Assembly (NCBI GenBank): GCA_018267385.1
Contig: JAFDYN010000011.1
Span: 62,001-126,000, forward strand
Reading direction: 5' to 3'
Length of the DNA stretch: 64,000 bases
DNA from: Bacteroidota bacterium
GTDB lineage: Bacteria > Bacteroidota > Bacteroidia > Chitinophagales > LD1
This document shows, piece after piece, positions 1-64,000 of this stretch. Under the pieces are notes generated by a model, which saw only the letters and a program-made list of their open reading frames with translations, searched no databases and was not told where the DNA came from. Numbering within the stretch: the first letter of the stretch is position 1; every line of letters starts with the position of its first letter. Position numbers and translations under genes: made by a program.

Positions 1-57
1 CACTCTGAACCACTTATCCCAGACTCTCTAAAATAATCAGATATCCAGACGGAAGGT

Positions 58-115
58 GCTTCCCTCTCCCTCGGAGAGGGAAGCTGCCGAAGCCTGCCTG
101 CCGGTAGGCAGGGCT
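58..115. repeat. two intergenic palindromes
   Basis: A perfect 12-bp stem (58-69 with 73-84, loop of 3) is followed by a second GC-rich palindrome (CCTGCC at 97-102, GGTA, GGCAGG at 107-112). They lie upstream of the acyl-CoA ligase gene and do not code. They could be REP-like intergenic elements or the terminator of a gene left of the window; no T-tract follows directly, so a repeat element is the better reading. The rest of 1-246 shows only a weak -7-like TATATTTA at 210-217. Confidence 0.45.
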
Positions 116-246
116 GATGGGTGAGGTGCATTCATCCCCCGTCTCGGGCCCTTCGTCCCCCGCATTTTCCCGTTCACTGACCATTTCTACCCCCGTTCGA
201 TTTCTTTTTTATATTTACCACACTCTTAAAATTTCATTACCCTATC

Positions 247-2052
247 ATGAAGGACTACACCAGGCTATTTGACATTATCTACTATCAGCAGGACCAGTTT
301 CCACAGGAGGATGCCTTCTGCCGCAAGGAAAACGGACAGTGGACCAAATACTCTACTGCAGACGTGATCCGCATAGGCACAGAGGTGAGCCTCTCCCTGC
401 TGGCGCTCGGCGTGAAAGCAGATGACAAGATAGCAGTGGTCTCCAGCAACCGGCCTGAGTGGAACATAGTAGATCTGGGGGTGCTGCAGATAGGTGCCGT
501 ACTGGTGCCGATCTACCCTACCATCACCGAGGAGGAGTATGAGTTTATCCTGAAGGATGGCAATGTGAAGTACATCTTCGTAGGAGACGCTGGCCTCGCT
601 ACCAAGATCAATAACATCAAGGCTAAGACTGAGTTGATAGATATATTCAGCTTTGACAAGGTGGCAGGGACCAAGAGCTTTGAGGAGTTTCTCGCACTAG
701 GCCGCGGTGGCGATATAGCTACAGTCACTGCTGCCCGCGCAGCGGTAGACCCTATGCAGCTCGCTACCATTATCTATACCTCCGGCACCACTGGCAATCC
801 TAAGGGCGTGATGCTCTCTCACAACAACGTAGTGAGCAATGTCAAGGCCGTAAAACCTATCCTCCCCGTAGATCATACCATGAAGGTCCTTAGCTTCCTT
901 CCGCTGTGCCATATCTTTGAGCGCATGGTAGTCTATGTATACATGGCTAATGGTGTGTCCATCTACTATGCCGAGAGCCTGGAGCTGATAGCCGACAACC
1001 TGAAAGAAGTGAAACCGGACTTCTTCACCTCCGTGCCGCGCCTGCTCGAGAAGGTATTTATGAAGCTCGAGGCAGCCTCTGCCAACCTGAGTGGTATCAA
1101 GAAGAAACTCTATCTCGCCGCCATGGACTTTGCCGTAAACTATGACATAGAGAAAGAATACGGCTGGTGGGATAACTTCCTCTACAAGAGCGTATATGAC
1201 AAGCTCATCTTTGCCAAGTGGCGTGAGGCGCTGGGTGGCAATGTGAAAGGCATCGTGACCGGTGCTGCCAAGCTCAATCCAAAATTGGCGCGTGTCTTCA
1301 CAGCAGCCGGTATCTTCATCAGCGAGGGCTACGGGCAGACTGAGAGCTCACCTGTGATCACAGTCAATCCATTCACACCTGACAAGATCAAGTTTGGCAC
1401 TGTAGGCCCTGTGATAGGAGGTGTAGAGGTACACCTGGATCATCGTGAGGGCATGGGGCCTGGCGAAGGCGAGATCCTGGCCAAAGGTCCTAATGTGATG
1501 ATGGGCTACTACAATCGTCCCGATGCCACCGCAGCTACTGTGAAAGATGGCTGGCTGTATACCGGCGATGTAGGCAAATTTGTAGACTACAAGGGCGATA
1601 AGTACCTGCAGATCACCGACCGTGTCAAAGAGATATTCAAGACCTCTGGCGGCAAGTATGTAGCGCCACTCTCTCTGGAGAGCAAGATGAAGGAGATACC
1701 ATTCATAGAGCAGATGCTGGTGATAGGTGAGAACCGCAACTATGTCTCTGCCCTCATCGTGCCAAACTTCCCGGCGCTCACAGACTGGTGCAAGCAGCAT
1801 GGCGTGACCGCTACCAATAAGGAGGCTATAGTCAAGTCGCCGGAAGTAAAGAAGATGATGCAGGCTCAGATAGATGAGAAGAACAAGAACTTTGGCAGCT
1901 GGGAGACCATCAAGCGCTTTGAGCTGCTGCCTGACGAGTGGACCACGGAGACCGGCGAGCTGACCCCTACTACCAAGGTGCGCCGCAAGGTAGTAATGGA
2001 TAAATACAAAGACATCATCGAAGGTCTCTACAGCGGCGTGAAAACCGTCTAA
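247..2052 (+). CDS. long-chain fatty acid--CoA ligase (AMP-forming)
   Basis: This protein would activate fatty acids to acyl-CoA through an acyl-AMP intermediate, at the cytoplasmic side of the membrane. The 601 residues match the length of FadD15-type ligases. The P-loop-like motif YTSGTTGNPKG lies at 177-187, the GYGQTE motif at 361-366, the YTGD motif with the adenosine-ribose Asp at 438-441, and the C-terminal hinge and catalytic Lys region near 455-475. There is no signal peptide or membrane segment. The start is the first ATG after the AT-rich upstream region. A small membrane protein follows 26 bp later on the same strand. The chain-length class is inferred from the overall pattern; another acyl or aryl substrate cannot be excluded. 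Confidence 0.9.
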   Translation: MKDYTRLFDIIYYQQDQFPQEDAFCRKENGQWTKYSTADVIRIGTEVSLSLLALGVKADDKIAVVSSNRPEWNIVDLGVLQIGAVLVPIYPTITEEEYEFILKDGNVKYIFVGDAGLATKINNIKAKTELIDIFSFDKVAGTKSFEEFLALGRGGDIATVTAARAAVDPMQLATIIYTSGTTGNPKGVMLSHNNVVSNVKAVKPILPVDHTMKVLSFLPLCHIFERMVVYVYMANGVSIYYAESLELIADNLKEVKPDFFTSVPRLLEKVFMKLEAASANLSGIKKKLYLAAMDFAVNYDIEKEYGWWDNFLYKSVYDKLIFAKWREALGGNVKGIVTGAAKLNPKLARVFTAAGIFISEGYGQTESSPVITVNPFTPDKIKFGTVGPVIGGVEVHLDHREGMGPGEGEILAKGPNVMMGYYNRPDATAATVKDGWLYTGDVGKFVDYKGDKYLQITDRVKEIFKTSGGKYVAPLSLESKMKEIPFIEQMLVIGENRNYVSALIVPNFPALTDWCKQHGVTATNKEAIVKSPEVKKMMQAQIDEKNKNFGSWETIKRFELLPDEWTTETGELTPTTKVRRKVVMDKYKDIIEGLYSGVKTV

Positions 2053-2078
2053 ATACATTCTCACTAACCTGGTGCCTA

Positions 2079-2459
2079 ATGGCAGGAAACGAACAATTAG
2101 TAAAGTTTGCGCTGGCATATCCCAGGCCATTCGGCCTTATCCTGGCAGTAATTGGCGCCGCTCTTGCAGGCTACTTTCTGATATGGCCGGCCATGCAGAT
2201 GGAGCAGCAGGTAGCGCATGTAGAGTACTCCGCTCCGTTTGGTGCGATAGGTGGCTACATGGTATTGATGGGTCTGCTCATACTGGTACTGGGTGACCGG
2301 ATCATAGATGTGGCTGTGATGGAGAGTAGTGATCGTATAGCGCGCTACGGCCAGACCCGAGTATACATAGGCTATGCAGTCATGTTCATAGCATTTATAG
2401 CTTTCTACATTTACTGTGATATGTATATCGCAGCACATGGGTATACGGAGACCCACTAG
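2079..2459 (+). CDS. small membrane protein, unknown function
   Basis: I do not recognise a family. The 126 residues hold three likely membrane helices (about 17-37, 52-73 and 97-118) with a short charged loop between the second and third. It starts 26 bp after the acyl-CoA ligase stop and is probably cotranscribed with it, so a role near lipid activation or the membrane is possible but unproven. Its TAG stop lies in the palindrome CTAG, which also supplies the stop codon of the convergent DinB-like gene. Confidence 0.65.
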   Translation: MAGNEQLVKFALAYPRPFGLILAVIGAALAGYFLIWPAMQMEQQVAHVEYSAPFGAIGGYMVLMGLLILVLGDRIIDVAVMESSDRIARYGQTRVYIGYAVMFIAFIAFYIYCDMYIAAHGYTETH

Positions 2460-2911
2460 CTCACCCCAAATTCCTTTTTCCACGAATGCTGCAGCTTCCT
2501 GAGGATCACTATCTGCCCGATATGATAAGCATTGTGCAGGCTGATATTGCCTAGTATAGATACCCAGTCCGTATCCTTATCGGTAGGCAGCCCTTTCTCT
2601 ATTTCGACCTCCCAGCGCGAGAAGACCTCATCCGCTCTCACCATCAGCTGGTCAAAGTGCAGGTCTGTTTCCAGCCGGAAACTTTCCTCATTGCTCATCA
2701 CCTTTGGTAAAGCCTGCCCATGCAGCTTATGCAGGTAGCGGTCATTCCCAAAGATCAGGTGTACCACCAGGTCATAGATACTATGCTGATCCGCTGCTAG
2801 CTTTTGCCGCGCCTCGCTATCCGTCAGTCCCTGCACCGCATCACGCAGCGATACGAACCATTGCTTCTTATCAAATGTCGCGCTGAATTGTTCCAGCAAG
2901 TGGTTTTTCAT
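2456..2911 (-). CDS. DinB-like superfamily protein
   Basis: This is a 151-residue four-helix-bundle protein of the DinB/YfiT type. The probable metal-binding histidines are H51, H126 and H130; the last two sit in the family's C-terminal signature (HNAYHIGQI). Members include thiol-dependent transferases and damage-induced proteins of unknown function; this one's substrate cannot be read from sequence. It is convergent with the small membrane protein gene and their 3' ends overlap by 4 bp. About 210 bp of AT-rich DNA separates its start from recA. Confidence 0.75.
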   Translation of the reverse strand: MKNHLLEQFSATFDKKQWFVSLRDAVQGLTDSEARQKLAADQHSIYDLVVHLIFGNDRYLHKLHGQALPKVMSNEESFRLETDLHFDQLMVRADEVFSRWEVEIEKGLPTDKDTDWVSILGNISLHNAYHIGQIVILRKLQHSWKKEFGVS

Positions 2912-3074
2912 ATGATGTGAGTTTTATGACTATGCCTCAAAATTCTCTCCAAAAATTATTTTTCACTACGCAAATCCTTTGCGCAGTGACCTCTTTATTT
3001 TGCCTCTGTATTCATCGCCACACTAGCAAGATGGGTTGCGATAAATATTAGCTAAAAATAATTTTTACTAATTA

Positions 3075-3105
3075 TTTTAGTATTTAAAGAGAAATTCTAT
3101 TTTTA
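3075..3105 (+). promoter_or_regulatory. candidate recA promoter
   Basis: TTTT at 3075-3078, a 19-bp spacer and TATTTTTA at 3098-3105 approximate the Bacteroidota TTTG/TAnnTTTG promoter, ending 18 bp before the recA ATG. Both boxes differ from consensus in their last base. The flanking DNA is very AT-rich, so chance matches are likely. Confidence 0.35.
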
Positions 3106-3123
3106 CATTATAAATCCAACAAC

Positions 3124-4173
3124 ATGGCAAACATGACTGCTGACGAGAAAAAAGAAAAGATCAAGGCCCTCCAGCTCACCGTAGACAAACTGGACAAAGC
3201 CTATGGCAAAGGCACCGTGATGAAACTCGGTGATGCCCGCGTACTGGCTACAGAGGCCATCCCTACAGGTTCTGTCGGGCTCGACATCGCGCTCGGTATA
3301 GGCGGTCTGCCTAAGGGCCGTATCGTAGAGATCTACGGACCGGAATCCTCCGGTAAAACCACCCTCGCCATCCAGACCATAGCCAATGCGCAGCGCATGG
3401 GTGGTATCGCAGCCATCATAGATGCAGAGCACGCCTTTGATAAAGAATACGCAATCAAACTCGGTGTAGATGTCAATAACCTCCTGATCTCTCAGCCGGA
3501 TGATGGTGAGCAAGCGCTCGATATCGCTGAGCACCTGATCCGCTCAGGCGCCATTGATATACTTGTGATAGACTCCGTAGCCGCACTCGTACCACGCGGT
3601 GAGCTGGAGGGCGAGATGGGCGAGAGCAAGATGGGCCTCCATGCCCGCCTCATGTCCCAGGCACTGCGCAAGCTGACCGGCACCATCAGCAAGACCGGCT
3701 GCTGCTGCATCTTTATCAACCAGCTCCGTGAGAAGATCGGCGTCATGTTTGGTAACCCAGAGACCACCACCGGTGGTAATGCACTCAAGTTCTACGCCTC
3801 TGTGCGTCTCGATATCCGCCGTATAGGCCAGATCAAAGAGAAGGACGATGTGATAGGCAACCGTACCAAGGTAAAAGTGGTCAAGAATAAGATGGCACCG
3901 CCATTCAAGACCACTGAGTTTGACCTCATGTATGGTGAAGGTACCTCCAAGGCCGGCGAGATAGTAGACCTCGGCACCGAGCTGGAGATCCTCCAGAAGT
4001 CCGGCTCATGGTACAGCTACGAAGGCACTAAACTCGGCCAGGGCCGCGAAGGTGTGAAGCAACTTCTGAATGATAATCCTGAGATGGCCGCCGAGATCGA
4101 GAAGAAGATCAAGGATAAATTCCTCCAGGGAGTAGAGGTCATAAAGACCGAGAAGGAAGAAGTAGAAGACTAG
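3124..4173 (+). CDS. recA: recombinase RecA
   Basis: RecA is the ATP-dependent DNA strand-exchange protein of homologous recombination and the SOS response. The 349 residues have normal family length. Walker [10 protein letters not shown] is at about 73-81, and the Walker B strand ([11 protein letters not shown]), the L2 loop after [13 protein letters not shown] and the acidic C-terminal tail are all visible. The start ATG is 18 bp downstream of a candidate promoter. A strong rho-independent terminator follows 31 bp after the stop, so the gene is probably monocistronic. I see no obvious LexA-type operator upstream. Confidence 0.98.
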
Positions 4174-4204
4174 TTTGTTTCTTGTTTTGTTTGCCCCATA
4201 AATA

Positions 4205-4236
4205 AAGGCCGCCCAATCTTGCACGGGCGGCCTTTT
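4205..4236 (+). terminator. recA terminator
   Basis: A perfect 10-bp GC-rich stem (AAGGCCGCCC at 4205-4214 with 4225-4234) closes a 10-nt loop and ends in TTTT. It lies 31 bp after the recA stop. The leading AA run makes some function for the opposite strand possible too. Confidence 0.9.
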
Positions 4237-4257
4237 ACTATTTTGTTATGATGCGAG

Positions 4258-4956
4258 TTAATTTATTCTTACCATCTCTATCGGCAGTCCTGGCATGGTA
4301 CTTAATTCTTTTAGGGCTGTAATAAGAGCAGCTTTGCCGTCTTCAAAGGGTATGCTCTGAAAATCTATGATCATAGTATAGTGATCATCATCTGGACTCA
4401 GCTCTGAGACATAGCCGAGCTGTATATAATGAGTAAGGAATTTGCATATCTGCCTCAGCACAGTTGTATCTGGTTGATAGTTGAAAAAAAATGCCAGGCT
4501 CAGGTCAGGGTAGACTGAAAAGTCATATTCTACATCAAATATCAACTGATGCCTCTGCATGTCTAGTTTGGGCATCTCAAAATATTTCTGATATGCTTCT
4601 GTGTCAAAATCTGTCCCAAAACCAAAGCAGATATTACTGGCCGTGATTAAGTCACTTTGCGTCAGATTAATAAAACTATTAAGCGAATCGGAGTGCCAGA
4701 AGATTGATACTTCACGAGCACAGGAATCGGGCCCGATGATATCTGCTGATACCCAATTATAGCCTTCACTATAATGGATATTCATTTCCGTCATTCCTAC
4801 ATGTAGCATGAAGCCAATATCTAATACAGCATTCTCTTTGCCCACTTGCTCATTGAATCGATGCATCAGCTGTACTGACATTTGCTCACGGAAAGGCTCA
4901 GAAAAATCAGTAGCATCTTCTATAAATGCTGTCCACCCTACATCTATCCATCGCAT
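4258..4956 (-). CDS. hypothetical protein, no family recognised
   Basis: This is a 232-residue soluble protein without signal peptide or membrane helices, rich in aromatic and acidic residues with alternating predicted strands. I recognise no catalytic motif. It stands alone between recA and the cysteine-rich T9SS protein, both of which have their own terminators. A possible -7 box (TATTTTCA on the minus strand, 4975-4982) lies 18 bp upstream of the ATG. Codon use looks like that of its neighbours or slightly more AT-rich. Confidence 0.6.
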   Translation of the reverse strand: MRWIDVGWTAFIEDATDFSEPFREQMSVQLMHRFNEQVGKENAVLDIGFMLHVGMTEMNIHYSEGYNWVSADIIGPDSCAREVSIFWHSDSLNSFINLTQSDLITASNICFGFGTDFDTEAYQKYFEMPKLDMQRHQLIFDVEYDFSVYPDLSLAFFFNYQPDTTVLRQICKFLTHYIQLGYVSELSPDDDHYTMIIDFQSIPFEDGKAALITALKELSTMPGLPIEMVRIN

Positions 4957-5035
4957 AACTATTTTTATATATAGTGAAAATACAGAAAGGAAATTTATGA
5001 AGATTGTATTTACAAACTATCCATGAGACAAACAA

Positions 5036-5062
5036 AAAGACCGCCCTTGCGGAGCGGTCTTT
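5036..5062 (-). terminator. terminator of the three-repeat T9SS gene
   Basis: A 9-bp stem (AAAGACCGC at 5036-5044 with 5054-5062) is followed on the minus strand by a T-rich tract, just downstream of the gene that ends at 5086. Confidence 0.88.
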
Positions 5063-5085
5063 CCAAGTGATGTATGTTGTACAGA

Positions 5086-6774
5086 TTACCTTACTACAAA
5101 CTGGCGCACCATGCGGCCATTGGCAGAGCTGATCATCAGTACATAGACACCTGAGGCCACATTGCCCAGGTTCATGTTGATCTTGGTAGAGCCGGTCACA
5201 TCGATATCCTCTGTATGGATGGTGCGGCCTATCTGGTCTACTACGGTCAGCTGGCCCGCTATACGGTCTGCTGATGCGAGTGCCACCGTAAAGTTGCCTT
5301 GGTTAGGATTAGGGTAGATATTCAGTTCTACACCATTCTGCACCTCTGAGATACCGGCAGGATAGCATACGCTGAGCTTGTATGGATACACCTGGCTAAA
5401 GTTGAACTGCATACAGGTATCTATATAGCCGATCAGTGGGAAAGTGCCATGACCGCAAGCCGTACCTGAGATGGTCAGGTTGTAGTCTCCGGCAGCAGTG
5501 ACAGCGGCATTGACTGTCCCTGTCACGTGCGCACAGGCATACCCACCCGGGAAGAGCCAACTGGTCAGCACGGGGTTGCTCACGCTGGTGATACCGGCAG
5601 GATAGCCCGTGATGCTATTGATATTGATAGAGTCTACATAGATCACAGCCTGTCCGGCAGGGATGATAGCCTGGAAATCATGCGCGTCTATAGACGCCGG
5701 TACCTGTATATTGATCTGGCCGCTGTAGGATGTACCGGTCACGATACATGGCAGGCTGGTAGGATATACATGGGTAGAGCTGCTGAAGTGTGTGGTATCT
5801 ACTGTGCAGGCACCTGATCCGTTGCAGACATTCAGGCTGTAGTGGAGGTAGGCGCCGAGGTTGCCGCTCACGCAGCTGTCTATAGCTATACCAAAGATAT
5901 TGCCATGTACGCAGCCACGGCCAAAGAGGTTTACAGCATAGTTGCCTACCGAGTCATTAGTCGTACCTGAGAAGAGCGCACAGCCATATGCACCACCATG
6001 CAGCCACACAGAGTCACCGGGATTGGTAGCTACAGAGATACCCGCTGGTACACCTGTCACGCTATCTATGCGCATAGAGTCTATGTGCAGGTAATACTGT
6101 CCGGCCGGGAGCGCAGATACGAAGAGGTGTGCGTCTATAGAGTCCGGTATCTTCAGGCTCACCGTCTCAGAGTACGGCATACCCTGCATGATACAAGGCA
6201 GCGACTGAGGATAGAAGTACACGCCGCTGGTAAAGTTAGCAGTATCTGGTGTGCAGACACTGGCAGGAGGTGCCGGTGCGCATACATCCAGTGAGTAGTT
6301 GATAAAGTTTGGCAGCTGGCCTGTCTGGCAGGAGTCTACCGGGAAGCCGCCTATGGAGCCATGCACGCAGCCCGCACCAAAGAGGCTGAGTGGATAGCTG
6401 CCTATGGCATCAGCAGTAGTGCCTGATACCTGTATACAGCCATACTGGCCTGCGTGCATCCATGTGCCTGAGCCCGGGCTGGCAGCAGTACTGATACCTG
6501 ACGGGGCACCGGTGATGCTATCCAGACGGATAGAGTCTACATACAGGAAGTATGTATTGGCCGGCAGGCCGCTGAAAAATATCTGAGCGTCTACCGAGTC
6601 TGGTATACGCACATTCACAGTCTCAGAGTAAGACTGAGTCTGGTGGATACATGGCAGAGAGGCTGGATACACGACTGTGCCTGGGGTGAAATGGCTGCTA
6701 TCTACCGTACACTGGGCTGTAGCGCCAAATGCTAAGGCGATGAGAGCAGACAAAAACAGTAATGCTTTTTTCAT
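5086..6774 (-). CDS. exported protein with three six-Cys repeats and a type A T9SS sorting domain
   Basis: This is a secreted or surface protein of unknown function, 562 residues. A Sec signal peptide (1-20) is followed by three homologous repeats at about 22-165, 174-317 and 323-470. The first two each have six cysteines at matching positions (22, 42, 113, 136, 149, 165 and 174, 194, 265, 288, 301, 317), which suggests three disulfides per unit. The C-terminal 80 residues are a T9SS type A sorting domain (NIYPNPNQGNF, then G.Y.L.I and a basic end), which directs export across the outer membrane. It has its own terminator, and a TAnnTTCG element lies 32 bp upstream. A ligand-binding or adhesive role is a guess from the repeat architecture. 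Confidence 0.85.
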   Translation of the reverse strand: MKKALLFLSALIALAFGATAQCTVDSSHFTPGTVVYPASLPCIHQTQSYSETVNVRIPDSVDAQIFFSGLPANTYFLYVDSIRLDSITGAPSGISTAASPGSGTWMHAGQYGCIQVSGTTADAIGSYPLSLFGAGCVHGSIGGFPVDSCQTGQLPNFINYSLDVCAPAPPASVCTPDTANFTSGVYFYPQSLPCIMQGMPYSETVSLKIPDSIDAHLFVSALPAGQYYLHIDSMRIDSVTGVPAGISVATNPGDSVWLHGGAYGCALFSGTTNDSVGNYAVNLFGRGCVHGNIFGIAIDSCVSGNLGAYLHYSLNVCNGSGACTVDTTHFSSSTHVYPTSLPCIVTGTSYSGQINIQVPASIDAHDFQAIIPAGQAVIYVDSININSITGYPAGITSVSNPVLTSWLFPGGYACAHVTGTVNAAVTAAGDYNLTISGTACGHGTFPLIGYIDTCMQFNFSQVYPYKLSVCYPAGISEVQNGVELNIYPNPNQGNFTVALASADRIAGQLTVVDQIGRTIHTEDIDVTGSTKINMNLGNVASGVYVLMISSANGRMVRQFVVR

Positions 6775-6806
6775 CGATGATTTTTGGTTTTGATTAATGA
6801 TAGTGG

Positions 6807-6814
6807 CGAATTTA
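6807..6814 (-). promoter_or_regulatory. candidate -7 box (TAAATTCG)
   Basis: On the minus strand TAAATTCG lies 32 bp before the ATG at 6774. It resembles the TAnnTTCG boxes before fumC and the middle ompH gene. No good -33 TTTG is present; that position falls in the fumC terminator. Confidence 0.35.
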
Positions 6815-6819
6815 CGCTT

Positions 6820-6866
6820 TTTAAATAAAAAACGCCTGTATCATTATCTGTTGATACAGGCGTTTC
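6820..6866 (-). terminator. fumC terminator
   Basis: A perfect 14-bp stem (6830-6843 with 6852-6865, loop of 8) is followed on the minus strand by TTTTTTATTT. It lies 31 bp beyond the fumC stop codon. Confidence 0.92.
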
Positions 6867-6896
6867 GTTAGTATTGGCAACGCTTTGAGCGGTATT

Positions 6897-8297
6897 TTAG
6901 CCGAGCTTGCCCACCATGTCCAGCGGATTTACCCATTTGTCAAAGTCCTCTCCCGATACATAGCCCAGGTCGATGGCTGTCTGCTTGAGGGTCTTGTTGG
7001 TCTTGTGCGCCGTCTGTGCTATTTCGGCTGCCTTGTAGTAGCCGATGTGTGGGTTCAGAGAAGTCACGAGCATAAGAGAGTTGTGCAGGTTGCTATCTAT
7101 ATTGGCTTGTATCGGCTCGATGCCCACCGCACAGTGGTCGTTGAATGACACACATACATCACCTATCAGGCGCGCAGAGTGGAGGAAGTTATAGATGATC
7201 ACCGGTTTGAACACGTTCAGCTCAAAGTGGCCCGTAGCGCCACCGATGTTAATAGCCACATCATTGCCCAGTACCTGTGCAGCTACCATGGTCATGGCCT
7301 CACACTGTGTAGGGTTTACCTTGCCCGGCATGATAGACGATCCTGGCTCATTGTCAGGTATGCTGATCTCACCGATGCCGCAGCGCGGGCCTGAGGCCAG
7401 CAGGCGCACGTCATTCGCTATCTTCATCAGAGAGCAGGCTACCGTCTTTAGTGCACCATGAGCTTCTACTATCGCGTCATGCGCGGCCAGCGCTTCAAAC
7501 TTATTCTCCGCTGTCACAAATGGCAGGCCTGTGAGTGTAGCGATGTGTTTTGCCACATTCTCAGAGTAGCCCGGAGGTGTATTGATACCGGTGCCTACTG
7601 CGGTACCACCGAGGGCCAGCTCAGAGAGGTGCGCCATTGTATGATTGATAGCGCGCAGGCCGTGGTCCAGCTGAGATACATAGCCGGACAGCTCCTGGCC
7701 GAGGGTGATAGGTGTAGCATCCATCAGGTGCGTACGGCCTATCTTTACCACCTTCATGTATTCCTTAGACTTGGCAGCGAGGGTGTCGCGCAGCTTCTTG
7801 ATGCCGGGGATGGTCACATCTACCAGTATCTTGTACGCCGCGATGTGCATCGCCGTCGGGAAAGTATCATTAGATGACTGAGACTTGTTTACGTCATCGT
7901 TTGGTGCGATAGACTTCTTCTCGTCCAGCAGGCTGCCACCCATCAGCACGTGTGCACGGTAGGCTACTACTTCGTTCACGTTCATATTGCTCTGTGTACC
8001 CGAGCCTGTCTGCCATACTACGAGGGGGAACTGATCATCCAGCTTGCCCGCCAGTATTTCATCGCACACCTGGCCTATGATATCAGACTTTTCCTTTGGC
8101 AATACACCGGCATCGAGATTGGTCAGTGCAGCAGCCTTCTTGAGGTAGGCGAAGGCTCGGATGATCTCCTTGGGCATCTTATTGATGTCCTCAGCTATTT
8201 TGAAGTTATGTACCGAGCGCTGTGTCTGCGCACCCCAGTATACATTGGCCGGTACCTCTACCACGCCCATCGTATCTTTCTCTTTGCGAAATTCCAT
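6897..8297 (-). CDS. fumC: class II fumarate hydratase
   Basis: FumC interconverts fumarate and L-malate in the TCA cycle without an iron-sulfur cluster. The 466 residues match the family length. Visible landmarks are the [14 protein letters not shown] segment (98-111), SSNDTFPT (141-148), the catalytic-site His in GRTH (H190) and the superfamily signature [11 protein letters not shown] (319-329). These distinguish it from aspartase less sharply than alignment would, but the fumarase-type segments fit FumC best. It is monocistronic, with a terminator downstream and a TACCTTCG promoter-like box 23 bp upstream of the ATG. Confidence 0.95.
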
Positions 8298-8303
8298 GAT
8301 GTA

Positions 8304-8335
8304 TTTTGATTTAGCGGGAGCGAAGGTAAAGAATT
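8304..8335 (-). promoter_or_regulatory. fumC promoter-leader segment
   Basis: On the minus strand TACCTTCG (8321-8328) is followed by CTCCCGCTAAATCAAAA and then the ATG at 8297. A TTTCG -33-like element lies about 22 bp upstream of the box. The first 28 bp match the upstream region of the gene at 9347-9934 (9977-10004) at 25 positions. Confidence 0.45.
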
Positions 8336-8488
8336 CGGCTATTCGGGATTCGAAAATTTGGGGTACCAGTCACAGGCTCTGCACTGAGAGATATCAGACT
8401 GATGTTTTATATAAAATTCTTTAAATATCTGAGGGCTGTTATCCTCTATTGTTATATTCACCCGACACTTTCAAACCTGTTTCTCTCA

Positions 8489-9343
8489 ATGACTGCTACA
8501 CCATCTCCCCTGCGCCGTCTGCTGAATCCCCACAAGATAGCCGTGGGTGTAGACTGGGCTGTATTGATCGGTTTCTTTCTATCCGGATTATTGCACCCCG
8601 ATATTCGTATGTACTATGATAGTGTGTGGCGTCTCTTTGTCTGCATCACTGTGCCGCTCATGGCTTTTAGCTATGTGATCTATCGTGTGTCTGAGCGCTA
8701 TGGCCGCCGCATACAGGGCGAGCGCCGCAAAGCGCCACCGCTGAGCGAGGAGGCCTTTGGTACCATCCGCGCCGCCTTTGTAGTATCCTGTATGGCTGCA
8801 TGGCCGGTGGGTATGTATAGGGCCGGACTACCTACAGGTCTCGTATGGACGCTGGATGACATGGGCCTGACCTGGTGGATGGTGGTACTGGAGATGTACC
8901 TAGGTATCATAGCTATTGATGCGTTGACATACTGGAAGCATCGGCTGCTGCATACCAAGGCTTTCTATCCTTTTCACAAGCATCACCACACCTTCCGCGA
9001 TCCTACACCTTTCTCTGGTTTTGCCGTGGGACCGGTGGAGACTTTTCTGACTTTCTGGCCACTACTGCTCACCTGTTTCCCTCCGGCCAAGCATTTCATA
9101 CCGTTATACATGACTGCTATAGTCGGTTTTGTATTCCTGAATCTCTACCTGCACTGTGGAGTGACCTTCACCTGGCTGGAGAAACTGCTCCCGCGCATAG
9201 GCCTGAATAGCTCCGCCTGGCATAACGTACACCACTCTGATGTTGTGTCAAATTTTGGAGAGGTCTCTTTTATCTGGGACAAGCTTTGCAAGACTACCCG
9301 CGAGGCTGCACAGGCGAAAAAGATGGCCCGTGCCGAGGCCTGA
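8489..9343 (+). CDS. fatty acid hydroxylase / sterol desaturase family membrane protein
   Basis: This is a di-iron membrane oxygenase of the ERG3/carotene hydroxylase superfamily, 284 residues from the ATG at 8489. The eight-histidine set is clear: HRLLH (151-155), HKHHH (163-167) and HNVHH (245-249), with hydrophobic segments between. The family hydroxylates or desaturates lipids, sterols or carotenoids; the substrate here is unknown, and Bacteroidota lipids such as sphingolipids or carotenoids are candidates by inference. An upstream in-frame ATG at 8402 would add 29 residues that read like untranslated DNA. The stop is 3 bp from the stop of the convergent gene at 9347. Confidence 0.85.
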   Translation: MTATPSPLRRLLNPHKIAVGVDWAVLIGFFLSGLLHPDIRMYYDSVWRLFVCITVPLMAFSYVIYRVSERYGRRIQGERRKAPPLSEEAFGTIRAAFVVSCMAAWPVGMYRAGLPTGLVWTLDDMGLTWWMVVLEMYLGIIAIDALTYWKHRLLHTKAFYPFHKHHHTFRDPTPFSGFAVGPVETFLTFWPLLLTCFPPAKHFIPLYMTAIVGFVFLNLYLHCGVTFTWLEKLLPRIGLNSSAWHNVHHSDVVSNFGEVSFIWDKLCKTTREAAQAKKMARAEA

Positions 9344-9346
9344 GGC

Positions 9347-9934
9347 TCAGTACCCTGTCCGCTTCATATATACCGTAGCTATAGCCAGGTGAAACTCCAT
9401 GGTATTTAGCTTCCCCTGATCGTAGCGGTAGACGCTGCGGCTGCCATCAGCATTCTTGATCTCCAGCGTATTGGCATCGATCCTTTTGAGGCCTGTATAG
9501 CTGGCCTCAGCCTCGTGAAAGATGCGTGCCCGCTGCTGCGGATCGGCAAAGTACAATGAAATGACGGAGTACTGGGGTACTTCGTTAAAGCTTCTCCTGC
9601 CGGCGTATGACTCTACCTGGTACTGGCGCCCGTCATAGGATACTTTATTCCATTTCTTCGTCTTGCCATTCTCTATCTCTTTGTAAGAAGAGGAGATGAG
9701 TTTGCCGCCTTTGTAGCGGACCTCCTGTATGGTTTCATTTTCAAAGTCCATCCAAAGGATGGTAGCCTTGCCTTTGGCATCTAATGTATAGAGCTCGATA
9801 CTATCCTGCACCCGCCTGCTCACTACCATCTTGCCAAACTTTGACCCGAGTACGGTCATGTCATACACTATGGTCTGGGCAGAAAGGGCGCCGCAGATCA
9901 CCGATAGGAGAATAAACACATATAACCTTTTCAT
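9347..9934 (-). CDS. exported beta-rich protein, DUF6134-like
   Basis: A 195-residue protein with a signal peptide (about 1-19, ending SAQ) and a mature part of alternating strands that resembles the Bacteroidota-specific DUF6134 family; I am not certain of that assignment. It is likely periplasmic. No catalytic motif is seen. Its upstream region shares a 25/28-bp match with the fumC promoter-leader, with TAGCTTCA (9994-10001) at the -7-like position, so the two genes may be expressed alike. Confidence 0.65.
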   Translation of the reverse strand: MKRLYVFILLSVICGALSAQTIVYDMTVLGSKFGKMVVSRRVQDSIELYTLDAKGKATILWMDFENETIQEVRYKGGKLISSSYKEIENGKTKKWNKVSYDGRQYQVESYAGRRSFNEVPQYSVISLYFADPQQRARIFHEAEASYTGLKRIDANTLEIKNADGSRSVYRYDQGKLNTMEFHLAIATVYMKRTGY

Positions 9935-9976
9935 GCTATAGTGAAGATAGCGAAACCTTATAATGCCTCGGAAAGT

Positions 9977-10009
9977 TTTTGATTTAGTGGGAGTGAAGCT
10001 AAAGAAATT
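9977..10009 (-). promoter_or_regulatory. promoter-leader segment like that of fumC
   Basis: On the minus strand TAGCTTCA (9994-10001) is followed by CTCCCACTAAATCAAAA, matching the fumC leader at 25 of 28 positions. It lies about 55 bp before the ATG at 9934, further than in fumC. Confidence 0.4.
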
Positions 10010-10082
10010 GAAAGTTTTAGTTAGATAAATACATTAGCTTAGAATGTAGTTTTTTTAATAGGTTAATATATCGCATCCCCTT

Positions 10083-10829
10083 ATGTATACGAACCATCCG
10101 CGGCTAAAATGTCCAGAGAATATTGATGAAAAGATATGGAGGTACATGGATTTTACCAAATACGCAAGTATGCTTACAAAACAAGCCTTATTTTTTTGTC
10201 GCATCGATAAGCTTGGTGATCAATACGAGATGAGCATGCCGATTGAAAATATTAAGAGTAGTACAGAATATTACAATAACAATGAGGAAATTATTAAAAG
10301 AAATCTTTCTGGAATTACCTTGAAAGAATGGAATTCTCTATTTGATATTATAAAACCCTCAGTCCTCATAAATTCTTGGCATAGGAATGATTATGAATCT
10401 GCAGCAATGTGGAGTATCTACTTGAAGACAAATGAAGGAATAGCTATTCAATCTACATATAAGAAACTTTGCGATAGCTTTAATTTGACAGATGATGAAA
10501 TAAATATAGGTACAGTTTCTTATAAGGATTATCAAATGGATAGAATTGATGATGAGACGCTTTTTGGCTATGCTTCACATAAATTGAAAAGCTATGAGTA
10601 TGAAAGAGAATTGAGAGCGATGTTGACTAATCAGACCGATGGGAGCCAAAAGCCTTTATACGAAGTAGGCAAAAATGTTCCTGTAGTTTTAGATACTCTC
10701 GTAGAATGTGTTTACGTTGCACCCAATGCACAAAAATGGTATGGCGAATTAGTAATCGATCTAACGAAACGACTAGGATACAATTTTCCTATAAAAATGT
10801 CTTCCTTAAACGACAGAAGTTTACATTAA
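10083..10829 (+). CDS. DUF2971 domain protein, AT-rich
   Basis: A 248-residue soluble protein. The N-terminal pattern (WRYMDFTKYASML, then LFFCRIDKLGD at about 35-50), the W....Y.S.AMW segment and the late SYEYERELRA match DUF2971, a family of unknown biochemistry scattered through accessory regions. The gene is visibly more AT-rich than its neighbours, and its codon use (AAT, ATA, AAA, TTA) differs, which suggests horizontal transfer. It stands alone, and its TAA stop is shared in a TTAA palindrome with the convergent methyltransferase gene. A defence role is possible but nothing in the sequence proves it. Confidence 0.7.
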   Translation: MYTNHPRLKCPENIDEKIWRYMDFTKYASMLTKQALFFCRIDKLGDQYEMSMPIENIKSSTEYYNNNEEIIKRNLSGITLKEWNSLFDIIKPSVLINSWHRNDYESAAMWSIYLKTNEGIAIQSTYKKLCDSFNLTDDEINIGTVSYKDYQMDRIDDETLFGYASHKLKSYEYERELRAMLTNQTDGSQKPLYEVGKNVPVVLDTLVECVYVAPNAQKWYGELVIDLTKRLGYNFPIKMSSLNDRSLH

Positions 10830-11497
10830 TACTTCTTTGCCACCTGCACATAGTGATTAAAGAAAAACTCTTTCTTGACCAGCACAGTTTTTTCTATTGT
10901 ACAGCCTCGCGTGGTCAGAAAGCGCTCATACTCGCTCAGGTCATATTGATGCGGATGCAGGATGTCTCCCGGTATCAATCTGAACAGCCAGCGAAAGAAA
11001 GAATGATTATGTGCATCGATCGAGACCACCACATGGCCTCCATCCCTCGTAGCAGACACCAGCCTGTCATATGCCAGGTCGATATCAGCCACATGGTTGA
11101 TAGCATTCATGCAAAACGTTATGTCAAAACCTATCTGGCTGTTTAAGTCCTCTTCAGGGGATTTAGGGGTGAAATCCTCCAGCGACTGATTGATAAACCT
11201 AGTATACGGATAGTCTTTGCGGTCAAAGAAGGGTAACAATTGCTCATAGCTGCCCAGTAGCGGGTCTACAGCAGTCACCTCTTTATCTGGAAAGACAGTG
11301 AAAATGCCCGCTGGTCCGCAGCCCAGATCAGCCATGGTCCTTGCTTCACCCAAAGGTAGTACATCGGCTATCTGATCGAGCAGGCCACGCCAATACTGTC
11401 TCTTCCACTCATAGTAGGCAGCCTTATCTTTGCCGGAGAAATAGCGCTGCCACCACTTCAGCTCAAACCACTGCGCTATCTGCCATCTGATACTCAT
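10826..11497 (-). CDS. class I SAM-dependent methyltransferase
   Basis: A 223-residue Rossmann-type methyltransferase. Motif I DLGCGPAG is at 57-64, the acidic end of strand 2 is in AVDPL (76-80), and a FCMNAINHV segment stands where motif IV is expected. The N-terminus is rich in Trp and basic residues. The substrate is unknown; small-molecule or lipid/quinone methylation is typical of this type. It ends at the DUF2971 gene, sharing the TTAA palindrome, and begins upstream of rnpB on the opposite strand. Confidence 0.8.
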   Translation of the reverse strand: MSIRWQIAQWFELKWWQRYFSGKDKAAYYEWKRQYWRGLLDQIADVLPLGEARTMADLGCGPAGIFTVFPDKEVTAVDPLLGSYEQLLPFFDRKDYPYTRFINQSLEDFTPKSPEEDLNSQIGFDITFCMNAINHVADIDLAYDRLVSATRDGGHVVVSIDAHNHSFFRWLFRLIPGDILHPHQYDLSEYERFLTTRGCTIEKTVLVKKEFFFNHYVQVAKKY

Positions 11498-11609
11498 TTA
11501 CAGCTGTTGCATCTTCAAATCTTCAAATCGGTTCATTTTCAAATTAACTGGCTTTGTCCACATATCGCATCTATTATTTCCACATTTGTCCATCTTCCCG
11601 CAAGATAGC

Positions 11610-11639
11610 TTTGTCCGATAAAATAAACGTATAATTTTA
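11610..11639 (+). promoter_or_regulatory. rnpB promoter
   Basis: TTTG at 11610-11613, an 18-bp spacer and TAATTTTA at 11632-11639 match the Bacteroidota TTTG/TAnnTTTG promoter with one deviation. The RNA starts immediately downstream, as expected for a stable RNA gene. Confidence 0.8.
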
Positions 11640-11640
11640 C

Positions 11641-12028
11641 GGACAAGCTGTATGCTACTCTATCGCTCCGTACCAGATACGGGGAGGAAAGTCCGGACAA
11701 TACAGAGCGCCGCACCCAGATAATCTCTGGGCCACTCGCCTCGGCGAGTGCAAGATAGTGCCACAGAGAATAACCGCCTGGTCCTATGCCGGGTAAGGGT
11801 GAAAACGTGCGGTAAGAGCGCACGGCTCCGCTATGGGAACATACGGGGCGGGTAAACCTTGCGGATTGTAAGCCCATGTAAACCGGCGGCTGAGGCCGGC
11901 TCGGCCGATTCACTCAGGTGAAACGCCGGAGGGTTGGGTGCTACAGGTGTGGAGCGATCTACATCGCAGATAAATGATAGAGGCTCCCGCGAGGGAGTAC
12001 AGGATCCGGCTTACAGGTGTACAGCCTA
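11641..12028 (+). ncRNA. rnpB: RNase P RNA (type A)
   Basis: The catalytic RNA of RNase P, which removes 5' leaders from pre-tRNAs. Conserved blocks are present in order: GAGGAAAGTCCGG near 11683, GGGTGAAAACGTGCGGTAAG near 11804 (CR II-III), CGGGTAAACC near 11850, AGAGG near 11979 and the 3' CCGGCTTACAGG near 12006. GCTGTA at 11647-11652 can pair with TACAGC at 12020-12025 as helix P1, which fixes the ends to within a few bases. About 390 nt is a normal type A size. No protein is encoded here; an antisense reading frame through it is accidental. Confidence 0.96.
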
Positions 12029-12036
12029 TTTTTGAA

Positions 12037-12120
12037 ACGAATAATGAATAGAGAATAGTGAACAATCCAAAGAACCTTCATCGCCCTCTATTTATTATTC
12101 ACTATTCGTTATTCACTATT
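12037..12120. repeat. AT-rich inverted/tandem repeat after rnpB
   Basis: TTATTCACTATT occurs twice with a CG between (12095-12106 and 12109-12120), and its complement AATAGTGAA lies at 12054-12062. The outer arms AACGAATAnTGAATA match in inverted order at 14 of 15 positions. The core could fold after rnpB and separates it from the response regulator gene. It resembles short dispersed intergenic repeats or a degenerate MITE; no target duplication is evident. Confidence 0.6.
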
Positions 12121-12132
12121 AATTAATAGAAC

Positions 12133-13488
12133 ATGCCAAACATCCTCATTGCAGACGACGAGAAGGCCATCCGCAAGACACTCCGTGAGATACTGGAGTA
12201 CGAAGGCTACAAAGTAGACGAGGCCGAAGACGGCCAAAAAGCCTACGAGATGGTAAAGGACGGAGAGTACGATGTGGTACTCTGCGATATCAAGATGCCA
12301 AAGATGGACGGCATGGAGGTGTTGGACAAACTCAAGAAAGAAGGTACAGAGGCGCAGATCATCATGATCTCCGGTCACGGTACCCTGGAGACAGCCGTAG
12401 ATGCTGTCAAGAAGGGTGCCTACGACTTTATCTCCAAGCCACCTGATCTGAACCGTCTGCTGATCACCGTGCGCAATGCACTGGACAAGTCTAACCTCGT
12501 GACAGAGACCAAGATCCTGAAGCGCAAGGTGGGCAAGACCCGCGAGATAGTAGGCGACTCTCCGGCTATCATGAAGATCAAGGAGACCATCGAGCGCGTA
12601 GCGCCTACAGAGGCACGCGTACTGATCACCGGTGAGAATGGTACCGGCAAGGAGCTCGTAGCCCGCTGGATACATGAGAAGTCTAACCGCGCTGCCGGCC
12701 CGCTGATAGAGGTAAACTGTGCCGCTATACCAGGCGAGCTGATAGAGAGTGAGCTATTCGGTCATGAGAAAGGTGCCTTCACCTCTGCTATCAAACAGAA
12801 GCTGGGCAAGTTTGAGCTGGCCAATGGTGGTACGCTCTTCCTGGATGAGATAGGTGATATGTCTCTCTCCGCCCAGGCCAAAGTACTTCGCGCCCTGCAG
12901 GAAAACCGCATCAACCGTGTAGGTGGTGATAAGGACCTACTCGTAGATGTGCGTGTGATAGCTGCTACCAATAAGGACCTGACCAAGGAGATAGAGGAGG
13001 GTAAATTCCGCATGGACCTTTACCACCGCCTCAGTGTGATACTGATCCATGTGCCATCGCTGCATGAGCGTGCGGATGATATACCGCAGCTGGCAGATAA
13101 ATTCGTACGCGAGATATGCGAGGACTATGGTATACCTAAGAAAGTGATCACCCCTAAGGCGCTGGAGGAGCTCAAGACCATGCGCTGGGATGGCAATATC
13201 CGCGAGCTGCGCAACGTGATGGAGCGCCTCGTGATACTCTCTGACCAGAAGATCACGGAGGATGAGGTCAAGAGCTTCGTGACCAATACACAGGCCAAGG
13301 AGACACCGACAGACCTCTTCGAGCAGTTTGATAAATTCCAGGACTTTAAAGAGCATATTGAGAAGCTCTTCATAGAGCACAAGCTCAAGAAGTTTAACTG
13401 GAACGTGTCTAAGACGGCTGAGCTACTGGATATTCAGCGCAGCCACCTGTACAATAAGATCGAAAAATTCGACCTGCGTCGTAACTGA
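12133..13488 (+). CDS. sigma-54-dependent response regulator (NtrC/AtoC type)
   Basis: A 451-residue activator: receiver domain (1-120, phospho-acceptor D52 in CDIKMP, acidic D8/D9), AAA+ domain (about 140-375) with Walker A GENGTGKE and Walker B-like LFLDEIGDM, and a Fis-type C-terminal helix-turn-helix ([13 protein letters not shown]). It would activate RpoN promoters by ATP-driven remodelling; rpoN is present at 60073. The sigma-54 contact loop, normally GAFTGA, reads GAFTSA here (nt 12775-12792), a Gly-to-Ser change. No cognate kinase is adjacent, so its signal is unknown. A hairpin follows the stop. Confidence 0.93.
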
Positions 13489-13513
13489 TAGCATTCATTT
13501 TAGTCTTTGTGCA

Positions 13514-13547
13514 ATGGTCCCCGGTGCTGCCGGGACCATCTCTTTTT
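13514..13547 (+). terminator. terminator of the sigma-54 activator gene
   Basis: ATGGTCCC...GGGACCAT with an inner CGG/CCG stem (one bulged base) is followed by CTCTTTTTA. Its end touches the stop of the convergent small gene at 13546. Confidence 0.75.
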
Positions 13548-13851
13548 ATGGCAGGTCTATGTCTTTGCGAAGGAGATCGGGATGTATACGCTTATTAGGC
13601 TTGAAATCATATTTGCGCTCACGCTCTTCCTGCGTCTGAAGCTCATATAGGAATGTAGCGGTTTCTTCTATCCATTGAAACACTTCCTCTGTAGATAGTG
13701 CAGCATGCTTCTCCATTTGCTCCATTGTAACATTGTAGGTGAAGCCCACCCGCTTTTCTGAATTTTCTGATTCCATTACTGTGACTAAATATACGCTTTC
13801 CCGGTCGTACACTAAATAGATTTTCTGCCTTACATTCACCGCATGATACAT
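13546..13851 (-). CDS. small hypothetical protein
   Basis: About 101 residues from the ATG at 13849-13851; the open frame extends to 13998, but the upstream part lies antisense to the well-supported start of the M16 peptidase gene and is probably not translated. The protein has an N-terminal strand pair (KIYLVYDRESVYLVTV) and a helical, charged C-terminal half. No family is recognised. With this start the two divergent start codons overlap by 9 bp, so each promoter would have to lie inside the other gene; a later Met at 13776 or a GTG at 13839 are alternatives. Confidence 0.45.
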   Translation of the reverse strand: MYHAVNVRQKIYLVYDRESVYLVTVMESENSEKRVGFTYNVTMEQMEKHAALSTEEVFQWIEETATFLYELQTQEERERKYDFKPNKRIHPDLLRKDIDLP

Positions 13852-15081
13852 TTCAATGAAGTGGTCCTGGCCAATGGCCTCCGGATACTCGTACATGAAG
13901 ACCCCGCTACTCCGCTCGCTGCTGTCAATATCCTCTATAAAGTAGGTGCCCGTGATGAAGACCCGAATAAGACAGGCTTTGCTCACCTTTTTGAGCACTT
14001 TATGTTTGAAGGCTCGGTTAATATACCGGAGTTCGACGCGCCACTGCAGTTTGCATCCGGAGAGAATAATGCCTTTACCTCAAACGATATCACCAACTAC
14101 TACGACATCCTCCCTGCTACCAATCTTGAGACTGCCTTCTGGCTGGAGAGTGACCGTATGCTCTCGCTGGACTTCAATCTGGAAAGTCTGGAGACCCAAA
14201 AGAAAGTAGTCTGCGAAGAGTTCAAAGAGCATTATATCAATCAGCCATATGGTGATGTCTGGCACAAACTTTCTGCACTGGCGTATAAAGTGCATCCATA
14301 CCAGTGGCCTACCATCGGCAAGGAACTCTCGCATGTAGAGAACGCTACCATGGAAGATGCCAAGGCTTTCTTCTTCAAATACTATCGCCCGCGCAATGCA
14401 GTGATGGTAGTGGCCGGTGGAGTGAAGACCGCAGAGGTGGAGAGATTAGCAAAGAAGTGGTTCAGCGATATACCTGGTGGTGAGCTGGCGCTGCACAACC
14501 TGCCAAAGGAGCCGATACAGACAGACGCGCGCATACTGGAGCTGCATGAAGATGTACCCCTTAATGCGATCTATAAGGCGTATAAGATGTGCGACCGCCT
14601 GCATGCGGACTATCAGGCATCAGACTTTATTCGCGATATGCTGTCTACCGGTGAGTCATCCCGACTCTATAATGAATTGGTAAAGGAGAAGAAGGTATTC
14701 AGCTCTGTGGCGGCCTATCTGTCAGAGACGATAGATGATGGCATGTTCATAGTAGAGGGCAAACTGAACCCCGGCATCAGCATGGATGATGCGGACAAAG
14801 CTATAGAGGAAAGCTGCCTGCGCCTCGCGGATACAGTGACGGAGAATGAACTGCAGAAAGTAAAGAACAAGACTGAAGCCTATCTCACATTCAGCGATAC
14901 CAATGTGCTGAACCGTGCTATGAACCTGGCCTGGTATGATATGCTCGGAGATCCTAATGGTATCAACCGTGAGATAGATAAATACCTCGCTGTGACTACC
15001 GGTCAGATTAAAACGGTGGCCCAACGGATCTTTGATAAAAACAGGTGCAGTACCGTGCGGTATTTTGCCAAGAATAAGTAA
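13843..15081 (+). CDS. M16 zinc peptidase, catalytic subunit
   Basis: A 412-residue pitrilysin-type metallopeptidase. The inverted zinc motif HLFEH is at 48-52, with the distal Glu in EEFKEHYINQ about 75 residues later, as in processing-peptidase-like M16B enzymes. No signal peptide is visible, so it is cytoplasmic or its export is unrecognised. It forms a two-gene operon with an M16 homologue lacking the zinc site, starting 4 bp after this stop. By analogy with M16B heterodimers the two should form one peptide-degrading enzyme. The start is chosen at MIHFNEVVLANG, the usual N-terminal strand. Confidence 0.92.
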   Translation: MIHFNEVVLANGLRILVHEDPATPLAAVNILYKVGARDEDPNKTGFAHLFEHFMFEGSVNIPEFDAPLQFASGENNAFTSNDITNYYDILPATNLETAFWLESDRMLSLDFNLESLETQKKVVCEEFKEHYINQPYGDVWHKLSALAYKVHPYQWPTIGKELSHVENATMEDAKAFFFKYYRPRNAVMVVAGGVKTAEVERLAKKWFSDIPGGELALHNLPKEPIQTDARILELHEDVPLNAIYKAYKMCDRLHADYQASDFIRDMLSTGESSRLYNELVKEKKVFSSVAAYLSETIDDGMFIVEGKLNPGISMDDADKAIEESCLRLADTVTENELQKVKNKTEAYLTFSDTNVLNRAMNLAWYDMLGDPNGINREIDKYLAVTTGQIKTVAQRIFDKNRCSTVRYFAKNK

Positions 15082-15085
15082 GGAC

Positions 15086-16357
15086 ATGAATAGAAACATA
15101 GCCCCGGATATTAAGACACCGGATAATATACATCTCATCCCATCTCAACGGGTCACGCTGGACAATGGCCTGCCGGTTTATGTGATCGATGCAGGTGAGG
15201 AAGATATAGTGAAAGTAGACTTCGTATTTGAAGCCGGCAAATGGTATGAGCCAAAGAACCTGCTGGCCGACTTTGTCAATCGCATGATGCGGGAGGGCGT
15301 GAAAGGTAAGACCGCACTGGAGGTAGCAGATATCTTTGAATTCTATGGTTGCAACCTGGAGTCAAATGTGTCTTTTAACAATGCAGGCTTCCAGATATAC
15401 TCGCTCACGAAACACCTGCCGAAAGTGCTGCCGCTGCTGATGGAGATCTTTACAGAGGCATCTTTCCCCGATGGGGAATTTTCTACGATACTCAATAACC
15501 GCCGTCAGAAGCATACGGAGCGCCTGGCCAAAAATGACTATGTAGCCAATCGCAACTTCCTCTCGGCTATGTGGGGACAGTCGCATCCGTATGGCAGGGT
15601 CACCGAGTATGCAGACTTTGAAAATGTGACAACAGGTATGCTGCGTGATTATTACAAGCAGTATTACAATGCGTCCAACTGCCTTGCTGTCATATCAGGT
15701 AAGCTCAACGATGAGCTACTGAAGAGCCTCAACGATATCTTTGGCGTAAAGGCATGGACTGGCGCGACTGCACCAAAGGATGTGACGCACACTATCGCTC
15801 CTAATGCTGAGCTACGCCTCCACACTGAGAAGAAGGACGCCGTGCAGACCACGATCATGATAGGCAATGCCACGATCAATAAGTACCATCCGGACTTTGA
15901 TAAGCTGGTCGTGATGAATACACTTTTTGGTGGCTACTTTGGCTCCCGGCTGATGGCTAATATCCGTGAGGAGAAGGGCTATACCTATGGCATCTACTCG
16001 GGCCTCTCATCCTATCAGAATGGCGGCATTCTGGAGATCAGCGCCGAGGTAGGAAAAGAGGTCAGTGAAGCAACCATAGCTGAGGTGGCAAAGGAGATCA
16101 ATATCCTACGCACAGAGGTGGTAGACGAGGAGGAACTCGACACCGTGAAAAACTATATGATAGGCAAACTGATGCGCAGCGTAGACGGACCCATGAAGTA
16201 CTCTGACGTGCTCAAAGGCCAGATACTCTATGGTCGCGACCCACAATATCTCAATCAGTATCTGAAGACAATTGAAGCCACTACAGCAGAAGAGATACAG
16301 CAGCTGGCAGTCAAATACCTTGATTTTGACAAAATGTATAAGGTGACAGTCGGGTAA
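15086..16357 (+). CDS. M16 peptidase-like, inactive partner subunit
   Basis: A 423-residue M16 homologue beginning at the ATG at 15086, preceded by AGGA and 4 bp after the upstream stop. The place of the HxxEH zinc motif is taken by DFVNR (62-66), so it cannot bind zinc. The C-terminal domain keeps the substrate-binding Arg/Tyr region (REEKGYTYGIYS), as noncatalytic partner subunits do. An upstream in-frame start at 15032 overlaps the previous gene and is less likely. Confidence 0.9.
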   Translation: MNRNIAPDIKTPDNIHLIPSQRVTLDNGLPVYVIDAGEEDIVKVDFVFEAGKWYEPKNLLADFVNRMMREGVKGKTALEVADIFEFYGCNLESNVSFNNAGFQIYSLTKHLPKVLPLLMEIFTEASFPDGEFSTILNNRRQKHTERLAKNDYVANRNFLSAMWGQSHPYGRVTEYADFENVTTGMLRDYYKQYYNASNCLAVISGKLNDELLKSLNDIFGVKAWTGATAPKDVTHTIAPNAELRLHTEKKDAVQTTIMIGNATINKYHPDFDKLVVMNTLFGGYFGSRLMANIREEKGYTYGIYSGLSSYQNGGILEISAEVGKEVSEATIAEVAKEINILRTEVVDEEELDTVKNYMIGKLMRSVDGPMKYSDVLKGQILYGRDPQYLNQYLKTIEATTAEEIQQLAVKYLDFDKMYKVTVG

Positions 16358-16530
16358 AAGGCGTCACAAGACTGTTTTTCGGGCAATAAGGCTGGCCTGC
16401 CGCCGTTAGGGTTGCAGGCTGCTATAGATTGCAACGCAAGCGGTTGTACGTGCGTCTATCTGTCAGGCGGTTTGCCAACATCATTAAACGAATCTCGCTT
16501 ATTGCATTATTTTTACCCGCTAAATCGGGC

Positions 16531-18324
16531 ATGATCAAAAAGTTTTTTGCCATTCTTATTTTGTCGCTGTCTGTACAGTTGGGCTTTGCACAGGTGATCC
16601 CTGCGCCAAAGATACATTGTGCCGCGCCCGACACGGCACGCAATGACATACTGACCTGGGATGCCGTGGGCAATCAGCCATGCGGAGCCTTCATCGGGTA
16701 CCGCATATACAGAGCTACCGCCATCGGTGGCCCTTATACGCTCGTTACTGTTATCACTAATCAGAATGCTACCACATGGAGTGATCTGGCTGCTGCTAAC
16801 ACTACCTACTATTATTATATCCAGGATAGTTTCAACTGCCCGGGGGCCACATATGCATCTTCTGACACACTACGCAATGAACCAAACCCCGCCACTCCCG
16901 GTATACTAGGTGTGAACGTACTGCCGGATAGCACTGTGCAGTTTACATGGTCGCCCAGTACGTCGCCGCAGACCACCTGGTACGTGATCTACCTCATCAC
17001 GCCCAATGGTACACCTATCATTATAGACTCTGTATACGGGCGTTTTACCACATCATGGATAGATAGCGTACACAATCCTTATGCCTCCGCTCTAAACTAT
17101 ACCATAGATGCCAGAGATAGTTGCGCATTCACTCAGCCCAGCGCATTCAATACCAGCCCACAGCAGTCCATACTCGCACAGTACCAGACGGCCCACTGTG
17201 ACAGGTCCATCGGTGTCACCTGGAGCAGGTATGTCAACCTGCCCGGCGGTGTGAGGAGCTACGAAGTATTTGTCAGCAAAAATGCCGGCCCATACGAGAT
17301 GGTAGCTGATATAGATACGTCTACCTTCAATTACGATTATCCCAATTTCGCAGATGGAGACTCGCTACAGATATATGTAGTCGCAGTAAGCGCATTGGAT
17401 ACCAATCACGTCCTGCACTCTAACTATATGCGCTTTACGGCCAATGTGGTGAAGCCACCCTCCTATATCTATATCACTAATATCACGGTAGATGCTACCA
17501 ATAATGTAGACCTGACCTGGCTGGTAGATAATAAGGCAAAGATACTCTCGTATGAGGTTCAGAGATCGGAGGATAACGCTCAGTACCTGCTCACAAAGCT
17601 GATCCACGTAGGCCCGCCGCTGGCGGTATTCAGTTCCTTTGCAGACTCGACAGTGGAGCCGCAATATGAACCGTATTACTACACAGTCACCGTTTTTGAC
17701 TCGTGCAATGGCTCCATAGTCACGCCTTATGCTGAGCATATATCCCTGCAGGGCACGCTATCAGACTACTACGAGATATCCCTCAACTGGAATCCGCTGC
17801 ATATCTTTAATGCGCGTGTGCTGAAGCAAAACCTATACCGCGACATCGGTGATGGTACGGGCATGCATCTTGTACGGACTTTCAATGACTCTACGCACGT
17901 TTCATTTGTAGATTCTGTCTATCAATACCTGGACAAAGCAGGCAATTTCTGCTATCGCATAGAGGCAGTATACCATATCGTTTTGCCGGATGCTCATTAC
18001 GATACCGTACTGAGTAGTTTCTCCAATATAGCCTGTGTGGACCATCGCCCCATCATCTATATTCCTAATGCCTTTGTGTACAACGGCACTAATAATTTCT
18101 TCAAGCCGCGCATCATCTTTGGCGATCCGCAGGGATATACCATGACGATCTTCAATCGCTATGGCGGCAAAATATTTGAGACACATGACCCTAATGAGGG
18201 ATGGTATGGTAATGATGGCGGCAAGCCTGCACAGCAGGGCGGCTATGCCTATCTGATACAGTTCACTGCCAGTGACGGCACAGCTATAGAGCGCTCAGGC
18301 ATCGTGATGATGCTGAGGAAATAG
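16531..18324 (+). CDS. secreted FN3-like protein with type B T9SS (gliding-associated) C-terminus
   Basis: 597 residues from the ATG at 16531, which gives a clean signal peptide (ending GFAQ near 21); an upstream TTG-initiated extension is unlikely. The body holds several fibronectin type III-like units of about 100 residues (YRIYR, YEVFVSK and YEVQRSE strands). The last 85 residues are the CHU_C/type B T9SS domain (IPNAFVYNG...FNRYGGKIFE). It is a cell-surface or secreted cargo protein, function unknown, possibly adhesive. It stands alone, followed by a convergent PKD lipoprotein gene. Confidence 0.88.
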   Translation: MIKKFFAILILSLSVQLGFAQVIPAPKIHCAAPDTARNDILTWDAVGNQPCGAFIGYRIYRATAIGGPYTLVTVITNQNATTWSDLAAANTTYYYYIQDSFNCPGATYASSDTLRNEPNPATPGILGVNVLPDSTVQFTWSPSTSPQTTWYVIYLITPNGTPIIIDSVYGRFTTSWIDSVHNPYASALNYTIDARDSCAFTQPSAFNTSPQQSILAQYQTAHCDRSIGVTWSRYVNLPGGVRSYEVFVSKNAGPYEMVADIDTSTFNYDYPNFADGDSLQIYVVAVSALDTNHVLHSNYMRFTANVVKPPSYIYITNITVDATNNVDLTWLVDNKAKILSYEVQRSEDNAQYLLTKLIHVGPPLAVFSSFADSTVEPQYEPYYYTVTVFDSCNGSIVTPYAEHISLQGTLSDYYEISLNWNPLHIFNARVLKQNLYRDIGDGTGMHLVRTFNDSTHVSFVDSVYQYLDKAGNFCYRIEAVYHIVLPDAHYDTVLSSFSNIACVDHRPIIYIPNAFVYNGTNNFFKPRIIFGDPQGYTMTIFNRYGGKIFETHDPNEGWYGNDGGKPAQQGGYAYLIQFTASDGTAIERSGIVMMLRK

Positions 18325-18367
18325 TACTAGATCTGCAAGTGATTTGCAGACAGAATCGGAGGAAGGG

Positions 18368-19237
18368 TTAGTTATGTAAGGTGTCCAGAACTACAGTAGT
18401 CCCAGAACTGCTCACGATCGTATCTACTATATAAAGATAGCTACCCTGTACGCATGGTGTCCCCAACATATACCCATGGCCATGTACCGTCAGATTGCCC
18501 ATGGTATTGACATAAATTGTTTGCGTAGGAATGCTAAAGTTGAGGCCGGAAGTAACAAAAGCATTGACCGCTGTAGGATAATAGGGATAGCGGCTCATGA
18601 TAAAGTTATTGCCGCCCGCATCAGACAACTCTACAGAAGTGCCGTTGGAGTTAGAAAAATAGCCAGTAGAAAGTGGATTGGCCACGGATACTATCTGTGT
18701 CGATGAATCCGCACCTATGCTATTTGAAATTCTAAGCTTCACAGTATAGCTGCCTATCTGACTGTATGTGTGGTGGGCAGGATCGGTAGTGGCGGTAGAT
18801 CCATCGCCAAAATCCCATAGGTAAGTCATTCCGGATTGCTGCTCAGTGACTGCAAAGGTGATAGGTGAGCCGGCTACATCATTGCCGCAACCAGATCCGA
18901 AGTTGAACAGAGCGTTTGGAGCGTCGTAAACAGTGAAACTTTTGGTTGTCGTATTTTTAGCCCCGCTGGTGGTAGTGGTTACCAGTGTCACTATATATGA
19001 GCCTGATGCGGCATACGTCTTTTGTACGAGCGTGCCGGTTCCAGTCGTGCCATCACCAAAATCCCAGGCTGATGCTATAGAGTTACTCGAGCAGTCAGTG
19101 AAGGTGATAGATTGGCTCACCAAGGGCTTAGATACATTCATAGATATACAAGCGCCGGATGAAGCATTTTTTTTGCACCCAGAAATAGAGAGGCAAAGTA
19201 TAGAAATGCACCATAGATATTGACGGATCGTTTTCAT
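18368..19237 (-). CDS. PKD-domain lipoprotein
   Basis: A 289-residue protein with a lipoprotein signal (SISGC, Cys about 21) and two PKD domains, each with the WDFGDG motif (about 57-62 and 141-146). A C-terminal region of about 90 residues has no recognised fold. Lysines follow the lipobox Cys. PKD domains are beta-sandwiches that mediate protein or polysaccharide contact, so a surface-exposed binding role is likely. It lacks a T9SS domain. A TAGTTTTC -7-like box lies about 35 bp upstream of the ATG. Confidence 0.85.
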   Translation of the reverse strand: MKTIRQYLWCISILCLSISGCKKNASSGACISMNVSKPLVSQSITFTDCSSNSIASAWDFGDGTTGTGTLVQKTYAASGSYIVTLVTTTTSGAKNTTTKSFTVYDAPNALFNFGSGCGNDVAGSPITFAVTEQQSGMTYLWDFGDGSTATTDPAHHTYSQIGSYTVKLRISNSIGADSSTQIVSVANPLSTGYFSNSNGTSVELSDAGGNNFIMSRYPYYPTAVNAFVTSGLNFSIPTQTIYVNTMGNLTVHGHGYMLGTPCVQGSYLYIVDTIVSSSGTTVVLDTLHN

Positions 19238-19339
19238 AGCAGACCGTGTTTTTTGTGATAGATAAAAACGAAAACTAACAATAAGATTTGATTCCGCTAT
19301 CTGTTTTATAACGTGAAGGCAATATTATTCTTTCGTATT

Positions 19340-19678
19340 TTAGATCAGATCCTTCAGTATCTTCTTCGGTAGTTTAGCTTTCACCAGCTCATATGACTGC
19401 CGGATATAGTGTTTCCAATGCTTGTCTGAGAGCGCATCACCTTGTATCAATACCCATTTGTATCTGGCCAGATAGGCTGCGGGCTTGATACCGGGCTTCT
19501 GAGAAAATTCCTCAAACTCTTCATCGTTAACTTTGAGAGAAGCTTTAAACGGCAGGTGCTCGCTTGTGACGCAAAACATCTTATCTCCTATAGAGAAACA
19601 CAGATCTGCGCCCCACTTGATATCCTCTGTCACGTATGGCAGAGAGAGGCAATAGTCACGCAGGGCCTCGATATTCAT
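19340..19678 (-). CDS. MmcQ/YjbR family protein
   Basis: A 112-residue protein of the MmcQ/YjbR (CyaY-like fold) family: N-terminal LPYVTEDIKWGADLCFSIGDKMF and the KWVLI segment fit the family. Members are DNA-binding-like domains of unknown role. It begins 1 bp after the guaB stop, so the two are cotranscribed and probably translationally coupled. Confidence 0.82.
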   Translation of the reverse strand: MNIEALRDYCLSLPYVTEDIKWGADLCFSIGDKMFCVTSEHLPFKASLKVNDEEFEEFSQKPGIKPAAYLARYKWVLIQGDALSDKHWKHYIRQSYELVKAKLPKKILKDLI

Positions 19679-19679
19679 A

Positions 19680-21161
19680 CTATTTGCGGGAGTAGTTAGG
19701 ACTTTCCTTAGTGATGGTCACATCATGCGGGTGAGATTCATTGACACCAGCGGCTGTGATGCGTACAAACTCTGCCTGCTGTAGCGCCTTAATATTCTTG
19801 GCACCGCAGTAGCCCATACCGGCCCTCAGGCCACCGATATACTGGTACATCACCTCCGCCACGCTACCCTTGAATGGTACACGGCCTACGATGCCCTCCG
19901 GTACCAGCTTTTTGATGTCATCTTCTGCATCCTGAAAGTAGCGGTCCTTAGATCCCTCCTGCATAGCTTCTACGGAGCCCATACCGCGATAGGATTTGAA
20001 CTTGCGGCCTTCAAACAGGATCGTCTCACCCGGGCTCTCATCCGTACCGGCAAAGATACCACCCGCCATCACGGTGTCTGCACCGGCAGCAAGGGCTTTG
20101 ACTATATCACCGGTGTAGCGGATACCGCCATCGGCTATGATCGGGATGTTCTTCTTCCTGGCGGCAGCGGCAGCATAGCTGATAGCGGAGAGCTGCGGTA
20201 CGCCCACACCTGCTACGATACGCGTAGTACAGATCGAGCCCGGCCCTACGCCTACTTTCACCGCATCTACACCGGCATCTATCAGCGCCTTGGCGCCAGC
20301 CTCAGTAGCTATGTTGCCTGCTATGATCTCCAGGTGTTTGAATGCCTGCTTAGCGCCTTTTACGGCCTTCAGTACGCCGGCAGAGTGGCCGTGAGCAGTA
20401 TCTATCACTACCGCATCCACACCTACTGCTACGAGCGCCTCTATACGCTGGAGCATATCTGGCGTAACACCCACGGCAGCGCCGCAGAGCAGGCGGCCCA
20501 TAGCGTCCTTGCTGCTGTTAGGATTGTTACGCACCTTGAGGATATCCTTGTAGGTGATGAGGCCTACGAGCTGGCCTTTGCTGTCCACTACGGGCAGCTT
20601 TTCTATCTTGTATTTCTCCAGGATGCCTTCAGCTTTCTTCAGGTCTGTCCCTTTAGGAGCAGTGACGAGGTTTTGAGTGGTCATCACTTCTTTGACCAGC
20701 TTCTTCCTGTTCTTCTCAAAGCGCAGGTCGCGGTTGGTCAGGATGCCTACCAGTTTATTCGCCTTATTGACTATCGGTATGCCGCCTATCTTATTCTCAT
20801 TCATCAGGCGCATGGCATCGCCCACTGTAGCGTCTTCCAGCAGCGTGATCGGATCTATGATCAGGCCTGAGTCAGCACGTTTCACTTTACGCACCTGCTC
20901 GGCCTGCTTTTCGGTTGTCATATTCTTGTGGAGGATGCCTATACCACCGGCCCGGGCTATAGCTATAGCGAGTGCATATTCGGTCACGGTATCCATAGCA
21001 GAGGATACGAGGGGTACGTTGATCTCCAGATTGCGGGTGAGGCGGGTGCGGAGGTCTACATCTCTGGGGAGTACCTCAGAGTAGCCGGGGAGCAGCAGTA
21101 CATCGTCAAAAGTGATTCCTTCGCGGGAGAAGCGGTCAGCAGGGGTATTTCTAATTGCCAT
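19680..21161 (-). CDS. guaB: IMP dehydrogenase
   Basis: GuaB oxidises IMP to XMP with NAD+, the committed step to GMP. The 493-residue protein has the N-terminal barrel strand [12 protein letters not shown] (16-27), paired CBS domains (about 100-210), the catalytic Cys loop GSICTT with C311, and the flap/RGMGS region later. The start is ATG 21161; the frame opens two codons earlier with TTG. A perfect TATATTTG -7 box ends only 4 bp upstream of the ATG, so the mRNA may be leaderless. A YjbR-type gene follows directly. Confidence 0.96.
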
Positions 21162-21164
21162 GTG

Positions 21165-21195
21165 CAAATATAGTCAGGACTATTTTTATAGGCAA
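21165..21195 (-). promoter_or_regulatory. guaB promoter abutting the start codon
   Basis: On the minus strand TTG (21193-21195), a 20-bp spacer and TATATTTG (21165-21172) match the Bacteroidota promoter. The -7 box ends 4 bp before the guaB ATG, which places the expected transcription start at or next to the start codon. Confidence 0.6.
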
Positions 21196-21250
21196 GTGGT
21201 TGATTTTGCCGGAATGTTTATTATAGTTAAATTATATTTAAACAGTATAA

Positions 21251-22201
21251 ATGCAAGCAATGAAGAAATGGCTCAAAATAGCAGCGCTGCTAAGTATCGT
21301 ACTCATAGGCACACCGGTCGTCTTCCTCCTACTGCGACCCAGTGAGCTCGTGGCCAAGGAGGATGCTAAGAGGCTATTTACCCTACCTACCTCTCACTAC
21401 CTGCAGTGGCGCGGAGGTGAGCTGCACTACACAGATGAGGGCCAGGGCGTACCTGTCATCATGGTGCATGGCTATGGTGGCTCATATCGCAACTGGCAAA
21501 AACTAAATGACAGCCTGAAGGGCCAGTATCGCGTTATCCGACTCGATCTGCCGGGATTTGGCCTGTCAGACCTGCCGGGAGAAGAGGGTGAGAAAATAGA
21601 CTTCCTCAAGCTTTATAGTGATTACTTCACCTTTATGCTAGATACCCTACATTTAGACTCCGTCTATATGATAGGCAACTCTATGGGCGGTATGATGGCC
21701 TGGAACGCTGCCCTGCAGCATCCCACTATCATAAAGAAGCTCGTGCTGATAGGTAGCGCAGGCTATGAGCTGGAGAAAATAGCCCAGGGCGTATCTAAAC
21801 TGATGAATGTACCGGGCATGGGCCTCTTCTATGCCAAAGGGATGCCGCTGGCCATGTCTGAGGGGGGAGCCCGCAGGGTCTATGCCGATACCTCCAGGAT
21901 CAATCACGCCGAGGTGGCCAATAACAACAAACTCTGGAACAGGCAAGGAAACCTGGAGGCTGCCTATAGGCTCATGCAGTCGCACCAGTTTCCCGATTCA
22001 TCCCGGATCAGAGATATCACTACGCCTACGCTGATCATCTGGGGACGCAATGACCGAATCGTGCCGGTAACGCATGCTTATAAGTTTCAACGGGACATCA
22101 AGGGCGCGGAGCTGGTGATCATAGATACCTGTGGCCACGTGCCCATGATTGAGCGCCCTGGAGTGACCGCTGCTGCCGTCAGAAAATTTCTGGCAGAATA
22201 A
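21251..22201 (+). CDS. alpha/beta hydrolase, membrane-anchored or exported
   Basis: A 316-residue hydrolase with an uncleaved-looking N-terminal hydrophobic helix (8-28). The oxyanion motif is HGYGG (73-77), the nucleophile elbow GNSMGG carries S144, and D268 (GRNDRI) and H296 (CGHVP) complete the triad. The cap region contains small and aromatic residues. The fold covers esterases, lipases and C-C hydrolases; the substrate is unknown. It could also start at the next ATG, 9 bp on. It is divergent from guaB and convergent with murI (2 bp between stops). Confidence 0.85.
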   Translation: MQAMKKWLKIAALLSIVLIGTPVVFLLLRPSELVAKEDAKRLFTLPTSHYLQWRGGELHYTDEGQGVPVIMVHGYGGSYRNWQKLNDSLKGQYRVIRLDLPGFGLSDLPGEEGEKIDFLKLYSDYFTFMLDTLHLDSVYMIGNSMGGMMAWNAALQHPTIIKKLVLIGSAGYELEKIAQGVSKLMNVPGMGLFYAKGMPLAMSEGGARRVYADTSRINHAEVANNNKLWNRQGNLEAAYRLMQSHQFPDSSRIRDITTPTLIIWGRNDRIVPVTHAYKFQRDIKGAELVIIDTCGHVPMIERPGVTAAAVRKFLAE

Positions 22202-22203
22202 GA

Positions 22204-23019
22204 CTACCTGCCGCCTGCCTTCTGCTGCTGTAGTGACAGGCTCTCACCATAGAAAGCCTTGGCAGACTGCTCAAAGGACTCTGTATAGTCTGACACGTAG
22301 AAGAGGTTTTTGCCTACGGGTTTATCGCTCAGCAGGTGTTCTTTATCCAGTATTGCTTCGAGCTTGGTAGCTACGATGTCCGTAGAGTCAAAGAGTTTCA
22401 CTTTGCCCTCATAAAAGGCATTGATCTCTTTTTTGATCATCACATAGTGGGTACAGCCGAGGATAAGGGCATCTATGCCTTGCAGCTCGGGCTGCTCCAG
22501 ATAGTTGTGTATCACCGCCTGGCTGATCGTATTATTAAAGAATCCCTCCTCTATCATGGGAGCTAGCAGGGGAGTAGCCAGTGCAGAGTACCGGAGGCCC
22601 GGCTTACGGCGGGAGAGCTTCTCCTGATATACACCTGAGAGGATAGTGGTCTTAGTAGCTATGATACCTACATGGTGTATGCTGTCATCTGCTATCACAG
22701 ACTCCACTATTGGATCAATGACATTAAATATAGGCACGCTGCCCATGTGCGTATCGCGCAGGTACTCATAGGCTGCAGCCGAGGCAGTATTGCAGGCTAT
22801 GACTATACACTTGCAGTGCTTCTCACGCAGGAGAAAATCTGTGATCTCCAGAGAGTATCTTTTGATCAGGTCTCTGGATTTGTCTCCATACGGTAGGTGT
22901 GCCGTATCTCCAAAGTAGATGATCTGCTCATCCGGCAGCAGGCGGGATATGGCATGGGCTACCGTCAGGCCGCCTATGCCTGAGTCAAAAACACCTATGG
23001 GACGATTCGTATTCGGCAT
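22204..23019 (-). CDS. murI: glutamate racemase
   Basis: MurI makes D-glutamate for peptidoglycan. The 271 residues show the family motifs GVFDSGIGGLTV (9-20), the first catalytic Cys in ACNTAS (C76) and the second in GCTHY (C189). It follows the ompH genes, a common Bacteroidota arrangement. A rho-independent terminator with a TTTTTATTTT tract ends directly at the start codon, leaving no room for a normal ribosome-binding region, so murI expression must rely on read-through or be limited by this element. Confidence 0.95.
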   Translation of the reverse strand: MPNTNRPIGVFDSGIGGLTVAHAISRLLPDEQIIYFGDTAHLPYGDKSRDLIKRYSLEITDFLLREKHCKCIVIACNTASAAAYEYLRDTHMGSVPIFNVIDPIVESVIADDSIHHVGIIATKTTILSGVYQEKLSRRKPGLRYSALATPLLAPMIEEGFFNNTISQAVIHNYLEQPELQGIDALILGCTHYVMIKKEINAFYEGKVKLFDSTDIVATKLEAILDKEHLLSDKPVGKNLFYVSDYTESFEQSAKAFYGESLSLQQQKAGGR

Positions 23020-23054
23020 AAAATAAAAACAGGAGCTAAGTTATCAGCTCCTGT
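23020..23054 (-). terminator. terminator/attenuator between ompH and murI
   Basis: A perfect 9-bp stem (ACAGGAGCT, 23029-23037 with 23046-23054, loop of 8) is followed on the minus strand by TTTTTATTTT, and then immediately by the murI ATG at 23019. Confidence 0.85.
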
Positions 23055-23078
23055 CATATCGTTTGTTTTTGTACCCGA

Positions 23079-23648
23079 TTATTTTTTTGGTGCGGCAGCA
23101 GGCGTACCGGCTGGCTTAGGTGCGCCCATAGGTGCCGGCGGAGCAGCGTTAGCGCCTATCTTGGTCTTTACGGCCTGCGTCAGGTCTGTACCACCCTCAG
23201 GGTAGTACACTACACCATTAGCCGCCAGGTCAAATACATAGTCATAACCTTGCTCTTTGGCTACAGCTTTTACACCTTTGATGTATTTGTCCTGGAGAGG
23301 GGCCGCCAGCTTCTGTGCATAGTCCTGCAGGTCAGTCTGAGCTTTCTCCTGAAAAGAGGTCATGCGCTTCTCCAGATCCTGCAGTTCCTGCATCTTGGTG
23401 TTTTGCATGAGCTCGGTCATCGTACCTTGGCCGGCCTGCAGTTCTTTGGTCTTCTTGTCGTACTCAGCATACATGGTTTGCATCATAGTACCGTACTCCT
23501 GCTTTTTCTTTTCTACAGCGTCAGACATTTGCTTGTACTCAGGCAGTGCCTGTATGATGTCCACAGAGTTCAGATGGCCTATTTTCTGCTGGGCAGAGGC
23601 AGCGGTAGCCATGATGAGCGCTGCGCATATTGTGATCAGTTTTTTCAA
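23079..23648 (-). CDS. OmpH/Skp-family periplasmic chaperone
   Basis: A 189-residue protein with a signal peptide (ending SAQQ) and the Skp pattern: KIGHLNSVDIIQALPEY at 22-38, a long charged helical region (about 40-115) rich in Lys, Glu and Gln, and a YDYVFDLAANGVVYY strand region. The Ala/Pro-rich tail (160-189) is low complexity. Skp-like trimers guard unfolded outer membrane proteins in the periplasm. It follows a close paralogue at 23683 and precedes murI, from which a terminator separates it. Confidence 0.9.
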   Translation of the reverse strand: MKKLITICAALIMATAASAQQKIGHLNSVDIIQALPEYKQMSDAVEKKKQEYGTMMQTMYAEYDKKTKELQAGQGTMTELMQNTKMQELQDLEKRMTSFQEKAQTDLQDYAQKLAAPLQDKYIKGVKAVAKEQGYDYVFDLAANGVVYYPEGGTDLTQAVKTKIGANAAPPAPMGAPKPAGTPAAAPKK

Positions 23649-23682
23649 TCTTTTATATTTAGGTTTTCTTTAGATCAATGGA

Positions 23683-24246
23683 TTATTTGCCTCCTGCTGC
23701 GGGCTTAGGTGCGGCTGGTGCATTAGGATTTGGTACAGGGAGGTTAGCGCCTATTTTGGTTTTCACCGCCTGTGTGATATCAGAGCCTGACTCAGGGTAG
23801 TACACTACACCACCGGCAGCGATATCGAAAATATAAGTGTACCCTTGCTCCTTAGATACTTCTTTCACACCCTTCATGTATTTGTCCTGCAGTGGCTTCA
23901 TCTGGTCTTCTGCATATTTCTGCAGATCTTGCTGCGCCTTTTGCTCAAAGTCCTGGATCCTCTTTTCGAGGTCCTTGATCTCCTGTACCTTCAGGTCCAG
24001 TACGGCTTGTGTCATCTTGTCGCCGCCCTCCTGGACTTCTTTGGATTTTTTCTCGTACTCAGCATACATAGACTCCATCAGCTTGGCGTACTCCTGCTTC
24101 TTTTTGTCTACTGCTTCAGACATGGTTTTGTATTCGGGCATGGCCTGCAGGATCTCAGCAGAGTTGAGATGGCCTATCTTCTGCGTCTGCGCAGAGGCCG
24201 TACCCATTGCGAAAACAGCTGCTATAGCCACTATTAATTTTCTCAT
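23683..24246 (-). CDS. OmpH/Skp-family periplasmic chaperone, paralogue
   Basis: A 187-residue protein, closely similar to the downstream gene: signal peptide ending SAQ, KIGHLNSAEILQAMPEY start, coiled helical arms and a YTYIFDIAAGGVVYYPESG core, then a Pro/Ala tail. It is 34 bp upstream of its paralogue, and the pair probably arose by tandem duplication. A TATATTCG box lies 34 bp before the ATG. The role is as for Skp, perhaps as mixed trimers (inference). Confidence 0.9.
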   Translation of the reverse strand: MRKLIVAIAAVFAMGTASAQTQKIGHLNSAEILQAMPEYKTMSEAVDKKKQEYAKLMESMYAEYEKKSKEVQEGGDKMTQAVLDLKVQEIKDLEKRIQDFEQKAQQDLQKYAEDQMKPLQDKYMKGVKEVSKEQGYTYIFDIAAGGVVYYPESGSDITQAVKTKIGANLPVPNPNAPAAPKPAAGGK

Positions 24247-24280
24247 CGATGTGTTTTTATTGATTTAATAAAAGGGAATG

Positions 24281-24288
24281 CGAATATA
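24281..24288 (-). promoter_or_regulatory. candidate -7 box (TATATTCG) of the ompH pair
   Basis: Minus-strand TATATTCGC is followed by ATTCCC and TAAATCAA before the ATG at 24246. The pattern parallels the fumC leader. No clear -33 element was found. Confidence 0.4.
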
Positions 24289-24313
24289 TAAAAAGCAGGT
24301 TTATCATATAGTA

Positions 24314-24341
24314 AAGCGCCTCCGGGGCTACGGAGGCGCTT
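24314..24341 (-). terminator. hairpin after the first ompH gene
   Basis: An 11-bp perfect stem (AAGCGCCTCCG, 24314-24324 with 24331-24341) lies 19 bp beyond the stop at 24360. The minus-strand tail TTTACTATAT is only moderately T-rich, so termination may be partial and allow read-through to the next two ompH genes. Confidence 0.65.
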
Positions 24342-24359
24342 CACAAAAAAAGTTATCTG

Positions 24360-24878
24360 TTATTTCTTCTGCACACCCATATTGAATAGGATATCATCGC
24401 TTTTATTCAGCTTCTCGCTGGCGTAGAGCAACGAAGGGCCGCTGGATTTATCAAAAATAAACTCATAATTCTTTGCTTGAGCGTATTTTGTGATCTCATC
24501 ATAGACTTTGTCCTGTATCGGTTTGATCAGCTCTTTGCGCTTCTGAAAGAGGTCTCCGTCCGGGCCGAAACGCTTCTTTTGGAGGTCTTTTACCTCTCTT
24601 TCGGCAGTTTCGATCTCTTTCATCTTTTGCTGTTTCATCTGGTCGGTCATGAGCACCTGCTCAGATTGGTACTGCTTAAACATATCATCTACGGCTTTGC
24701 GCTTAGCCTCTATTTCTTTCTGGTAGCCTTCAGATACCTTATTCAGCTCTTTCTGGGCATCGGTATAGCTGGAGAGTTTGCCCAGTATGTACTCCATATC
24801 TACGTAGCAAAACTTCTGGGCATAAGACGCAGAGCTGATCATAAAGAGCGCTGCGAGTATCAGAAAACCTTTTTTCAT
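24360..24878 (-). CDS. OmpH/Skp-family periplasmic chaperone, divergent third copy
   Basis: 172 residues from the ATG at 24878, giving the signal peptide MKKGFLILAALF...SYAQ; a longer open frame to 25142 has an untypical N-terminus and overlaps the divergent esterase gene, so I reject it. The mature protein starts KFCYVDMEYIL and has the long helical arms and FIFDKSSG core of Skp. It lacks the Pro/Ala tail of the other two and is less similar to them. TACCTTGG about 44 bp upstream may be its -7 box and supports this start. Confidence 0.88.
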   Translation of the reverse strand: MKKGFLILAALFMISSASYAQKFCYVDMEYILGKLSSYTDAQKELNKVSEGYQKEIEAKRKAVDDMFKQYQSEQVLMTDQMKQQKMKEIETAEREVKDLQKKRFGPDGDLFQKRKELIKPIQDKVYDEITKYAQAKNYEFIFDKSSGPSLLYASEKLNKSDDILFNMGVQKK

Positions 24879-24973
24879 GATGATAGTATCGTTGGTGTAA
24901 GTGTTGGAGTCAATCGACGTGCCAAGGTAAAAAATATGTCCTACAAATTTGTCATTCTTAACAGATATAGGCA

Positions 24974-25006
24974 TTTGACGCCCGTCCCATCCTTTTCTTA
25001 GTTTTG
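24974..25006 (+). promoter_or_regulatory. promoter of the secreted esterase gene
   Basis: TTTG at 24974-24977, a 21-bp spacer and a perfect TAGTTTTG at 24999-25006 match the Bacteroidota promoter, 16 bp before the ATG at 25023. Confidence 0.65.
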
Positions 25007-25022
25007 CACAAAATCCACCTGC

Positions 25023-26162
25023 ATGAAATTTCGCTACATAACGCTCATTGTTTATTTTGTATTGTCTGCCTTTTCGCTTCGGGCACAGACTTTTACTGAT
25101 TCCTTTGTCGTGGACGGTATCTATCGGAACTATATCTGCCATTTACCCGCTGGTTATTCCCCGGCTTCTACATACCCGCTCGTTTTGAATCTGCATGGTT
25201 ATACCTCCAATGCTGTACAGCAAGAGGCCTATACACAGATGGATGGCTCGGCAGATGCGCACGGATACATCGTTGTTTATCCTAATGGAGTGGACAGCTT
25301 CTGGAACTCATGGGGCCCGGCTACCGGCGGCCCTTATGGTGCTAATGATGTCAAATTTCTGACCGAGCTGATAGACACGATATCCCAGCGCTACCATGTC
25401 AACCAGAAGCGTGTCTATAGCTGTGGCATCAGCAACGGTGGCTATATGACTTACGCCCTGGCCTGCGCTATCACTGACCGGCTGGCAGCGGTAGCATCGG
25501 TATCCGGCACCATGAGTAACTATACTGTGAGTACCTGCCACCCGTCACGCAAGATACCTGTCATGCATGTGCATGGCACCTCAGATCCCATCGTTCCCTA
25601 TACTACGGGAGCTTCATTGTCCATAGGCGTAGAGCAGGTCATGGTATTCTGGCGCGATACGGATGCCTGCCAGCACACCACAGATACTACCGATCTGGCT
25701 AACACGAATCTGGCCGACGGATGTACGGTGCAAACCATTCACTATCCACACTGCGCGGCTGGCAACGATCTGCTCCTGTATAAGATCGCAAATGGTGGTC
25801 ACACCTGGCCTGGTGGTGCGATCAATATTCCGCTATTTGGCAATACGGATCGGGATATCTCCGGTACCGATGAGATATGGAAGTTCTTTGACCGCTATAC
25901 GCTGGATGGTCCGGTGGCCGGTGTAGAAGAAGTAAGTACTATCTCTTTTGCACTATATCCCGATCCTGCTACCAGCACCCTGATCATAGCAGGTGTACCA
26001 GATATGGCAGAGGCGTCTGTCTCCGACCTGATGGGCCACAAGGTCATAGCACATATCATGGGCACTCAGGTAGACGTATCATCTCTGCCTGGTGGTATAT
26101 ATACTGTACAGATACAGAATGACAAAGGCCAGACCGGGGTCTTAAAATTTGTCAAGCAATAG
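25023..26162 (+). CDS. secreted PHB depolymerase/feruloyl esterase-type hydrolase with type A T9SS domain
   Basis: A 379-residue esterase. After the signal peptide (1-21) comes an alpha/beta-hydrolase domain of the LpqC/PHB-depolymerase family: LNLHG (55-59), nucleophile S137 in GISNGG, D188 in GTSDPIVPY and H260 in NGGHTWPGG. Cysteines (39, 134, 148, 172, 216, 234, 244) suggest disulfides. Residues from about 305 form a T9SS type A sorting domain (LYPDPATSTL, then the GGIYTVQI strand). It would act outside the cell on polyester or feruloylated plant polysaccharide; which one cannot be decided here. It is a single gene with its own promoter. Confidence 0.9.
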   Translation: MKFRYITLIVYFVLSAFSLRAQTFTDSFVVDGIYRNYICHLPAGYSPASTYPLVLNLHGYTSNAVQQEAYTQMDGSADAHGYIVVYPNGVDSFWNSWGPATGGPYGANDVKFLTELIDTISQRYHVNQKRVYSCGISNGGYMTYALACAITDRLAAVASVSGTMSNYTVSTCHPSRKIPVMHVHGTSDPIVPYTTGASLSIGVEQVMVFWRDTDACQHTTDTTDLANTNLADGCTVQTIHYPHCAAGNDLLLYKIANGGHTWPGGAINIPLFGNTDRDISGTDEIWKFFDRYTLDGPVAGVEEVSTISFALYPDPATSTLIIAGVPDMAEASVSDLMGHKVIAHIMGTQVDVSSLPGGIYTVQIQNDKGQTGVLKFVKQ

Positions 26163-26213
26163 TCCGTCTGATATATTACGCTTTTAGGTAAAGGATATTT
26201 TCCTTACCTTACG

Positions 26214-26924
26214 GTGCAATTGTTTAATAAACAAAGGTTTTTGACAAGAAACGCGATCATCACCGTGGTCCTTTCTCTGCTGCTCAGCGCGCAAGCTGCC
26301 ACCGCCCAGGAGGTGGGCTGGGCCTCCTTTTACCATGATTATTTCAACGGAAAGCGCACCGCGAGCGGTGAACTCTACAGCAGCAAAAAGCTCACAGCCG
26401 CACACCGCACCCTGCCTATAGGCACCATGGTCAAGGTGACCAACCTGGCCAATGACCGCTCTATAGTGGTACGGATCAATGACCGCGGGCCATTTGTACA
26501 GGGGCGGATACTGGACCTCTCGCGGGCTGCAGCAGAGCAGCTAGGCTATATAGCTGCCGGTTCTACCCGAGTATCTATGGAGGTGATCAATAACTCTGTG
26601 ATAGAGGTGCAAGACACAGTGCATACAGCGCCACTCAGCGACCTGATGTATATGATCACCGAGGTAGATACCTGTACCAAGCTGCAATACGGAGTCAAAC
26701 TGGGCAGCTTTGACGATCCTAAGCTGGCCTTTACGCTGAGCAAAGAACTCAAGGCCAAATACAATGCGGTGGCCTATGTGCAAAACGTAAAACTTGTAAA
26801 AGGAAGCCTGTTCAGGATATATCTCGGCAACTTTGACACAATAGAAGAAGCCAATAAGCTACAGGCGGCACTCAGGAAGCTATACCCCGAGTGCAAGGTG
26901 GTGAGCTATGACGGACTGAAATAA
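26214..26924 (+). CDS. RlpA-like double-psi beta-barrel protein with SPOR domain
   Basis: A 236-residue exported protein: signal peptide (about 1-31), RlpA-type double-psi barrel (35-125) with GWASFYHDYFNGKRTASGE, H64 in AAHRTLP and the catalytic-type Asp in RINDRGP (D90), then a C-terminal SPOR domain (about 155-236) that binds denuded septal glycan. RlpA proteins are lytic transglycosylases or peptidoglycan-binding proteins at division sites. No ATG fits; translation would start at GTG 26214 or TTG 26220. It lacks a lipobox. It is convergent with hutH (4 bp apart). Confidence 0.88.
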   Translation: MQLFNKQRFLTRNAIITVVLSLLLSAQAATAQEVGWASFYHDYFNGKRTASGELYSSKKLTAAHRTLPIGTMVKVTNLANDRSIVVRINDRGPFVQGRILDLSRAAAEQLGYIAAGSTRVSMEVINNSVIEVQDTVHTAPLSDLMYMITEVDTCTKLQYGVKLGSFDDPKLAFTLSKELKAKYNAVAYVQNVKLVKGSLFRIYLGNFDTIEEANKLQAALRKLYPECKVVSYDGLK

Positions 26925-26928
26925 ACGG

Positions 26929-28413
26929 CTATAACTTTATCTCCCTCATAAAATCTACCGTCACCTGGATATCGTCATAAAGTACACGGTCTTTCCCATA
27001 ATGAGGAACTACCTTGCGATAGTCCGCTCTGATCTTTTCTATCAGTGAGCTGCTCTTTTCCCGGCGGAAGTCTAGTGCCTGCATAGCAGTCATAAACTCG
27101 ATGGCGAGTACCTTCTCTATGTTGTAGACTATCTTATAAGTCTTCACTGCAGCGTTGGCACCCATGCTCACGTGGTCTTCTTGTCCGTCAGATGATGTGA
27201 TGGTATCCACAGATGATGGTGTAGCCAGTTGCTTATTCATAGATACGATAGAGGCGGCAGTATACTGCGGTATCATCAGGCCGCTATTCAAGCCTGAGTC
27301 CGCTACCAAGAATTTAGGTAATCCCCGTTTGCCGCTAATGAGCTGGAAGGTACGGCGCTCAGAGATACTGGCCAGTTCACTCATAGCGATACCCAGATAG
27401 TCCAGCGCGATAGCCAGCGGCTCACCGTGGAAGTTGCCACCGCTCACGATCAGGTCCTGCTCCTCAAATATGAGAGGGTTGTCCGTCACGGCGTTGATCT
27501 CGCGCTCGAAGACTTCTTTGACCTGCGAGATCGCAAACTTGACCGCGCCATGCACCTGCGGCACACAGCGGAAAGAGTACGGGTCCTGTACATTGTATTT
27601 CGGTTGCCTGGCTATTTCACTACCGTCGAGGAAGTTTAGCACCTGCGCTGCAGACTCCTGCTGGCCGCGATGATTGCGCACACGCTGTATCTCCGGATGG
27701 AAGGGTGCTATCTGCGCATCAAAGGCATCTACAGAGATAGCAGCGGTGAGATCCGCCAGCTTCTCCACGCGCTCGGCCTCTATGATAGAGTAGCAGCCCC
27801 AGGCACTCATAAATTGTGTGCCATTCAGGAGCGCGAGGCCTTCTTTTGCTTTTAGCCTGATAGGAGAGAGGCCAGTCTCAGATAGCACGGAGGCGCTGTC
27901 GCGCTTCTCACCTTTGTACCGTACACTACCCATGCCTAAGAGCGGCAGGCTGAGATGCGCGAGTGGTGCGAGATCACCAGATGCACCTAGCGAACCTACC
28001 TCCCAGATGACAGGAAATATCTTGCTGTTGTATAGTTTGCGTAGCTGCTCCACAGTCTCCAGAGAGATGCCGGAGTAGCCTAGGGAAAGGCCTTTGAGTT
28101 TGAGCAAGATCATAAGTCGCACTACTTCGTGCTTCACCTCATCGCCCATGCCGCAGGCGTGACTCATCACGAGATTCTCCTGCAGTTCCTCCAGTTGGTC
28201 AGGCTTGATCTCTACATCGCAGAGTGCACCAAAGCCCGTGTTGATGCCATAATAGCGAGCACCTGGCTCGGCTATCTTCTTTTCCAGAAAAGCCCGATTG
28301 GCTTGTATCTTCTTTTTCGCTGCTTCTGATATTTCTATCTGCATATCACCTTTCAGAAAGGTGCGTAGGTCATCCAGTGTCAGTTCTTTATCCGTGATCG
28401 TAAATGTGCTCAT
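26929..28413 (-). CDS. hutH: histidine ammonia-lyase (aromatic amino acid lyase family)
   Basis: The enzyme deaminates histidine to urocanate. The 494 residues carry the MIO-forming ASG triad at 144-146 within GSLGASGDLAPL, the YGINTGFG loop (55-62), SHACGMG (84-90) and NGTQFMSAWG. No other hut gene is nearby; instead it lies 18 bp downstream of hisS in the same direction. Bacteroidota also have tyrosine ammonia-lyases of this family (flexirubin pathway), so TAL activity is an alternative, although the NGTQ and SHACG segments read more like HutH. Confidence 0.85.
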   Translation of the reverse strand: MSTFTITDKELTLDDLRTFLKGDMQIEISEAAKKKIQANRAFLEKKIAEPGARYYGINTGFGALCDVEIKPDQLEELQENLVMSHACGMGDEVKHEVVRLMILLKLKGLSLGYSGISLETVEQLRKLYNSKIFPVIWEVGSLGASGDLAPLAHLSLPLLGMGSVRYKGEKRDSASVLSETGLSPIRLKAKEGLALLNGTQFMSAWGCYSIIEAERVEKLADLTAAISVDAFDAQIAPFHPEIQRVRNHRGQQESAAQVLNFLDGSEIARQPKYNVQDPYSFRCVPQVHGAVKFAISQVKEVFEREINAVTDNPLIFEEQDLIVSGGNFHGEPLAIALDYLGIAMSELASISERRTFQLISGKRGLPKFLVADSGLNSGLMIPQYTAASIVSMNKQLATPSSVDTITSSDGQEDHVSMGANAAVKTYKIVYNIEKVLAIEFMTAMQALDFRREKSSSLIEKIRADYRKVVPHYGKDRVLYDDIQVTVDFMREIKL

Positions 28414-28431
28414 TGCAAAAGGTTTTGTATT

Positions 28432-29802
28432 TCACCTCCCCTTTGGGGAGGCAGGGAGGGGCTTCAATCGCTCTATGATCTCGTCTATCGTCAGCTTGTC
28501 CTGCTGACCGTTAGACATGTTTTTAAATGTCAGTTTGCCTGATGCCATTTCATCTCCGCCTATCACTACCACGTATGGTATCTTCTTGTCGTTCGCGTAG
28601 TTCATCTGCTTGTCCAGCTTCTTTTTGCCAGGGTAGACCTCTGAGGCGATATCCTGCGCGCGTACCTTTTGTAGCTGATCAAAGGCGTACGCTTCACTCG
28701 CTTCATCGAAGTGTACGAAGAGCACCTTAGTAGACTCGATCAGTGTAGCGGGGAAAAGGTTTAGCTCCTCCATCACATCATAGATACGCTCCACGCCAAA
28801 AGAAATGCCCACACCGCTCATGTCGCGTCCGCCAAACATCTCCGTGAGGTTGTCATAGCGGCCACCACCACCGAGGGAACCCATTTGTACGTTATTGGGC
28901 TTGACCTCCCACACCATGCCCGTGTAGTAGTCCAGCCCACGCATGAGCGTCGGGTCAAACTGCACATTAGCCAGATGTCCCACGCGTGACATCACATAGT
29001 CTATCTCTGCCACCACAGCTTCACTGAAAGTTGCTTTTAGTTCGTCATAGGATGTATCAAAAAGCGTTTTGCTCAAGAGTCCTAGTTGCTCATCAGATAC
29101 GCCATTAGCTTTGATCTGCTCCGCGATGCCCTTCTCTCCGGACCACTCTACTTTATCGAGTTTATCTATCAGCGTGGTGACCTCTGTTTTCTTATCTGTG
29201 ATACCAGCCCTGGTCAGAAACTCATCTATAAACTTCCGGTTGTTCAAACGGATCGTCACATCCATTCCTAGCTTGCTATAAACCTCGCTATAGATCTGGG
29301 TGAGTTCTATTTCATTCAAAAGGGAGGTACTGCCTATCACATCTGCATCGCACTGATAGAACTCCTGATAGCGGCCTTTACCCGGCCTGTCTGCGCGCCA
29401 TACCGGCCCTATGTGGAAGCGCTTGAAGGGAAAGGTCAGTTCGCTCTGGTGCTGTACTACATAGCGCGATAGCGGCACGGTGAGATCATAGCGGAGTCCT
29501 TTTTCTGAGATATGACGCGTGATGGCAGACGAGTTCTTTGCTTGCAGTTCTGCGTAAGGCGCATCCTTCAGGTAGTCGCCACTATTGAGTATTTTGAAAA
29601 GCAGACGGTCACCTTCCTCGCCATATTTCCCAGTCAGTGTTTCCAACCGCTCGAAGGCAGGTGTATCTATCTGTTGAAAGCCATACTTGCGGAAGACACT
29701 CTTGATCGTGTCGAATATATAGTTGCGCTTTGCTACTTCTTGTGGCAGAAAGTCGCGGGTGCCTTTGGGCAGGGAGGGCTTTATCTTTTTTATCTCGGCC
29801 AT
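28432..29802 (-). CDS. hisS: histidine--tRNA ligase
   Basis: A class II aminoacyl-tRNA synthetase of 456 residues. N-terminal PKGTRDFLP (14-22), motif 2 (FKRFHIGPVWRADRPGKGR), the histidine-binding GLDYYTG segment, motif 3 (GVGISFGVERI) and a C-terminal anticodon-binding domain are all present. It is followed 18 bp later by hutH and preceded 25 bp earlier by a low-molecular-weight phosphatase gene, so the three form a likely operon linking histidine use with turnover. Confidence 0.96.
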   Translation of the reverse strand: MAEIKKIKPSLPKGTRDFLPQEVAKRNYIFDTIKSVFRKYGFQQIDTPAFERLETLTGKYGEEGDRLLFKILNSGDYLKDAPYAELQAKNSSAITRHISEKGLRYDLTVPLSRYVVQHQSELTFPFKRFHIGPVWRADRPGKGRYQEFYQCDADVIGSTSLLNEIELTQIYSEVYSKLGMDVTIRLNNRKFIDEFLTRAGITDKKTEVTTLIDKLDKVEWSGEKGIAEQIKANGVSDEQLGLLSKTLFDTSYDELKATFSEAVVAEIDYVMSRVGHLANVQFDPTLMRGLDYYTGMVWEVKPNNVQMGSLGGGGRYDNLTEMFGGRDMSGVGISFGVERIYDVMEELNLFPATLIESTKVLFVHFDEASEAYAFDQLQKVRAQDIASEVYPGKKKLDKQMNYANDKKIPYVVVIGGDEMASGKLTFKNMSNGQQDKLTIDEIIERLKPLPASPKGR

Positions 29803-29827
29803 TTTGAATTTGTCTATCGTCTAGTGT

Positions 29828-30283
29828 CTATCGTCTTTTATCTATTATTGAATCGCACGCACGGTCCAGCATCTGGTACACGAGCTCAAATCCATCTCCG
29901 CCGCCAAAGTAAGGATCAGGCACATTGATATTTTGCTTTGGCTCTGCCTCATTCATGATGAGCTTTACTTTGCTTTCTTCCTCCTCCGTCTTACATATAC
30001 GCATCACATCGTTATAATTGCTCGAGTCCATGCAGTATACCAGATCAAAGTCCTGTAGGTCTGAGTGGCTGATACGACGGGCTGCCTGAGCAGTGATATC
30101 TATACCGTACTTGTGGGCTACCTCGCAGGAGCGGCGGTCGGGCTGCTGGCCTACATGCCAGGCGCCGGTGCCGGCAGAGTCTACCTGCCAGTCCAGTCCT
30201 GCCCCTTTTACCTTGTGCTCCAGGATGCCCTGCGCAAGCGGGCTACGGCAGATATTGCCAAGGCATACCATCAGTACTTTCAT
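29828..30283 (-). CDS. low molecular weight protein-tyrosine phosphatase
   Basis: A 151-residue phosphatase with the CX5R(S) loop CLGNICRS (C7-S14) at its N-terminus and the general acid D123 in VPDPYF. It would remove phosphate from tyrosine (or sugar/arginine) in the cytoplasm. No kinase is adjacent. It is the first gene of the run with hisS and hutH and is divergent from the YCII gene. Confidence 0.92.
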   Translation of the reverse strand: MKVLMVCLGNICRSPLAQGILEHKVKGAGLDWQVDSAGTGAWHVGQQPDRRSCEVAHKYGIDITAQAARRISHSDLQDFDLVYCMDSSNYNDVMRICKTEEEESKVKLIMNEAEPKQNINVPDPYFGGGDGFELVYQMLDRACDSIIDKRR

Positions 30284-30374
30284 AAGGCGCTAAAGTAATC
30301 AAATCAAGCAGATACGGAGCTGATGCTGGTGTTTGAGGCAAAGAGGCTTATCTTGCAGCTGTAAATCGAAGAAC

Positions 30375-30707
30375 ATGGCCGAATTTATACTTCTCATACG
30401 CGAGGACCTGACGCGATACCCCATACCGGAGGAGCAGCTCACATCGCTGATAGCTCAGCATACTGCCTGGGCCAAGGAGCTGTCCGCACGAGGCATCTTC
30501 CGCAATGGCTATGGTGTAGGAGATCAGGGTGTATTGCTCGCGCAGGTAGATGATGAGATACAGGCGCTGCCTATACAGGATGCGAAGCATGGCATCGGCG
30601 GGTTCTATATCATAGAGGCTGAAGACCTTGACGCCGCGATAGAGATAGGCCGCGGCTGCCCTACCTTCAAAGACGGCGACCAACTGGAGGTGCGCCCGCT
30701 GATGTAA
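30375..30707 (+). CDS. YCII-related domain protein
   Basis: A 110-residue protein with the ferredoxin-like YCII fold: FILLIREDL, the central W and LSARGIF segment, GGFYIIEAEDLDAAIEI and the terminal EVRPL strand. Bacterial members are annotated as YciI-like or sigma-factor-associated proteins of unknown function. The ATG at 30375 is chosen over a longer opening at 30333 because the family starts here. mnmE begins 9 bp after its stop, so it is probably cotranscribed. Confidence 0.85.
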   Translation: MAEFILLIREDLTRYPIPEEQLTSLIAQHTAWAKELSARGIFRNGYGVGDQGVLLAQVDDEIQALPIQDAKHGIGGFYIIEAEDLDAAIEIGRGCPTFKDGDQLEVRPLM

Positions 30708-30715
30708 GCATAGTA

Positions 30716-32083
30716 ATGAAGCAAGGAGATACTATAGTAGCGCCCGCCACGGCGCAAGGTGTAGGAGCTATCGGGGTGATAAGACTCTCCGGCCCTGAAG
30801 CTATTGCCATCACCCAGCGTGCGTGGCGTGGCAAAGACCTGGCGCTTCAGCCATCGCACACCATACACTATGGTCATATCATAGATGGCGACCGCGAACT
30901 GGACGAGGTCATGGTCAGCATCTTCCGCGGGCCGAAGTCTTTCACCACGGAGGATGTGGTGGAGATATCCTGTCACGGTTCGCCCTACATCATGGAGCAG
31001 GTGTTGCGACTGCTTATCTCCAAAGGCGCACGCATGGCCGACGCCGGAGAGTTTACGCTACGCGCTTTTATAAATGGCCGTATAGATCTATCTCAGGCGG
31101 AGGCAGTGGCCGACCTGATAGCATCAGACTCTGCCGCTGCACATGAGCTGGCTATCAAGCAGATCCGTGGCGGCTTTGCACATCAGATCAAAGAACTGCG
31201 GGCGCAGCTAGTAAATTTCGCCTCGCTCATAGAATTAGAGCTGGACTTTAGTGAGGAGGACGTTGAGTTTGTAAAGCGCGATGAATTGGTCCGCATCATC
31301 TACCGCATACAGGCCGTGCTACGGCCATTGATTGAGTCATTCAAATATGGCAACGTGATCAAGAATGGCGTGCCCGTAGCCATAGTAGGCAAGCCAAACG
31401 CGGGCAAATCAACCCTGCTCAACGCGCTGCTCAATGAAGAGCGAGCTATAGTAAGTCATATAGCTGGTACTACACGCGATACGATAGAGGAGGTGCTGCA
31501 TATAGATGGTATAGCCTACCGCCTCATAGACACAGCCGGCCTGCGCCAGACAGAGGACGTGATAGAGCAGATAGGCGTGGAGCGCAGTTATGACAAGATC
31601 AAAACGGCTTCTATACTTCTTTATATGACTGATGCTAGTCTCATATCTGATGCGCAAGACCTGAATACTGAGTTGAAAGCCGCTGCCGACTTTGATGTAC
31701 CATACCTGCTGATAGCTAATAAAAGTGACCTCTGCGCTAACACGATCAAAGAGTTACTATCGAAGCTGGAGGATGTAGTACTGATGAGCGCAAAAACAAA
31801 TACAGGCATAGATACACTCAGGAAGAAACTGAGCGCAATGGTACAATCACAAAAGGTCACTCCGCCAGATATGACCATAGCTAATATCCGCCACTATGAA
31901 GCCTTGCGCCACGCCCATGATACGCTGGACGCTGTGCTGGAGGCTATAGACCATCAGATCACCACAGACCTCGTAGCGCTGGAGCTAAAAAGGGCGCTGG
32001 CCTACCTCGGTGAGATCAGCGGCGAGGTGACCAATGATGAGATATTAGGAAATATATTTAGTAAGTTCTGTATCGGAAAGTAG
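30716..32083 (+). CDS. mnmE: tRNA modification GTPase MnmE
   Basis: MnmE, with MnmG, makes the carboxymethylaminomethyl or taurine-like modification of U34 in some tRNAs. All 455 residues are present: N-terminal formyl-folate-binding domain (1-120), helical domain, inserted G domain with P-loop GKPNAGKS (225-232), GTTRDT (251-256), DTAG, NKSD, and the C-terminal CIGK (452-455). Its TAG stop lies in a 12-bp palindrome that also contains the stop of the convergent OmpA-family gene. Confidence 0.97.
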   Translation: MKQGDTIVAPATAQGVGAIGVIRLSGPEAIAITQRAWRGKDLALQPSHTIHYGHIIDGDRELDEVMVSIFRGPKSFTTEDVVEISCHGSPYIMEQVLRLLISKGARMADAGEFTLRAFINGRIDLSQAEAVADLIASDSAAAHELAIKQIRGGFAHQIKELRAQLVNFASLIELELDFSEEDVEFVKRDELVRIIYRIQAVLRPLIESFKYGNVIKNGVPVAIVGKPNAGKSTLLNALLNEERAIVSHIAGTTRDTIEEVLHIDGIAYRLIDTAGLRQTEDVIEQIGVERSYDKIKTASILLYMTDASLISDAQDLNTELKAAADFDVPYLLIANKSDLCANTIKELLSKLEDVVLMSAKTNTGIDTLRKKLSAMVQSQKVTPPDMTIANIRHYEALRHAHDTLDAVLEAIDHQITTDLVALELKRALAYLGEISGEVTNDEILGNIFSKFCIGK

Positions 32084-32087
32084 CCGG

Positions 32088-34319
32088 CTACCTCCGCTCG
32101 GATAGAGCATCCGTGTTTAATATCACGAACTCCACTCGCCTATTCATCTGGTGTTGCTCTTCACTGCATCCTGACTTCCCATCTGGCGTACAGTCGCAGA
32201 ATATAGCAGGGCGTGTTTTGCCAAAGCCTACAGGTTTCAGGCGTAGCCCCTGTATACCATGCTGCTCCAGGTAGGCCGCAGTAGAGTTGGCCCGGCGTTG
32301 TGAGAGCACCATGTTATAGCTCTCAGATTCACGGCAGTCTGTATGCGCAGAGATCTGCACACGCCAATCAGGATGGTCTTTCATCGCCGTTACCACTTTG
32401 TCTAATTCTACAGCTGCATCAGGGCGGATATTCCATTTATCCAGGTCAAAGTAGATGTTTTGAAGAGATGCTGTATAGTTGATCGTGTTCTGATGGAGGC
32501 CCATGGTTACTTTCAGCGTATCGCCGTTCACGAGCGTTTCTGAGGAAACTACTTTTACCTCAGAGAGATAGTATTTATTGTCTTCTGCCGGTATTTTGTC
32601 TACGTCTATTTTGTATTGATGGCCCACTACTATATCAGCGTATATAATGCCGGTAGCGTCGGTGCGAAACTGTGCATTCTCCTTTGTATTCATATCAGTG
32701 ATCACCCCGGTAGCATGGTTTACGGGCTGATGGGTCACCGCATCCTCTATATTGACCAGTAGATGTACAGCTCCTATGCGTGTGATGTAGATGATGCGCC
32801 TGGTAGTTCCCTCCCGCGTGATCACAGGTACTTCGCGCGCTGCGTATCCTAGTTTTGAAGTGCTTAAAGTATATTGTGTACGTGGCCTGGCACCAAAACA
32901 GAAACCTCCATGACGGTCGCTTTGGTCATCAGTAGATAAACCTGTATCGGTTTCCTTTAGCGTCACTTTTACATCCTCTACCGGTAGATGAGTGTCACGA
33001 TCTACTACCTGGCCCACGATATTGATCTCCTTGCGTACAAATGAGTAAATATCATCACCGCCCTTGCCACCTGCACGATCTGATGCAAACATACCATTCA
33101 CTCCCTTTTCGTCCATGATGTAGCTGAAATCGTCGTAGTTTGTATTTACAGGGGCACCTATATTTCGTGGACGCGACCAGCTACCATCGGGCAGCATATA
33201 GGAACGATATACATCCAATCCACCCAGACCGGCATGCCCGTCGGAAGAAAAATACAAGGCGCTGTCTCCCGAGATAAAGGGAAACATATCATCACCCATG
33301 CTATTGATGTCCGGACCCAGGTTTTTCGGCGTGCCCCACTGACCGGATGCTGCGCGTGTAGTCACATAGATGTCCATACCACCCTGGGCCTCCGGTGCCG
33401 GCATATCACTGGCAAAGTACATAGTACTACCGTCTGACGTCACTGTAGGATGCATCACAGAATATTCATTGCTATTGAATGGAACTGCTTCAGACACCTC
33501 ACTCATAAAGAAACCATACTGTGGGTCGCAGACTATTTTGTATAGCTTGGTTTTGACTGTTTCCGGTTTCTTCTTGTTGCTATTGCTGCGGGTGATGAAA
33601 AGCTCATGAGTAGCGGCGCAATAGCTCGATGGTCCTTCATGAAATTTGTTATTGAAATTGCGAGCCTTCAGCAGCTTAGGATCTGTATAAACCTGTGTAC
33701 TGAGCGAACTGGAGCTGTACAATCTCAGAAAGCCACGCCCCGACCAATTGTCTCGACGCATCACAGGCCTGTGCTGGTCTCGGTTTGAGGTAAGCAATAT
33801 TTGCTTGTCTACGAAGTAGGCTGGCGCAAAGTCAGACCCTTCGGAGCTGAGATGTAGTTGGTTTTCTATCAGGTAGCGGCCATCGTCATATTGTAGTTTT
33901 CCCAGTTCTTTGGTGCCTATGATGCATTGTTGTATTGAAACGTTGGGTTTGCCGGTATAGGTCAGATAAGACTCAAAGCTTTTCCCGGCCAGATCATACT
34001 TCTTGTTGTACCTGAGCTGCTGCGCGTAGTAAAACTTATTGATAGGATCAGCGGCATTATTTTCTGCCAGCGGGGCGTAGGCTTTCTCGGCGGCAATATG
34101 GTCTCCCAGGAGGCGGTAGCAATCTGCGATACGCATCTGCAGGTACACGTTGTCTTTGTCCTTTTTCAGAGCTAGCTGATAGGTCTCCAGGGCGTCTTTA
34201 AATTTAAAGGCATGAAATTGCTTGTCTCCATAGCTGGTCAGGACTTTCTGGGCAAAAAGCATGGGAGCGATCACAAGCAGCAGGATCAGCAGGATAATAT
34301 GAGGTAATAATTTTTTCAT
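32088..34319 (-). CDS. TPR/PD40/OmpA-family protein, PorE-like
   Basis: A 743-residue envelope protein. After a signal peptide (1-23) come TPR-like helices (about 30-150), a PD40/WD40-type beta-propeller (about 190-430, with SNRD, FASD and SSDG blades), a carboxypeptidase-regulatory-like domain (about 440-530) and a C-terminal OmpA domain (619-743) with peptidoglycan-contact residues D661 and R676. PorE of the T9SS has this order, and such proteins often sit beside PorP/SprF genes. It is the last gene of a four-gene run. Its likely role is anchoring the adjacent secretion/adhesion complex to peptidoglycan (inference). Confidence 0.85.
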   Translation of the reverse strand: MKKLLPHIILLILLLVIAPMLFAQKVLTSYGDKQFHAFKFKDALETYQLALKKDKDNVYLQMRIADCYRLLGDHIAAEKAYAPLAENNAADPINKFYYAQQLRYNKKYDLAGKSFESYLTYTGKPNVSIQQCIIGTKELGKLQYDDGRYLIENQLHLSSEGSDFAPAYFVDKQILLTSNRDQHRPVMRRDNWSGRGFLRLYSSSSLSTQVYTDPKLLKARNFNNKFHEGPSSYCAATHELFITRSNSNKKKPETVKTKLYKIVCDPQYGFFMSEVSEAVPFNSNEYSVMHPTVTSDGSTMYFASDMPAPEAQGGMDIYVTTRAASGQWGTPKNLGPDINSMGDDMFPFISGDSALYFSSDGHAGLGGLDVYRSYMLPDGSWSRPRNIGAPVNTNYDDFSYIMDEKGVNGMFASDRAGGKGGDDIYSFVRKEINIVGQVVDRDTHLPVEDVKVTLKETDTGLSTDDQSDRHGGFCFGARPRTQYTLSTSKLGYAAREVPVITREGTTRRIIYITRIGAVHLLVNIEDAVTHQPVNHATGVITDMNTKENAQFRTDATGIIYADIVVGHQYKIDVDKIPAEDNKYYLSEVKVVSSETLVNGDTLKVTMGLHQNTINYTASLQNIYFDLDKWNIRPDAAVELDKVVTAMKDHPDWRVQISAHTDCRESESYNMVLSQRRANSTAAYLEQHGIQGLRLKPVGFGKTRPAIFCDCTPDGKSGCSEEQHQMNRRVEFVILNTDALSERR

Positions 34320-34362
34320 GGTGAAATGATTGATAAAGGTGCAGGAATGTTATGCGGCTTGA

Positions 34363-35343
34363 TTAGAAATATCGTCCATAGCGAGGGGTTACAAACCGTT
34401 TTTTATCATACCAGAAGTCGTATCCGATCATGATCTCATGGCTACCGCTATTCACTGAGCTGAATTTTGATACGCCACCCTCATAGGCATACCCGATGCG
34501 TAGCTGAGGCGTGATCATAGCCTCTATCATGCCTATCACGGACTCGCCATAGATACGCCTGTCGCCGCCAGTGCGGTAGGAGGCTCCTACTTTGATACGA
34601 TCTATGAAAATGAACATGGCATTGATATCAAAGTCAGGGATGTTCTTCGGAAGGCCCTGCTGATACATGGCCAGAACGGAAGGCGTGAATTTCACAATGC
34701 CTGCCTGCCTGCCGAATACATAGCCTCCGGTCAGAAGATAGTAATTGTAGAGGCGCGCCACGTTGCTATTACCCGGATTTTCGATGGCGCTTTTCTTCAG
34801 TGAATATGGAAGTAGATGCGGGACAGAGAAACCCACAAAAAAACGCTTGCTGTCTTTGTCATTTACATAGATACCCGCTCCGATATTGGGTACAAAGAGG
34901 CTGTGGCCGCCTACGGTCACCATGTCTTGCTGGTACTGCTCATTGAGAACGGCATTGCCGGCATTTTTGGAGAAGTAAGTAAAGCTGGCCTGTACACCTA
35001 TGCTGATGCGCACATTTTTGACCAGAGGCCTGTAGGCAAAGGCAGGAGTGACACTGAATGAATTGGTCAGGCCGAGGTTGTCGTCGGCTATGGTAAGTCC
35101 TAGTGCATACTGGTCACGCTTGAGTGGTGAGTTAGCGCTAAAATTGAATGTGCGGGGTGCGCCATTGACACCGACCCACTGGTGGCGGTACATAGCTACC
35201 ATACTCAGCACGTTATTACTGCCGGCATAGGCAGGATTCAGGTATAGCCCATTGAACATATACATGTTGTAGGACGGGTCTTGCTGGGCCATCGCGTGCA
35301 CCATGGCGATCAGTATGACGATAGTGATATATATCTTTTTCAT
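34363..35343 (-). CDS. PorP/SprF family T9SS outer membrane protein
   Basis: A 326-residue outer membrane beta-barrel with a signal peptide (1-19) and the family's start QQDPSYNMYMFNGLYLNPAYAGS (20-42), then regular amphipathic strands and an aromatic C-terminus (RYGRYF). In Flavobacterium, SprF is needed to export SprB, and PorP/SprF proteins attach type B cargo at the surface. The gene is 43 bp upstream of the PorE-like gene and 20 bp downstream of a type B cargo gene, which fits a dedicated cargo/receptor set. Confidence 0.92.
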   Translation of the reverse strand: MKKIYITIVILIAMVHAMAQQDPSYNMYMFNGLYLNPAYAGSNNVLSMVAMYRHQWVGVNGAPRTFNFSANSPLKRDQYALGLTIADDNLGLTNSFSVTPAFAYRPLVKNVRISIGVQASFTYFSKNAGNAVLNEQYQQDMVTVGGHSLFVPNIGAGIYVNDKDSKRFFVGFSVPHLLPYSLKKSAIENPGNSNVARLYNYYLLTGGYVFGRQAGIVKFTPSVLAMYQQGLPKNIPDFDINAMFIFIDRIKVGASYRTGGDRRIYGESVIGMIEAMITPQLRIGYAYEGGVSKFSSVNSGSHEIMIGYDFWYDKKRFVTPRYGRYF

Positions 35344-35363
35344 GGCTGTCGTTTAGGGTTTAT

Positions 35364-37097
35364 TTATCTGCTCAGATCCAGGAAACTTGCTTTCTTTCGG
35401 CCGGTGCCGTCGTTATAATAAAGCACATAGAAATAGGTGGCGTCAGGCAGTGCTGCACCGTTATAGTTCTTTCCTGCAAAGTCGTCATGATATGGCCCAT
35501 GGCTATACCAGACCTCATCACCGTTTCGATTGTATATACTTATTGTAGCATTAGGATACCAGTGCAGCAGGTTAGGTATTACAAAATTGTCGTTGGTGCC
35601 ATCACCATTCGGTGTAAATGAGTTTGGTATGATGATCTCATGATAGAGCACTACAGGAGCTGTAGGCGTACCTGATGGACAGGTATCACAATTAGCTGTG
35701 GGGATCGGTACAGCTCCTACACCGGTGAGAAAGCCAAGATTATCCAGTGTGTCAGATATCGCCCTGACATTGATGTCTAGTGTCACGCTATCCAGATGCG
35801 GCAGGCTATCGCTATATACAGCTGTGACGATGCCATTGGTATAGGTCACCTGCATATCCGGAGATGTGGCAGACAGGTACATAGCTCCTGCGGGCAGCGT
35901 ATCGGTAATGGTGAGCGGTGGCTGTAGCGTTTGCCAGCCTGTATTGGTCAGCCGCATATGATAGGTAAAATCATCTCCTATGTAGACACTATCAGGATGA
36001 ACCGTCTTGACAAATTTTACACCAAGCTCTACTACCGGAGAGAATTTGCTATAGCGTGTGGTAGTCGTAAAGTCTGTGAGCCCTGTGCGCGTCAGGAGGG
36101 AGCCATTGCTTATGGCTGAGCCTGTCGTCAGTAAACCGGGCATGGAGCCAGCAGAAGTAGTGTACGTGTCCCATATAGATGCTGATGCATCAGAACGGGC
36201 TATATACGCCTGCGAGTCGTCATAGCGCGGGTCATTGGCTGCCGGACCACCGGGGCCGGTTACTTGATTGTGCTGGAGCGTCAGCGATACATTGGATCCT
36301 CCGGCTATATCTTCGCGTACGTCCCATGTGCGATAGATACCTGCCAGCTCTGGATTAGGCGGATCTATACCCGCCAGAGCGCGGAGGCTGTAGCGGTCAG
36401 TAGTGCCATCATTCAGTAATCTGGCCGGTGTATAGTCTCCAGCCGCTATACCTACGGGGTATATAAATCCTGCAGAGCCGACTGCATCCTTGCTCACTAC
36501 ACCAGTGCTGTCAGTGATCAGGAAATGAGCCGGAGTATAGCCTGCTACGTTACCATTGGTTGTAAATCGGGCATTGTATTGATGCAGTGTCAGATTATTA
36601 CCTGAGGTGCTGCTATCAAAGCTCAATCTGCCGTCAAAGATCATGTCGGCTATAGTGTCTGCGGCATAGCCCAGGACTGCTGCAGGAGGTATATTAATGA
36701 GGGCAGCACCCTGCGGATTGCGTAGCAAGACCCGGCAGCCTATAGTGGCACTACCGCCATCCAGGTTCTGGCCTCCCCAGGAGAGTGCCGTACTACCTAT
36801 GGTGTATATAGCAGGATTGTCAAAAATGATGGTTCCTGTGCCTGTGATGGTAGCAGTGGGCGAGATATACACTTGCTGGCTGGCTATGCGCCAGTCTCCG
36901 ATCACATTGATACGCGCGCCCGGGCCTATATAGAGCTGCTGGCTCATGGTGGTAGCCCCACCGGGGAATATGGTCACTGCGCCTGTCACCTCTGTATAGG
37001 GCGTGGCAGCCCAGGCCATAGTGCTGGTTAGGAGTAGCAGGACCAGGTTGTTGATATATGGGATCAGCTTTTTCATTGCCATACTTTTAGTGAGCAT
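35364..37097 (-). CDS. secreted protein with DUF11-like repeat and type B T9SS C-terminus
   Basis: A 577-residue cargo protein. The signal peptide begins at the Met at 37076 (MKKLIPYINN); earlier in-frame starts at 37097 and 37082 cannot be excluded. A long beta-rich region is followed by a DUF11-like domain (about 370-460, KTVHPDSVYIGDDFTYHMR) and a gliding motility-associated type B T9SS domain (about 490-577, PNSFTPNGDGTNDNF). The SprF-like gene directly downstream is its probable anchor. It is 20 bp from the repeat-protein gene upstream. Confidence 0.87.
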   Translation of the reverse strand: MLTKSMAMKKLIPYINNLVLLLLTSTMAWAATPYTEVTGAVTIFPGGATTMSQQLYIGPGARINVIGDWRIASQQVYISPTATITGTGTIIFDNPAIYTIGSTALSWGGQNLDGGSATIGCRVLLRNPQGAALINIPPAAVLGYAADTIADMIFDGRLSFDSSTSGNNLTLHQYNARFTTNGNVAGYTPAHFLITDSTGVVSKDAVGSAGFIYPVGIAAGDYTPARLLNDGTTDRYSLRALAGIDPPNPELAGIYRTWDVREDIAGGSNVSLTLQHNQVTGPGGPAANDPRYDDSQAYIARSDASASIWDTYTTSAGSMPGLLTTGSAISNGSLLTRTGLTDFTTTTRYSKFSPVVELGVKFVKTVHPDSVYIGDDFTYHMRLTNTGWQTLQPPLTITDTLPAGAMYLSATSPDMQVTYTNGIVTAVYSDSLPHLDSVTLDINVRAISDTLDNLGFLTGVGAVPIPTANCDTCPSGTPTAPVVLYHEIIIPNSFTPNGDGTNDNFVIPNLLHWYPNATISIYNRNGDEVWYSHGPYHDDFAGKNYNGAALPDATYFYVLYYNDGTGRKKASFLDLSR

Positions 37098-37117
37098 TCG
37101 GTTTAGGTGCAGGGCTG

Positions 37118-40063
37118 TTACTTGACCCAGTTGCCAGAGAAATGCTGTATGGTAGAAGAAGACGATATCAATCCCAGTGTGATGGCATTGGTAGCACCGA
37201 GGCCCACGTATACCTTTTCGCCTGCATTGAGGCGCACCAGTGTCGATACCGAGTTGGTCCCTATCGTGCCCGGCCCGAGGCCGAGCGTACTGGCCGAGAG
37301 TACCTGTGTGCTACGTGACGACTGCAGCACTACCGGTGTGCTGCCATCTTTGATGATGGCTATGCCCCAGGAGAAGGTGCCACCTACGCTGAGCAGGGAT
37401 GGATTGATGAGCAGGCTCACGCTATAGGTTAGATTGTAATAGCCGGCTACGGGTGCTGTAAAGTAGCTCGCAGTTGTGTTGGCTATCATGTTGTAATTAT
37501 TGAACTGCGGGTAGGTGTTCAGGTTCGTCAGCGTCTGCGCCTCGTAGGCTGATGCCACGTCAGGCGAACTGCCGAGTAGGAGCGTCAGGCTCAGGAATGA
37601 GTTGCTGGTACTGGTACCTGAAATGTTGAATCCTTTAAAGAGTGAGTCTACAAGACCGGAATTGATCAGAGTCTGTATAAGGCGGAGGCTGTCTACGGTT
37701 ACGCTTGTGTTTTTCAGAGTAGTACCTACGCCATTAGTTACTGCCAATGCAGGAGAACCGCTGGTGAGGTCGTGAGCATGACTACCTATGATGCTGACTA
37801 TCGTGTCACTCACCGGAGAGACGGGCAGGACATGAGCCAACCCAATTGTATCTATGCTCAATGGAGAGGCAGCAGTACCGTTACCGGTCAATGTGCTATT
37901 GTGTACTACTACCTGCGTGCCCCAGTTATCTCCCGTGATGAGTGTAGATACATCAGTGAACGTAGTACCACCAAATGAATCACGGATCAGCACTTGATTA
38001 GGGGTGCCACCGTTTGGCACCAGGCGATTGCTGTCTATATTGATCGCTACATTCTGGAGGCTGGCGCCAGTACCGCCTGTCACAGTGATAGGAGAGGCAG
38101 CTGTGATATTGCGTCCCTGAGCTACTACAGTACTAAAAATGCTGTCACGCAGCGGAGAGTGATTGCTATTATCCGCTACTATCTTGATAATGCTGTCATG
38201 CAATACTGGGCTATTGACTATAGTAGATACGAGCGTGTCTTTATTGATATCTACGCTTGCATTGACCAGCGTAGCACCCGAACCACCAGTTACAGTCACG
38301 AGGCTGCTGCCTGCGGTGAGGTCATGCGCGTCTCCATGTACGATACTCAGTATGGTGTCTCTGGTCGGCTCTGTCTGTATCTCTATGGCCAGGCCAAATG
38401 AATCTATAGTGAGCGGCGAGGTGGTTGTGCCATTTCCCGCCAGCGTATTGTTGTGGAAAATCACCTGGCTTCCCCAGTTGTCGCCGGCAGCGACACCCCA
38501 GACTGAGGAGCCAGATGAATCCTTTATCAAAATTTGTCCGGGAGTACCTCCTGTCGGTACCAGCCGGTTGCTGTCTATGCTGATGCTCATGGCGGCGAGG
38601 CTGGCTCCGGTGCCACCTGCTACTGCTATTGGCGATACTCCTGTTACATTGCTTGCATTGCCATGCACGATGCTGAGTACTGTATCGCGTGCTGGCTGTG
38701 TCTGGATCTCTAACGCGAGGCCAAATGAATCTATTTTGAGTGGCGATGCAGCCGTGCCATTACCGGCTAGAGTTGCATCATGCGCTATCACTTGTGTACC
38801 CCAGTTATCACCAGTGACGAGTGTAGACACATCAGTGAAGGTAGTTCCGCCAAATGAATCACGGATCAGGACCTGATTAGGGGTGCCACCGTTTGGAACC
38901 AGGCGATTGCTGTCTATAGTGATCGCTATATTCTGCAGGCTGGCCCCCGTTCCGCCTGTCACAGTGATAGGAGAGGCGGCTGTGATATTGCGTCCCTGCG
39001 CTACTACAGTACTAAAAATGCTGTCACGCAGGGGAGAGTGATTGCTATTGTCAGCTACTATCTTGATGATGCTGTCATGCAATACTGGGCTATTGACTAT
39101 AGTAGAGACGAGGGTGTCTTTATTGACATCTATGCTTGCATTGACCAGCGTAGCACCTGTACCTCCGGTCACACTCACCAGACTGCTGCCAGCGATGAGG
39201 TCATGCGCGTCTCCATGTACGATACTCAGTATGGTGTCTCTGGCTGGCTGTGTCTGTATCTCTATGGCCAGGCCAAATGAATCTATAGTGAGCGGCGAGG
39301 TGGTAGTGCCATTTCCCGCCAGCGTATTGTTGTGAAAAATCACCTGGCTTCCCCAGTTGTCGCCGGCAGCGACACCCCAGACTGAGGAGCCAGATGAATC
39401 CTTTATCAAAATTTGTCCGGGAGTACCTCCAGTCGGTACCAGCCGGTTGCTATCTATACTGATACTCACTGCACTCAGGGCGGCATGGCTACCTCCTGAT
39501 ACAGCTAGCGGGCTCTGCGCAGTGATGTCTCTGCCGCTATGTGTCACGATACTGACTATACTGTCAGGATTTACATCGATGGTAGCATTGTGCAGGGTCG
39601 CCTGTGCTCCGCTACCTATGGTGATAGCTCCCGACGGAGATGTCAGGCTCCCTGAGCGCAGGAGTACCGCATGGTAGATGCTGTCTATCAGCGGCTGGTT
39701 GTGCGCGTTTTCGGCTATGATGCGGATCACATCCGCCTGGGTCAGCCCCGGAGCAGAGCATAGGTTCATCCACGTACCCGTAGTATATAAGAAGGCGCAG
39801 CCAGAATCGGACACATATACTACCATACCTGGCACGGGGGTAGTGATGGATGCCATCTGCTGGTGCGTCATGCGCGGCAGCAGCAGGCCTTTATTAGTGC
39901 TCTCCATTTCCAGGATGGCAGAGGCATTGATCGTATTGGGGTTGTCTCCCAGCTTCATCTGGGCCCAGGCTGGTGTGGCAAAGAGGAGGACCACTACAAG
40001 TGACAGGATAGCTTTGAGTCGTTTTTCACTACATAGGTGTAGGGTTGAGTATGTCTGTTTCAT
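37118..40063 (-). CDS. 981-residue tail-fibre-like repeat protein with C1q-like C-terminus
   Basis: A secreted protein (signal peptide 1-34). Residues 36-103 are the tail-fibre-like N-terminal module common in Bacteroidota (ILEMESTNKGLLLPRMT). Residues 201-735 hold a 293-residue super-repeat in two copies, with GDNWG at 234, 418, 527 and 711. Each contains NRLVP.GGTP.Q.LI.DS and TLAGNGT..SPL.IDSFGLA units. The last 140 residues resemble a C1q/TNF-like jelly roll (YFTAPVAGYYNLTYSVSL, then VRLNAGEKVYV). No T9SS sorting domain is seen. It is the first gene of the run with the type B cargo, SprF-like and PorE-like genes. A trimeric surface fibre is the best guess. Confidence 0.82.
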   Translation of the reverse strand: MKQTYSTLHLCSEKRLKAILSLVVVLLFATPAWAQMKLGDNPNTINASAILEMESTNKGLLLPRMTHQQMASITTPVPGMVVYVSDSGCAFLYTTGTWMNLCSAPGLTQADVIRIIAENAHNQPLIDSIYHAVLLRSGSLTSPSGAITIGSGAQATLHNATIDVNPDSIVSIVTHSGRDITAQSPLAVSGGSHAALSAVSISIDSNRLVPTGGTPGQILIKDSSGSSVWGVAAGDNWGSQVIFHNNTLAGNGTTTSPLTIDSFGLAIEIQTQPARDTILSIVHGDAHDLIAGSSLVSVTGGTGATLVNASIDVNKDTLVSTIVNSPVLHDSIIKIVADNSNHSPLRDSIFSTVVAQGRNITAASPITVTGGTGASLQNIAITIDSNRLVPNGGTPNQVLIRDSFGGTTFTDVSTLVTGDNWGTQVIAHDATLAGNGTAASPLKIDSFGLALEIQTQPARDTVLSIVHGNASNVTGVSPIAVAGGTGASLAAMSISIDSNRLVPTGGTPGQILIKDSSGSSVWGVAAGDNWGSQVIFHNNTLAGNGTTTSPLTIDSFGLAIEIQTEPTRDTILSIVHGDAHDLTAGSSLVTVTGGSGATLVNASVDINKDTLVSTIVNSPVLHDSIIKIVADNSNHSPLRDSIFSTVVAQGRNITAASPITVTGGTGASLQNVAINIDSNRLVPNGGTPNQVLIRDSFGGTTFTDVSTLITGDNWGTQVVVHNSTLTGNGTAASPLSIDTIGLAHVLPVSPVSDTIVSIIGSHAHDLTSGSPALAVTNGVGTTLKNTSVTVDSLRLIQTLINSGLVDSLFKGFNISGTSTSNSFLSLTLLLGSSPDVASAYEAQTLTNLNTYPQFNNYNMIANTTASYFTAPVAGYYNLTYSVSLLINPSLLSVGGTFSWGIAIIKDGSTPVVLQSSRSTQVLSASTLGLGPGTIGTNSVSTLVRLNAGEKVYVGLGATNAITLGLISSSSTIQHFSGNWVK
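37859..39463. repeat. 879-bp tandem super-repeat in the 981-residue protein
   Basis: Copy 1 spans 38585-39463 and copy 2 about 37859-38584 before it diverges. Long stretches (for example 38401-38580 against 39280-39459) differ at only a few positions. The copies are in register at 293 codons, so homologous exchange would keep the frame. Confidence 0.85.
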
Positions 40064-40219
40064 ATGATTGTCGGTTTTGTGAAAAATTCCTTACCTACAA
40101 TTTACGATGCTACAGAGCCGACGTCGTCGCTATGTTTAACAGATTATCATGGTGCTATTCGAAAATTATGATCTAAGTCAGTGTTAGAATGACGTTGTTT
40201 TACCAGTTTCAGTAATTCT

Positions 40220-40232
40220 ACTATTGTATAGT
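40220..40232. promoter_or_regulatory. dyad upstream of the response regulator pair
   Basis: ACTAT-TGT-ATAGT is a perfect 5-bp dyad about 70 bp before the ATG at 40301 and between two divergent genes. It might be an operator for the NarL-type regulators; the region 40064-40300 is otherwise AT-rich and non-coding with no clear promoter. Confidence 0.25.
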
Positions 40233-40300
40233 GCTATAAATACTATATATTGTATATTATTGAAATGATAACTTGTAGGGTGTACCTAAATTGACTTATC

Positions 40301-40996
40301 ATGAACGAATCTATGTCCTTAAAGCCGATCAGAGTATTGATAGCAGATGACCACCCGGTCATACTGGAAGGGTTGGCACTGCTACTAAAGCCTGCTAAGA
40401 ATATCACGGTGATTGGTTTTGCGCGAAATGCTGAAGAACTGAATCTGAAGGCTGCTACCTTAAGGCCTGATGTCGTGATTCTGGACGTGATCATCCCTAA
40501 CTGCCTGGCATCAAACAATATCAAAGCGCTTCAAAAAATCCTTCCGGAGGTGCGTATCATCTGCTGCAGCGGCATGACGCTCAATGATCAGATCAGATCT
40601 CTGATCAACGCTGGTATCGATGGTTTTGTACTCAAAACTGCAGTAGCCGGAGAGCTCAGGGCCGCGGTGGAAACCGTGTTTGCGGGAGGCAATTATTTCT
40701 CTCAGGAGATCACAGATATACTCATACGCAGCCTGAGGCAGAATGAGCCTGAAAAGACTGCTGCCGGCGAAGGTTCAGAGCAATTTTCGGATAAAGAACT
40801 AAGCGTCATCAGGATGATCTGTGAGGAGAAATCTGTAAAAGAAATGTCGGAGCAGACCAAGATCAATGCGCGCACGATAGAATCCATCAAGATACGGATC
40901 ATGAAGAAAATGTCTGTGCACAATGTAGCTGGCGTCGTCTCTTATGCCCTGCGCAATAAATACATCAGCCTGGATGACCTAAGCCTCGGTAGCTAG
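40301..40996 (+). CDS. NarL/FixJ-type response regulator 1
   Basis: A 231-residue response regulator: receiver (about 9-125) with D16/D17, phospho-acceptor D62 (VILDVIIP) and the conserved Lys in GFVLKTA, then a C-terminal LuxR-type HTH (SDKELSVIRMICEEKSVKEM...). The HTH is rather divergent. A second response regulator starts 2 bp after its stop, and the nearest kinase is convergent just beyond. Targets are unknown; the two large fibre genes on either side are candidates by position only. Confidence 0.9.
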   Translation: MNESMSLKPIRVLIADDHPVILEGLALLLKPAKNITVIGFARNAEELNLKAATLRPDVVILDVIIPNCLASNNIKALQKILPEVRIICCSGMTLNDQIRSLINAGIDGFVLKTAVAGELRAAVETVFAGGNYFSQEITDILIRSLRQNEPEKTAAGEGSEQFSDKELSVIRMICEEKSVKEMSEQTKINARTIESIKIRIMKKMSVHNVAGVVSYALRNKYISLDDLSLGS

Positions 40997-40998
40997 AC

Positions 40999-41661
40999 AT
41001 GGATAGGATCAAAGTACTTATAGCAGATGATATAGAGATAGTGCGGCGGGGATATGAGATCATATTCTCCCGCAGCGGAGATATCACTATATGCGGAGAA
41101 GCGGTAGACGGGGCTGATGTCCTGGCGAAATATGCTGCATTGAGGCCGGATATAGTGTTGCTGGATATCATGATGCCCCCCAGCAATGGCCTGCGTATAT
41201 GCCGTGAAATACTGGACCTGGACGAAAATGCAAAAGTATTGCTCAATACGGCCCTGTTCAAGGAAGAAGTGACAAGTAAGATATTAGCCTCCGGTGCCAA
41301 GGGGCTGATACTGAAAGATGCCGACTCGGCAGAACTCAGCTCAGCCATTATCCAGATACATCAGGGTGGTGAGTATTACAGCAAGCCTGTGCTGGACCTG
41401 ATAGTCCGCAGGCTCCTGCGTTCAAATTCTGAGAGCTTTCAGGAGTATTGGGGCAGCCAGTTTACAGCGAGGGAGATCAGTATCATACAGCTGACCAGCG
41501 AGGGTCTCACCTCTGCGGAGATAGGCTCCCGCCTCAATCTCAGCAAGCGTACGATAGAAGTCAACCGGAGCCTTATCATCAAAAAGATGGGAGCCAAAAA
41601 TATAGTGGATATGATCATCAAATCGTACCAGATAGGTATGCTGGATATCAATAAATCTTAG
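40999..41661 (+). CDS. NarL/FixJ-type response regulator 2
   Basis: A 220-residue response regulator with D10/D11, D56 (LLDIMMPP), the conserved Lys in LILKDA and a clear LuxR-type HTH (TAREISIIQLTSEGLTSAEI, then LSKRTIEVNR). It lies 2 bp after the first regulator, so the two are one transcription unit and may share or compete for phosphate from the neighbouring kinase. It ends 20 bp from the kinase gene's stop. Confidence 0.92.
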   Translation: MDRIKVLIADDIEIVRRGYEIIFSRSGDITICGEAVDGADVLAKYAALRPDIVLLDIMMPPSNGLRICREILDLDENAKVLLNTALFKEEVTSKILASGAKGLILKDADSAELSSAIIQIHQGGEYYSKPVLDLIVRRLLRSNSESFQEYWGSQFTAREISIIQLTSEGLTSAEIGSRLNLSKRTIEVNRSLIIKKMGAKNIVDMIIKSYQIGMLDINKS

Positions 41662-41681
41662 TCACCACATACTGTATCTAC

Positions 41682-43271
41682 TCACGTAGCAGTAGCATAC
41701 CGCACCAGAGGGATTGTAATAATAAATGTTGCTCCTTGTCTACGGGTCTTATCCAGCTCCAGTTTCCCACCATGCAGCTTTGTGATAATACTGGAAATGT
41801 ATAAACCCAGGCCGAACGATTCTTCGCCATGTGATCCCTTCTTTCCAGCAGTGGTAAATTTCTCGAATAGGTGATCGCGCATATGCTCCGGTATGCCGAC
41901 CCCTTCATCTGATACTTTGATCACTGCGGTGTCCTTTTCCGTAGGGTGGCGCTCCACATCGATGCATATCTGCCCTGCCTGAGGCGAAAACTTGATAGCA
42001 TTATTGATCAGATTGCTTATTGCCCGGCCAAAAGCTTCCTTGTTCATCTTGACATGCATATTATTCTGAGGCATATGGAGGATCAGCTGTTGGCCGTGCA
42101 TTTGGGCGTGAGGAGCCAGCTCGTCTACCTTCTCTTGTAGCACCTGATAGAGGTCATGATTGAGAAAACCGGGCGTGCTGCTATTGCTCAGATAGCGTGA
42201 GAAGGCGAGTATATTATTGATGGAAGAGATGGCCTGCGCACTTGTCTTAGATATGAAGTCTTTGTGACCGTCAGGGTCCTCAGGGGAGAGGCTATTGACG
42301 CTTTTGATCATCCCGATCGGCGCTTTCAGATCGTGTGCGATCATCTCCAGCAGCCCTACCTGGCTGTACACTATGTCCATCTCCAGCCGCCGGCGCGTAG
42401 TGATATCCCGGCAGATGATCCCGATTTTGTCCACTTCCGGCGCCTTTGTATTGCTACTCATGATCGGGAAAAATGACACTTCATAGATCACCAGTTTGTC
42501 TTCGGGATTCGTAGTATATTCTTCTATCAGCGCTTCACCGGCTAACACCCGTTGGATGAGTTGGTAGGAGACCACATCATCCCTATCGGGGAAATCAAGG
42601 GAACTAGGAAAGGGCATCCCTATGGCAGGTTTGAGATGATAATGAAATTCAAACAAGCGCTCGTAAGATTTATTGAATCGTATGATCCGAAGATTTTTAT
42701 CCATCATACAGATGGATTCTTCGATATTATTGAAGAGAATCTCGGTTTCCGACTGCTGTATTTTGCTGCTAAGGAAAGACTGCATGGTGGATCTCAGGAA
42801 AACGACGAAGCGATAAACGATCACGCCTGATGTCAACGTGAATACGAGAAGTCGTATGCTCACTGGCACATTGGCGGGTACAGAGGAGGCCAGATGAGTC
42901 GTCCAGGGGGTATAGTTGACCAGCGCGAAAACAGTCGCGGTACTTACCAAAGAGATGTAGTACTCCGCATATAGCTGCTCCATGTAGAATGCCACGATGT
43001 ACAGAATATTGGCTACATACAGGAATTCAATACCGGTGACGGGAGTGCCTGTCAGACCATCATCTATGATAAAAAGACTGATACACGATATCACTACAAA
43101 CAGCTGAGCCGCCAGCCGGTGATTGGCACCATATTGCAGGGTACTCAGCAGTATGACGATATTGATCACTATGATATAGCATAGCAGCAGCGGAGTAAAG
43201 CCTAGGAGCAAATAAAACGCAATAGCCCACAGCACCAGATTGATGGCCATGAACGGAAGGTTCCGGTTCAT
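41682..43271 (-). CDS. membrane PAS-domain histidine kinase
   Basis: A 529-residue sensor from ATG 43271; the frame also allows TTG at 43301. About six membrane helices (N-terminal 160 residues) precede a PAS domain (about 166-290), a HisKA domain with H313 in IAHDLKAPIG, and a HATPase_c domain with N, DEGVGIP and FGLGLY boxes. There is no fused receiver. HisKA kinases normally pair with OmpR- or NtrC-type regulators, whereas the two regulators next door are NarL-type, which usually go with HisKA_3 kinases. Their proximity still suggests one signalling module. Confidence 0.92.
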   Translation of the reverse strand: MNRNLPFMAINLVLWAIAFYLLLGFTPLLLCYIIVINIVILLSTLQYGANHRLAAQLFVVISCISLFIIDDGLTGTPVTGIEFLYVANILYIVAFYMEQLYAEYYISLVSTATVFALVNYTPWTTHLASSVPANVPVSIRLLVFTLTSGVIVYRFVVFLRSTMQSFLSSKIQQSETEILFNNIEESICMMDKNLRIIRFNKSYERLFEFHYHLKPAIGMPFPSSLDFPDRDDVVSYQLIQRVLAGEALIEEYTTNPEDKLVIYEVSFFPIMSSNTKAPEVDKIGIICRDITTRRRLEMDIVYSQVGLLEMIAHDLKAPIGMIKSVNSLSPEDPDGHKDFISKTSAQAISSINNILAFSRYLSNSSTPGFLNHDLYQVLQEKVDELAPHAQMHGQQLILHMPQNNMHVKMNKEAFGRAISNLINNAIKFSPQAGQICIDVERHPTEKDTAVIKVSDEGVGIPEHMRDHLFEKFTTAGKKGSHGEESFGLGLYISSIITKLHGGKLELDKTRRQGATFIITIPLVRYATAT

Positions 43272-43301
43272 GAAACTCAAGTATTCGTAGGAGCGCTGCA
43301 A

Positions 43302-43623
43302 TGCTATCGGTATTGAGTGTGATTGTATACCTGATGATCTTTCAGGCTAATATTGATTAAGATAATATTACATAATGGGGACTCAAAATCAAATACCCTT
43401 AAATGGGTATGGGCCGCCTTTCAAAAGGAATTGGTTGGCATATAAACCAACAGCGGTACCTCGTTTATAAACACACAAGATCATTGCCTTGATCCGAACA
43501 AAGAGCGGCCTTTCAATTATCTGTCATGTCTATAGGTATTGTTCTTTATGTAAAACTGATGTGTATTAGTTACATTCCCGATCGTTTAGGTGCTCGAAGA
43601 AGCGGAACACTAACAACAAAAAG
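43302..43623. other. non-coding region between kinase and giant fibre gene
   Basis: No open frame with coding character is present. It contains a dyad ATACCC-N6-GGGTAT (43393-43410) and two similar CGGCCTTTCAA/CCGCCTTTCAA stretches (near 43413 and 43506). CAATGCTA at 43299-43306 may be the kinase's minus-strand -7 box (TAGCATTG). The region probably carries control elements for both flanking genes. Confidence 0.5.
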
Positions 43624-43653
43624 TTTGTCAAACCACCTAAAGTTGTAAATTTG
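43624..43653 (+). promoter_or_regulatory. consensus promoter of the giant collagen-like gene
   Basis: TTTG at 43624-43627, an 18-bp spacer and TAAATTTG at 43646-43653 match the Bacteroidota TTTG/TAnnTTTG promoter at every defined base. It is 38 bp before the ATG at 43692. It is the best promoter in the window, so strong housekeeping-sigma expression is expected. Confidence 0.85.
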
Positions 43654-43691
43654 AGATAACCCGCGCTTCTTTTACAAGTAAACCCGATTTA

Positions 43692-46600
43692 ATGAAACAC
43701 CTCTTACTCCTATCCCTGCTATTTCTATCTTTATTCGTCAGCGCTCAGGCCCCCCCTCAGGGCATAAACTATCAGGCCATTGTGCGCAATGCATCCGGAT
43801 CTGTAGTGGCCAATACACATGTGGCGATCCGTTTTACTATCCATGATCAGACAGCTACAGGCACAGTGGTCTTTCAGGAGACGCATGCACAGACTACTAA
43901 TCAATTTGGCCTGTTCAACTCGGTGATCGGCACCGGTGGAGGCAACCTAAGTACTGTAGCCTGGGGCAGTGGCCCTAAGTTTCTGCAGGTAGAGGTAGAC
44001 GTGAATGGCGGTACCAACTATACCGATATGGGCACCAATCAGATGATGAGTGTGCCATACGCCCTATACGCCGGCAACGGTGGTGGTGGCGCTACAGGCG
44101 CTACCGGTCCACGTGGTGCTACTGGTGCTACCGGGGGCAATGGTGCCACGGGCGCTACTGGTCCCACCGGTGCAGGTGGTGGGGCTACAGGTCCGACCGG
44201 ACCCGCAGGTGCTACCGGCGCAGCTGGACCTCAGGGTGCAACTGGTGCCAATGGTAATGATGGCGCTACAGGTCCCACCGGCGCGAATGGCAATAACGGT
44301 GCTACAGGCCCTACGGGAGCCAATGGTAACGATGGTGCGACAGGTGCAACTGGTGCAAACGGAAACGATGGCGCTACCGGTCCCACCGGCGCGAATGGTA
44401 ATGATGGTGCAACCGGTCCTACGGGAGCCAATGGTAACGATGGCGCGACAGGTGCAACTGGTGCCAACGGAAATGATGGCGCAACAGGTCCTACCGGCGC
44501 GAATGGCAATGACGGTGCAACCGGTCCTACGGGAGCAAACGGTAACGATGGAGCTACTGGTCCCACTGGTGCGAATGGGAATGATGGTGTAACCGGTCCT
44601 ACAGGAGCAAATGGTAACGATGGCGCGACAGGAGCAACGGGCGCCAATGGAAATGACGGTGCAACAGGCCCCACCGGTCCTACTGGGGCAGGTGGCGGTG
44701 CTACAGGTCCTACCGGTCCTACTGGCGCTGGCGGCGGAGCTACTGGTCCAACGGGAGCAAATGGTAATGATGGTGCGACCGGCCCTACAGGTCCTACGGG
44801 TGCCGGTGGAGGTGCTACAGGTCCAACCGGCCCAAGTGGTAATGACGGAGTGACTGGTCCTACCGGTGCGAATGGAAATGATGGTGCTACGGGTCCATCA
44901 GGCGCTGACGGTGCTACCGGCGCAGCAGGTGTCACTGGTCCTACTGGTAGTAATGGCGCTACCGGTCCGAGTGGTGCAGATGGCGTTACCGGACCAACAG
45001 GTGTAAACGGAAACAATGGCGCAACAGGTCCGACTGGTGCTAGTGGTAATGATGGCGTCACCGGACCTACCGGTCCTACTGGCCCGAGTGGTAACGATGG
45101 AGTGACTGGTCCTACCGGTGCGAATGGAAATGACGGTGCTACTGGCCCTGCCGGTGCTACTGGTCCATCTGGCGCTGATGGTGCTACAGGTGCAGCAGGT
45201 GTCACTGGTCCTACTGGAAGTATTGGTACTACCGGCCCGAGTGGCGCAGATGGCGTAACCGGCCCAACAGGTGCAAATGGAAATAATGGCGCAACAGGTC
45301 CGACCGGCGCTAGTGGTAATGATGGTGCGACCGGACCTACGGGCCCTACGGGTGCCGGCGGAGGTGCTACGGGTCCTACAGGCCCAAGCGGCAATGATGG
45401 CGTGACTGGTCCTACCGGTGCGAATGGAAATGACGGTGCTACTGGCCCTGCCGGTGCTACTGGTCCATCTGGCGCTGATGGTGCTACAGGTGCAGCAGGT
45501 GTCACTGGTCCTACTGGAAGTATTGGTACTACCGGCCCGAGTGGTGCAGATGGCGTCACAGGTCCTACAGGCGCTGGTGCTACTGGTCCTACAGGCCCAA
45601 CAGGTACAGATGGTGCCACGGGTGCTCAAGGTCTTACCGGTCCTACAGGTGCTGGTGCCACAGGTCCTACCGGCCCAAGCGGTGCAGACGGAGCTACGGG
45701 CATAGCCGGACCTACAGGTCCTTCCGGTGCCGATGGCGCCACAGGCGTGGCAGGCCCGACCGGCGCAGATGGCGCTACTGGTCCTGTAGGCGCTACTGGC
45801 CCTTCTGGTGCTACTGGCCCTTCTGGTGCAACTGGTTCTACCGGACCTAGCGGTGCAGCCGGTGCAACAGGTGTAGCCGGCCCTACAGGTCCTTCGGGAG
45901 CGGATGGAACCACAGGTGTGGCAGGCCCGACCGGCGCAGCCGGCGCTACGGGTCCATCCGGCGCAGATGGTGTTACTGGTCCTCAGGGTGCTACAGGGCC
46001 TACGGGTGCTGGTGCTACAGGGCCTACCGGTCCTAGTGGTGCAGACGGTGCCACAGGTTTAGCTGGCCCTACAGGTCCTTCGGGGGCGGATGGAGCCACA
46101 GGAGCAGCAGGTCCTACGGGTGCTGCTGGTGCGCCTGGCCCATCAGGTGCAGATGGCGCTACTGGTCCTGCAGGAGCTACTGGCCCGAGTGGTGCAGCTG
46201 GTGCTACCGGTCCGACCGGCCCTCTGGGCACTGCCGGCGGCGACCTTAGCGGTACCTATCCTAACCCCACTGTTTCTGGTATACAAGGAACTCCGGTGAG
46301 CAATACAGCCCCAGCTAATGGCAGCATATTACAATACGATGGTACCAACTGGACTCCATCGGATCCTAATGGTCTCTACTGGAAGGTGACAGGCAATGGT
46401 ACGACCACTCCATCTTCTTCAGCTATAGGTACGGCTGCCACAGGCAATTTTATCGGAACAACTGATGCCAAAGATTTTGTTTTTGCTACTAATAATCTGG
46501 AACGCATGCGCCTCAGCTCTGATGGCAAGCTAGGCTTCCGTACTTTGACGCCTGGGGCAGGGCCCAATACAACTGCTGTACTCGATATATGGGACGAGGA

Positions 46601-49600
46601 CGGTCTGCACAGTGATGTGCAGCAGAGGGTAGCAGGAAATGGGAATAATTCGGCCTTCTACACATTCGCAAAATCCAGAGGTAGTCTGGCAGCCCCTCTG
46701 ACAGCTGTGTCCGGAGACCGTATGGGTCATATTGAAGGACAATTTTATAATGGAACAGCGTGGAACGTAGCTTCCTCTATTGATATAGCGATAGACTCTA
46801 TACCCAATAGCGATGCGCCAGGCAATCTTAGTTTCAATACTACTGCTGTAGGAGCCACTGGTCCTACTCAGAGAATGATCATCAAGAGCAATGGTTCTGT
46901 GGGTATAGGTGTGGGTACGCCTAACTCTCCTCTCACAGTCCGCACCTCACATGCATGGGCCAATGCGCGAATGACGTCACTTGCCAATGCGATCAGCGAT
47001 CAGAATTTTGAACTCGTGACGCAACGTGGTGCCCTCACCAACTCTCCTGGGGATATCATGACCTCCATTGGTCAGGCCTATGGAGGCGGTAGTATATCGG
47101 AGGGTATCAGCTTTATCCGCAATGTAGGAGCTACAGACGGAGCTATGATATTCAGTACCAACAGCGCAACTGAGCGTATGCGTATCCTGAGCAATGGTAC
47201 GGTAGGTATAGGTACTTCCACTCCTTCAGGTTTTGTACATCTCTCTACCAGCTCCGCCCTCACTCAGGTCAATCAATCCAGCTCTGCAGTGGGTACCTGG
47301 CTATCTATCAATAACAGTAGCACAGGTGGCCAATGGTTCCAATTGATCTCTACGGGTAGTAGTAACGGCGAAGGTGCCGGCAAATTTATGCTGACCAAAG
47401 GGGCCGCAGTAGGTACAGTAAGTGGCCGATTTATGGTCTGTGATTGGGCCTCTCTGATGACCGGTATGGCGGGGGTCACGGCACCGACTGCGAATCTGGA
47501 TATCTATGGTACTGCTGGCGGTACAAATTCGCTGCAGCTACGTAGTGGTAATGTCTCTAATGGAACCAACAGCAACCAGATTCTATTTGGCTATAATGGA
47601 ACGGATACTTATCGCCATGCTATCAAAACTCGTCATAATGCAAGTAATGCAGTAGGCAATTCTATCGACTTTTATCTCTGGAAACAAGGTACAGACCTTA
47701 CTACCGATATAGGTACAGATGCTGCTGTCACTATAGATGGTAACTACCGCGGCATGATAGGTGTGGGTACTACCGCTCCCAAGAGTGAAGTGCACATATC
47801 TGATGGTAGCTCTAGTCTCAAGTCGGTGACAGATGCTGGAGGCTATGGTGCTTCGCTGTTGATCACTGATAATTCAATTCCACGCATTTATTTTGAAAAT
47901 GCAGGCCAGGGTACTGATCAGAAAATGATGGGTATCACCTCTCTGGGTAGCACACTGAGTATCGGTGCGCTGAATGATGCTGCCAGCGCATGGACCAATC
48001 AATATATCCTGACAGCAGACCGCAGTGGCAATGTAGGTATAGGTACTGGTTCACCATCAGTCAAGTTTGATATAGAAGGAGGTACAACATCTCCTGCATT
48101 CAAGCTGGTAGATGGTACACAAGGTGCTAATAAGGTGCTGACCAGTGATGCCTCCGGCAATGCGAGCTGGGCTAGCCTGTCTGGCCTTAGTACCAATATC
48201 TATACTGCCGATGGCACACTCGGAGGCAACAGGACCGTGACCATGGGTAGCAACACCTTGACCTTTAATGGGTCTTCTACTTATGCTATTACCGGTTCAG
48301 GTTATGTGGGTATACACACTGCATCTCCTGTCAGTCTGCTGTCCAATACTGCCTTGAATATTATTGGCAGTGATTTTCAGGGCATCAACCCCAATAGCTT
48401 CACATGGGTACACAATGCCAGTGGATATACGGCGGCGATGTACAACAGCGCCACATCGTCCAGTGCCAACGGTCTGGCTGTGAAAGTAGCTGGTACCGCC
48501 AGCAGCAATAGACTGCTCGACCTCTCTACAGGCACCTCTCAGACTACTGCCGGTACTACCGTGATGGAGGTACAGGGAGATGGTAAAGTAGGTATCGGTA
48601 CCGGTAGCCCTTCGTATAGGATGCACGTATACACTCCTACCAATGGCGATGGTATCATGCTGGATGGGGCTAATAGCGTAGGATATGCTTTAGGTACGGC
48701 AGGTACAGTGAAAGCACAGATAGGCATTGCAGCGGGAGCGACAGCCTGGTCTACAGATGCTGCTGTCGGAGACCTGGTAATTAGGTCTCAAGCCAGCACG
48801 CAGAAAATACTCTTCAATACCAATGGCGGTACGGGAGGATCTACCATGGCCATCAATGGATCTTATGTGGGTATAGGTACCACTGCTCCTGTGGTACCAT
48901 TGGATATACAGAGCACTGTGAACTACAATATGGGTAGCTACGGCTATCTCAATAATAGCACATGGGGTACATCTAGCTGTAGCGCCTGCGCCACCAGTGT
49001 ACGCGCAGCGGGGCGTATCGTCTGCCCTGAGTTTAATGCTACATCAGATCGCCGTATCAAGGATATCCAGGATATCAGTAACGGAGCTGCCGATCTTGCT
49101 ACACTCAATCAGATAGAGGTTACAGATTTCAAGTATAAAGACCAGGTGGCCAGTGGATCAGAGCGCAAAAAAGGATTCATAGCTCAGCAGGTAGAAACTG
49201 CCTATCCGGAGGCAGTACACCAGATGACTAACTTTATACCGAATATATATGCGCTGGCTCAGACGGTAGCATACAGTGAGGTGCAGCAGACACTGACCAT
49301 CACTATGGATAAGGCTCATAAACTGGATGTAGGTGATAGGGTCAAACTGATCACAGACAAGACCGATAAGCTGGAAGCTATCGTCAGCGAGGTGCTGTCT
49401 GACAAATCATTCGTAGTGAAAGGAATGACAGAGTCTGCCAAGAGCGTTTTTGTATATGGCAAGGAGGTGGATGATTTCCGTGTAGTAGACTATGACCGTA
49501 TCTATACGCTCAACGTCTCTGCCACTCAGGAGCTCTGCCGCCGTATCGCCGCGCTGCAAAATGAAAACGATGCGCTGAAGAATAACGACTCAAAGCAGAA

Positions 49601-49673
49601 TGAAGCCATCAAGAGCATGAAGGCTCAGATCGATGCGATCAGTGAGAGGATGAATATCACTACTACCAAATAG
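43692..49673 (+). CDS. 1993-residue collagen-like fibre protein with C-terminal S74 chaperone/autoprotease domain
   Basis: Order of parts: signal peptide (1-19); a Bacteroidota N-terminal domain (20-128, [15 protein letters not shown]...VPYALYA); about 720 residues of Gly-X-Y repeats (131-847), dominated by [12 protein letters not shown] and GPS triplets; a linker [13 protein letters not shown]; tail-fibre-like repeats with VGIGT..P motifs (about 870-1760); and a Peptidase_S74 intramolecular chaperone from S1785-D1786 (TSDRRIKD) with a C-terminal coiled coil. In phage tail spikes this domain drives trimer folding and then cuts itself off at that Ser-Asp. The gene should encode a trimeric surface fibre, perhaps maturing by release of 208 residues. 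It lacks a T9SS domain. A consensus promoter and a strong terminator make it monocistronic. Confidence 0.9.
44083..46233. repeat. collagen-like Gly-X-Y coding repeat
   Basis: About 2.15 kb of 9- and 36-bp-based repeats (frequent unit [12 protein letters not shown]) encode the collagen-like tract. A 143-bp segment at 45102-45244 recurs exactly at 45402-45544, 300 bp later, a sign of recent duplication. The tract has almost no Lys or Arg (one GPRG near its start). The long antisense frames through it are by-products of its codon pattern. Confidence 0.92.
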
Positions 49674-49698
49674 TCGGTGCATCTAGAAGGATAACGAG

Positions 49699-49730
49699 CG
49701 GCTCTGCAAAAGATGCGGAGCCGTTTTTTT
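49699..49730 (+). terminator. terminator of the giant fibre gene
   Basis: A 9-bp stem (49699-49707 with 49715-49723, one G-T pair, loop of 7) followed by seven T, 25 bp after the stop. Confidence 0.93.
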
Positions 49731-49760
49731 ACCTGCCGGTGAATGCTGAAAGCTAATGCC

Positions 49761-50882
49761 TCAGCCCCGGAATACCGATGCTGGTTCTACCCTTGTGATA
49801 CGATTGATAGCCGCGATAGCACCAGTCACGGAGATAAGTATCGTGACCACTGCAAATGACAGATACATGACTGGGCTATAGCTAAACATCACCCCGGCAT
49901 TAGCGATCCCCAGGCGGAAACTCTCCATAAGTAGTATTCCTATCAAGTAGCCGCTGGTGGCAAAGATCATCGCCTGCATGAGAATCAGGTTTCTGACGTA
50001 GCGGTTAGTAGCGCCTATGGCCTTGAGGGTGGCATAGTCCCTGATGCGGTCATTGGCGGCCGAGTAGAGTGTGAGGGCTATGATGACGGCTCCCGCCAGT
50101 ACGGCAAAAATGATAAGCGTACCCACTGAGGTAGCTATACCGCTGGAGGCGAGTACCGTATTGACTGTGGCACGGCTGAAGTCCCTGCGTGTCCAGGCCT
50201 GGACCCCATATATGTGAGTAGAAATGGACCGTGCCAGCGCTGCCGGATCTGTGCCTGGGGCTGCTTTTATCAATATCGCACTGAGCTTATCCTGCGGAAA
50301 ACTGCCCAGATAGCGCGCGCGCTCTACAGTAGTGAAAACGTACGATGCTCCAAATCCGCGTGCTCCTCTGGTCTGAAAGGCTACATAGACCCTTTTGCCA
50401 TTGATCTCAAAGGTGCTGCCAGGACTGATGTTGCCCAGTAGCTTGCGGTCATAGTACTCTGTGGTCACTGCATTATCGTTGATCAGCTGCTGCACTGTCT
50501 GAGGTGATACGCCCCATGGTCCGCCTGTGAAGCCCGGTGCCTGTGAGCCTACGAGCGAGACACCTCCTGATGATCCATCCTGAAATTTGGCTGCGCCTCC
50601 CGCTATCACGAGTGGATATGCCTGTGCCACACCTTTGATAGCTGCTACTTCGCGCAGGTAGCGGCTGTCTATCTGGCCCAGGGCGTTTACATTGGTGCTA
50701 CGGTTATCTATTACCCATATATCGGTATCTATATGATCCACCAGGTTTGACATCATATTGGTCAGAAAAATAAAAATGCCGACCTGCTGACCTATGAGAA
50801 ATATGGATATAATGACGCCAAAAAGTGCACCGGTGCTTTTAGCTTTGTCGTATACTATGAATCTGATCGCTGTCCTGAGCAT
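49761..50882 (-). CDS. ABC transporter permease, DevC/FtsX-like
   Basis: A 373-residue permease of the FtsX/MacB superfamily: an N-terminal helix (about 16-40), a large extracytoplasmic domain (about 50-240) and three C-terminal helices (about 250-360). The short polar loop DTDIWVIDN after the first helix and the overall length recall DevC of cyanobacteria. It is the last gene of a three-gene exporter operon. The substrate is unknown; lipid, glycolipid or peptide export are family precedents. Confidence 0.85.
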   Translation of the reverse strand: MLRTAIRFIVYDKAKSTGALFGVIISIFLIGQQVGIFIFLTNMMSNLVDHIDTDIWVIDNRSTNVNALGQIDSRYLREVAAIKGVAQAYPLVIAGGAAKFQDGSSGGVSLVGSQAPGFTGGPWGVSPQTVQQLINDNAVTTEYYDRKLLGNISPGSTFEINGKRVYVAFQTRGARGFGASYVFTTVERARYLGSFPQDKLSAILIKAAPGTDPAALARSISTHIYGVQAWTRRDFSRATVNTVLASSGIATSVGTLIIFAVLAGAVIIALTLYSAANDRIRDYATLKAIGATNRYVRNLILMQAMIFATSGYLIGILLMESFRLGIANAGVMFSYSPVMYLSFAVVTILISVTGAIAAINRITRVEPASVFRG

Positions 50883-50889
50883 GCTACTG

Positions 50890-51822
50890 TCAAATTGAGA
50901 TCACCACCTCCACCCGGGAGTTAAATAGCAGTATCGCGTCGCCCCTTACTTGCAGCCTCACCTCGCGTACGCGGCGGTCTTCCATATTGGAGCTATCATC
51001 ACTGAAAAGCGATTTCTTTTTGATATAGGGGCTGAGGAAGATCACTTCAGCTTCTGCCAGTCGCTCGCTCATACCCTGGTTTCGGATATACGCCTTTTGG
51101 CCCAATTTTACTTTGTCAAAATATAGCTCATCTACCTCGCATAGTACTGTGAGAGGAGAGGCCGGCGCGAAATCAAACAAAGGCCTGTCTGGGCTGACAG
51201 CAGCGCCCTCTGTGAGATCCATATTGAGCACTACTCCATCTGCTGGAGCGAGTACTGTTTTTTGCGCGATCTGCGCCTTTACCACATTGATGTCCGCCTG
51301 GCTTTGCTCCGTCGTTTTTTGCGCAGAGACCAGCATGGAATTGTAGCGGTCTATATCGGTCAGAGACTGGTCTAGGTCAGCCTGCGCATTGTCCAGATTC
51401 TGCTTGGTCTCGGCATCGCGCGCATATATGTTTTTGATGCGCTGCAGCCTGGTCCGGAGGTTGTCAGATTTTATGCGGGCAGACTTCAGTTGGGCTGTTA
51501 CATTATCTATCTCAGCGCTTTGGGTGGCATACCTGGCCTGTGCCTGCTGCAGTAGTGCATTTTCATAGTCATGAGCGATCTCTATCAGCGTCTGTCCTTT
51601 GCGCACAGAGTCGCCTGCTGCTATGTATATCTTTCTGATGATGCCACCTGTCTGGCAGCCTATAGAGGTGATCCTGGCCAGGGGTTCCACCCTGCCCAGA
51701 GCCACGATCTGTATAGGTGCTATAGCTGCTGTGTGGGCCTGCTCTGTATTATCCTCCTTGCCTTTGCATCCGGTCAGCGCCACCAGCAGGAGTATAAAAA
51801 TATAATAGCGATGGATGGTCAT
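50890..51822 (-). CDS. HlyD-type membrane fusion lipoprotein (DevB-like)
   Basis: A 310-residue periplasmic adaptor with a lipobox (LTGC, C19), a lipoyl/beta-barrel region split by a long alpha-helical hairpin (about 85-180, rich in Gln, Asp and Lys) and a C-terminal beta-barrel domain. It would link the inner-membrane permease to an outer membrane channel, which is not encoded nearby. Its ATG overlaps the stop of the ATPase gene by 4 bp and the permease starts 7 bp after its stop, so translation is coupled. Confidence 0.88.
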   Translation of the reverse strand: MTIHRYYIFILLLVALTGCKGKEDNTEQAHTAAIAPIQIVALGRVEPLARITSIGCQTGGIIRKIYIAAGDSVRKGQTLIEIAHDYENALLQQAQARYATQSAEIDNVTAQLKSARIKSDNLRTRLQRIKNIYARDAETKQNLDNAQADLDQSLTDIDRYNSMLVSAQKTTEQSQADINVVKAQIAQKTVLAPADGVVLNMDLTEGAAVSPDRPLFDFAPASPLTVLCEVDELYFDKVKLGQKAYIRNQGMSERLAEAEVIFLSPYIKKKSLFSDDSSNMEDRRVREVRLQVRGDAILLFNSRVEVVISI

Positions 51823-52529
51823 ATTTTTGATTCGAGATTTGTGATGTATTGATTGACAGTATGCTCAGAGGCCGTCCCATTGGTCACCTCTATGATGCGA
51901 TCTGCGAACTGAATGAGACGCTGATCGTGCGTGACCACTATAACGGCCTTGCCTGATGCAGCCAGGTCTTTGAGTTTATTCATCACTATAGCGGTAGAGG
52001 CCACATCGAGTGAGGCGGTGGGCTCATCGCAGAGTATCATTGGTGGATCGCTCACCAGCGCCCGGGCTATAGCCACGCGCTGTTGCTCGCCGCCAGATAG
52101 CATTTTGGGCAGTGACTTAAGGCGGTGAGACATACCTAGCCTATCCAGTGCAGTACGTGCAGACGCATTTGCCTCTGCCCTCTTTTTGCCAAGCAGGACC
52201 AGCGGCAGCGCTACATTGTCTTCTACACTGAGAGGGGCTATGAGATTAAAGGATTGAAAGACAAAACCCACATTATTCAGCCTGAGACGTGCCATGGCGG
52301 TATCACTCAGCGCATCCGTATAGGTGCCATTCAGCCATACCTTGCCGTGGGTAGGATATATTACACAGCCCAGCAGCGAGAGCAGAGTGGTCTTGCCTGA
52401 TCCCGATGGTCCTATGATCAGCACCAGTTCGCCGCCTGATATGGTGAGATCTGTCGGACTGAGCGCAGTGATGTCAGAGTCACCGCTCCGGTACACCTTA
52501 GTGGCACCCTCCAGCCGTGCTATCTCCAT
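51819..52529 (-). CDS. ABC transporter ATP-binding protein (DevA/MacB-like)
   Basis: A 236-residue ATPase of the LolD/MacB/DevA class: Walker A GPSGSGKTT (40-48), Q-loop VFQSFNL (90-96), signature LSGGEQQ (144-150), Walker B ILCDEP (165-170) and switch His in VTHD. It is the first gene of the operon with the fusion protein and permease genes. A TATTTTTG box lies 25 bp upstream. Confidence 0.93.
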   Translation of the reverse strand: MEIARLEGATKVYRSGDSDITALSPTDLTISGGELVLIIGPSGSGKTTLLSLLGCVIYPTHGKVWLNGTYTDALSDTAMARLRLNNVGFVFQSFNLIAPLSVEDNVALPLVLLGKKRAEANASARTALDRLGMSHRLKSLPKMLSGGEQQRVAIARALVSDPPMILCDEPTASLDVASTAIVMNKLKDLAASGKAVIVVTHDQRLIQFADRIIEVTNGTASEHTVNQYITNLESKI

Positions 52530-52554
52530 GATCTTGTGTTTTTTATAATAATAG

Positions 52555-52562
52555 CAAAAATA
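52555..52562 (-). promoter_or_regulatory. -7 box of the ABC exporter operon
   Basis: Minus-strand TATTTTTG fits TAnnTTTG exactly, 25 bp before the ATG at 52529. No TTTG was found at the usual -33 distance. Confidence 0.5.
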
Positions 52563-52708
52563 TAAGGCCCTGAGAAATGAGCAGGCTCAGGTCAGGTCAT
52601 GAGAAATTATCTGATAAAAATTAATAATAGCTTTAGGCATCTTTCATCAGTCCCGTATTGTTTTGCGCCATGACGGGAATATCCTTTCTTTTGAAGAAAA
52701 TAAAATAG

Positions 52709-53335
52709 ATGGCAGCTATCGCTCACCATGTCACGGTATCAAAAACCGCACGCTATTATACACTTGGCACCCTGACTGAGAGAACCCGGGAAATATGGAT
52801 CGTTATTCACGGCTGGGCACAGCTCGCAGAGCAGTTCATAGGAGATTTCGCTGCGCTGGACAATGGAGAGCGTTTCATTATAGCTCCGGAAGCTTTGAAC
52901 CGGTTTTACCTCCGGGCAGGTAAACCCGAGGTAGGAGCTACCTGGATGACACGTGAGGACCGCGAAGCAGAGATGAGGGACTATGTCAATTATCTCAACG
53001 TATTGTATGATTCTCTGAATCTATCACGGCATACTGCGAAAATTGTGGTCCTGGGTTTCTCTCAGGGAGTGGCTACGCTATCGCGATGGGTGTATCTCAA
53101 CCAGAGGCGGATGGATGCCGTGATCTTCTATGCCGGAGAGATAGCCAATGAACTGCAGAATGCGGAAAGCATTGCAGCCTTTACCCAAAAGGAGAAATAC
53201 TTCATCTGTGGCACAGAGGATCCATTTATCAATGAGCTAAATCTACCCAAAGTTACCTCCTTGCTGAAGGGTTTTACGGTCGTCATGTTTGAGGGGCGGC
53301 ATGAGCTGAAGGCAGACGCATTGATTAATATCTGA
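52709..53335 (+). CDS. serine esterase/phospholipase-carboxylesterase-type hydrolase
   Basis: A 208-residue cytoplasmic alpha/beta hydrolase: IHGWAQ (33-38) as oxyanion region, S118 in GFSQG, D171 in GTEDPF and H198 in GRHEL. It resembles the short carboxylesterase/YpfH-like group; the substrate is not readable. It is followed 30 bp later by a small membrane protein gene in the same direction. Confidence 0.85.
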   Translation: MAAIAHHVTVSKTARYYTLGTLTERTREIWIVIHGWAQLAEQFIGDFAALDNGERFIIAPEALNRFYLRAGKPEVGATWMTREDREAEMRDYVNYLNVLYDSLNLSRHTAKIVVLGFSQGVATLSRWVYLNQRRMDAVIFYAGEIANELQNAESIAAFTQKEKYFICGTEDPFINELNLPKVTSLLKGFTVVMFEGRHELKADALINI

Positions 53336-53365
53336 ATGACTGTATCTTTAGTCAAAATCTGACGC

Positions 53366-53785
53366 ATGAATATCCTGAAACGCATCGTGGCTATCGCCAC
53401 CGGTATAGCGGTGGGTCTCGGCTTTGTGATGGTAGGCGACTATCTATCTACGCTGGTGCATCCCTGGCCTCATGACCTCGACTATCATAATCGGGAGGTA
53501 ATCATCAATTATATGAATCAGCTGCCGCTTTTGGCTTTTCTGGCCATGATCGGTGGCTATGCTGCCGGGGCCTTTTTGGGCGGCATAGTAGCTACGCTGC
53601 TATCCGGCAGGCAGGCTGTCCGTCCGGCCATGATCGTGGGCATAGTACTGACTATGGGCAATATTTTTAATCAGATGCAGATACCTCACCCATTGTGGTT
53701 TGCTGTAGTGGCTATAGGCATGAGCATACCTTTGGCCTGGTCAGGCTGGCGGGTAGTAAGGACGGAGGAAGCGCCCGTCGCATGA
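53366..53785 (+). CDS. small four-helix membrane protein
   Basis: A 139-residue inner-membrane protein with helices at about 6-26, 53-75, 86-103 and 110-127 and a short loop containing HPWPHDLDYHNRE between the first two. No family is recognised. It lies 30 bp after the esterase gene and is probably cotranscribed. Its 3' end overlaps that of the convergent GNAT gene by 74 bp, which is unusually long for this otherwise cleanly packed region. Confidence 0.72.
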   Translation: MNILKRIVAIATGIAVGLGFVMVGDYLSTLVHPWPHDLDYHNREVIINYMNQLPLLAFLAMIGGYAAGAFLGGIVATLLSGRQAVRPAMIVGIVLTMGNIFNQMQIPHPLWFAVVAIGMSIPLAWSGWRVVRTEEAPVA

Positions 53786-54245
53786 CGGCATTCTGAAATT
53801 TCTCGCCCTTTATCTCTTTCTCATTGTATGTACTGATGTGGTAGCCTCTCGCCAGAAAGAACGGTCTTGCAGTGATACTCACGTCGGCCCATATCTCGCG
53901 GAGTTGCCAGACTACTGCCTGCCGCTCCAGTGCAGCCAGTAGCATGCTGGCAATACCCTGACCCTGATATGCACGGTGTACATACATCAGGTCCAGGTAG
54001 CCCGATGGTGCCAGAGAGGCTATACCTGCTATCTTGCCGTCCGTATGCGCTGTCACACAGTACTGCTCTGCCAGGCGCATCTCCCATTTCGATATATTAT
54101 TATACCCCGATGACCACGCGGCTATCTGCCGCGGGCTATAGTCTTTTGCATTGACCATAGTGATCGTATCATAAAACAACTGGCGGACCTCGTCGAGATC
54201 CGCCAGTGAAGCTTGCTGTATTGTTATGTCTTGCGCGCCTTTCAC
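53712..54245 (-). CDS. GNAT family N-acetyltransferase
   Basis: A 177-residue acetyltransferase: N-terminal strand ITIQQASLADLDEVRQLF, the acetyl-CoA-binding motif A around LMYVHRAYQGQGIASMLL (about 86-103, with QGQGIA as pyrophosphate loop) and a late YHISTYNEKEIKGEKFQNAVMRR segment. The last 15-20 residues extend past the usual end of the fold into the overlap with the convergent membrane gene. It starts 2 bp after the helical exported protein gene and is the third gene of that operon. The substrate is unknown. Confidence 0.85.
   Translation of the reverse strand: MKGAQDITIQQASLADLDEVRQLFYDTITMVNAKDYSPRQIAAWSSGYNNISKWEMRLAEQYCVTAHTDGKIAGIASLAPSGYLDLMYVHRAYQGQGIASMLLAALERQAVVWQLREIWADVSITARPFFLARGYHISTYNEKEIKGEKFQNAVMRRALPPSLLPASLTRPKVCSCL
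54181..54205. repeat. 25-bp palindrome inside the GNAT coding region
   Basis: TGGCGGA...TCCGCCA with an inner CTCG/CGAG stem (one mismatch, one central base) spans codons about 14-22 of the GNAT gene. It could form a strong mRNA hairpin near the translation start. Confidence 0.5.
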
Positions 54246-54247
54246 TG

Positions 54248-55285
54248 TTATTTGTGGCGAGGGATATGTTTGGCCATAAAGGCCTGATGAGTATTGTTAT
54301 AGTTATCCACCAGTTTGGCGCGGTTCTGGTTCAGTTCATTGTTTGTTTTGTTATAGGTGTTCACAGATGCGTTGATATCGTTTACTGCCTGGTTAAATTT
54401 ATTTACCTCGTCCTGAGAGCCTCCGCCTCCTTTTTTATCCATAGCAGTTTTCAGCTTCTGGAAGTTATCATTCTTGATGATGTAGTCCGTCATGACAGGT
54501 GTTTTGTCAGCTTCGCTTTTGTAAAAGGCAATAAGTTTTTTGCAAGCATCTATCATGGTCAGATCACTTTCGTATCCGCCTATATCCTGCAGTTTCGGCA
54601 GGGCCTCCTGGCAGCTTTTGACCAGCGCACCCTTGCTCTGCTCTATACCATTCACATCTTTTTTATCTATGGCCTCCATCAGGTGCTTTTCATTGCTTTC
54701 GCATTTGTAGAAGGTTAGGAACACGTTATTGGTGTACTTGGTCACCTGGCCCGCTATTTTGGCCTGCTGTCCTTCTTTGGAGTTATCCTCATTGATGGTG
54801 ATATTATGCTTTGCGGCAAAGGCCCTCAGCTCTCGGTCAAATTTGTCAAATGCTTCGGATTCCTTGTCATTGGCCAGTTCCTGAGCTTTGATGTATGCCT
54901 CCATATTGTCATAGGACTGATCGGCTATCTCCTCCAGGTCCATGATCTTGCCGTAGTCTTCTTTCATCACTACGTAGCAGACATTGAAGTATTCATAAGA
55001 AGCGACACGCATGGCTGAGTCTCCCTCAAAGTCGGGCAGGTGAGATGCCTTGGCACGGGCTGCAGAGATAGCAGCGATAGCCTCGCTACGCTCTTTACTT
55101 ACTTTCTTGGCGCTCTTGCTGTGAGCTACGGCGCTGATGTAGCCCAGCATCTCTGAGGTGATCTGATGCTCGCTGGCTGTGACGCGGTTTACGTATTCCC
55201 AGGCTTTGTCTGACTGTGCAGAGACGGAGGTGAGCCAGGCCGACAACGTCACGGCCAGAGCTATACGCTTCAGTAGGATAGACAT
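54248..55285 (-). CDS. exported helical protein, possibly LIC11966-like surface protein
   Basis: A 345-residue exported protein with a signal peptide (about 1-23, ending VSAQ). The rest is predicted almost entirely helical and rich in Lys, Asp, Glu and Asn, with a GGGG break near 298. It resembles what is annotated as LIC11966 family surface protein; I hold that name loosely. It begins 3 bp after the S41 protease stop and ends 2 bp before the GNAT start, so the three form a tight operon. It might be a substrate or partner of the protease (inference). Confidence 0.68.
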   Translation of the reverse strand: MSILLKRIALAVTLSAWLTSVSAQSDKAWEYVNRVTASEHQITSEMLGYISAVAHSKSAKKVSKERSEAIAAISAARAKASHLPDFEGDSAMRVASYEYFNVCYVVMKEDYGKIMDLEEIADQSYDNMEAYIKAQELANDKESEAFDKFDRELRAFAAKHNITINEDNSKEGQQAKIAGQVTKYTNNVFLTFYKCESNEKHLMEAIDKKDVNGIEQSKGALVKSCQEALPKLQDIGGYESDLTMIDACKKLIAFYKSEADKTPVMTDYIIKNDNFQKLKTAMDKKGGGGSQDEVNKFNQAVNDINASVNTYNKTNNELNQNRAKLVDNYNNTHQAFMAKHIPRHK

Positions 55286-55288
55286 AGA

Positions 55289-57367
55289 TTATTTTTTTTG
55301 ATTGTTTAAATAGTCAGTAATAATAGAAAAACATTCCTGCAAATATAGGTCGTGGCCTATCTTTTCCAGTGGTTTATTGCGCTCAGTATCAGAATCGTAT
55401 TCTGCACGGACGTGCTCCATGTCTGCCAGCATATAGGCGGGCTTGTACGGCGCATCGGGAGCGGTGGCTTTTTTCAGGGCGGCCGACTTGTTTCTCATCA
55501 GTCGTACCATACTGATGTAGGCATTGATCTCCAGTGGTACGGAGAGCGAGGGGCTGTACTGGCGTGATTGAAATAAGATAAGCGAATCCTCCATGTGCCA
55601 TGCCGCCCCGGTGCGGACGCGTGCCTCAGCCGCTGCAGAGAGCGCCGGTATAGGGAGAGGCGCGAGCGGAGTGAAATATGTAGCCCGGCGTACAGTATCC
55701 GGCATTAGTGCATAATGCTCCGTAGCCTCGCCGTAGGGTACAGACTCTGTCAGGTCAGGCAGATGTATATCAGGCCGGACGCCATTGAGCTGATTGGAGC
55801 GGCCGGTGACGCGATAGATCCGACCGTCGGTTACTTTGATAAACTCGGTCCCCGCCCCCAGTGTTTTCTCAGTGGAAGTAGTGAGGTCGAGTGAGGTATC
55901 TACCGGCAGCACCACCTGCATGGTAGCTTTGCCGTAGGTCGGACTGCCGGCTATGATGGCACGATGATAATCCTGCAGCACACCAGCCACCAGCTCTGAT
56001 GCCGAGGCGCTGGAGTGATTGACCATGACCAGCAGCGGGCCGTCATAGATCGTGCCCCGGTTTGGGTCTGGCATGCTGCGCACTTTGCCTTTATTGGCCC
56101 GGAGAGATACCATAGCCCCTTCATCTATAAAGATACCCGCCAGGGCCATCGCTTCCTGCATAGAGCCGCCACCATTATATCTGAGGTCCAGTATGATCGC
56201 ATCTACATGCTCTCCTTTTAGCTTGATCACTTCTTTGGCTACATCGTCGCCACAGGTTTTACCACCTTTGTTTTCCCAGTTTGAGTAGAAGCCCGGCAAA
56301 ACAATGTAGCCCACCCTAGGTGTGCCGTGCAGCACATAGCTGCGTACCATACTTTCTTCATCCTGCACTTTAGATTTTTGCAGTTTCACGGTTTTGATCG
56401 TTCCGTCAGACTTGCGCACGGTCAGGTCTACTTTGTTCTGTGTATGGTTATGCAGCAGTTCCTCTACTTCATCATCATCTGCGCCCAGCAGGTCCACAGA
56501 TTCTTCTCCCTGCCAGTGTAGCGCGGTGATCACATCTCCGGCATTGAGTTCGCCTGACCTCCAGGCAGCGCTACCTGGATCTATGGCGGAGATATATGGT
56601 TCGCCGGCATCGTTCTCATCTACGGTAAATCCGTAGCGCATATGCTCACCTGTCACTACACCTACAAATTTCTGTCGCCGCTCGCTGGTAAAGAAGTCAC
56701 TGTGTGGGTCAAAAGACTTGCATATCGCATCGTATAGCTCGGTGAGCATCATTTCCTCATAGTCTGCGGGCTGTGAGATCAGCCTGCGCAGTTGCCTGTG
56801 CTCAGTGCGTAGTACTTTCTCCTGCACCTGTGGCAGATTTTTTAAAATGCTGGTCCCTGTGGCTGTAGAGTCACTCAAGGCCATATTGCCCAGTCGATAG
56901 AGGCACGAGAGTTTGACACGGGTCTGCAGCCGCTGGTACAGCGCCGCACGGTCTGTAGCGAGCGTGGTATCTATGGCCAGGGCAGTGCCCGGCACCCGTA
57001 GGTCCAGTGGACGGCTCAATATCACATCCAGCAGGCTATCTGCCGCCCGCACCCGCAGTTTGTATAGCGCCATGACCTTGCTTATAAAGTCGCTATTGCG
57101 CCCGTCCAGTTCGGCATCGAGCATGAGTCCTGATGACATAATGGTATCTACATCCCGCGCAGATAGTATGAGATGGCCCGGGTCGAGCTCCCGCGAGAGG
57201 GTCTCCAGTATACGGCGGTTCATGACATTACGGTCGAGAGGGCAGCAGTGGTATAGCTCCATCATGCGGCGCACCATAGGGCTATGATCATTCATGAGGC
57301 GCACATGCTGTGCCCCGGCCGTATGTATGGCCAGCAGTATCCATAGTAATGGTAATACGCGTTTCAC
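55289..57367 (-). CDS. S41 carboxy-terminal processing protease (Tsp/Prc type)
   Basis: A 692-residue periplasmic protease: signal peptide (1-19), long N-terminal helical domain, PDZ domain (about 237-330) and S41 catalytic domain with LDLRYNGGGS (394-403), nucleophile S455 in SASASE and the general base K480 in YGKAT. The size and order match Tsp/Prc, which trims C-termini of envelope proteins. It is the first gene of the operon with the helical exported protein and the GNAT enzyme. In Bacteroidota such enzymes may act on lipoproteins and cell-wall hydrolases. Confidence 0.93.
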   Translation of the reverse strand: MKRVLPLLWILLAIHTAGAQHVRLMNDHSPMVRRMMELYHCCPLDRNVMNRRILETLSRELDPGHLILSARDVDTIMSSGLMLDAELDGRNSDFISKVMALYKLRVRAADSLLDVILSRPLDLRVPGTALAIDTTLATDRAALYQRLQTRVKLSCLYRLGNMALSDSTATGTSILKNLPQVQEKVLRTEHRQLRRLISQPADYEEMMLTELYDAICKSFDPHSDFFTSERRQKFVGVVTGEHMRYGFTVDENDAGEPYISAIDPGSAAWRSGELNAGDVITALHWQGEESVDLLGADDDEVEELLHNHTQNKVDLTVRKSDGTIKTVKLQKSKVQDEESMVRSYVLHGTPRVGYIVLPGFYSNWENKGGKTCGDDVAKEVIKLKGEHVDAIILDLRYNGGGSMQEAMALAGIFIDEGAMVSLRANKGKVRSMPDPNRGTIYDGPLLVMVNHSSASASELVAGVLQDYHRAIIAGSPTYGKATMQVVLPVDTSLDLTTSTEKTLGAGTEFIKVTDGRIYRVTGRSNQLNGVRPDIHLPDLTESVPYGEATEHYALMPDTVRRATYFTPLAPLPIPALSAAAEARVRTGAAWHMEDSLILFQSRQYSPSLSVPLEINAYISMVRLMRNKSAALKKATAPDAPYKPAYMLADMEHVRAEYDSDTERNKPLEKIGHDLYLQECFSIITDYLNNQKK

Positions 57368-57386
57368 AGATATGGGAATGGTAGGG

Positions 57387-58340
57387 TTATTTCTTCAGGC
57401 CTATCTCGCGCAGGCGCTCATCCAGGTACTCGCCGGCTGTGATCGGCTCATACTGCAGCGGGTGGCGCTCATCTACGCAGCTGCTCAGGCAGTCCAGCGG
57501 CATGCTACTCTTGGGGTGTGTGAAGAATGGGATGGAATAACGTGGATTGGCCCATTTCTCGCGCGGCGGGTTGACCACACGGTGCGTAGTGGAGCGCAGG
57601 CGGTTATTGGTCAGGCGCTGGAGCATATCACCCACATTCACCACAAAGCAACCCTCCGGGGCGGTGATGTCCAGCCATTCGTTTTGCTTGCTCAGTAGCT
57701 GCAGGCCCTCTGCAGAAGCACCTACCAGCAGGGTGATCAGGTTGATATCTTCATGCTGCTCGGCACGGATCGCATTCTTAGGCTCCTGTGTGATAGGAGG
57801 GTAGTGGATAGCGCGCAGGATCGAGTTGCCATTATGCACATACTTGTCAAAGTAAAACTCACCGATGCCCAGGTGGATGGCTATAGCCTGCAGTAGCTCG
57901 ATACCGCACTTCTCAAATGCCTTGAAAAGTTCGCGTCCTTTCTCATCAAAGTTGGGCACATCAGGCACAGATACATTATCCGGGTATTCATTCTTGATCG
58001 GGTCACCGTCTTCTACTATCTGACCCATCTGCCAGAATTCCTTCAGGTCCGGTGCATCAAATCCCTTAGCCTGCTCACGGCCAAAAGATGTGTAGCCGCG
58101 CTGGCCGGCCAGTCCCGGTATCTCATATTTCTTTTTGGTCTCTGTGGGCAGCGCAAAGAACTGCTGCACGGCTGCATAATAGTCATCCACCAGCTGCTGT
58201 GAGACACCATGATTCTTTACTGATACAAATCCTGTCTCTTCAAAGGCACGGCCCAGGTGCTCTACAAACTGCTGCTTGCTGCGGTCGTCTCCCGCAGTGA
58301 ACTGACTCAGATCTACGATAGGTATTGTGTTTACACTCAT
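57387..58340 (-). CDS. isopenicillin N synthase-like 2-oxoglutarate/Fe(II) dioxygenase
   Basis: A 317-residue non-haem iron oxygenase. The facial triad H196-x-D198...H253 and the 2-oxoglutarate-binding R267-x-S269 are all visible, with the N-terminal domain (IPIVDLSQF, then GFVSVKNHGV) typical of the IPNS/flavanone hydroxylase family. Substrate unknown; no beta-lactam or other pathway genes are adjacent. It lies between the S41 operon and a GT-C type membrane protein, all on the minus strand with gaps of 19 and 17 bp, so it may be part of a longer transcript. Confidence 0.9.
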   Translation of the reverse strand: MSVNTIPIVDLSQFTAGDDRSKQQFVEHLGRAFEETGFVSVKNHGVSQQLVDDYYAAVQQFFALPTETKKKYEIPGLAGQRGYTSFGREQAKGFDAPDLKEFWQMGQIVEDGDPIKNEYPDNVSVPDVPNFDEKGRELFKAFEKCGIELLQAIAIHLGIGEFYFDKYVHNGNSILRAIHYPPITQEPKNAIRAEQHEDINLITLLVGASAEGLQLLSKQNEWLDITAPEGCFVVNVGDMLQRLTNNRLRSTTHRVVNPPREKWANPRYSIPFFTHPKSSMPLDCLSSCVDERHPLQYEPITAGEYLDERLREIGLKK

Positions 58341-58357
58341 CTCTTACTTCTTTTTGT

Positions 58358-59902
58358 TTATTGTATGGTGATCGTATGCTTCACAGGTGCATCATCTGTA
58401 TACAAGCGAATGTCAAAATAAGCACCTTTTGTCATTTTTCTCTGTCTCAGGAAATCTTTTGCTTCTTGCTCGGACGCTACTTGCTTCATATTCCTGCCGG
58501 CATAAAATACCATCTGCGGCGTAGGTTTCATATTGGTAAAGATCACCTCGTCGGCTGCGCTTTGCTCCCTGATCGACTGGCCCAGTTTCATCTCACGGTC
58601 ATAGCGTGCCCCGGTGATAGAGGTGCTGCCGGGCAGGTTTGTCGCATAGAACTGTACTATCAGGATCACGATCGTGAATAGCACTAACCCATTGACGGTA
58701 CGCTCAGAAAAGGCCCCTGATTTCCGCACTTTATCATAAAGGATACCGAGCAGTACGCTGAAGAAAAGCGAAGCATACAGCACTGTAAAATCATGCGAGG
58801 AGTACTGAAGGAAGAAAATATGCATCAGCACCACCGGCAGTATAGACAGCCATATGAAGCGATAGCCATTTTCTGAGAAGACGATCTTTAGTTTAGCCTT
58901 CGTAGCGCCCAGCCACAGGAAGGCCGCGATCAATAGGTAGACAGGAAGATAGTTGACCAGGTAGTTATAGATCAGATCTTTGAAAAGGAAGAAATAGGAG
59001 AAGAAGAAATAAAAGAAACCGTGATGCCGGATTCCTATACTGCCGCGCATCAGGTAGCGGTTGAGTATCTCATGCAGGTAGGCCTCCTGGCCGGCTATGA
59101 GCGCATACTGATAGATGATCAGGTTTAGCGCAAAGAAAGTAATGATCACTGTAGACCATATGAGGACGCGGAAGCCAGGTATAGACCTCACATGCAGCAG
59201 GCTGTATACCAATACCCCAAAGGCAAAAAACACTCCGAGCCATGAGGTATAGATCATGACAAATAAGATCCCTGCATACAGCACTATATATTTAGGTACA
59301 TAAAAGCGCCGGCGAAAGATCATTTTCAGAACAGTGTACACACCAATAACAAAGGGCAGCTGTACGGCCATATCACTCATATATACATTGCCCTGAAACC
59401 ATAATGTAGCCGGCAGGAAGAGATAAATACAATAAGCTACAAAAGAAGGTACATGCAGGTAGCTACGGGCTCTATTGAAACTGAGCAGGCAGACTGTAAA
59501 ATAGACGAAGAGCGCTGAGAGGAAGTGAAAGAAAAGGTTCAATAGCTGTAGCGGCAATACATCTGGCCGTACATGCAGCACTTTGAAAATAGCATAAGGG
59601 AAATAGTAAGCAAATGGCGGATGTGATACATAGTAGTAGTTGCCCGCCTCGTCTATCATTCTGCCACTGGCATTGGCGTCATTGTTGATGAATCTGTCTG
59701 CAGGTGTATTGTAGGTCATGACCGGCTCAGCCTCATAGCTCGTGGTCCCGTTGTCATACCAGATCTGCAATATGCGTAGCGAGACCGCGGTACAAAATTC
59801 ATGGTGCTTGGACAGTGGACGCCCCAGCTCAGGTACACGCACCAGTGCTGACATAAGAAATGCCAGTAAAAGGAACGGGAGTGTTTTCCTGAAAAAGATC
59901 AT
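58358..59902 (-). CDS. polytopic membrane protein, GT-C/PMT (GT39/ArnT)-like
   Basis: A 514-residue integral membrane protein with about 11-13 helices. The first extracytoplasmic loop has acidic/His residues (KHHEF near 34) and HPPFAYYFP at about 94-102, as in dolichyl-phosphate-mannose or undecaprenyl-phosphate sugar transferases of the GT-C fold, and a soluble C-terminal part of about 80 residues follows. It would move a sugar from a lipid carrier onto a periplasmic acceptor; donor and acceptor are unknown. It lies 17 bp upstream of the dioxygenase gene. Confidence 0.72.
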   Translation of the reverse strand: MIFFRKTLPFLLLAFLMSALVRVPELGRPLSKHHEFCTAVSLRILQIWYDNGTTSYEAEPVMTYNTPADRFINNDANASGRMIDEAGNYYYVSHPPFAYYFPYAIFKVLHVRPDVLPLQLLNLFFHFLSALFVYFTVCLLSFNRARSYLHVPSFVAYCIYLFLPATLWFQGNVYMSDMAVQLPFVIGVYTVLKMIFRRRFYVPKYIVLYAGILFVMIYTSWLGVFFAFGVLVYSLLHVRSIPGFRVLIWSTVIITFFALNLIIYQYALIAGQEAYLHEILNRYLMRGSIGIRHHGFFYFFFSYFFLFKDLIYNYLVNYLPVYLLIAAFLWLGATKAKLKIVFSENGYRFIWLSILPVVLMHIFFLQYSSHDFTVLYASLFFSVLLGILYDKVRKSGAFSERTVNGLVLFTIVILIVQFYATNLPGSTSITGARYDREMKLGQSIREQSAADEVIFTNMKPTPQMVFYAGRNMKQVASEQEAKDFLRQRKMTKGAYFDIRLYTDDAPVKHTITIQ

Positions 59903-60042
59903 GCAGCCAAAATAAGAGAAATCCTTTAATTTAAGCTGTTAGCATTTCTCTGAGACATGCCCCAAACCCTTGATAATCCTAGGAAAATAAAATTCGGTAC
60001 AATTTTTGTAGAATAAGTTTTATCGTTTCATTTCTTTTTCCC

Positions 60043-60050
60043 TAACTTTG
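60043..60050 (+). promoter_or_regulatory. -7 box of rpoN
   Basis: TAACTTTG fits TAnnTTTG exactly, 22 bp before the ATG at 60073. No TTTG stands at a normal -33 distance. This supports the ATG over the TTG at 60052, which would lie within the first transcribed bases. Confidence 0.55.
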
Positions 60051-60072
60051 GTTGTGCCATAAACTTACTGCT

Positions 60073-61587
60073 ATGCTCAACCAGAATCTTTCACAGAAGC
60101 TTTTACAGAAACTTTCCCCTCAGCAGATACAGTTGATGAAACTGCTGCAAATACCCACTGCCCAGCTGGACCAGCGCATCAAGGAAGAGATCGAAGTCAA
60201 TCCTGCCCTGGAGGTAGCTACCGAGGACGAGGAGGAGTTTGCCCAAACCGAGGAAACCGAACCGGGTCCTACTGAGGAGATGCAGGAGCCTAATGATGAC
60301 TTTGATACTGAGCAATCGGAGCCTGAGATAAATAAGGATGATGACCTGGATATGACCGAGTTTTATGACGAGTCAGATGAGGGAGTGGCAGAATACAAGA
60401 CCAAAGACCCTAATGAATTTGCTGACCCGGATGATGAGGGCAAGACCATACCGGTGGCGGTGAGTTCTACATTCCATGAATACCTGGAGGAGCAGGTAGG
60501 CATGCTGCCTATCAGCGATCGCGAAAAGGCGATCACCATGCACCTGATAGGGAGCATAGATGATGATGGATACCTGCGCCGCGATCTGGACGCGATCATA
60601 GATGACCTTGCATTCTCTCAGAATATTATGACTGATGAGAAAGAACTGGCATACCTGCTCTCGCTCATCCAGAGTTTTGAGCCTGCGGGTGTCGGTGCCC
60701 GTACGCTGGAGGAGTGCCTGCTGCTGCAGCTGAAGCGCAAAGACGATCCGACCATGCATACCGACAATGCGATCCGAATCATAGAGAAGCAGTTTGATGC
60801 CTTTGCAAAGAAGCACTATGAGAAGCTGGAAAAATCCCTGGGCCTCGATGCGCATGAACTCAAAATGGCCGTGACCGAGATCATCAGCCTCAATCCAAAG
60901 CCAGGCAGTTCCTTTTCAGGAGGGCTAAGTGCGGAGCAGTTCATCATACCTGACTATATCATCACCAATAATAACGGCGAACTGATCTTGACGCTCAACT
61001 CTGCTAATGCTCCTGAGCTGCGTATCAGCAATACCTTCCGCGATATGATCTCTGACTACAAAAGAGCCAAGATCAAATCAAAGAGCCAGAAAGAGGCGAT
61101 CATGTTCATCAAGCAGAAAATCGAATCTGCCAAGTGGTTTATAGATGCGATACAGCAGCGCCAAAATACGATGATCGTGACCATGCAGACCATCATGGAG
61201 CTGCAGTATGACTATCTGATTAGCGGCGACGAGACTAAACTGCGCCCTATGATACTAAAAGATGTAGCCGAGAAGACCGGTCTCGATATCTCTACTATCT
61301 CGCGTGTGGCAAACTCAAAATACGTACAAACGGAATTTGGTACGCTGCTGCTGAAGTCCTTCTTCTCCGAGTCGCTCACCAATGATGAAGGAGAGGAGGT
61401 TTCTACGCGCGAGGTAAAGAAGATACTCAGCGACCTGATCGGCATGGAGGATAAGAACGACCCGCTGTCTGATCAGAAGCTCACCGAATACCTGATGGAG
61501 AAGGGGTACAATATCGCCCGGCGCACTGTAGCCAAGTACCGTGAGCAACTCAACCTTCCTGTGGCACGCCTCAGGAAGGAACTTTGA
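60073..61587 (+). CDS. rpoN: RNA polymerase sigma-54 factor
   Basis: RpoN directs RNA polymerase to -24/-12 promoters and needs an NtrC-type ATPase. 504 residues from ATG 60073: Gln/Leu-rich region I (SQKLLQKLSPQQIQLMKLLQ), acidic region II (about 50-135), the core-binding domain (about 140-300), the HTH region III (DISTISRVANSKYVQT) and the C-terminal RpoN box ARRTVAKYR (482-490). All parts are complete. A sigma-54 activator with a GAFTSA loop is encoded at 12133 in this window. Confidence 0.97.
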   Translation: MLNQNLSQKLLQKLSPQQIQLMKLLQIPTAQLDQRIKEEIEVNPALEVATEDEEEFAQTEETEPGPTEEMQEPNDDFDTEQSEPEINKDDDLDMTEFYDESDEGVAEYKTKDPNEFADPDDEGKTIPVAVSSTFHEYLEEQVGMLPISDREKAITMHLIGSIDDDGYLRRDLDAIIDDLAFSQNIMTDEKELAYLLSLIQSFEPAGVGARTLEECLLLQLKRKDDPTMHTDNAIRIIEKQFDAFAKKHYEKLEKSLGLDAHELKMAVTEIISLNPKPGSSFSGGLSAEQFIIPDYIITNNNGELILTLNSANAPELRISNTFRDMISDYKRAKIKSKSQKEAIMFIKQKIESAKWFIDAIQQRQNTMIVTMQTIMELQYDYLISGDETKLRPMILKDVAEKTGLDISTISRVANSKYVQTEFGTLLLKSFFSESLTNDEGEEVSTREVKKILSDLIGMEDKNDPLSDQKLTEYLMEKGYNIARRTVAKYREQLNLPVARLRKEL

Positions 61588-61626
61588 TCTTTCGCTATAT
61601 TTATGTAAGAGATAGTCGTTAACGTA

Positions 61627-61648
61627 TTTTATCTTTCATTAGATAAAA
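61627..61648. promoter_or_regulatory. AT-rich dyad between rpoN and the TonB-dependent receptor
   Basis: TTTTATCT-N6-AGATAAAA is a perfect 8-bp dyad 39 bp after the rpoN stop. It is too AT-poor in G/C pairs for a good terminator and could be an operator for the receptor gene; a small GCCG-AAA-CGGC hairpin follows at 61671-61681. Confidence 0.35.
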
Positions 61649-61739
61649 CGCCTTTGATTTTGGTTTATTGGCCGAAACGGCACACAAATACGCCAAGGAA
61701 CGGTGTACATTCGCCGCTCGGTTCATCCGACTATTTTAT

Positions 61740-64000
61740 ATGAAAAGATCCCCTGTTCTACTTACCATTTTTCTGACGGCTATTACATTTACGACCTTTG
61801 CCCAGAATGAAGATTCCCTGCGTATAGCGCGCTCCCATGCAGAGGCTGACTCTATCCTGCGCGTCATCACAGGTCGGGCTCCACGGCCGGCGGCCGCCCA
61901 GCCAGCCATAGCCACCCCAGTGGCGGTGCAGAGTGATACGCCCGCTTTGCCTCCTACCAATGGGCTGAGCAAATCTGTAGCTGATACCCCTGTATCGGCC
62001 CCTATACGGACCCAGCCTGCTGTAGTACCGTCGCCTCCGGCGGGTACCACGTCTGCTCCGGCCACCACAGGAGCACCATCTGCCCCACCAGCACCGGCAC
62101 AGCCTCAGGGTGCGGGTCAGCCCACCGGCAGGCCGCAAGGGCAAAACCCCGGCGCAGCTGGTGGCAGTGCACCCGGAGCGCCAGGATTTGGAGGTATGAA
62201 GATGAGCATAGGTCATATCTACGGCAAGCTGATAGATGCACAAAAGAAACCTGTAGGCTATGCAGCAGTCTCCCTGGTCACCATGAAGGACTCACTGATC
62301 ACCGGGCAGCTCACGGAGGATAACGGAGATTTTTCACTGACAGACCTGCCTTTTGGCGCGTATAATCTCAAGGTCACCTTTATCGGGTACAAAGACATCG
62401 TGCAGAAAGTGGTGATCACGCCCAATAAAATGGAGCAGGATGTAGGCAATCTGGTCATGACAGCAGATGCCACAAAGCTGAAGGAAGTAGACGTGACAGC
62501 CACAAAATCCAATATGGAGCTCAAGGTGGACCGCAAAGTCTTTAACGTAGGTAGTGACCTCTCTGTACGCGGGGGTACGGCACTGGACGCGATGAAGAAT
62601 ATACCTAGCGTCTCTACTGATGCCGATGGCAATGTGACACTCCGCAATAATTCGCCGCAGATATATGTAGACGGCAAGCCTACTACCCTCACACTGGAGC
62701 AGATACCTGCTGACCAGATAGACAAGATAGAAGTCATCACCAATCCCTCTGCAAAGTTTGAAGCGGCGGCATCAGGCGGTATCATCAATGTAGTGATGAA
62801 GCGCAATGTAAAGCCGGGATACAATGGCATAGTCAATGCCAACATCGCTACTAACTATGGCTACAACGGAATGGCTATGCTCAACCTCCGCGAGAAGAAA
62901 TTTGGCGTGCAGGTGATGTATACCGTGAATGGCAGCACTAATAAAACAAAGGGTGTCAATAATACTACCTACCTCGATGCATTCAATGAGACTGCGGGTA
63001 CTGTCAATCAGGATATATACACTACGAATAGGCGTCTCTTTCAGGTGGCCCGCGTAGGCCTTGATTTCTATATCAATAACCGCAATACGCTGAGCCTGTC
63101 TGAGAATGGTGTCTTCGGCAATTTTGATAACTCAGACGATATCAATATCAATAGAGATCTGTCAGGAGTCACTACCACGGGCTCACAGATCAATACACAG
63201 AACAACCATTTCCGCAATTTCACTACCGACCTCAACTTTAAGCATACCTATCCCAAAGAAGGGAAGGAATATACGCTCGATATACAGTACAACCACTCCA
63301 GTGGCGGTGGTCATTACCTCTACACCACTACTAATTTTTTGCCTAACGGTTCTATCGTGTCATCCTATCCCTCCCATCAATATACTACCGGGGCTCAATC
63401 TGCAGATATGATCACTGCACAGTGGGATATCAGTCTACCCATCCGTACCAATATGAAGATCGAGACCGGTCTCCGGAGCAACTATAAGCTGACTAATACC
63501 AATAGCAATGTCTCTAATGATACATCTCTCGCAGATGGCTCGTTGAGCGCAGCATGGTTTAACCTGCCACTGAGCAATAACTACCGCATAGATGATCTGG
63601 TAAATGGCGCCTACATCACTTTTAGCCATCAGGTCAAGGCTTTTTCGTATCAGCTGGGTTTCCGCGCAGAGCAGGTGTACTACAAGGGGACCTCTCAGCT
63701 GAACGGGGATTCGTCCTTCTCCTACCAGTATCCATCAGATGCCAAGAGCATCACGAAGATGCTTTTTCCGAGTCTCAATATTTCACAGAAATGGGGTAAT
63801 AAGCATGAACTCCAGTTCAATGTAGCACGTAAGGTAAACCGGCCAAACTTCTTCCAGATCGCGCCATTCATCTTCTCCAGCAATGCTACTACTGTACAGC
63901 GCGGTAATCCAAGCCTGCAGCCGGAGTTTATCAATCAGGGCGAGCTGAATTACAATCTGGTAGAGACCAAAGTCAACTGGCTGAGTTCGGTCTATGGACG
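61740..64000 (+). CDS. TonB-dependent receptor / outer membrane beta-barrel protein (partial, runs off the window)
   Basis: 753 codons without a stop continue past the right edge. A signal peptide (1-20) is followed by a Pro/Ala/Gly-rich low-complexity segment (about 40-150), a carboxypeptidase-regulatory-like domain (157-225), a plug domain (about 240-340, with the YVDGKP and ANPSAKFEA-type motifs of OMP_b-brl_3 receptors) and the first half of a beta-barrel ending near GNPSLQPEF. It would import a ligand across the outer membrane using TonB energy. No SusD gene lies upstream, and the rest of the gene is not in the window. The long Pro-rich linker before the regulatory domain is unusual. Confidence 0.9.
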   Translation, partial: MKRSPVLLTIFLTAITFTTFAQNEDSLRIARSHAEADSILRVITGRAPRPAAAQPAIATPVAVQSDTPALPPTNGLSKSVADTPVSAPIRTQPAVVPSPPAGTTSAPATTGAPSAPPAPAQPQGAGQPTGRPQGQNPGAAGGSAPGAPGFGGMKMSIGHIYGKLIDAQKKPVGYAAVSLVTMKDSLITGQLTEDNGDFSLTDLPFGAYNLKVTFIGYKDIVQKVVITPNKMEQDVGNLVMTADATKLKEVDVTATKSNMELKVDRKVFNVGSDLSVRGGTALDAMKNIPSVSTDADGNVTLRNNSPQIYVDGKPTTLTLEQIPADQIDKIEVITNPSAKFEAAASGGIINVVMKRNVKPGYNGIVNANIATNYGYNGMAMLNLREKKFGVQVMYTVNGSTNKTKGVNNTTYLDAFNETAGTVNQDIYTTNRRLFQVARVGLDFYINNRNTLSLSENGVFGNFDNSDDININRDLSGVTTTGSQINTQNNHFRNFTTDLNFKHTYPKEGKEYTLDIQYNHSSGGGHYLYTTTNFLPNGSIVSSYPSHQYTTGAQSADMITAQWDISLPIRTNMKIETGLRSNYKLTNTNSNVSNDTSLADGSLSAAWFNLPLSNNYRIDDLVNGAYITFSHQVKAFSYQLGFRAEQVYYKGTSQLNGDSSFSYQYPSDAKSITKMLFPSLNISQKWGNKHELQFNVARKVNRPNFFQIAPFIFSSNATTVQRGNPSLQPEFINQGELNYNLVETKVNWLSSVYG

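Follow-up and report, generated by a model that had tools for sequence, protein, structure and literature searches.

How a surface fibre without a sorting signal of its own could be displayed is the question raised by four adjacent minus-strand genes at 32088-40063 of the 64,000-nucleotide stretch of Bacteroidota DNA analysed here (the window). An earlier note on this DNA had read them as a large repeat protein, a type B T9SS cargo, a PorP/SprF barrel and an OmpA/PD40/TPR protein, separated by gaps of 20, 20 and 43 bp, and both the ORF listing and the domain matches agree with this reading (Table 1). It had also singled out the first gene as unusual for lacking a sorting domain, which is borne out and generalises to other loci. 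Its description of a ‘self-contained’ secretion operon, however, does not hold, because the operon supplies carrier and anchor only. The SprA gene and a GldK gene with GldL/GldM-like neighbours each lie on a contig other than that of the operon, and their presence means that the export machine exists in the source genome.

Table 1 Features of the four-gene operon, in window coordinates
Feature	Position	Strand	Basis or remark
Gene 1, fibre protein, 981 aa	37118..40063	-	Signal peptide, head, repeat shaft, putative C1q/TNF-like tip; no T9SS sorting domain
Gene 1 head domain, about residues 39-102	39758..39949	-	Family common to many Bacteroidota fibre proteins; fold match weak
Gene 1 shaft repeats	37842..39325	-	Internal repeat copies
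Gene 1 predicted C1q/TNF-fold tip, residues about 862-977	37133..37480	-	Weak Pfam C1q match and Foldseek
Gene 2, T9SS cargo, 577 aa, ‘FPVG’ partner superfamily	35364..37097	-	ORF and profile comparison
Gene 2 N-terminal partner domain	36018..37013	-	Homologous to cargo beside fibre genes in other families (hhalign)
Gene 2 type B CTD	35373..35636	-	CHU_C, TIGR04131
Gene 3, PorP/SprF-family carrier barrel, 326 aa	34363..35343	-	Pfam and NCBIfam; no cysteine
Gene 4, PorE-like TPR-PD40-CarboxypepD_reg-OmpA protein, 743 aa	32088..34319	-	Pfam domain order; no lipobox cysteine

Scans for promoter-like sites and terminators at the operon gave chance level only, and the Bacteroidota-type promoter consensus has no exact match at the four genes. 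In the window as a whole this consensus (TTTG-N17-22-TANNTTTG) occurs five times against 0.5 expected, at 5892, 11585, 13978, 24974 and 43624, with one site directly upstream of a collagen-like fibre gene near the operon (43692-49673, plus strand). The 1993-aa product of this neighbour has a Bdellovibrio MAT-type N-terminus (NCBIfam, under the cut-off) and a C-terminal S74 chaperone domain, and the gene is kept at 61% in Bacteroidetes bacterium UBA1941 (G005).

That genes 2-4 encode cargo, carrier and anchor is well supported by homology. By its profile matches gene 2 classes as a T9SS type B cargo (CHU_C, 5.7e-22; TIGR04131 type B CTD, 46.0 bits against a cut-off of 35) and gene 3 as a PorP/SprF-family carrier (Pfam PorP_SprF, 1e-64; TIGR03519, 229.6 bits against a cut-off of 90.55). 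Gene 4 has the Pfam domain order of PorE, namely TPR, PD40 beta-propeller, CarboxypepD_reg and OmpA. We call it PorE-like rather than PorE because it scores 309 bits against the NCBIfam PorE model, under the cut-off of 600; the best other NCBIfam model, CHU_0125_OmpA, gives 395 bits of 620. Read from the sequence, gene 4 has no lipobox, and its first cysteine is residue 67. Within its OmpA domain, D661 and R676 are conserved in the sequence and lie 15 residues apart, as do the residues with which OmpA domains bind diaminopimelate; gene 4 is predicted to bind peptidoglycan and its cognate carrier.

On its own, the triad of genes 2-4 is ordinary and of a known kind. The cargo-SprF-PorE-like order is widespread in the family, where triads as a rule have no fibre gene and the cargo is usually very large. 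The source genome has 18 PorP/SprF genes and several further sets of this order, including L054, L055 and L057. It also encodes a 521-aa fusion of a complete PorP/SprF barrel, a coiled-coil-like stretch and an OmpA domain (Pfam PorP_SprF, 1e-48; OmpA, 1e-23), beside a type B cargo that exceeds 2400 aa (L059:7111-8676; C23, about 13110-14675). This fusion shows the link from barrel to wall directly. A PorE-PorP-PG1035 complex, with PG1035 as the type B member, has been published for P. gingivalis (PMC9143113), and five operons of F. johnsoniae combine a PorE homologue, a type B substrate and a shuttle, for which a static wall-anchored complex was proposed (PMC12618676). The suggestion of a dedicated surface receptor and wall anchor for the cargo therefore agrees with both the protein families and the published complexes and, because of the latter, is not new. 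Like these sets, the window operon joins a type B cargo, its cognate PorP/SprF carrier and a PorE-like, putatively peptidoglycan-binding protein, and static surface anchoring has been proposed for them (PMC9143113, PMC12618676). Unlike them, it is headed by a sorting-signal-free, putatively trimeric fibre, and its cargo is short and belongs to the ‘FPVG’ partner superfamily.

The carrier itself bears on whether such a base would be static or mobile. In F. johnsoniae, cysteines in the C-tail of SprF tie this carrier by disulfide bonding to the GldK track, which moves (PMC12635249). Gene 3 (P0002) has no cysteine anywhere in its sequence, hence no C-tail cysteine of the gliding-type SprF, which leads us to predict static rather than gliding anchoring. 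Across all 18 PorP/SprF genes of the source genome (L054-L068 and the window), the tail cysteine is absent in 7/8 carriers linked or fused to a PorE-like/OmpA partner and present in 8/10 unlinked carriers (Fisher p=0.015); L056, one of the two unlinked exceptions, adjoins GldK and is probably the core PorP. Tail-cysteine content thus tracks the presence of an adjacent PorE-like gene and could be of help in telling mobile carriers from static ones by their sequence. Several carriers in the recurring modules of other genomes described below keep the cysteine despite a PorE-like gene, so static anchoring may not apply to every module. At L060:7786-8853, a PorP/SprF gene whose product has a tail cysteine is followed by a gene for a GldK paralogue of ~500 aa, possibly GldJ.

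Gene 1 has a signal peptide, as read from the sequence, and neither Pfam nor NCBIfam finds a sorting domain in it. Its internal repeats comprise two 300-nt copies at 85% and three 113-nt copies at 75-78%. The trimerisation-type head and the C1q-like tip had been missed in the earlier note. The head belongs to a family, called HEAD below, that is shared with fibre proteins from many of the relatives sampled. A head model built from 34 sequences (mean pLDDT 80) was nearest in Foldseek to the trimerisation domains of collagen XVIII/XV and to CBA120 tailspike heads, with probability up to 0.99 and E-values of 0.07 and above, which makes the likeness a weak match. The tip reached E=0.005 against Pfam C1q (PF00386) at 17.5 bits, short of the gathering cut-off of 23.7, and the tip of the gene 1 orthologue reached E=0.0019; comparing the C-terminal domain with the PDB by sequence gave nothing significant. 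A structural model of the tip, of modest confidence (mean pLDDT 56), had 221 Foldseek matches in the PDB at E<=0.001, among the matches listed mainly members of the TNF/C1q superfamily. This low-confidence model places the tip in the C1q/TNF jelly-roll fold. Across the whole family the tip was found in the window genome and G005 only. From the weak head match and the tip fold, the product of gene 1 is most probably a trimeric stalk that ends in a binding tip of C1q/TNF type, and its reading as a trimeric fibre is supported by predicted fold and architecture.

A known counterpart is the mosaic adhesive trimer (MAT) of Bdellovibrio, likewise a phage-tail-fibre-like trimer with variable tips that include TNF/C1q-like ones (PMC10769870). 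The head of gene 1 differs: Bdello_MAT_N (NCBIfam) does not match gene 1 and matches the neighbouring 43692-49673 product instead. The N-terminus of MAT fibres is thought to bind a surface element, left unidentified in PMC10769870, which mentions neither a secretion system nor a carrier for them.

The operon is syntenic in G005, with the gene order kept at 82-88% identity and flanks that match from the collagen-like gene through mnmE and beyond. This is the only orthologous, syntenic locus, and gene 1 is present in it at 84% identity, with the operon intact; the loss of the first gene from syntenic loci, which the earlier note had named as evidence against its reading, is thus not what we see. 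G004 lacks the whole operon beside mnmE and has other genes downstream of it, and the G001 contig stops right behind mnmE.

What is new relative to the known triad is the recurrent set of fibre, cargo, carrier and anchor. At loci with cargo, SprF and PorE-like genes in other genomes of the order, a fibre gene lies directly upstream in 12/13, although about half of the 12 are truncated by a contig end or a gap, and the call there relies on the part that is left. These upstream fibres are non-orthologous to gene 1 and mostly collagen-like with a beta tip. The order there is fibre, often a small gene, type B cargo, SprF and PorE-like, giving four or five genes; L226, L228 and L260 have the same fibre-to-PorE-like order. 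The four-gene order is found in other genomes in equivalent form, with a non-orthologous fibre first, but most paralogous triads of the family have a giant cargo instead. The small gene encodes a secreted protein of 90-123 aa and is absent from the window. Small low-complexity proteins between fibre and cargo were noted at L226, L228, L270-L272, L276, L278, L279, L285 and L308, and similar ones downstream of other HEAD fibres at L210, L230, L237 and L238. A locus of the source genome (L065:3938-7555, on C5) looks like a counterpart of the L226/L228 module without the fibre, small and PorE-like genes; it resembles L226/L228 in the flanking 325-aa OmpA lipoprotein and in the kind of cargo and carrier. 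We found no paper describing a fibre in a cargo-SprF-PorE operon in the open-licence literature.

The pairing extends beyond these modules. Profile A1, which represents the type B partner-cargo group, was searched in 120 relatives and has members in 63 of them, roughly three to a genome. A HEAD fibre gene lies within 1 kb of a partner cargo at 13/40 loci, and control loci hold one HEAD per about 330 genes. Chance adjacency of fibre and cargo would be <1% per cargo under generous HEAD densities, a rough guide only, because the loci come from related genomes and are not independent, so that the stated chance probabilities overstate the case. Most HEAD-type fibre genes in the sampled loci have no adjoining T9SS cargo, and the fibre class therefore does not always need a T9SS partner. 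HEAD fibres with a type A CTD of their own (L261, L263) seemed likely by eye but were confirmed by neither NCBIfam nor Pfam and were therefore left aside; L261:5415-10907 shows one or more HEAD fibres and an S74 domain, then a tail that by eye resembles a type A sorting domain.

The cargo proteins adjoining HEAD fibre genes share an ‘FPVG’ N-terminal domain across several families, with type A sorting domains at L242-L246 and type B sorting domains in the window and at L069, L210, L226, L228 and L260. The N-terminal domain of gene 2 matches the type A partner profile A5 (hhalign Prob 97.8, E 9.5e-13), and type A partners in turn match the main type B partner group (hhalign Prob 95.9). Compared directly with the main type B partner family, gene 2 gave an hhalign Prob of 1.1, and the HMM search with the main type B partner profile did not list it. 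Gene 2 is therefore tied to this family only indirectly, through the bridge of A5; an HMM search seeded with gene 2 alone returned its orthologue only. The functional pairing of fibre with cargo is supported by recurrent gene order.

Taken together, we think that the four genes probably, if only just, build one static surface appendage, in which the fibre sits on a wall-anchored base of cargo, SprF-type carrier and PorE-like protein. Gene 2 would be secreted by the T9SS, and the gene 3 carrier would take its type B CTD from the SprA translocon, stay in the outer membrane and keep the cargo outside. From below, the gene 4 rod would fix gene 3 to peptidoglycan. The gene 1 trimer would attach to the gene 2 partner domain and in this way be presented as an adhesive stalk; we infer this physical docking from the gene neighbourhood. 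The fibre itself may be carried across the outer membrane through SprA, together with the cargo, or may take a different route.

The main rival limits the complex to genes 2-4, an ordinary type B triad, and takes the fibre for an operon neighbour displayed independently, for instance as one more of the numerous HEAD-type fibres in these genomes. That most sampled HEAD fibres lack an adjoining T9SS cargo and that triads of the family generally lack a fibre gene would both fit, but fibre and cargo adjoin far more often than chance would predict, and they do so repeatedly, with non-orthologous fibres and with type A as well as type B cargo, and we regard this rival as rather unlikely. It is improbable that genes 2 and 3 are instead a mobile gliding adhesin system like SprB-SprF of F. 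johnsoniae, with the fibre as an accessory of the gliding machine. SprF-type carriers do serve gliding adhesins too, holding type B cargo at the surface as predicted here (PMC12635249), and GldK is present in the source genome; the window carrier, however, lacks the twin-cysteine C-tail that would link it to the track and adjoins a PorE-like anchor gene, whereas the published mobile substrates are encoded without PorE-like genes (PMC12618676). Still less credible is a captured phage tail-fibre gene that came to lie upstream of the triad by chance. The weak resemblance of the gene 1 head to tailspike heads and the matches of collagen-like relatives to phage tail-fibre families point that way, but gene 1 encodes a signal peptide, its surroundings showed no phage genes, it is 84% identical in a relative with the operon intact, and the arrangement recurs.

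A wider reading is more tentative: short T9SS cargo proteins of type A or type B may act as exported adaptors for sorting-signal-free trimeric fibres with collagen-like or repeat shafts and C1q/TNF-like tips, the type B base being bolted to the wall via SprF and a PorE-like protein. One secretion system would then present proteins that it does not itself recognise. The recurring gene set offers a concrete candidate receptor for trimers without a sorting domain, namely a partner cargo held by SprF and a PorE-like protein, and if the fibres exit together with their cargo, the T9SS repertoire would be larger than counts of sorting domains show.

Follow-up and report, generated by a model that had tools for sequence, protein, structure and literature searches.

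The Acinetobacter adhesin AtaA, a type V autotransporter that brings its own barrel, is encoded in an operon with the OmpA-like, wall-binding protein TpgA. The head of the BclA filaments is C1q-like. Their basal partner is BxpB according to the available part of PMC10470788. In Bdellovibrio, the accessible sections of PMC10769870 describe MAT fibres that are displayed, with an anchor yet to be identified, and have swappable tips, including S74 and TNF-like ones, one of the latter being close to C1q-like proteins. In Porphyromonas, an excerpt of PMC9143113 describes a wall-anchored trio that forms a single complex: PorP binds the type B protein and is itself bound to PorE. For F. johnsoniae, five operons that combine a type B substrate with a PorE homolog and an SprF-like shuttle are listed in the available text of PMC12618676.

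The window analysed here, the whole stretch of 64,000 nucleotides, encodes a 981-residue protein (37118-40063, minus strand, stop codon included, from the list of open reading frames) that can be compared with each of these systems. Its signal peptide, conserved N-terminal domain and repetitive stalk are like those of the MAT fibres, and S74 and non-S74 members stand side by side as in Bdellovibrio (PMC10769870, same sections). Unlike them, it starts with a different N-terminal module that is shorter, and its operon contains T9SS anchor genes; the MAT domain of about 130 residues (Bdello_MAT_N, NF053851) gave no match in the protein up to E 0.1. The distant MAT-type N-terminus in this region belongs to a collagen-like neighbour and not to the 981-residue protein. 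The trimeric stalk, TNF/C1q-like tip, surface display and possibly separate basal anchor proposed for the protein are shared with BclA, but the chain is without collagen, the envelope is Gram-negative and the N-terminus is unrelated. AtaA-TpgA resembles the proposed fibre in that one operon encodes a trimeric adhesin and an OmpA-like partner that binds the wall, but no autotransporter barrel domain was matched in the 981-residue protein with Pfam. The three downstream genes resemble those of the PG1035 complex and Fjoh_3952-3951-3950 in domains, order and strand, as far as these are described in the parts of PMC9143113 and PMC12618676 that were available; here, unlike in those operons, a putatively trimeric fibre free of a sorting domain is added as first gene.

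The reading that we favour, with a probability of roughly 0.6, is that the 981-residue protein forms a trimeric adhesive fibre by itself, similar to a phage tail fibre and fixed to the cell surface by the anchor complex encoded in its operon. Its trimeric fibre nature is likely and its docking on the type B complex is plausible. No existing description of it was found in open-licence PMC, a result that does not prove absence.

Proposed foot and head of the fibre

The gene lies entirely on the minus strand and its product can be divided into seven parts. A Sec-type signal peptide, recognised by eye, covers residues 1-34 and ends in AWA/Q (39962-40063). It is followed by an N-terminal module (residues 35-104, 39752-39961) defined by a local profile and a fold model. 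Self-comparison delimits a proximal stalk (residues 105-200, 39464-39751) and two super-repeat units, residues 201-493 (38585-39463) and 494-786 (37706-38584). A neck of two short helices in a low-confidence AlphaFold2 model (residues 787-838, 37550-37705) leads to a TNF/C1q-like jelly-roll head (residues 839-981, 37121-37549), assigned from a sub-threshold Pfam C1q match and from its fold. A full-length ortholog in genome G005 is 84% identical, gap-free and of exactly equal length, with both units present. The whole protein had no match among PDB sequences.

The stalk, which in the Bdellovibrio MAT superfamily is a trimeric beta-helical one, has pLDDT values mostly below 50 when modelled as a monomer. 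Pfam Collagen gave no match in the protein and Gly-X-Y runs of at least five triplets are absent from it. A simple helical-moment scan for coiled coils flagged three short stretches in the protein, none of them inside the two 293-residue units.

The N-terminal module has the consensus GIGT..PD.SA.L.L.ST.KGFL.PR.TT.QR.AI..PA.GLLVYDTD..CFFYY....W.SLC and is widespread. The local profile placed it directly after the signal region of 65 proteins from 61 loci (60 fetched loci and the window), twice in 16 of these proteins, and it occurs in 48 of 198 Bacteroidota genomes, with nine copies scattered across the window's genome. It precedes collagen stalks at five loci (L037, L054, L101, L114 and L126) and a Gp38-type phage adhesin tip on contig C1 of the window's genome. 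Several of the module sequences match PHROGs, down to 4e-7, with tail-fibre and virion families at about 1e-6 to 2e-6, while Pfam Mtd_N was matched by one of 55 module-bearing sequences, at 0.005. A profile search of PDB sequences rendered nothing credible. Residues 55-104 are modelled with pLDDT of about 87-97, and their fold gives weak matches (Foldseek E at least 0.11, Z below 5 on about 45 residues) to Mtd (Z 4.7), the collagen XV trimerization domain (4.5), CBA120 TSP3 (4.3) and also the collagen XVIII trimerization domain. Mtd, the collagen domains and the CBA120 tailspikes all form trimers, and by its modelled fold the module may be a trimerisation foot.

The sequence-only reading had seen a C1q/TNF-like jelly roll in the C-terminus, and this agrees with weak profile matches in two orthologs and with a fold model. 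Pfam C1q is matched at residues 862-977 with E 0.005 and 17.5 bits, and at residues 863-978 of the G005 ortholog with E 0.0019 and 18.9 bits, both below the cut-off of 23.7. A search of PDB sequences with the head gave one match, at E 0.84. The AlphaFold2 model of residues 790-981 was built from only two sequences and is of low to modest confidence (mean pLDDT 54, pTM 0.51). Foldseek returned 249 PDB matches for it at E of 1e-3 or lower, with TNF ligands first (1.9e-5) and C1QL3 included. In VIA comparisons LIGHT scored Z 11.2, with an rmsd of 2.4 over 115, and the N-terminal lectin domain of BC2L-C scored Z 10.1. At the level of fold, a TNF/C1q-type jelly roll is thus well supported as the predicted structure of the head. 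The distribution of the head is narrow: it is present in two of 298 genomes of the order, the window's own and G005, and a wider search of genome contigs found it in UBA1941 only, at a match position equal to that in G005.

Repeat units more alike within than between genomes

When the fibre is compared with itself, a period of exactly 293 residues appears, starting at residue 201. The GDNWG motif stands at residues 234, 418, 527 and 711, so that the spacing of 184, 109 and 184 bears out the alternating sub-blocks that had been read from the sequence. The tandem units had also been called nearly identical, a description that fits the first 245 residues (229 of 245 identical between 201-445 and 494-738) and not the final 48 or so, where the two copies have diverged from each other; over the full length, 241 of 293 residues are identical. 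Across 20 shuffles the best self-offset identity over 245 residues was 0.167. Blocks inside one unit are themselves interrelated at offsets of 109 and 184. The first block has the pattern ...GGTPGQ.LI.D...GDNWG...LAGNGT..SPL.I, and the subsequent ones carry a short D.I..IV stretch ahead of ..SP..V.GGTGA.L.N..I.I. Further copies of the blocks, related to those within the units, are found in the proximal stalk.

The two units and the length of 981 residues recur in the gap-free G005 ortholog, so the repetition is not an assembly duplicate, and the non-identity of the copies speaks against collapsed assemblies. The cores of the units share 90.6% of their DNA within the window's genome (G000) and 92.4% within G005, and 80-82% between the two genomes. 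Most of the sites that were classified in the cores of G000 and G005 have the pattern of homogenised paralogs (68), with eight fitting orthologs and one showing a crossed pattern. At fourfold sites of the core the difference within a genome is 0.26 and 0.14, compared with 0.42-0.47 between genomes, and in the flanks it is 0.61. The explanation that fits these site patterns best is concerted evolution of the two units, with gene conversion as the homogenising process. A separate duplication in each species that happened to use the same borders would be a less likely explanation.

The putative anchor operon and its surroundings

Three genes follow the fibre gene on the minus strand. The first encodes a 577-residue protein with a T9SS type B sorting domain and a DUF11 repeat (35364-37097; CHU_C 5.7e-22 and 78 bits, TIGR04131 46 bits with a cut-off of 35). 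The second encodes an outer-membrane protein of the PorP/SprF family (34363-35343; PF11751 1e-64, TIGR03519). The third product has TPR, PD40 propeller, carboxypeptidase-regulatory and OmpA domains by domain matches (32088-34319); it is PorE-like rather than PorE, since the PorE model NF052230 reaches 309 bits with a cut-off of 600, and its generic OmpA-domain match to NF047726 is below the cut-off. In domains, order and strand the trio fits a T9SS type B - PorP/SprF - PorE operon. The gaps are 20 bp between fibre and type B gene, 20 bp between type B and PorP/SprF gene and 43 bp between PorP/SprF and PorE-like gene. The 981-residue fibre itself gave no match to CHU_C, Por_Secre_tail or TIGR04131 up to E 0.1. 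The window's genome carries SprA and 18 PorP/SprF places.

The whole block is syntenic in G005, which says little on a functional link. More informative are loci of another genus: an N-module fibre, a type B gene, a PorP/SprF gene and a PorE-like gene follow each other on one strand at L101 (G014) and L126 (G011), where the fibres are collagen-stalked and the PorE-like proteins are about 26% identical to that of the window. At L114 (G017) the order fibre - type B - PorP lies within the fetched stretch, and these three loci are presumably one orthologous locus. A PorP/SprF gene directly precedes the N-module fibre at L137 of G040.

A same-strand type B neighbour was found for seven of the 65 N-module fibres and for one of 197 background ORFs (p 2.9e-4). 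With the window left out and the three presumably orthologous loci taken as a single case, the count is 4 of 62 (p 0.012). The type B link is thus statistically enriched among N-module fibres and not general. Same-strand type A neighbours, scored with a local type A profile, are unremarkable (4/65 against 10/197 in the background), and same-strand PorP/SprF genes within two genes occur only in the window and at four of the 60 other loci. The rule that every N-module fibre has a sorting-domain neighbour was rejected on the type B count. Because few of these fibres have type B or PorP/SprF neighbours, the anchor complex is no general partner of theirs, and docking is kept here as a conditional proposal.

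On the other side of the fibre gene, and divergent from its operon, domain matches identify two LuxR/NarL-type response regulators (40301-41661, plus strand). They are followed by a PAS histidine kinase (41682-43301, minus strand) with an ortholog in two of 30 genomes of the family, its own included. Beyond these, on the plus strand, lies the gene for a collagen-like S74 fibre with a MAT-like N-terminus, a long Gly-X-Y stalk and a Peptidase_S74 chaperone domain (43692-49673; Pfam and NF053851). Its N-terminus matches Bdello_MAT_N with E 9.9e-10 and 38.4 bits, with a cut-off of 60, and its orthologs and relatives reach 34-35 bits. This protein is conserved in G000, G001, G004 and G005, with long stretches at roughly 80% identity or above.

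Tyrosine-integrase elements lie right after mnmE in G003 and G004. The 3' end of mnmE does not occur a second time within the window and the GC content of the four fibre-operon genes shows no clear shift, and for these reasons it is not claimed that the cluster is an integrated island.

Competing explanations and what the fibre may mean

In the reading that we prefer, the N-terminal module and the head would each trimerise, and the head would be a ligand-binding tip, probably for a glycan or protein on a surface or on another cell. The type B-PorP/SprF-PorE complex encoded in the same operon would fix the fibre to the cell surface, and the adjoining two response regulators may control the fibre. 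The sequence-only reading had offered another picture, in which the C1q-like head and the collagen stalk, on separate chains, might together make up one surface structure comparable to BclA. The genes are indeed 3.6 kb apart, as it had stated, a two-component system common to both lies in the interval, and the layout is kept in G005, where both genes occur together. The complete lack of co-conservation that this reading had named as its refutation is thus not seen, but synteny alone explains the co-location. The expected co-occurrence breaks down in the congener G004, which is 97% complete and has the collagen gene, 81-83% identical and at the same right flank, without a match to the head or to the histidine kinase. 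G001 also lacks a head match, but with a completeness of 77% and a contig that stops right behind mnmE it is not counted. Both window proteins come with a stalk and a C-terminal domain of their own, and their differing N-terminal domains give no sign of hetero-assembly. Nor is a split over two chains the usual form in relatives. C1q heads were found at 29 places in 18 of 149 genomes of the order (13 above the cut-off), and 15 of 20 examined ORFs have a Gly-X-Y run on the same chain; the foot motif of the 981-residue fibre was found in none of the 20. The window's own genome has such a BclA-like one-chain fibre on contig C7 (L075, 621 residues, C1q 1.4e-10, collagen match below the cut-off), and the two window proteins therefore need not complete each other. 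A structure shared by the two chains is thus very improbable; the collagen-like S74 protein is a second, separate fibre, and its partnership with the 981-residue protein is not supported.

The least probable of the explanations makes the protein a remnant or part of an extracellular contractile injection system or of a prophage tail. The N-module and collagen stalks do resemble phage tail-fibre families, and Foldseek also matches the head fold to a cyanophage fibre domain (8ke9). However, the scanned neighbours are T9SS, two-component and collagen/S74 proteins, the protein has a signal-peptide-like start, and the nine module copies are scattered in the genome; the whole 981-residue protein had no relative in phage records, and no distant relatives of the head were found in viral contigs. 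A more serious contender is a surface-exposed fibre independent of type B, PorP and PorE, which would be exported and anchored by a route common to all N-module and MAT-like fibres, with the operon reflecting co-regulation only. It draws on the 58 of 65 N-module fibres without a same-strand type B neighbour (local profile) and on the displayed Bdellovibrio fibres introduced above (PMC10769870, in part), an argument qualified by the statement in the available text of PMC7463736 that T9SS is Bacteroidetes-specific. Against it stand the short gaps in the window operon and the recurrence of the four-gene order in another genus with different fibres and strongly diverged PorE-like proteins. We regard such an independent route as possible but doubtful. 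Equally tentative is the wider proposal that CTD-less, phage-fibre-like trimeric adhesins in some Bacteroidota dock on a dedicated type B-PorP/SprF-PorE anchor. Such modular fibres would stand on a T9SS base; their foot would be a trimerisation module like those of collagen XVIII and Mtd, and their tips (TNF/C1q, Gp38 and others) would be exchangeable.

The anchored adhesive fibre that we favour is of a known general kind, while its operon, which also encodes a T9SS anchor complex, is unusual and recurs in part elsewhere. Its stalk offers a clean case of a repeat that is uniform within each species while the length is fixed. The spread of the N-module among Bacteroidota genomes extends the mix-and-match fibres described in Bdellovibrio to this phylum. 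If the operon link is functional, one type of PorP/SprF-PorE complex would serve to fasten a long trimeric adhesin to the cell wall, and Bacteroidota fibres that lack a CTD would gain a plausible anchor.

The two fibre genes of the window and their surroundings

Between the two fibre genes of the window (40301-43301) are genes for a PAS histidine kinase and for two response regulators; of 30 family genomes, own genome included, only 2 were found to have the kinase. The collagen-like S74 protein is 1993 amino acids long in the window (43692-49673) but 2250 in G005 (locus L033, 7115-13867), the genome with an 84% ortholog of the 981-aa fibre; the Gly-X-Y stalk may account for the extra length. 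The ABC permease gene directly follows the collagen gene in the window, whereas ORFs of 1374, 490 and 224 amino acids separate the two in G005 (L033 619-7033).

Stalk blocks and tips in related fibres

Besides the own genome and G005, the DNWG block of the 981-aa fibre stalk was found only in G008 among 30 family genomes (E <= 0.001), as a single block with about 42% identity in a collagen-containing protein of 1063 amino acids (L094 4594-7785).

The own genome encodes further fibres. A protein of 709 amino acids on contig C1 (L036 499-2628) has two N-modules, the conserved foot of the 981-aa fibre, and a C-terminus that scores above the Pfam cut-off for Gp38, a phage adhesin (E 1.6e-6); it reads as a cellular fibre bearing a phage tip. 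On contig C7 a one-chain fibre (L075 5974-7839) combines an N-terminus like that of the Bdellovibrio MAT fibres, a short collagen stretch and a C1q head with a clear match (1.4e-10), and its neighbour, a protein of 217 amino acids, shows a weak sorting domain of type A (T9SS).

Tandem fibre pairs and an apparent site of integration

N-module fibres form adjacent tandem pairs at three loci (L114 4316-6771, L145 6821-9565 and L141 3108-6768). The C-termini of the L114 pair are unlike each other, as expected if tips were exchanged following gene duplication. The mnmE 3' end seems to be an integration site in this genus, because tyrosine integrases are encoded directly behind mnmE in two compared genomes, G004 and G003 (L050 3767-5008 and L052 3276-4406).
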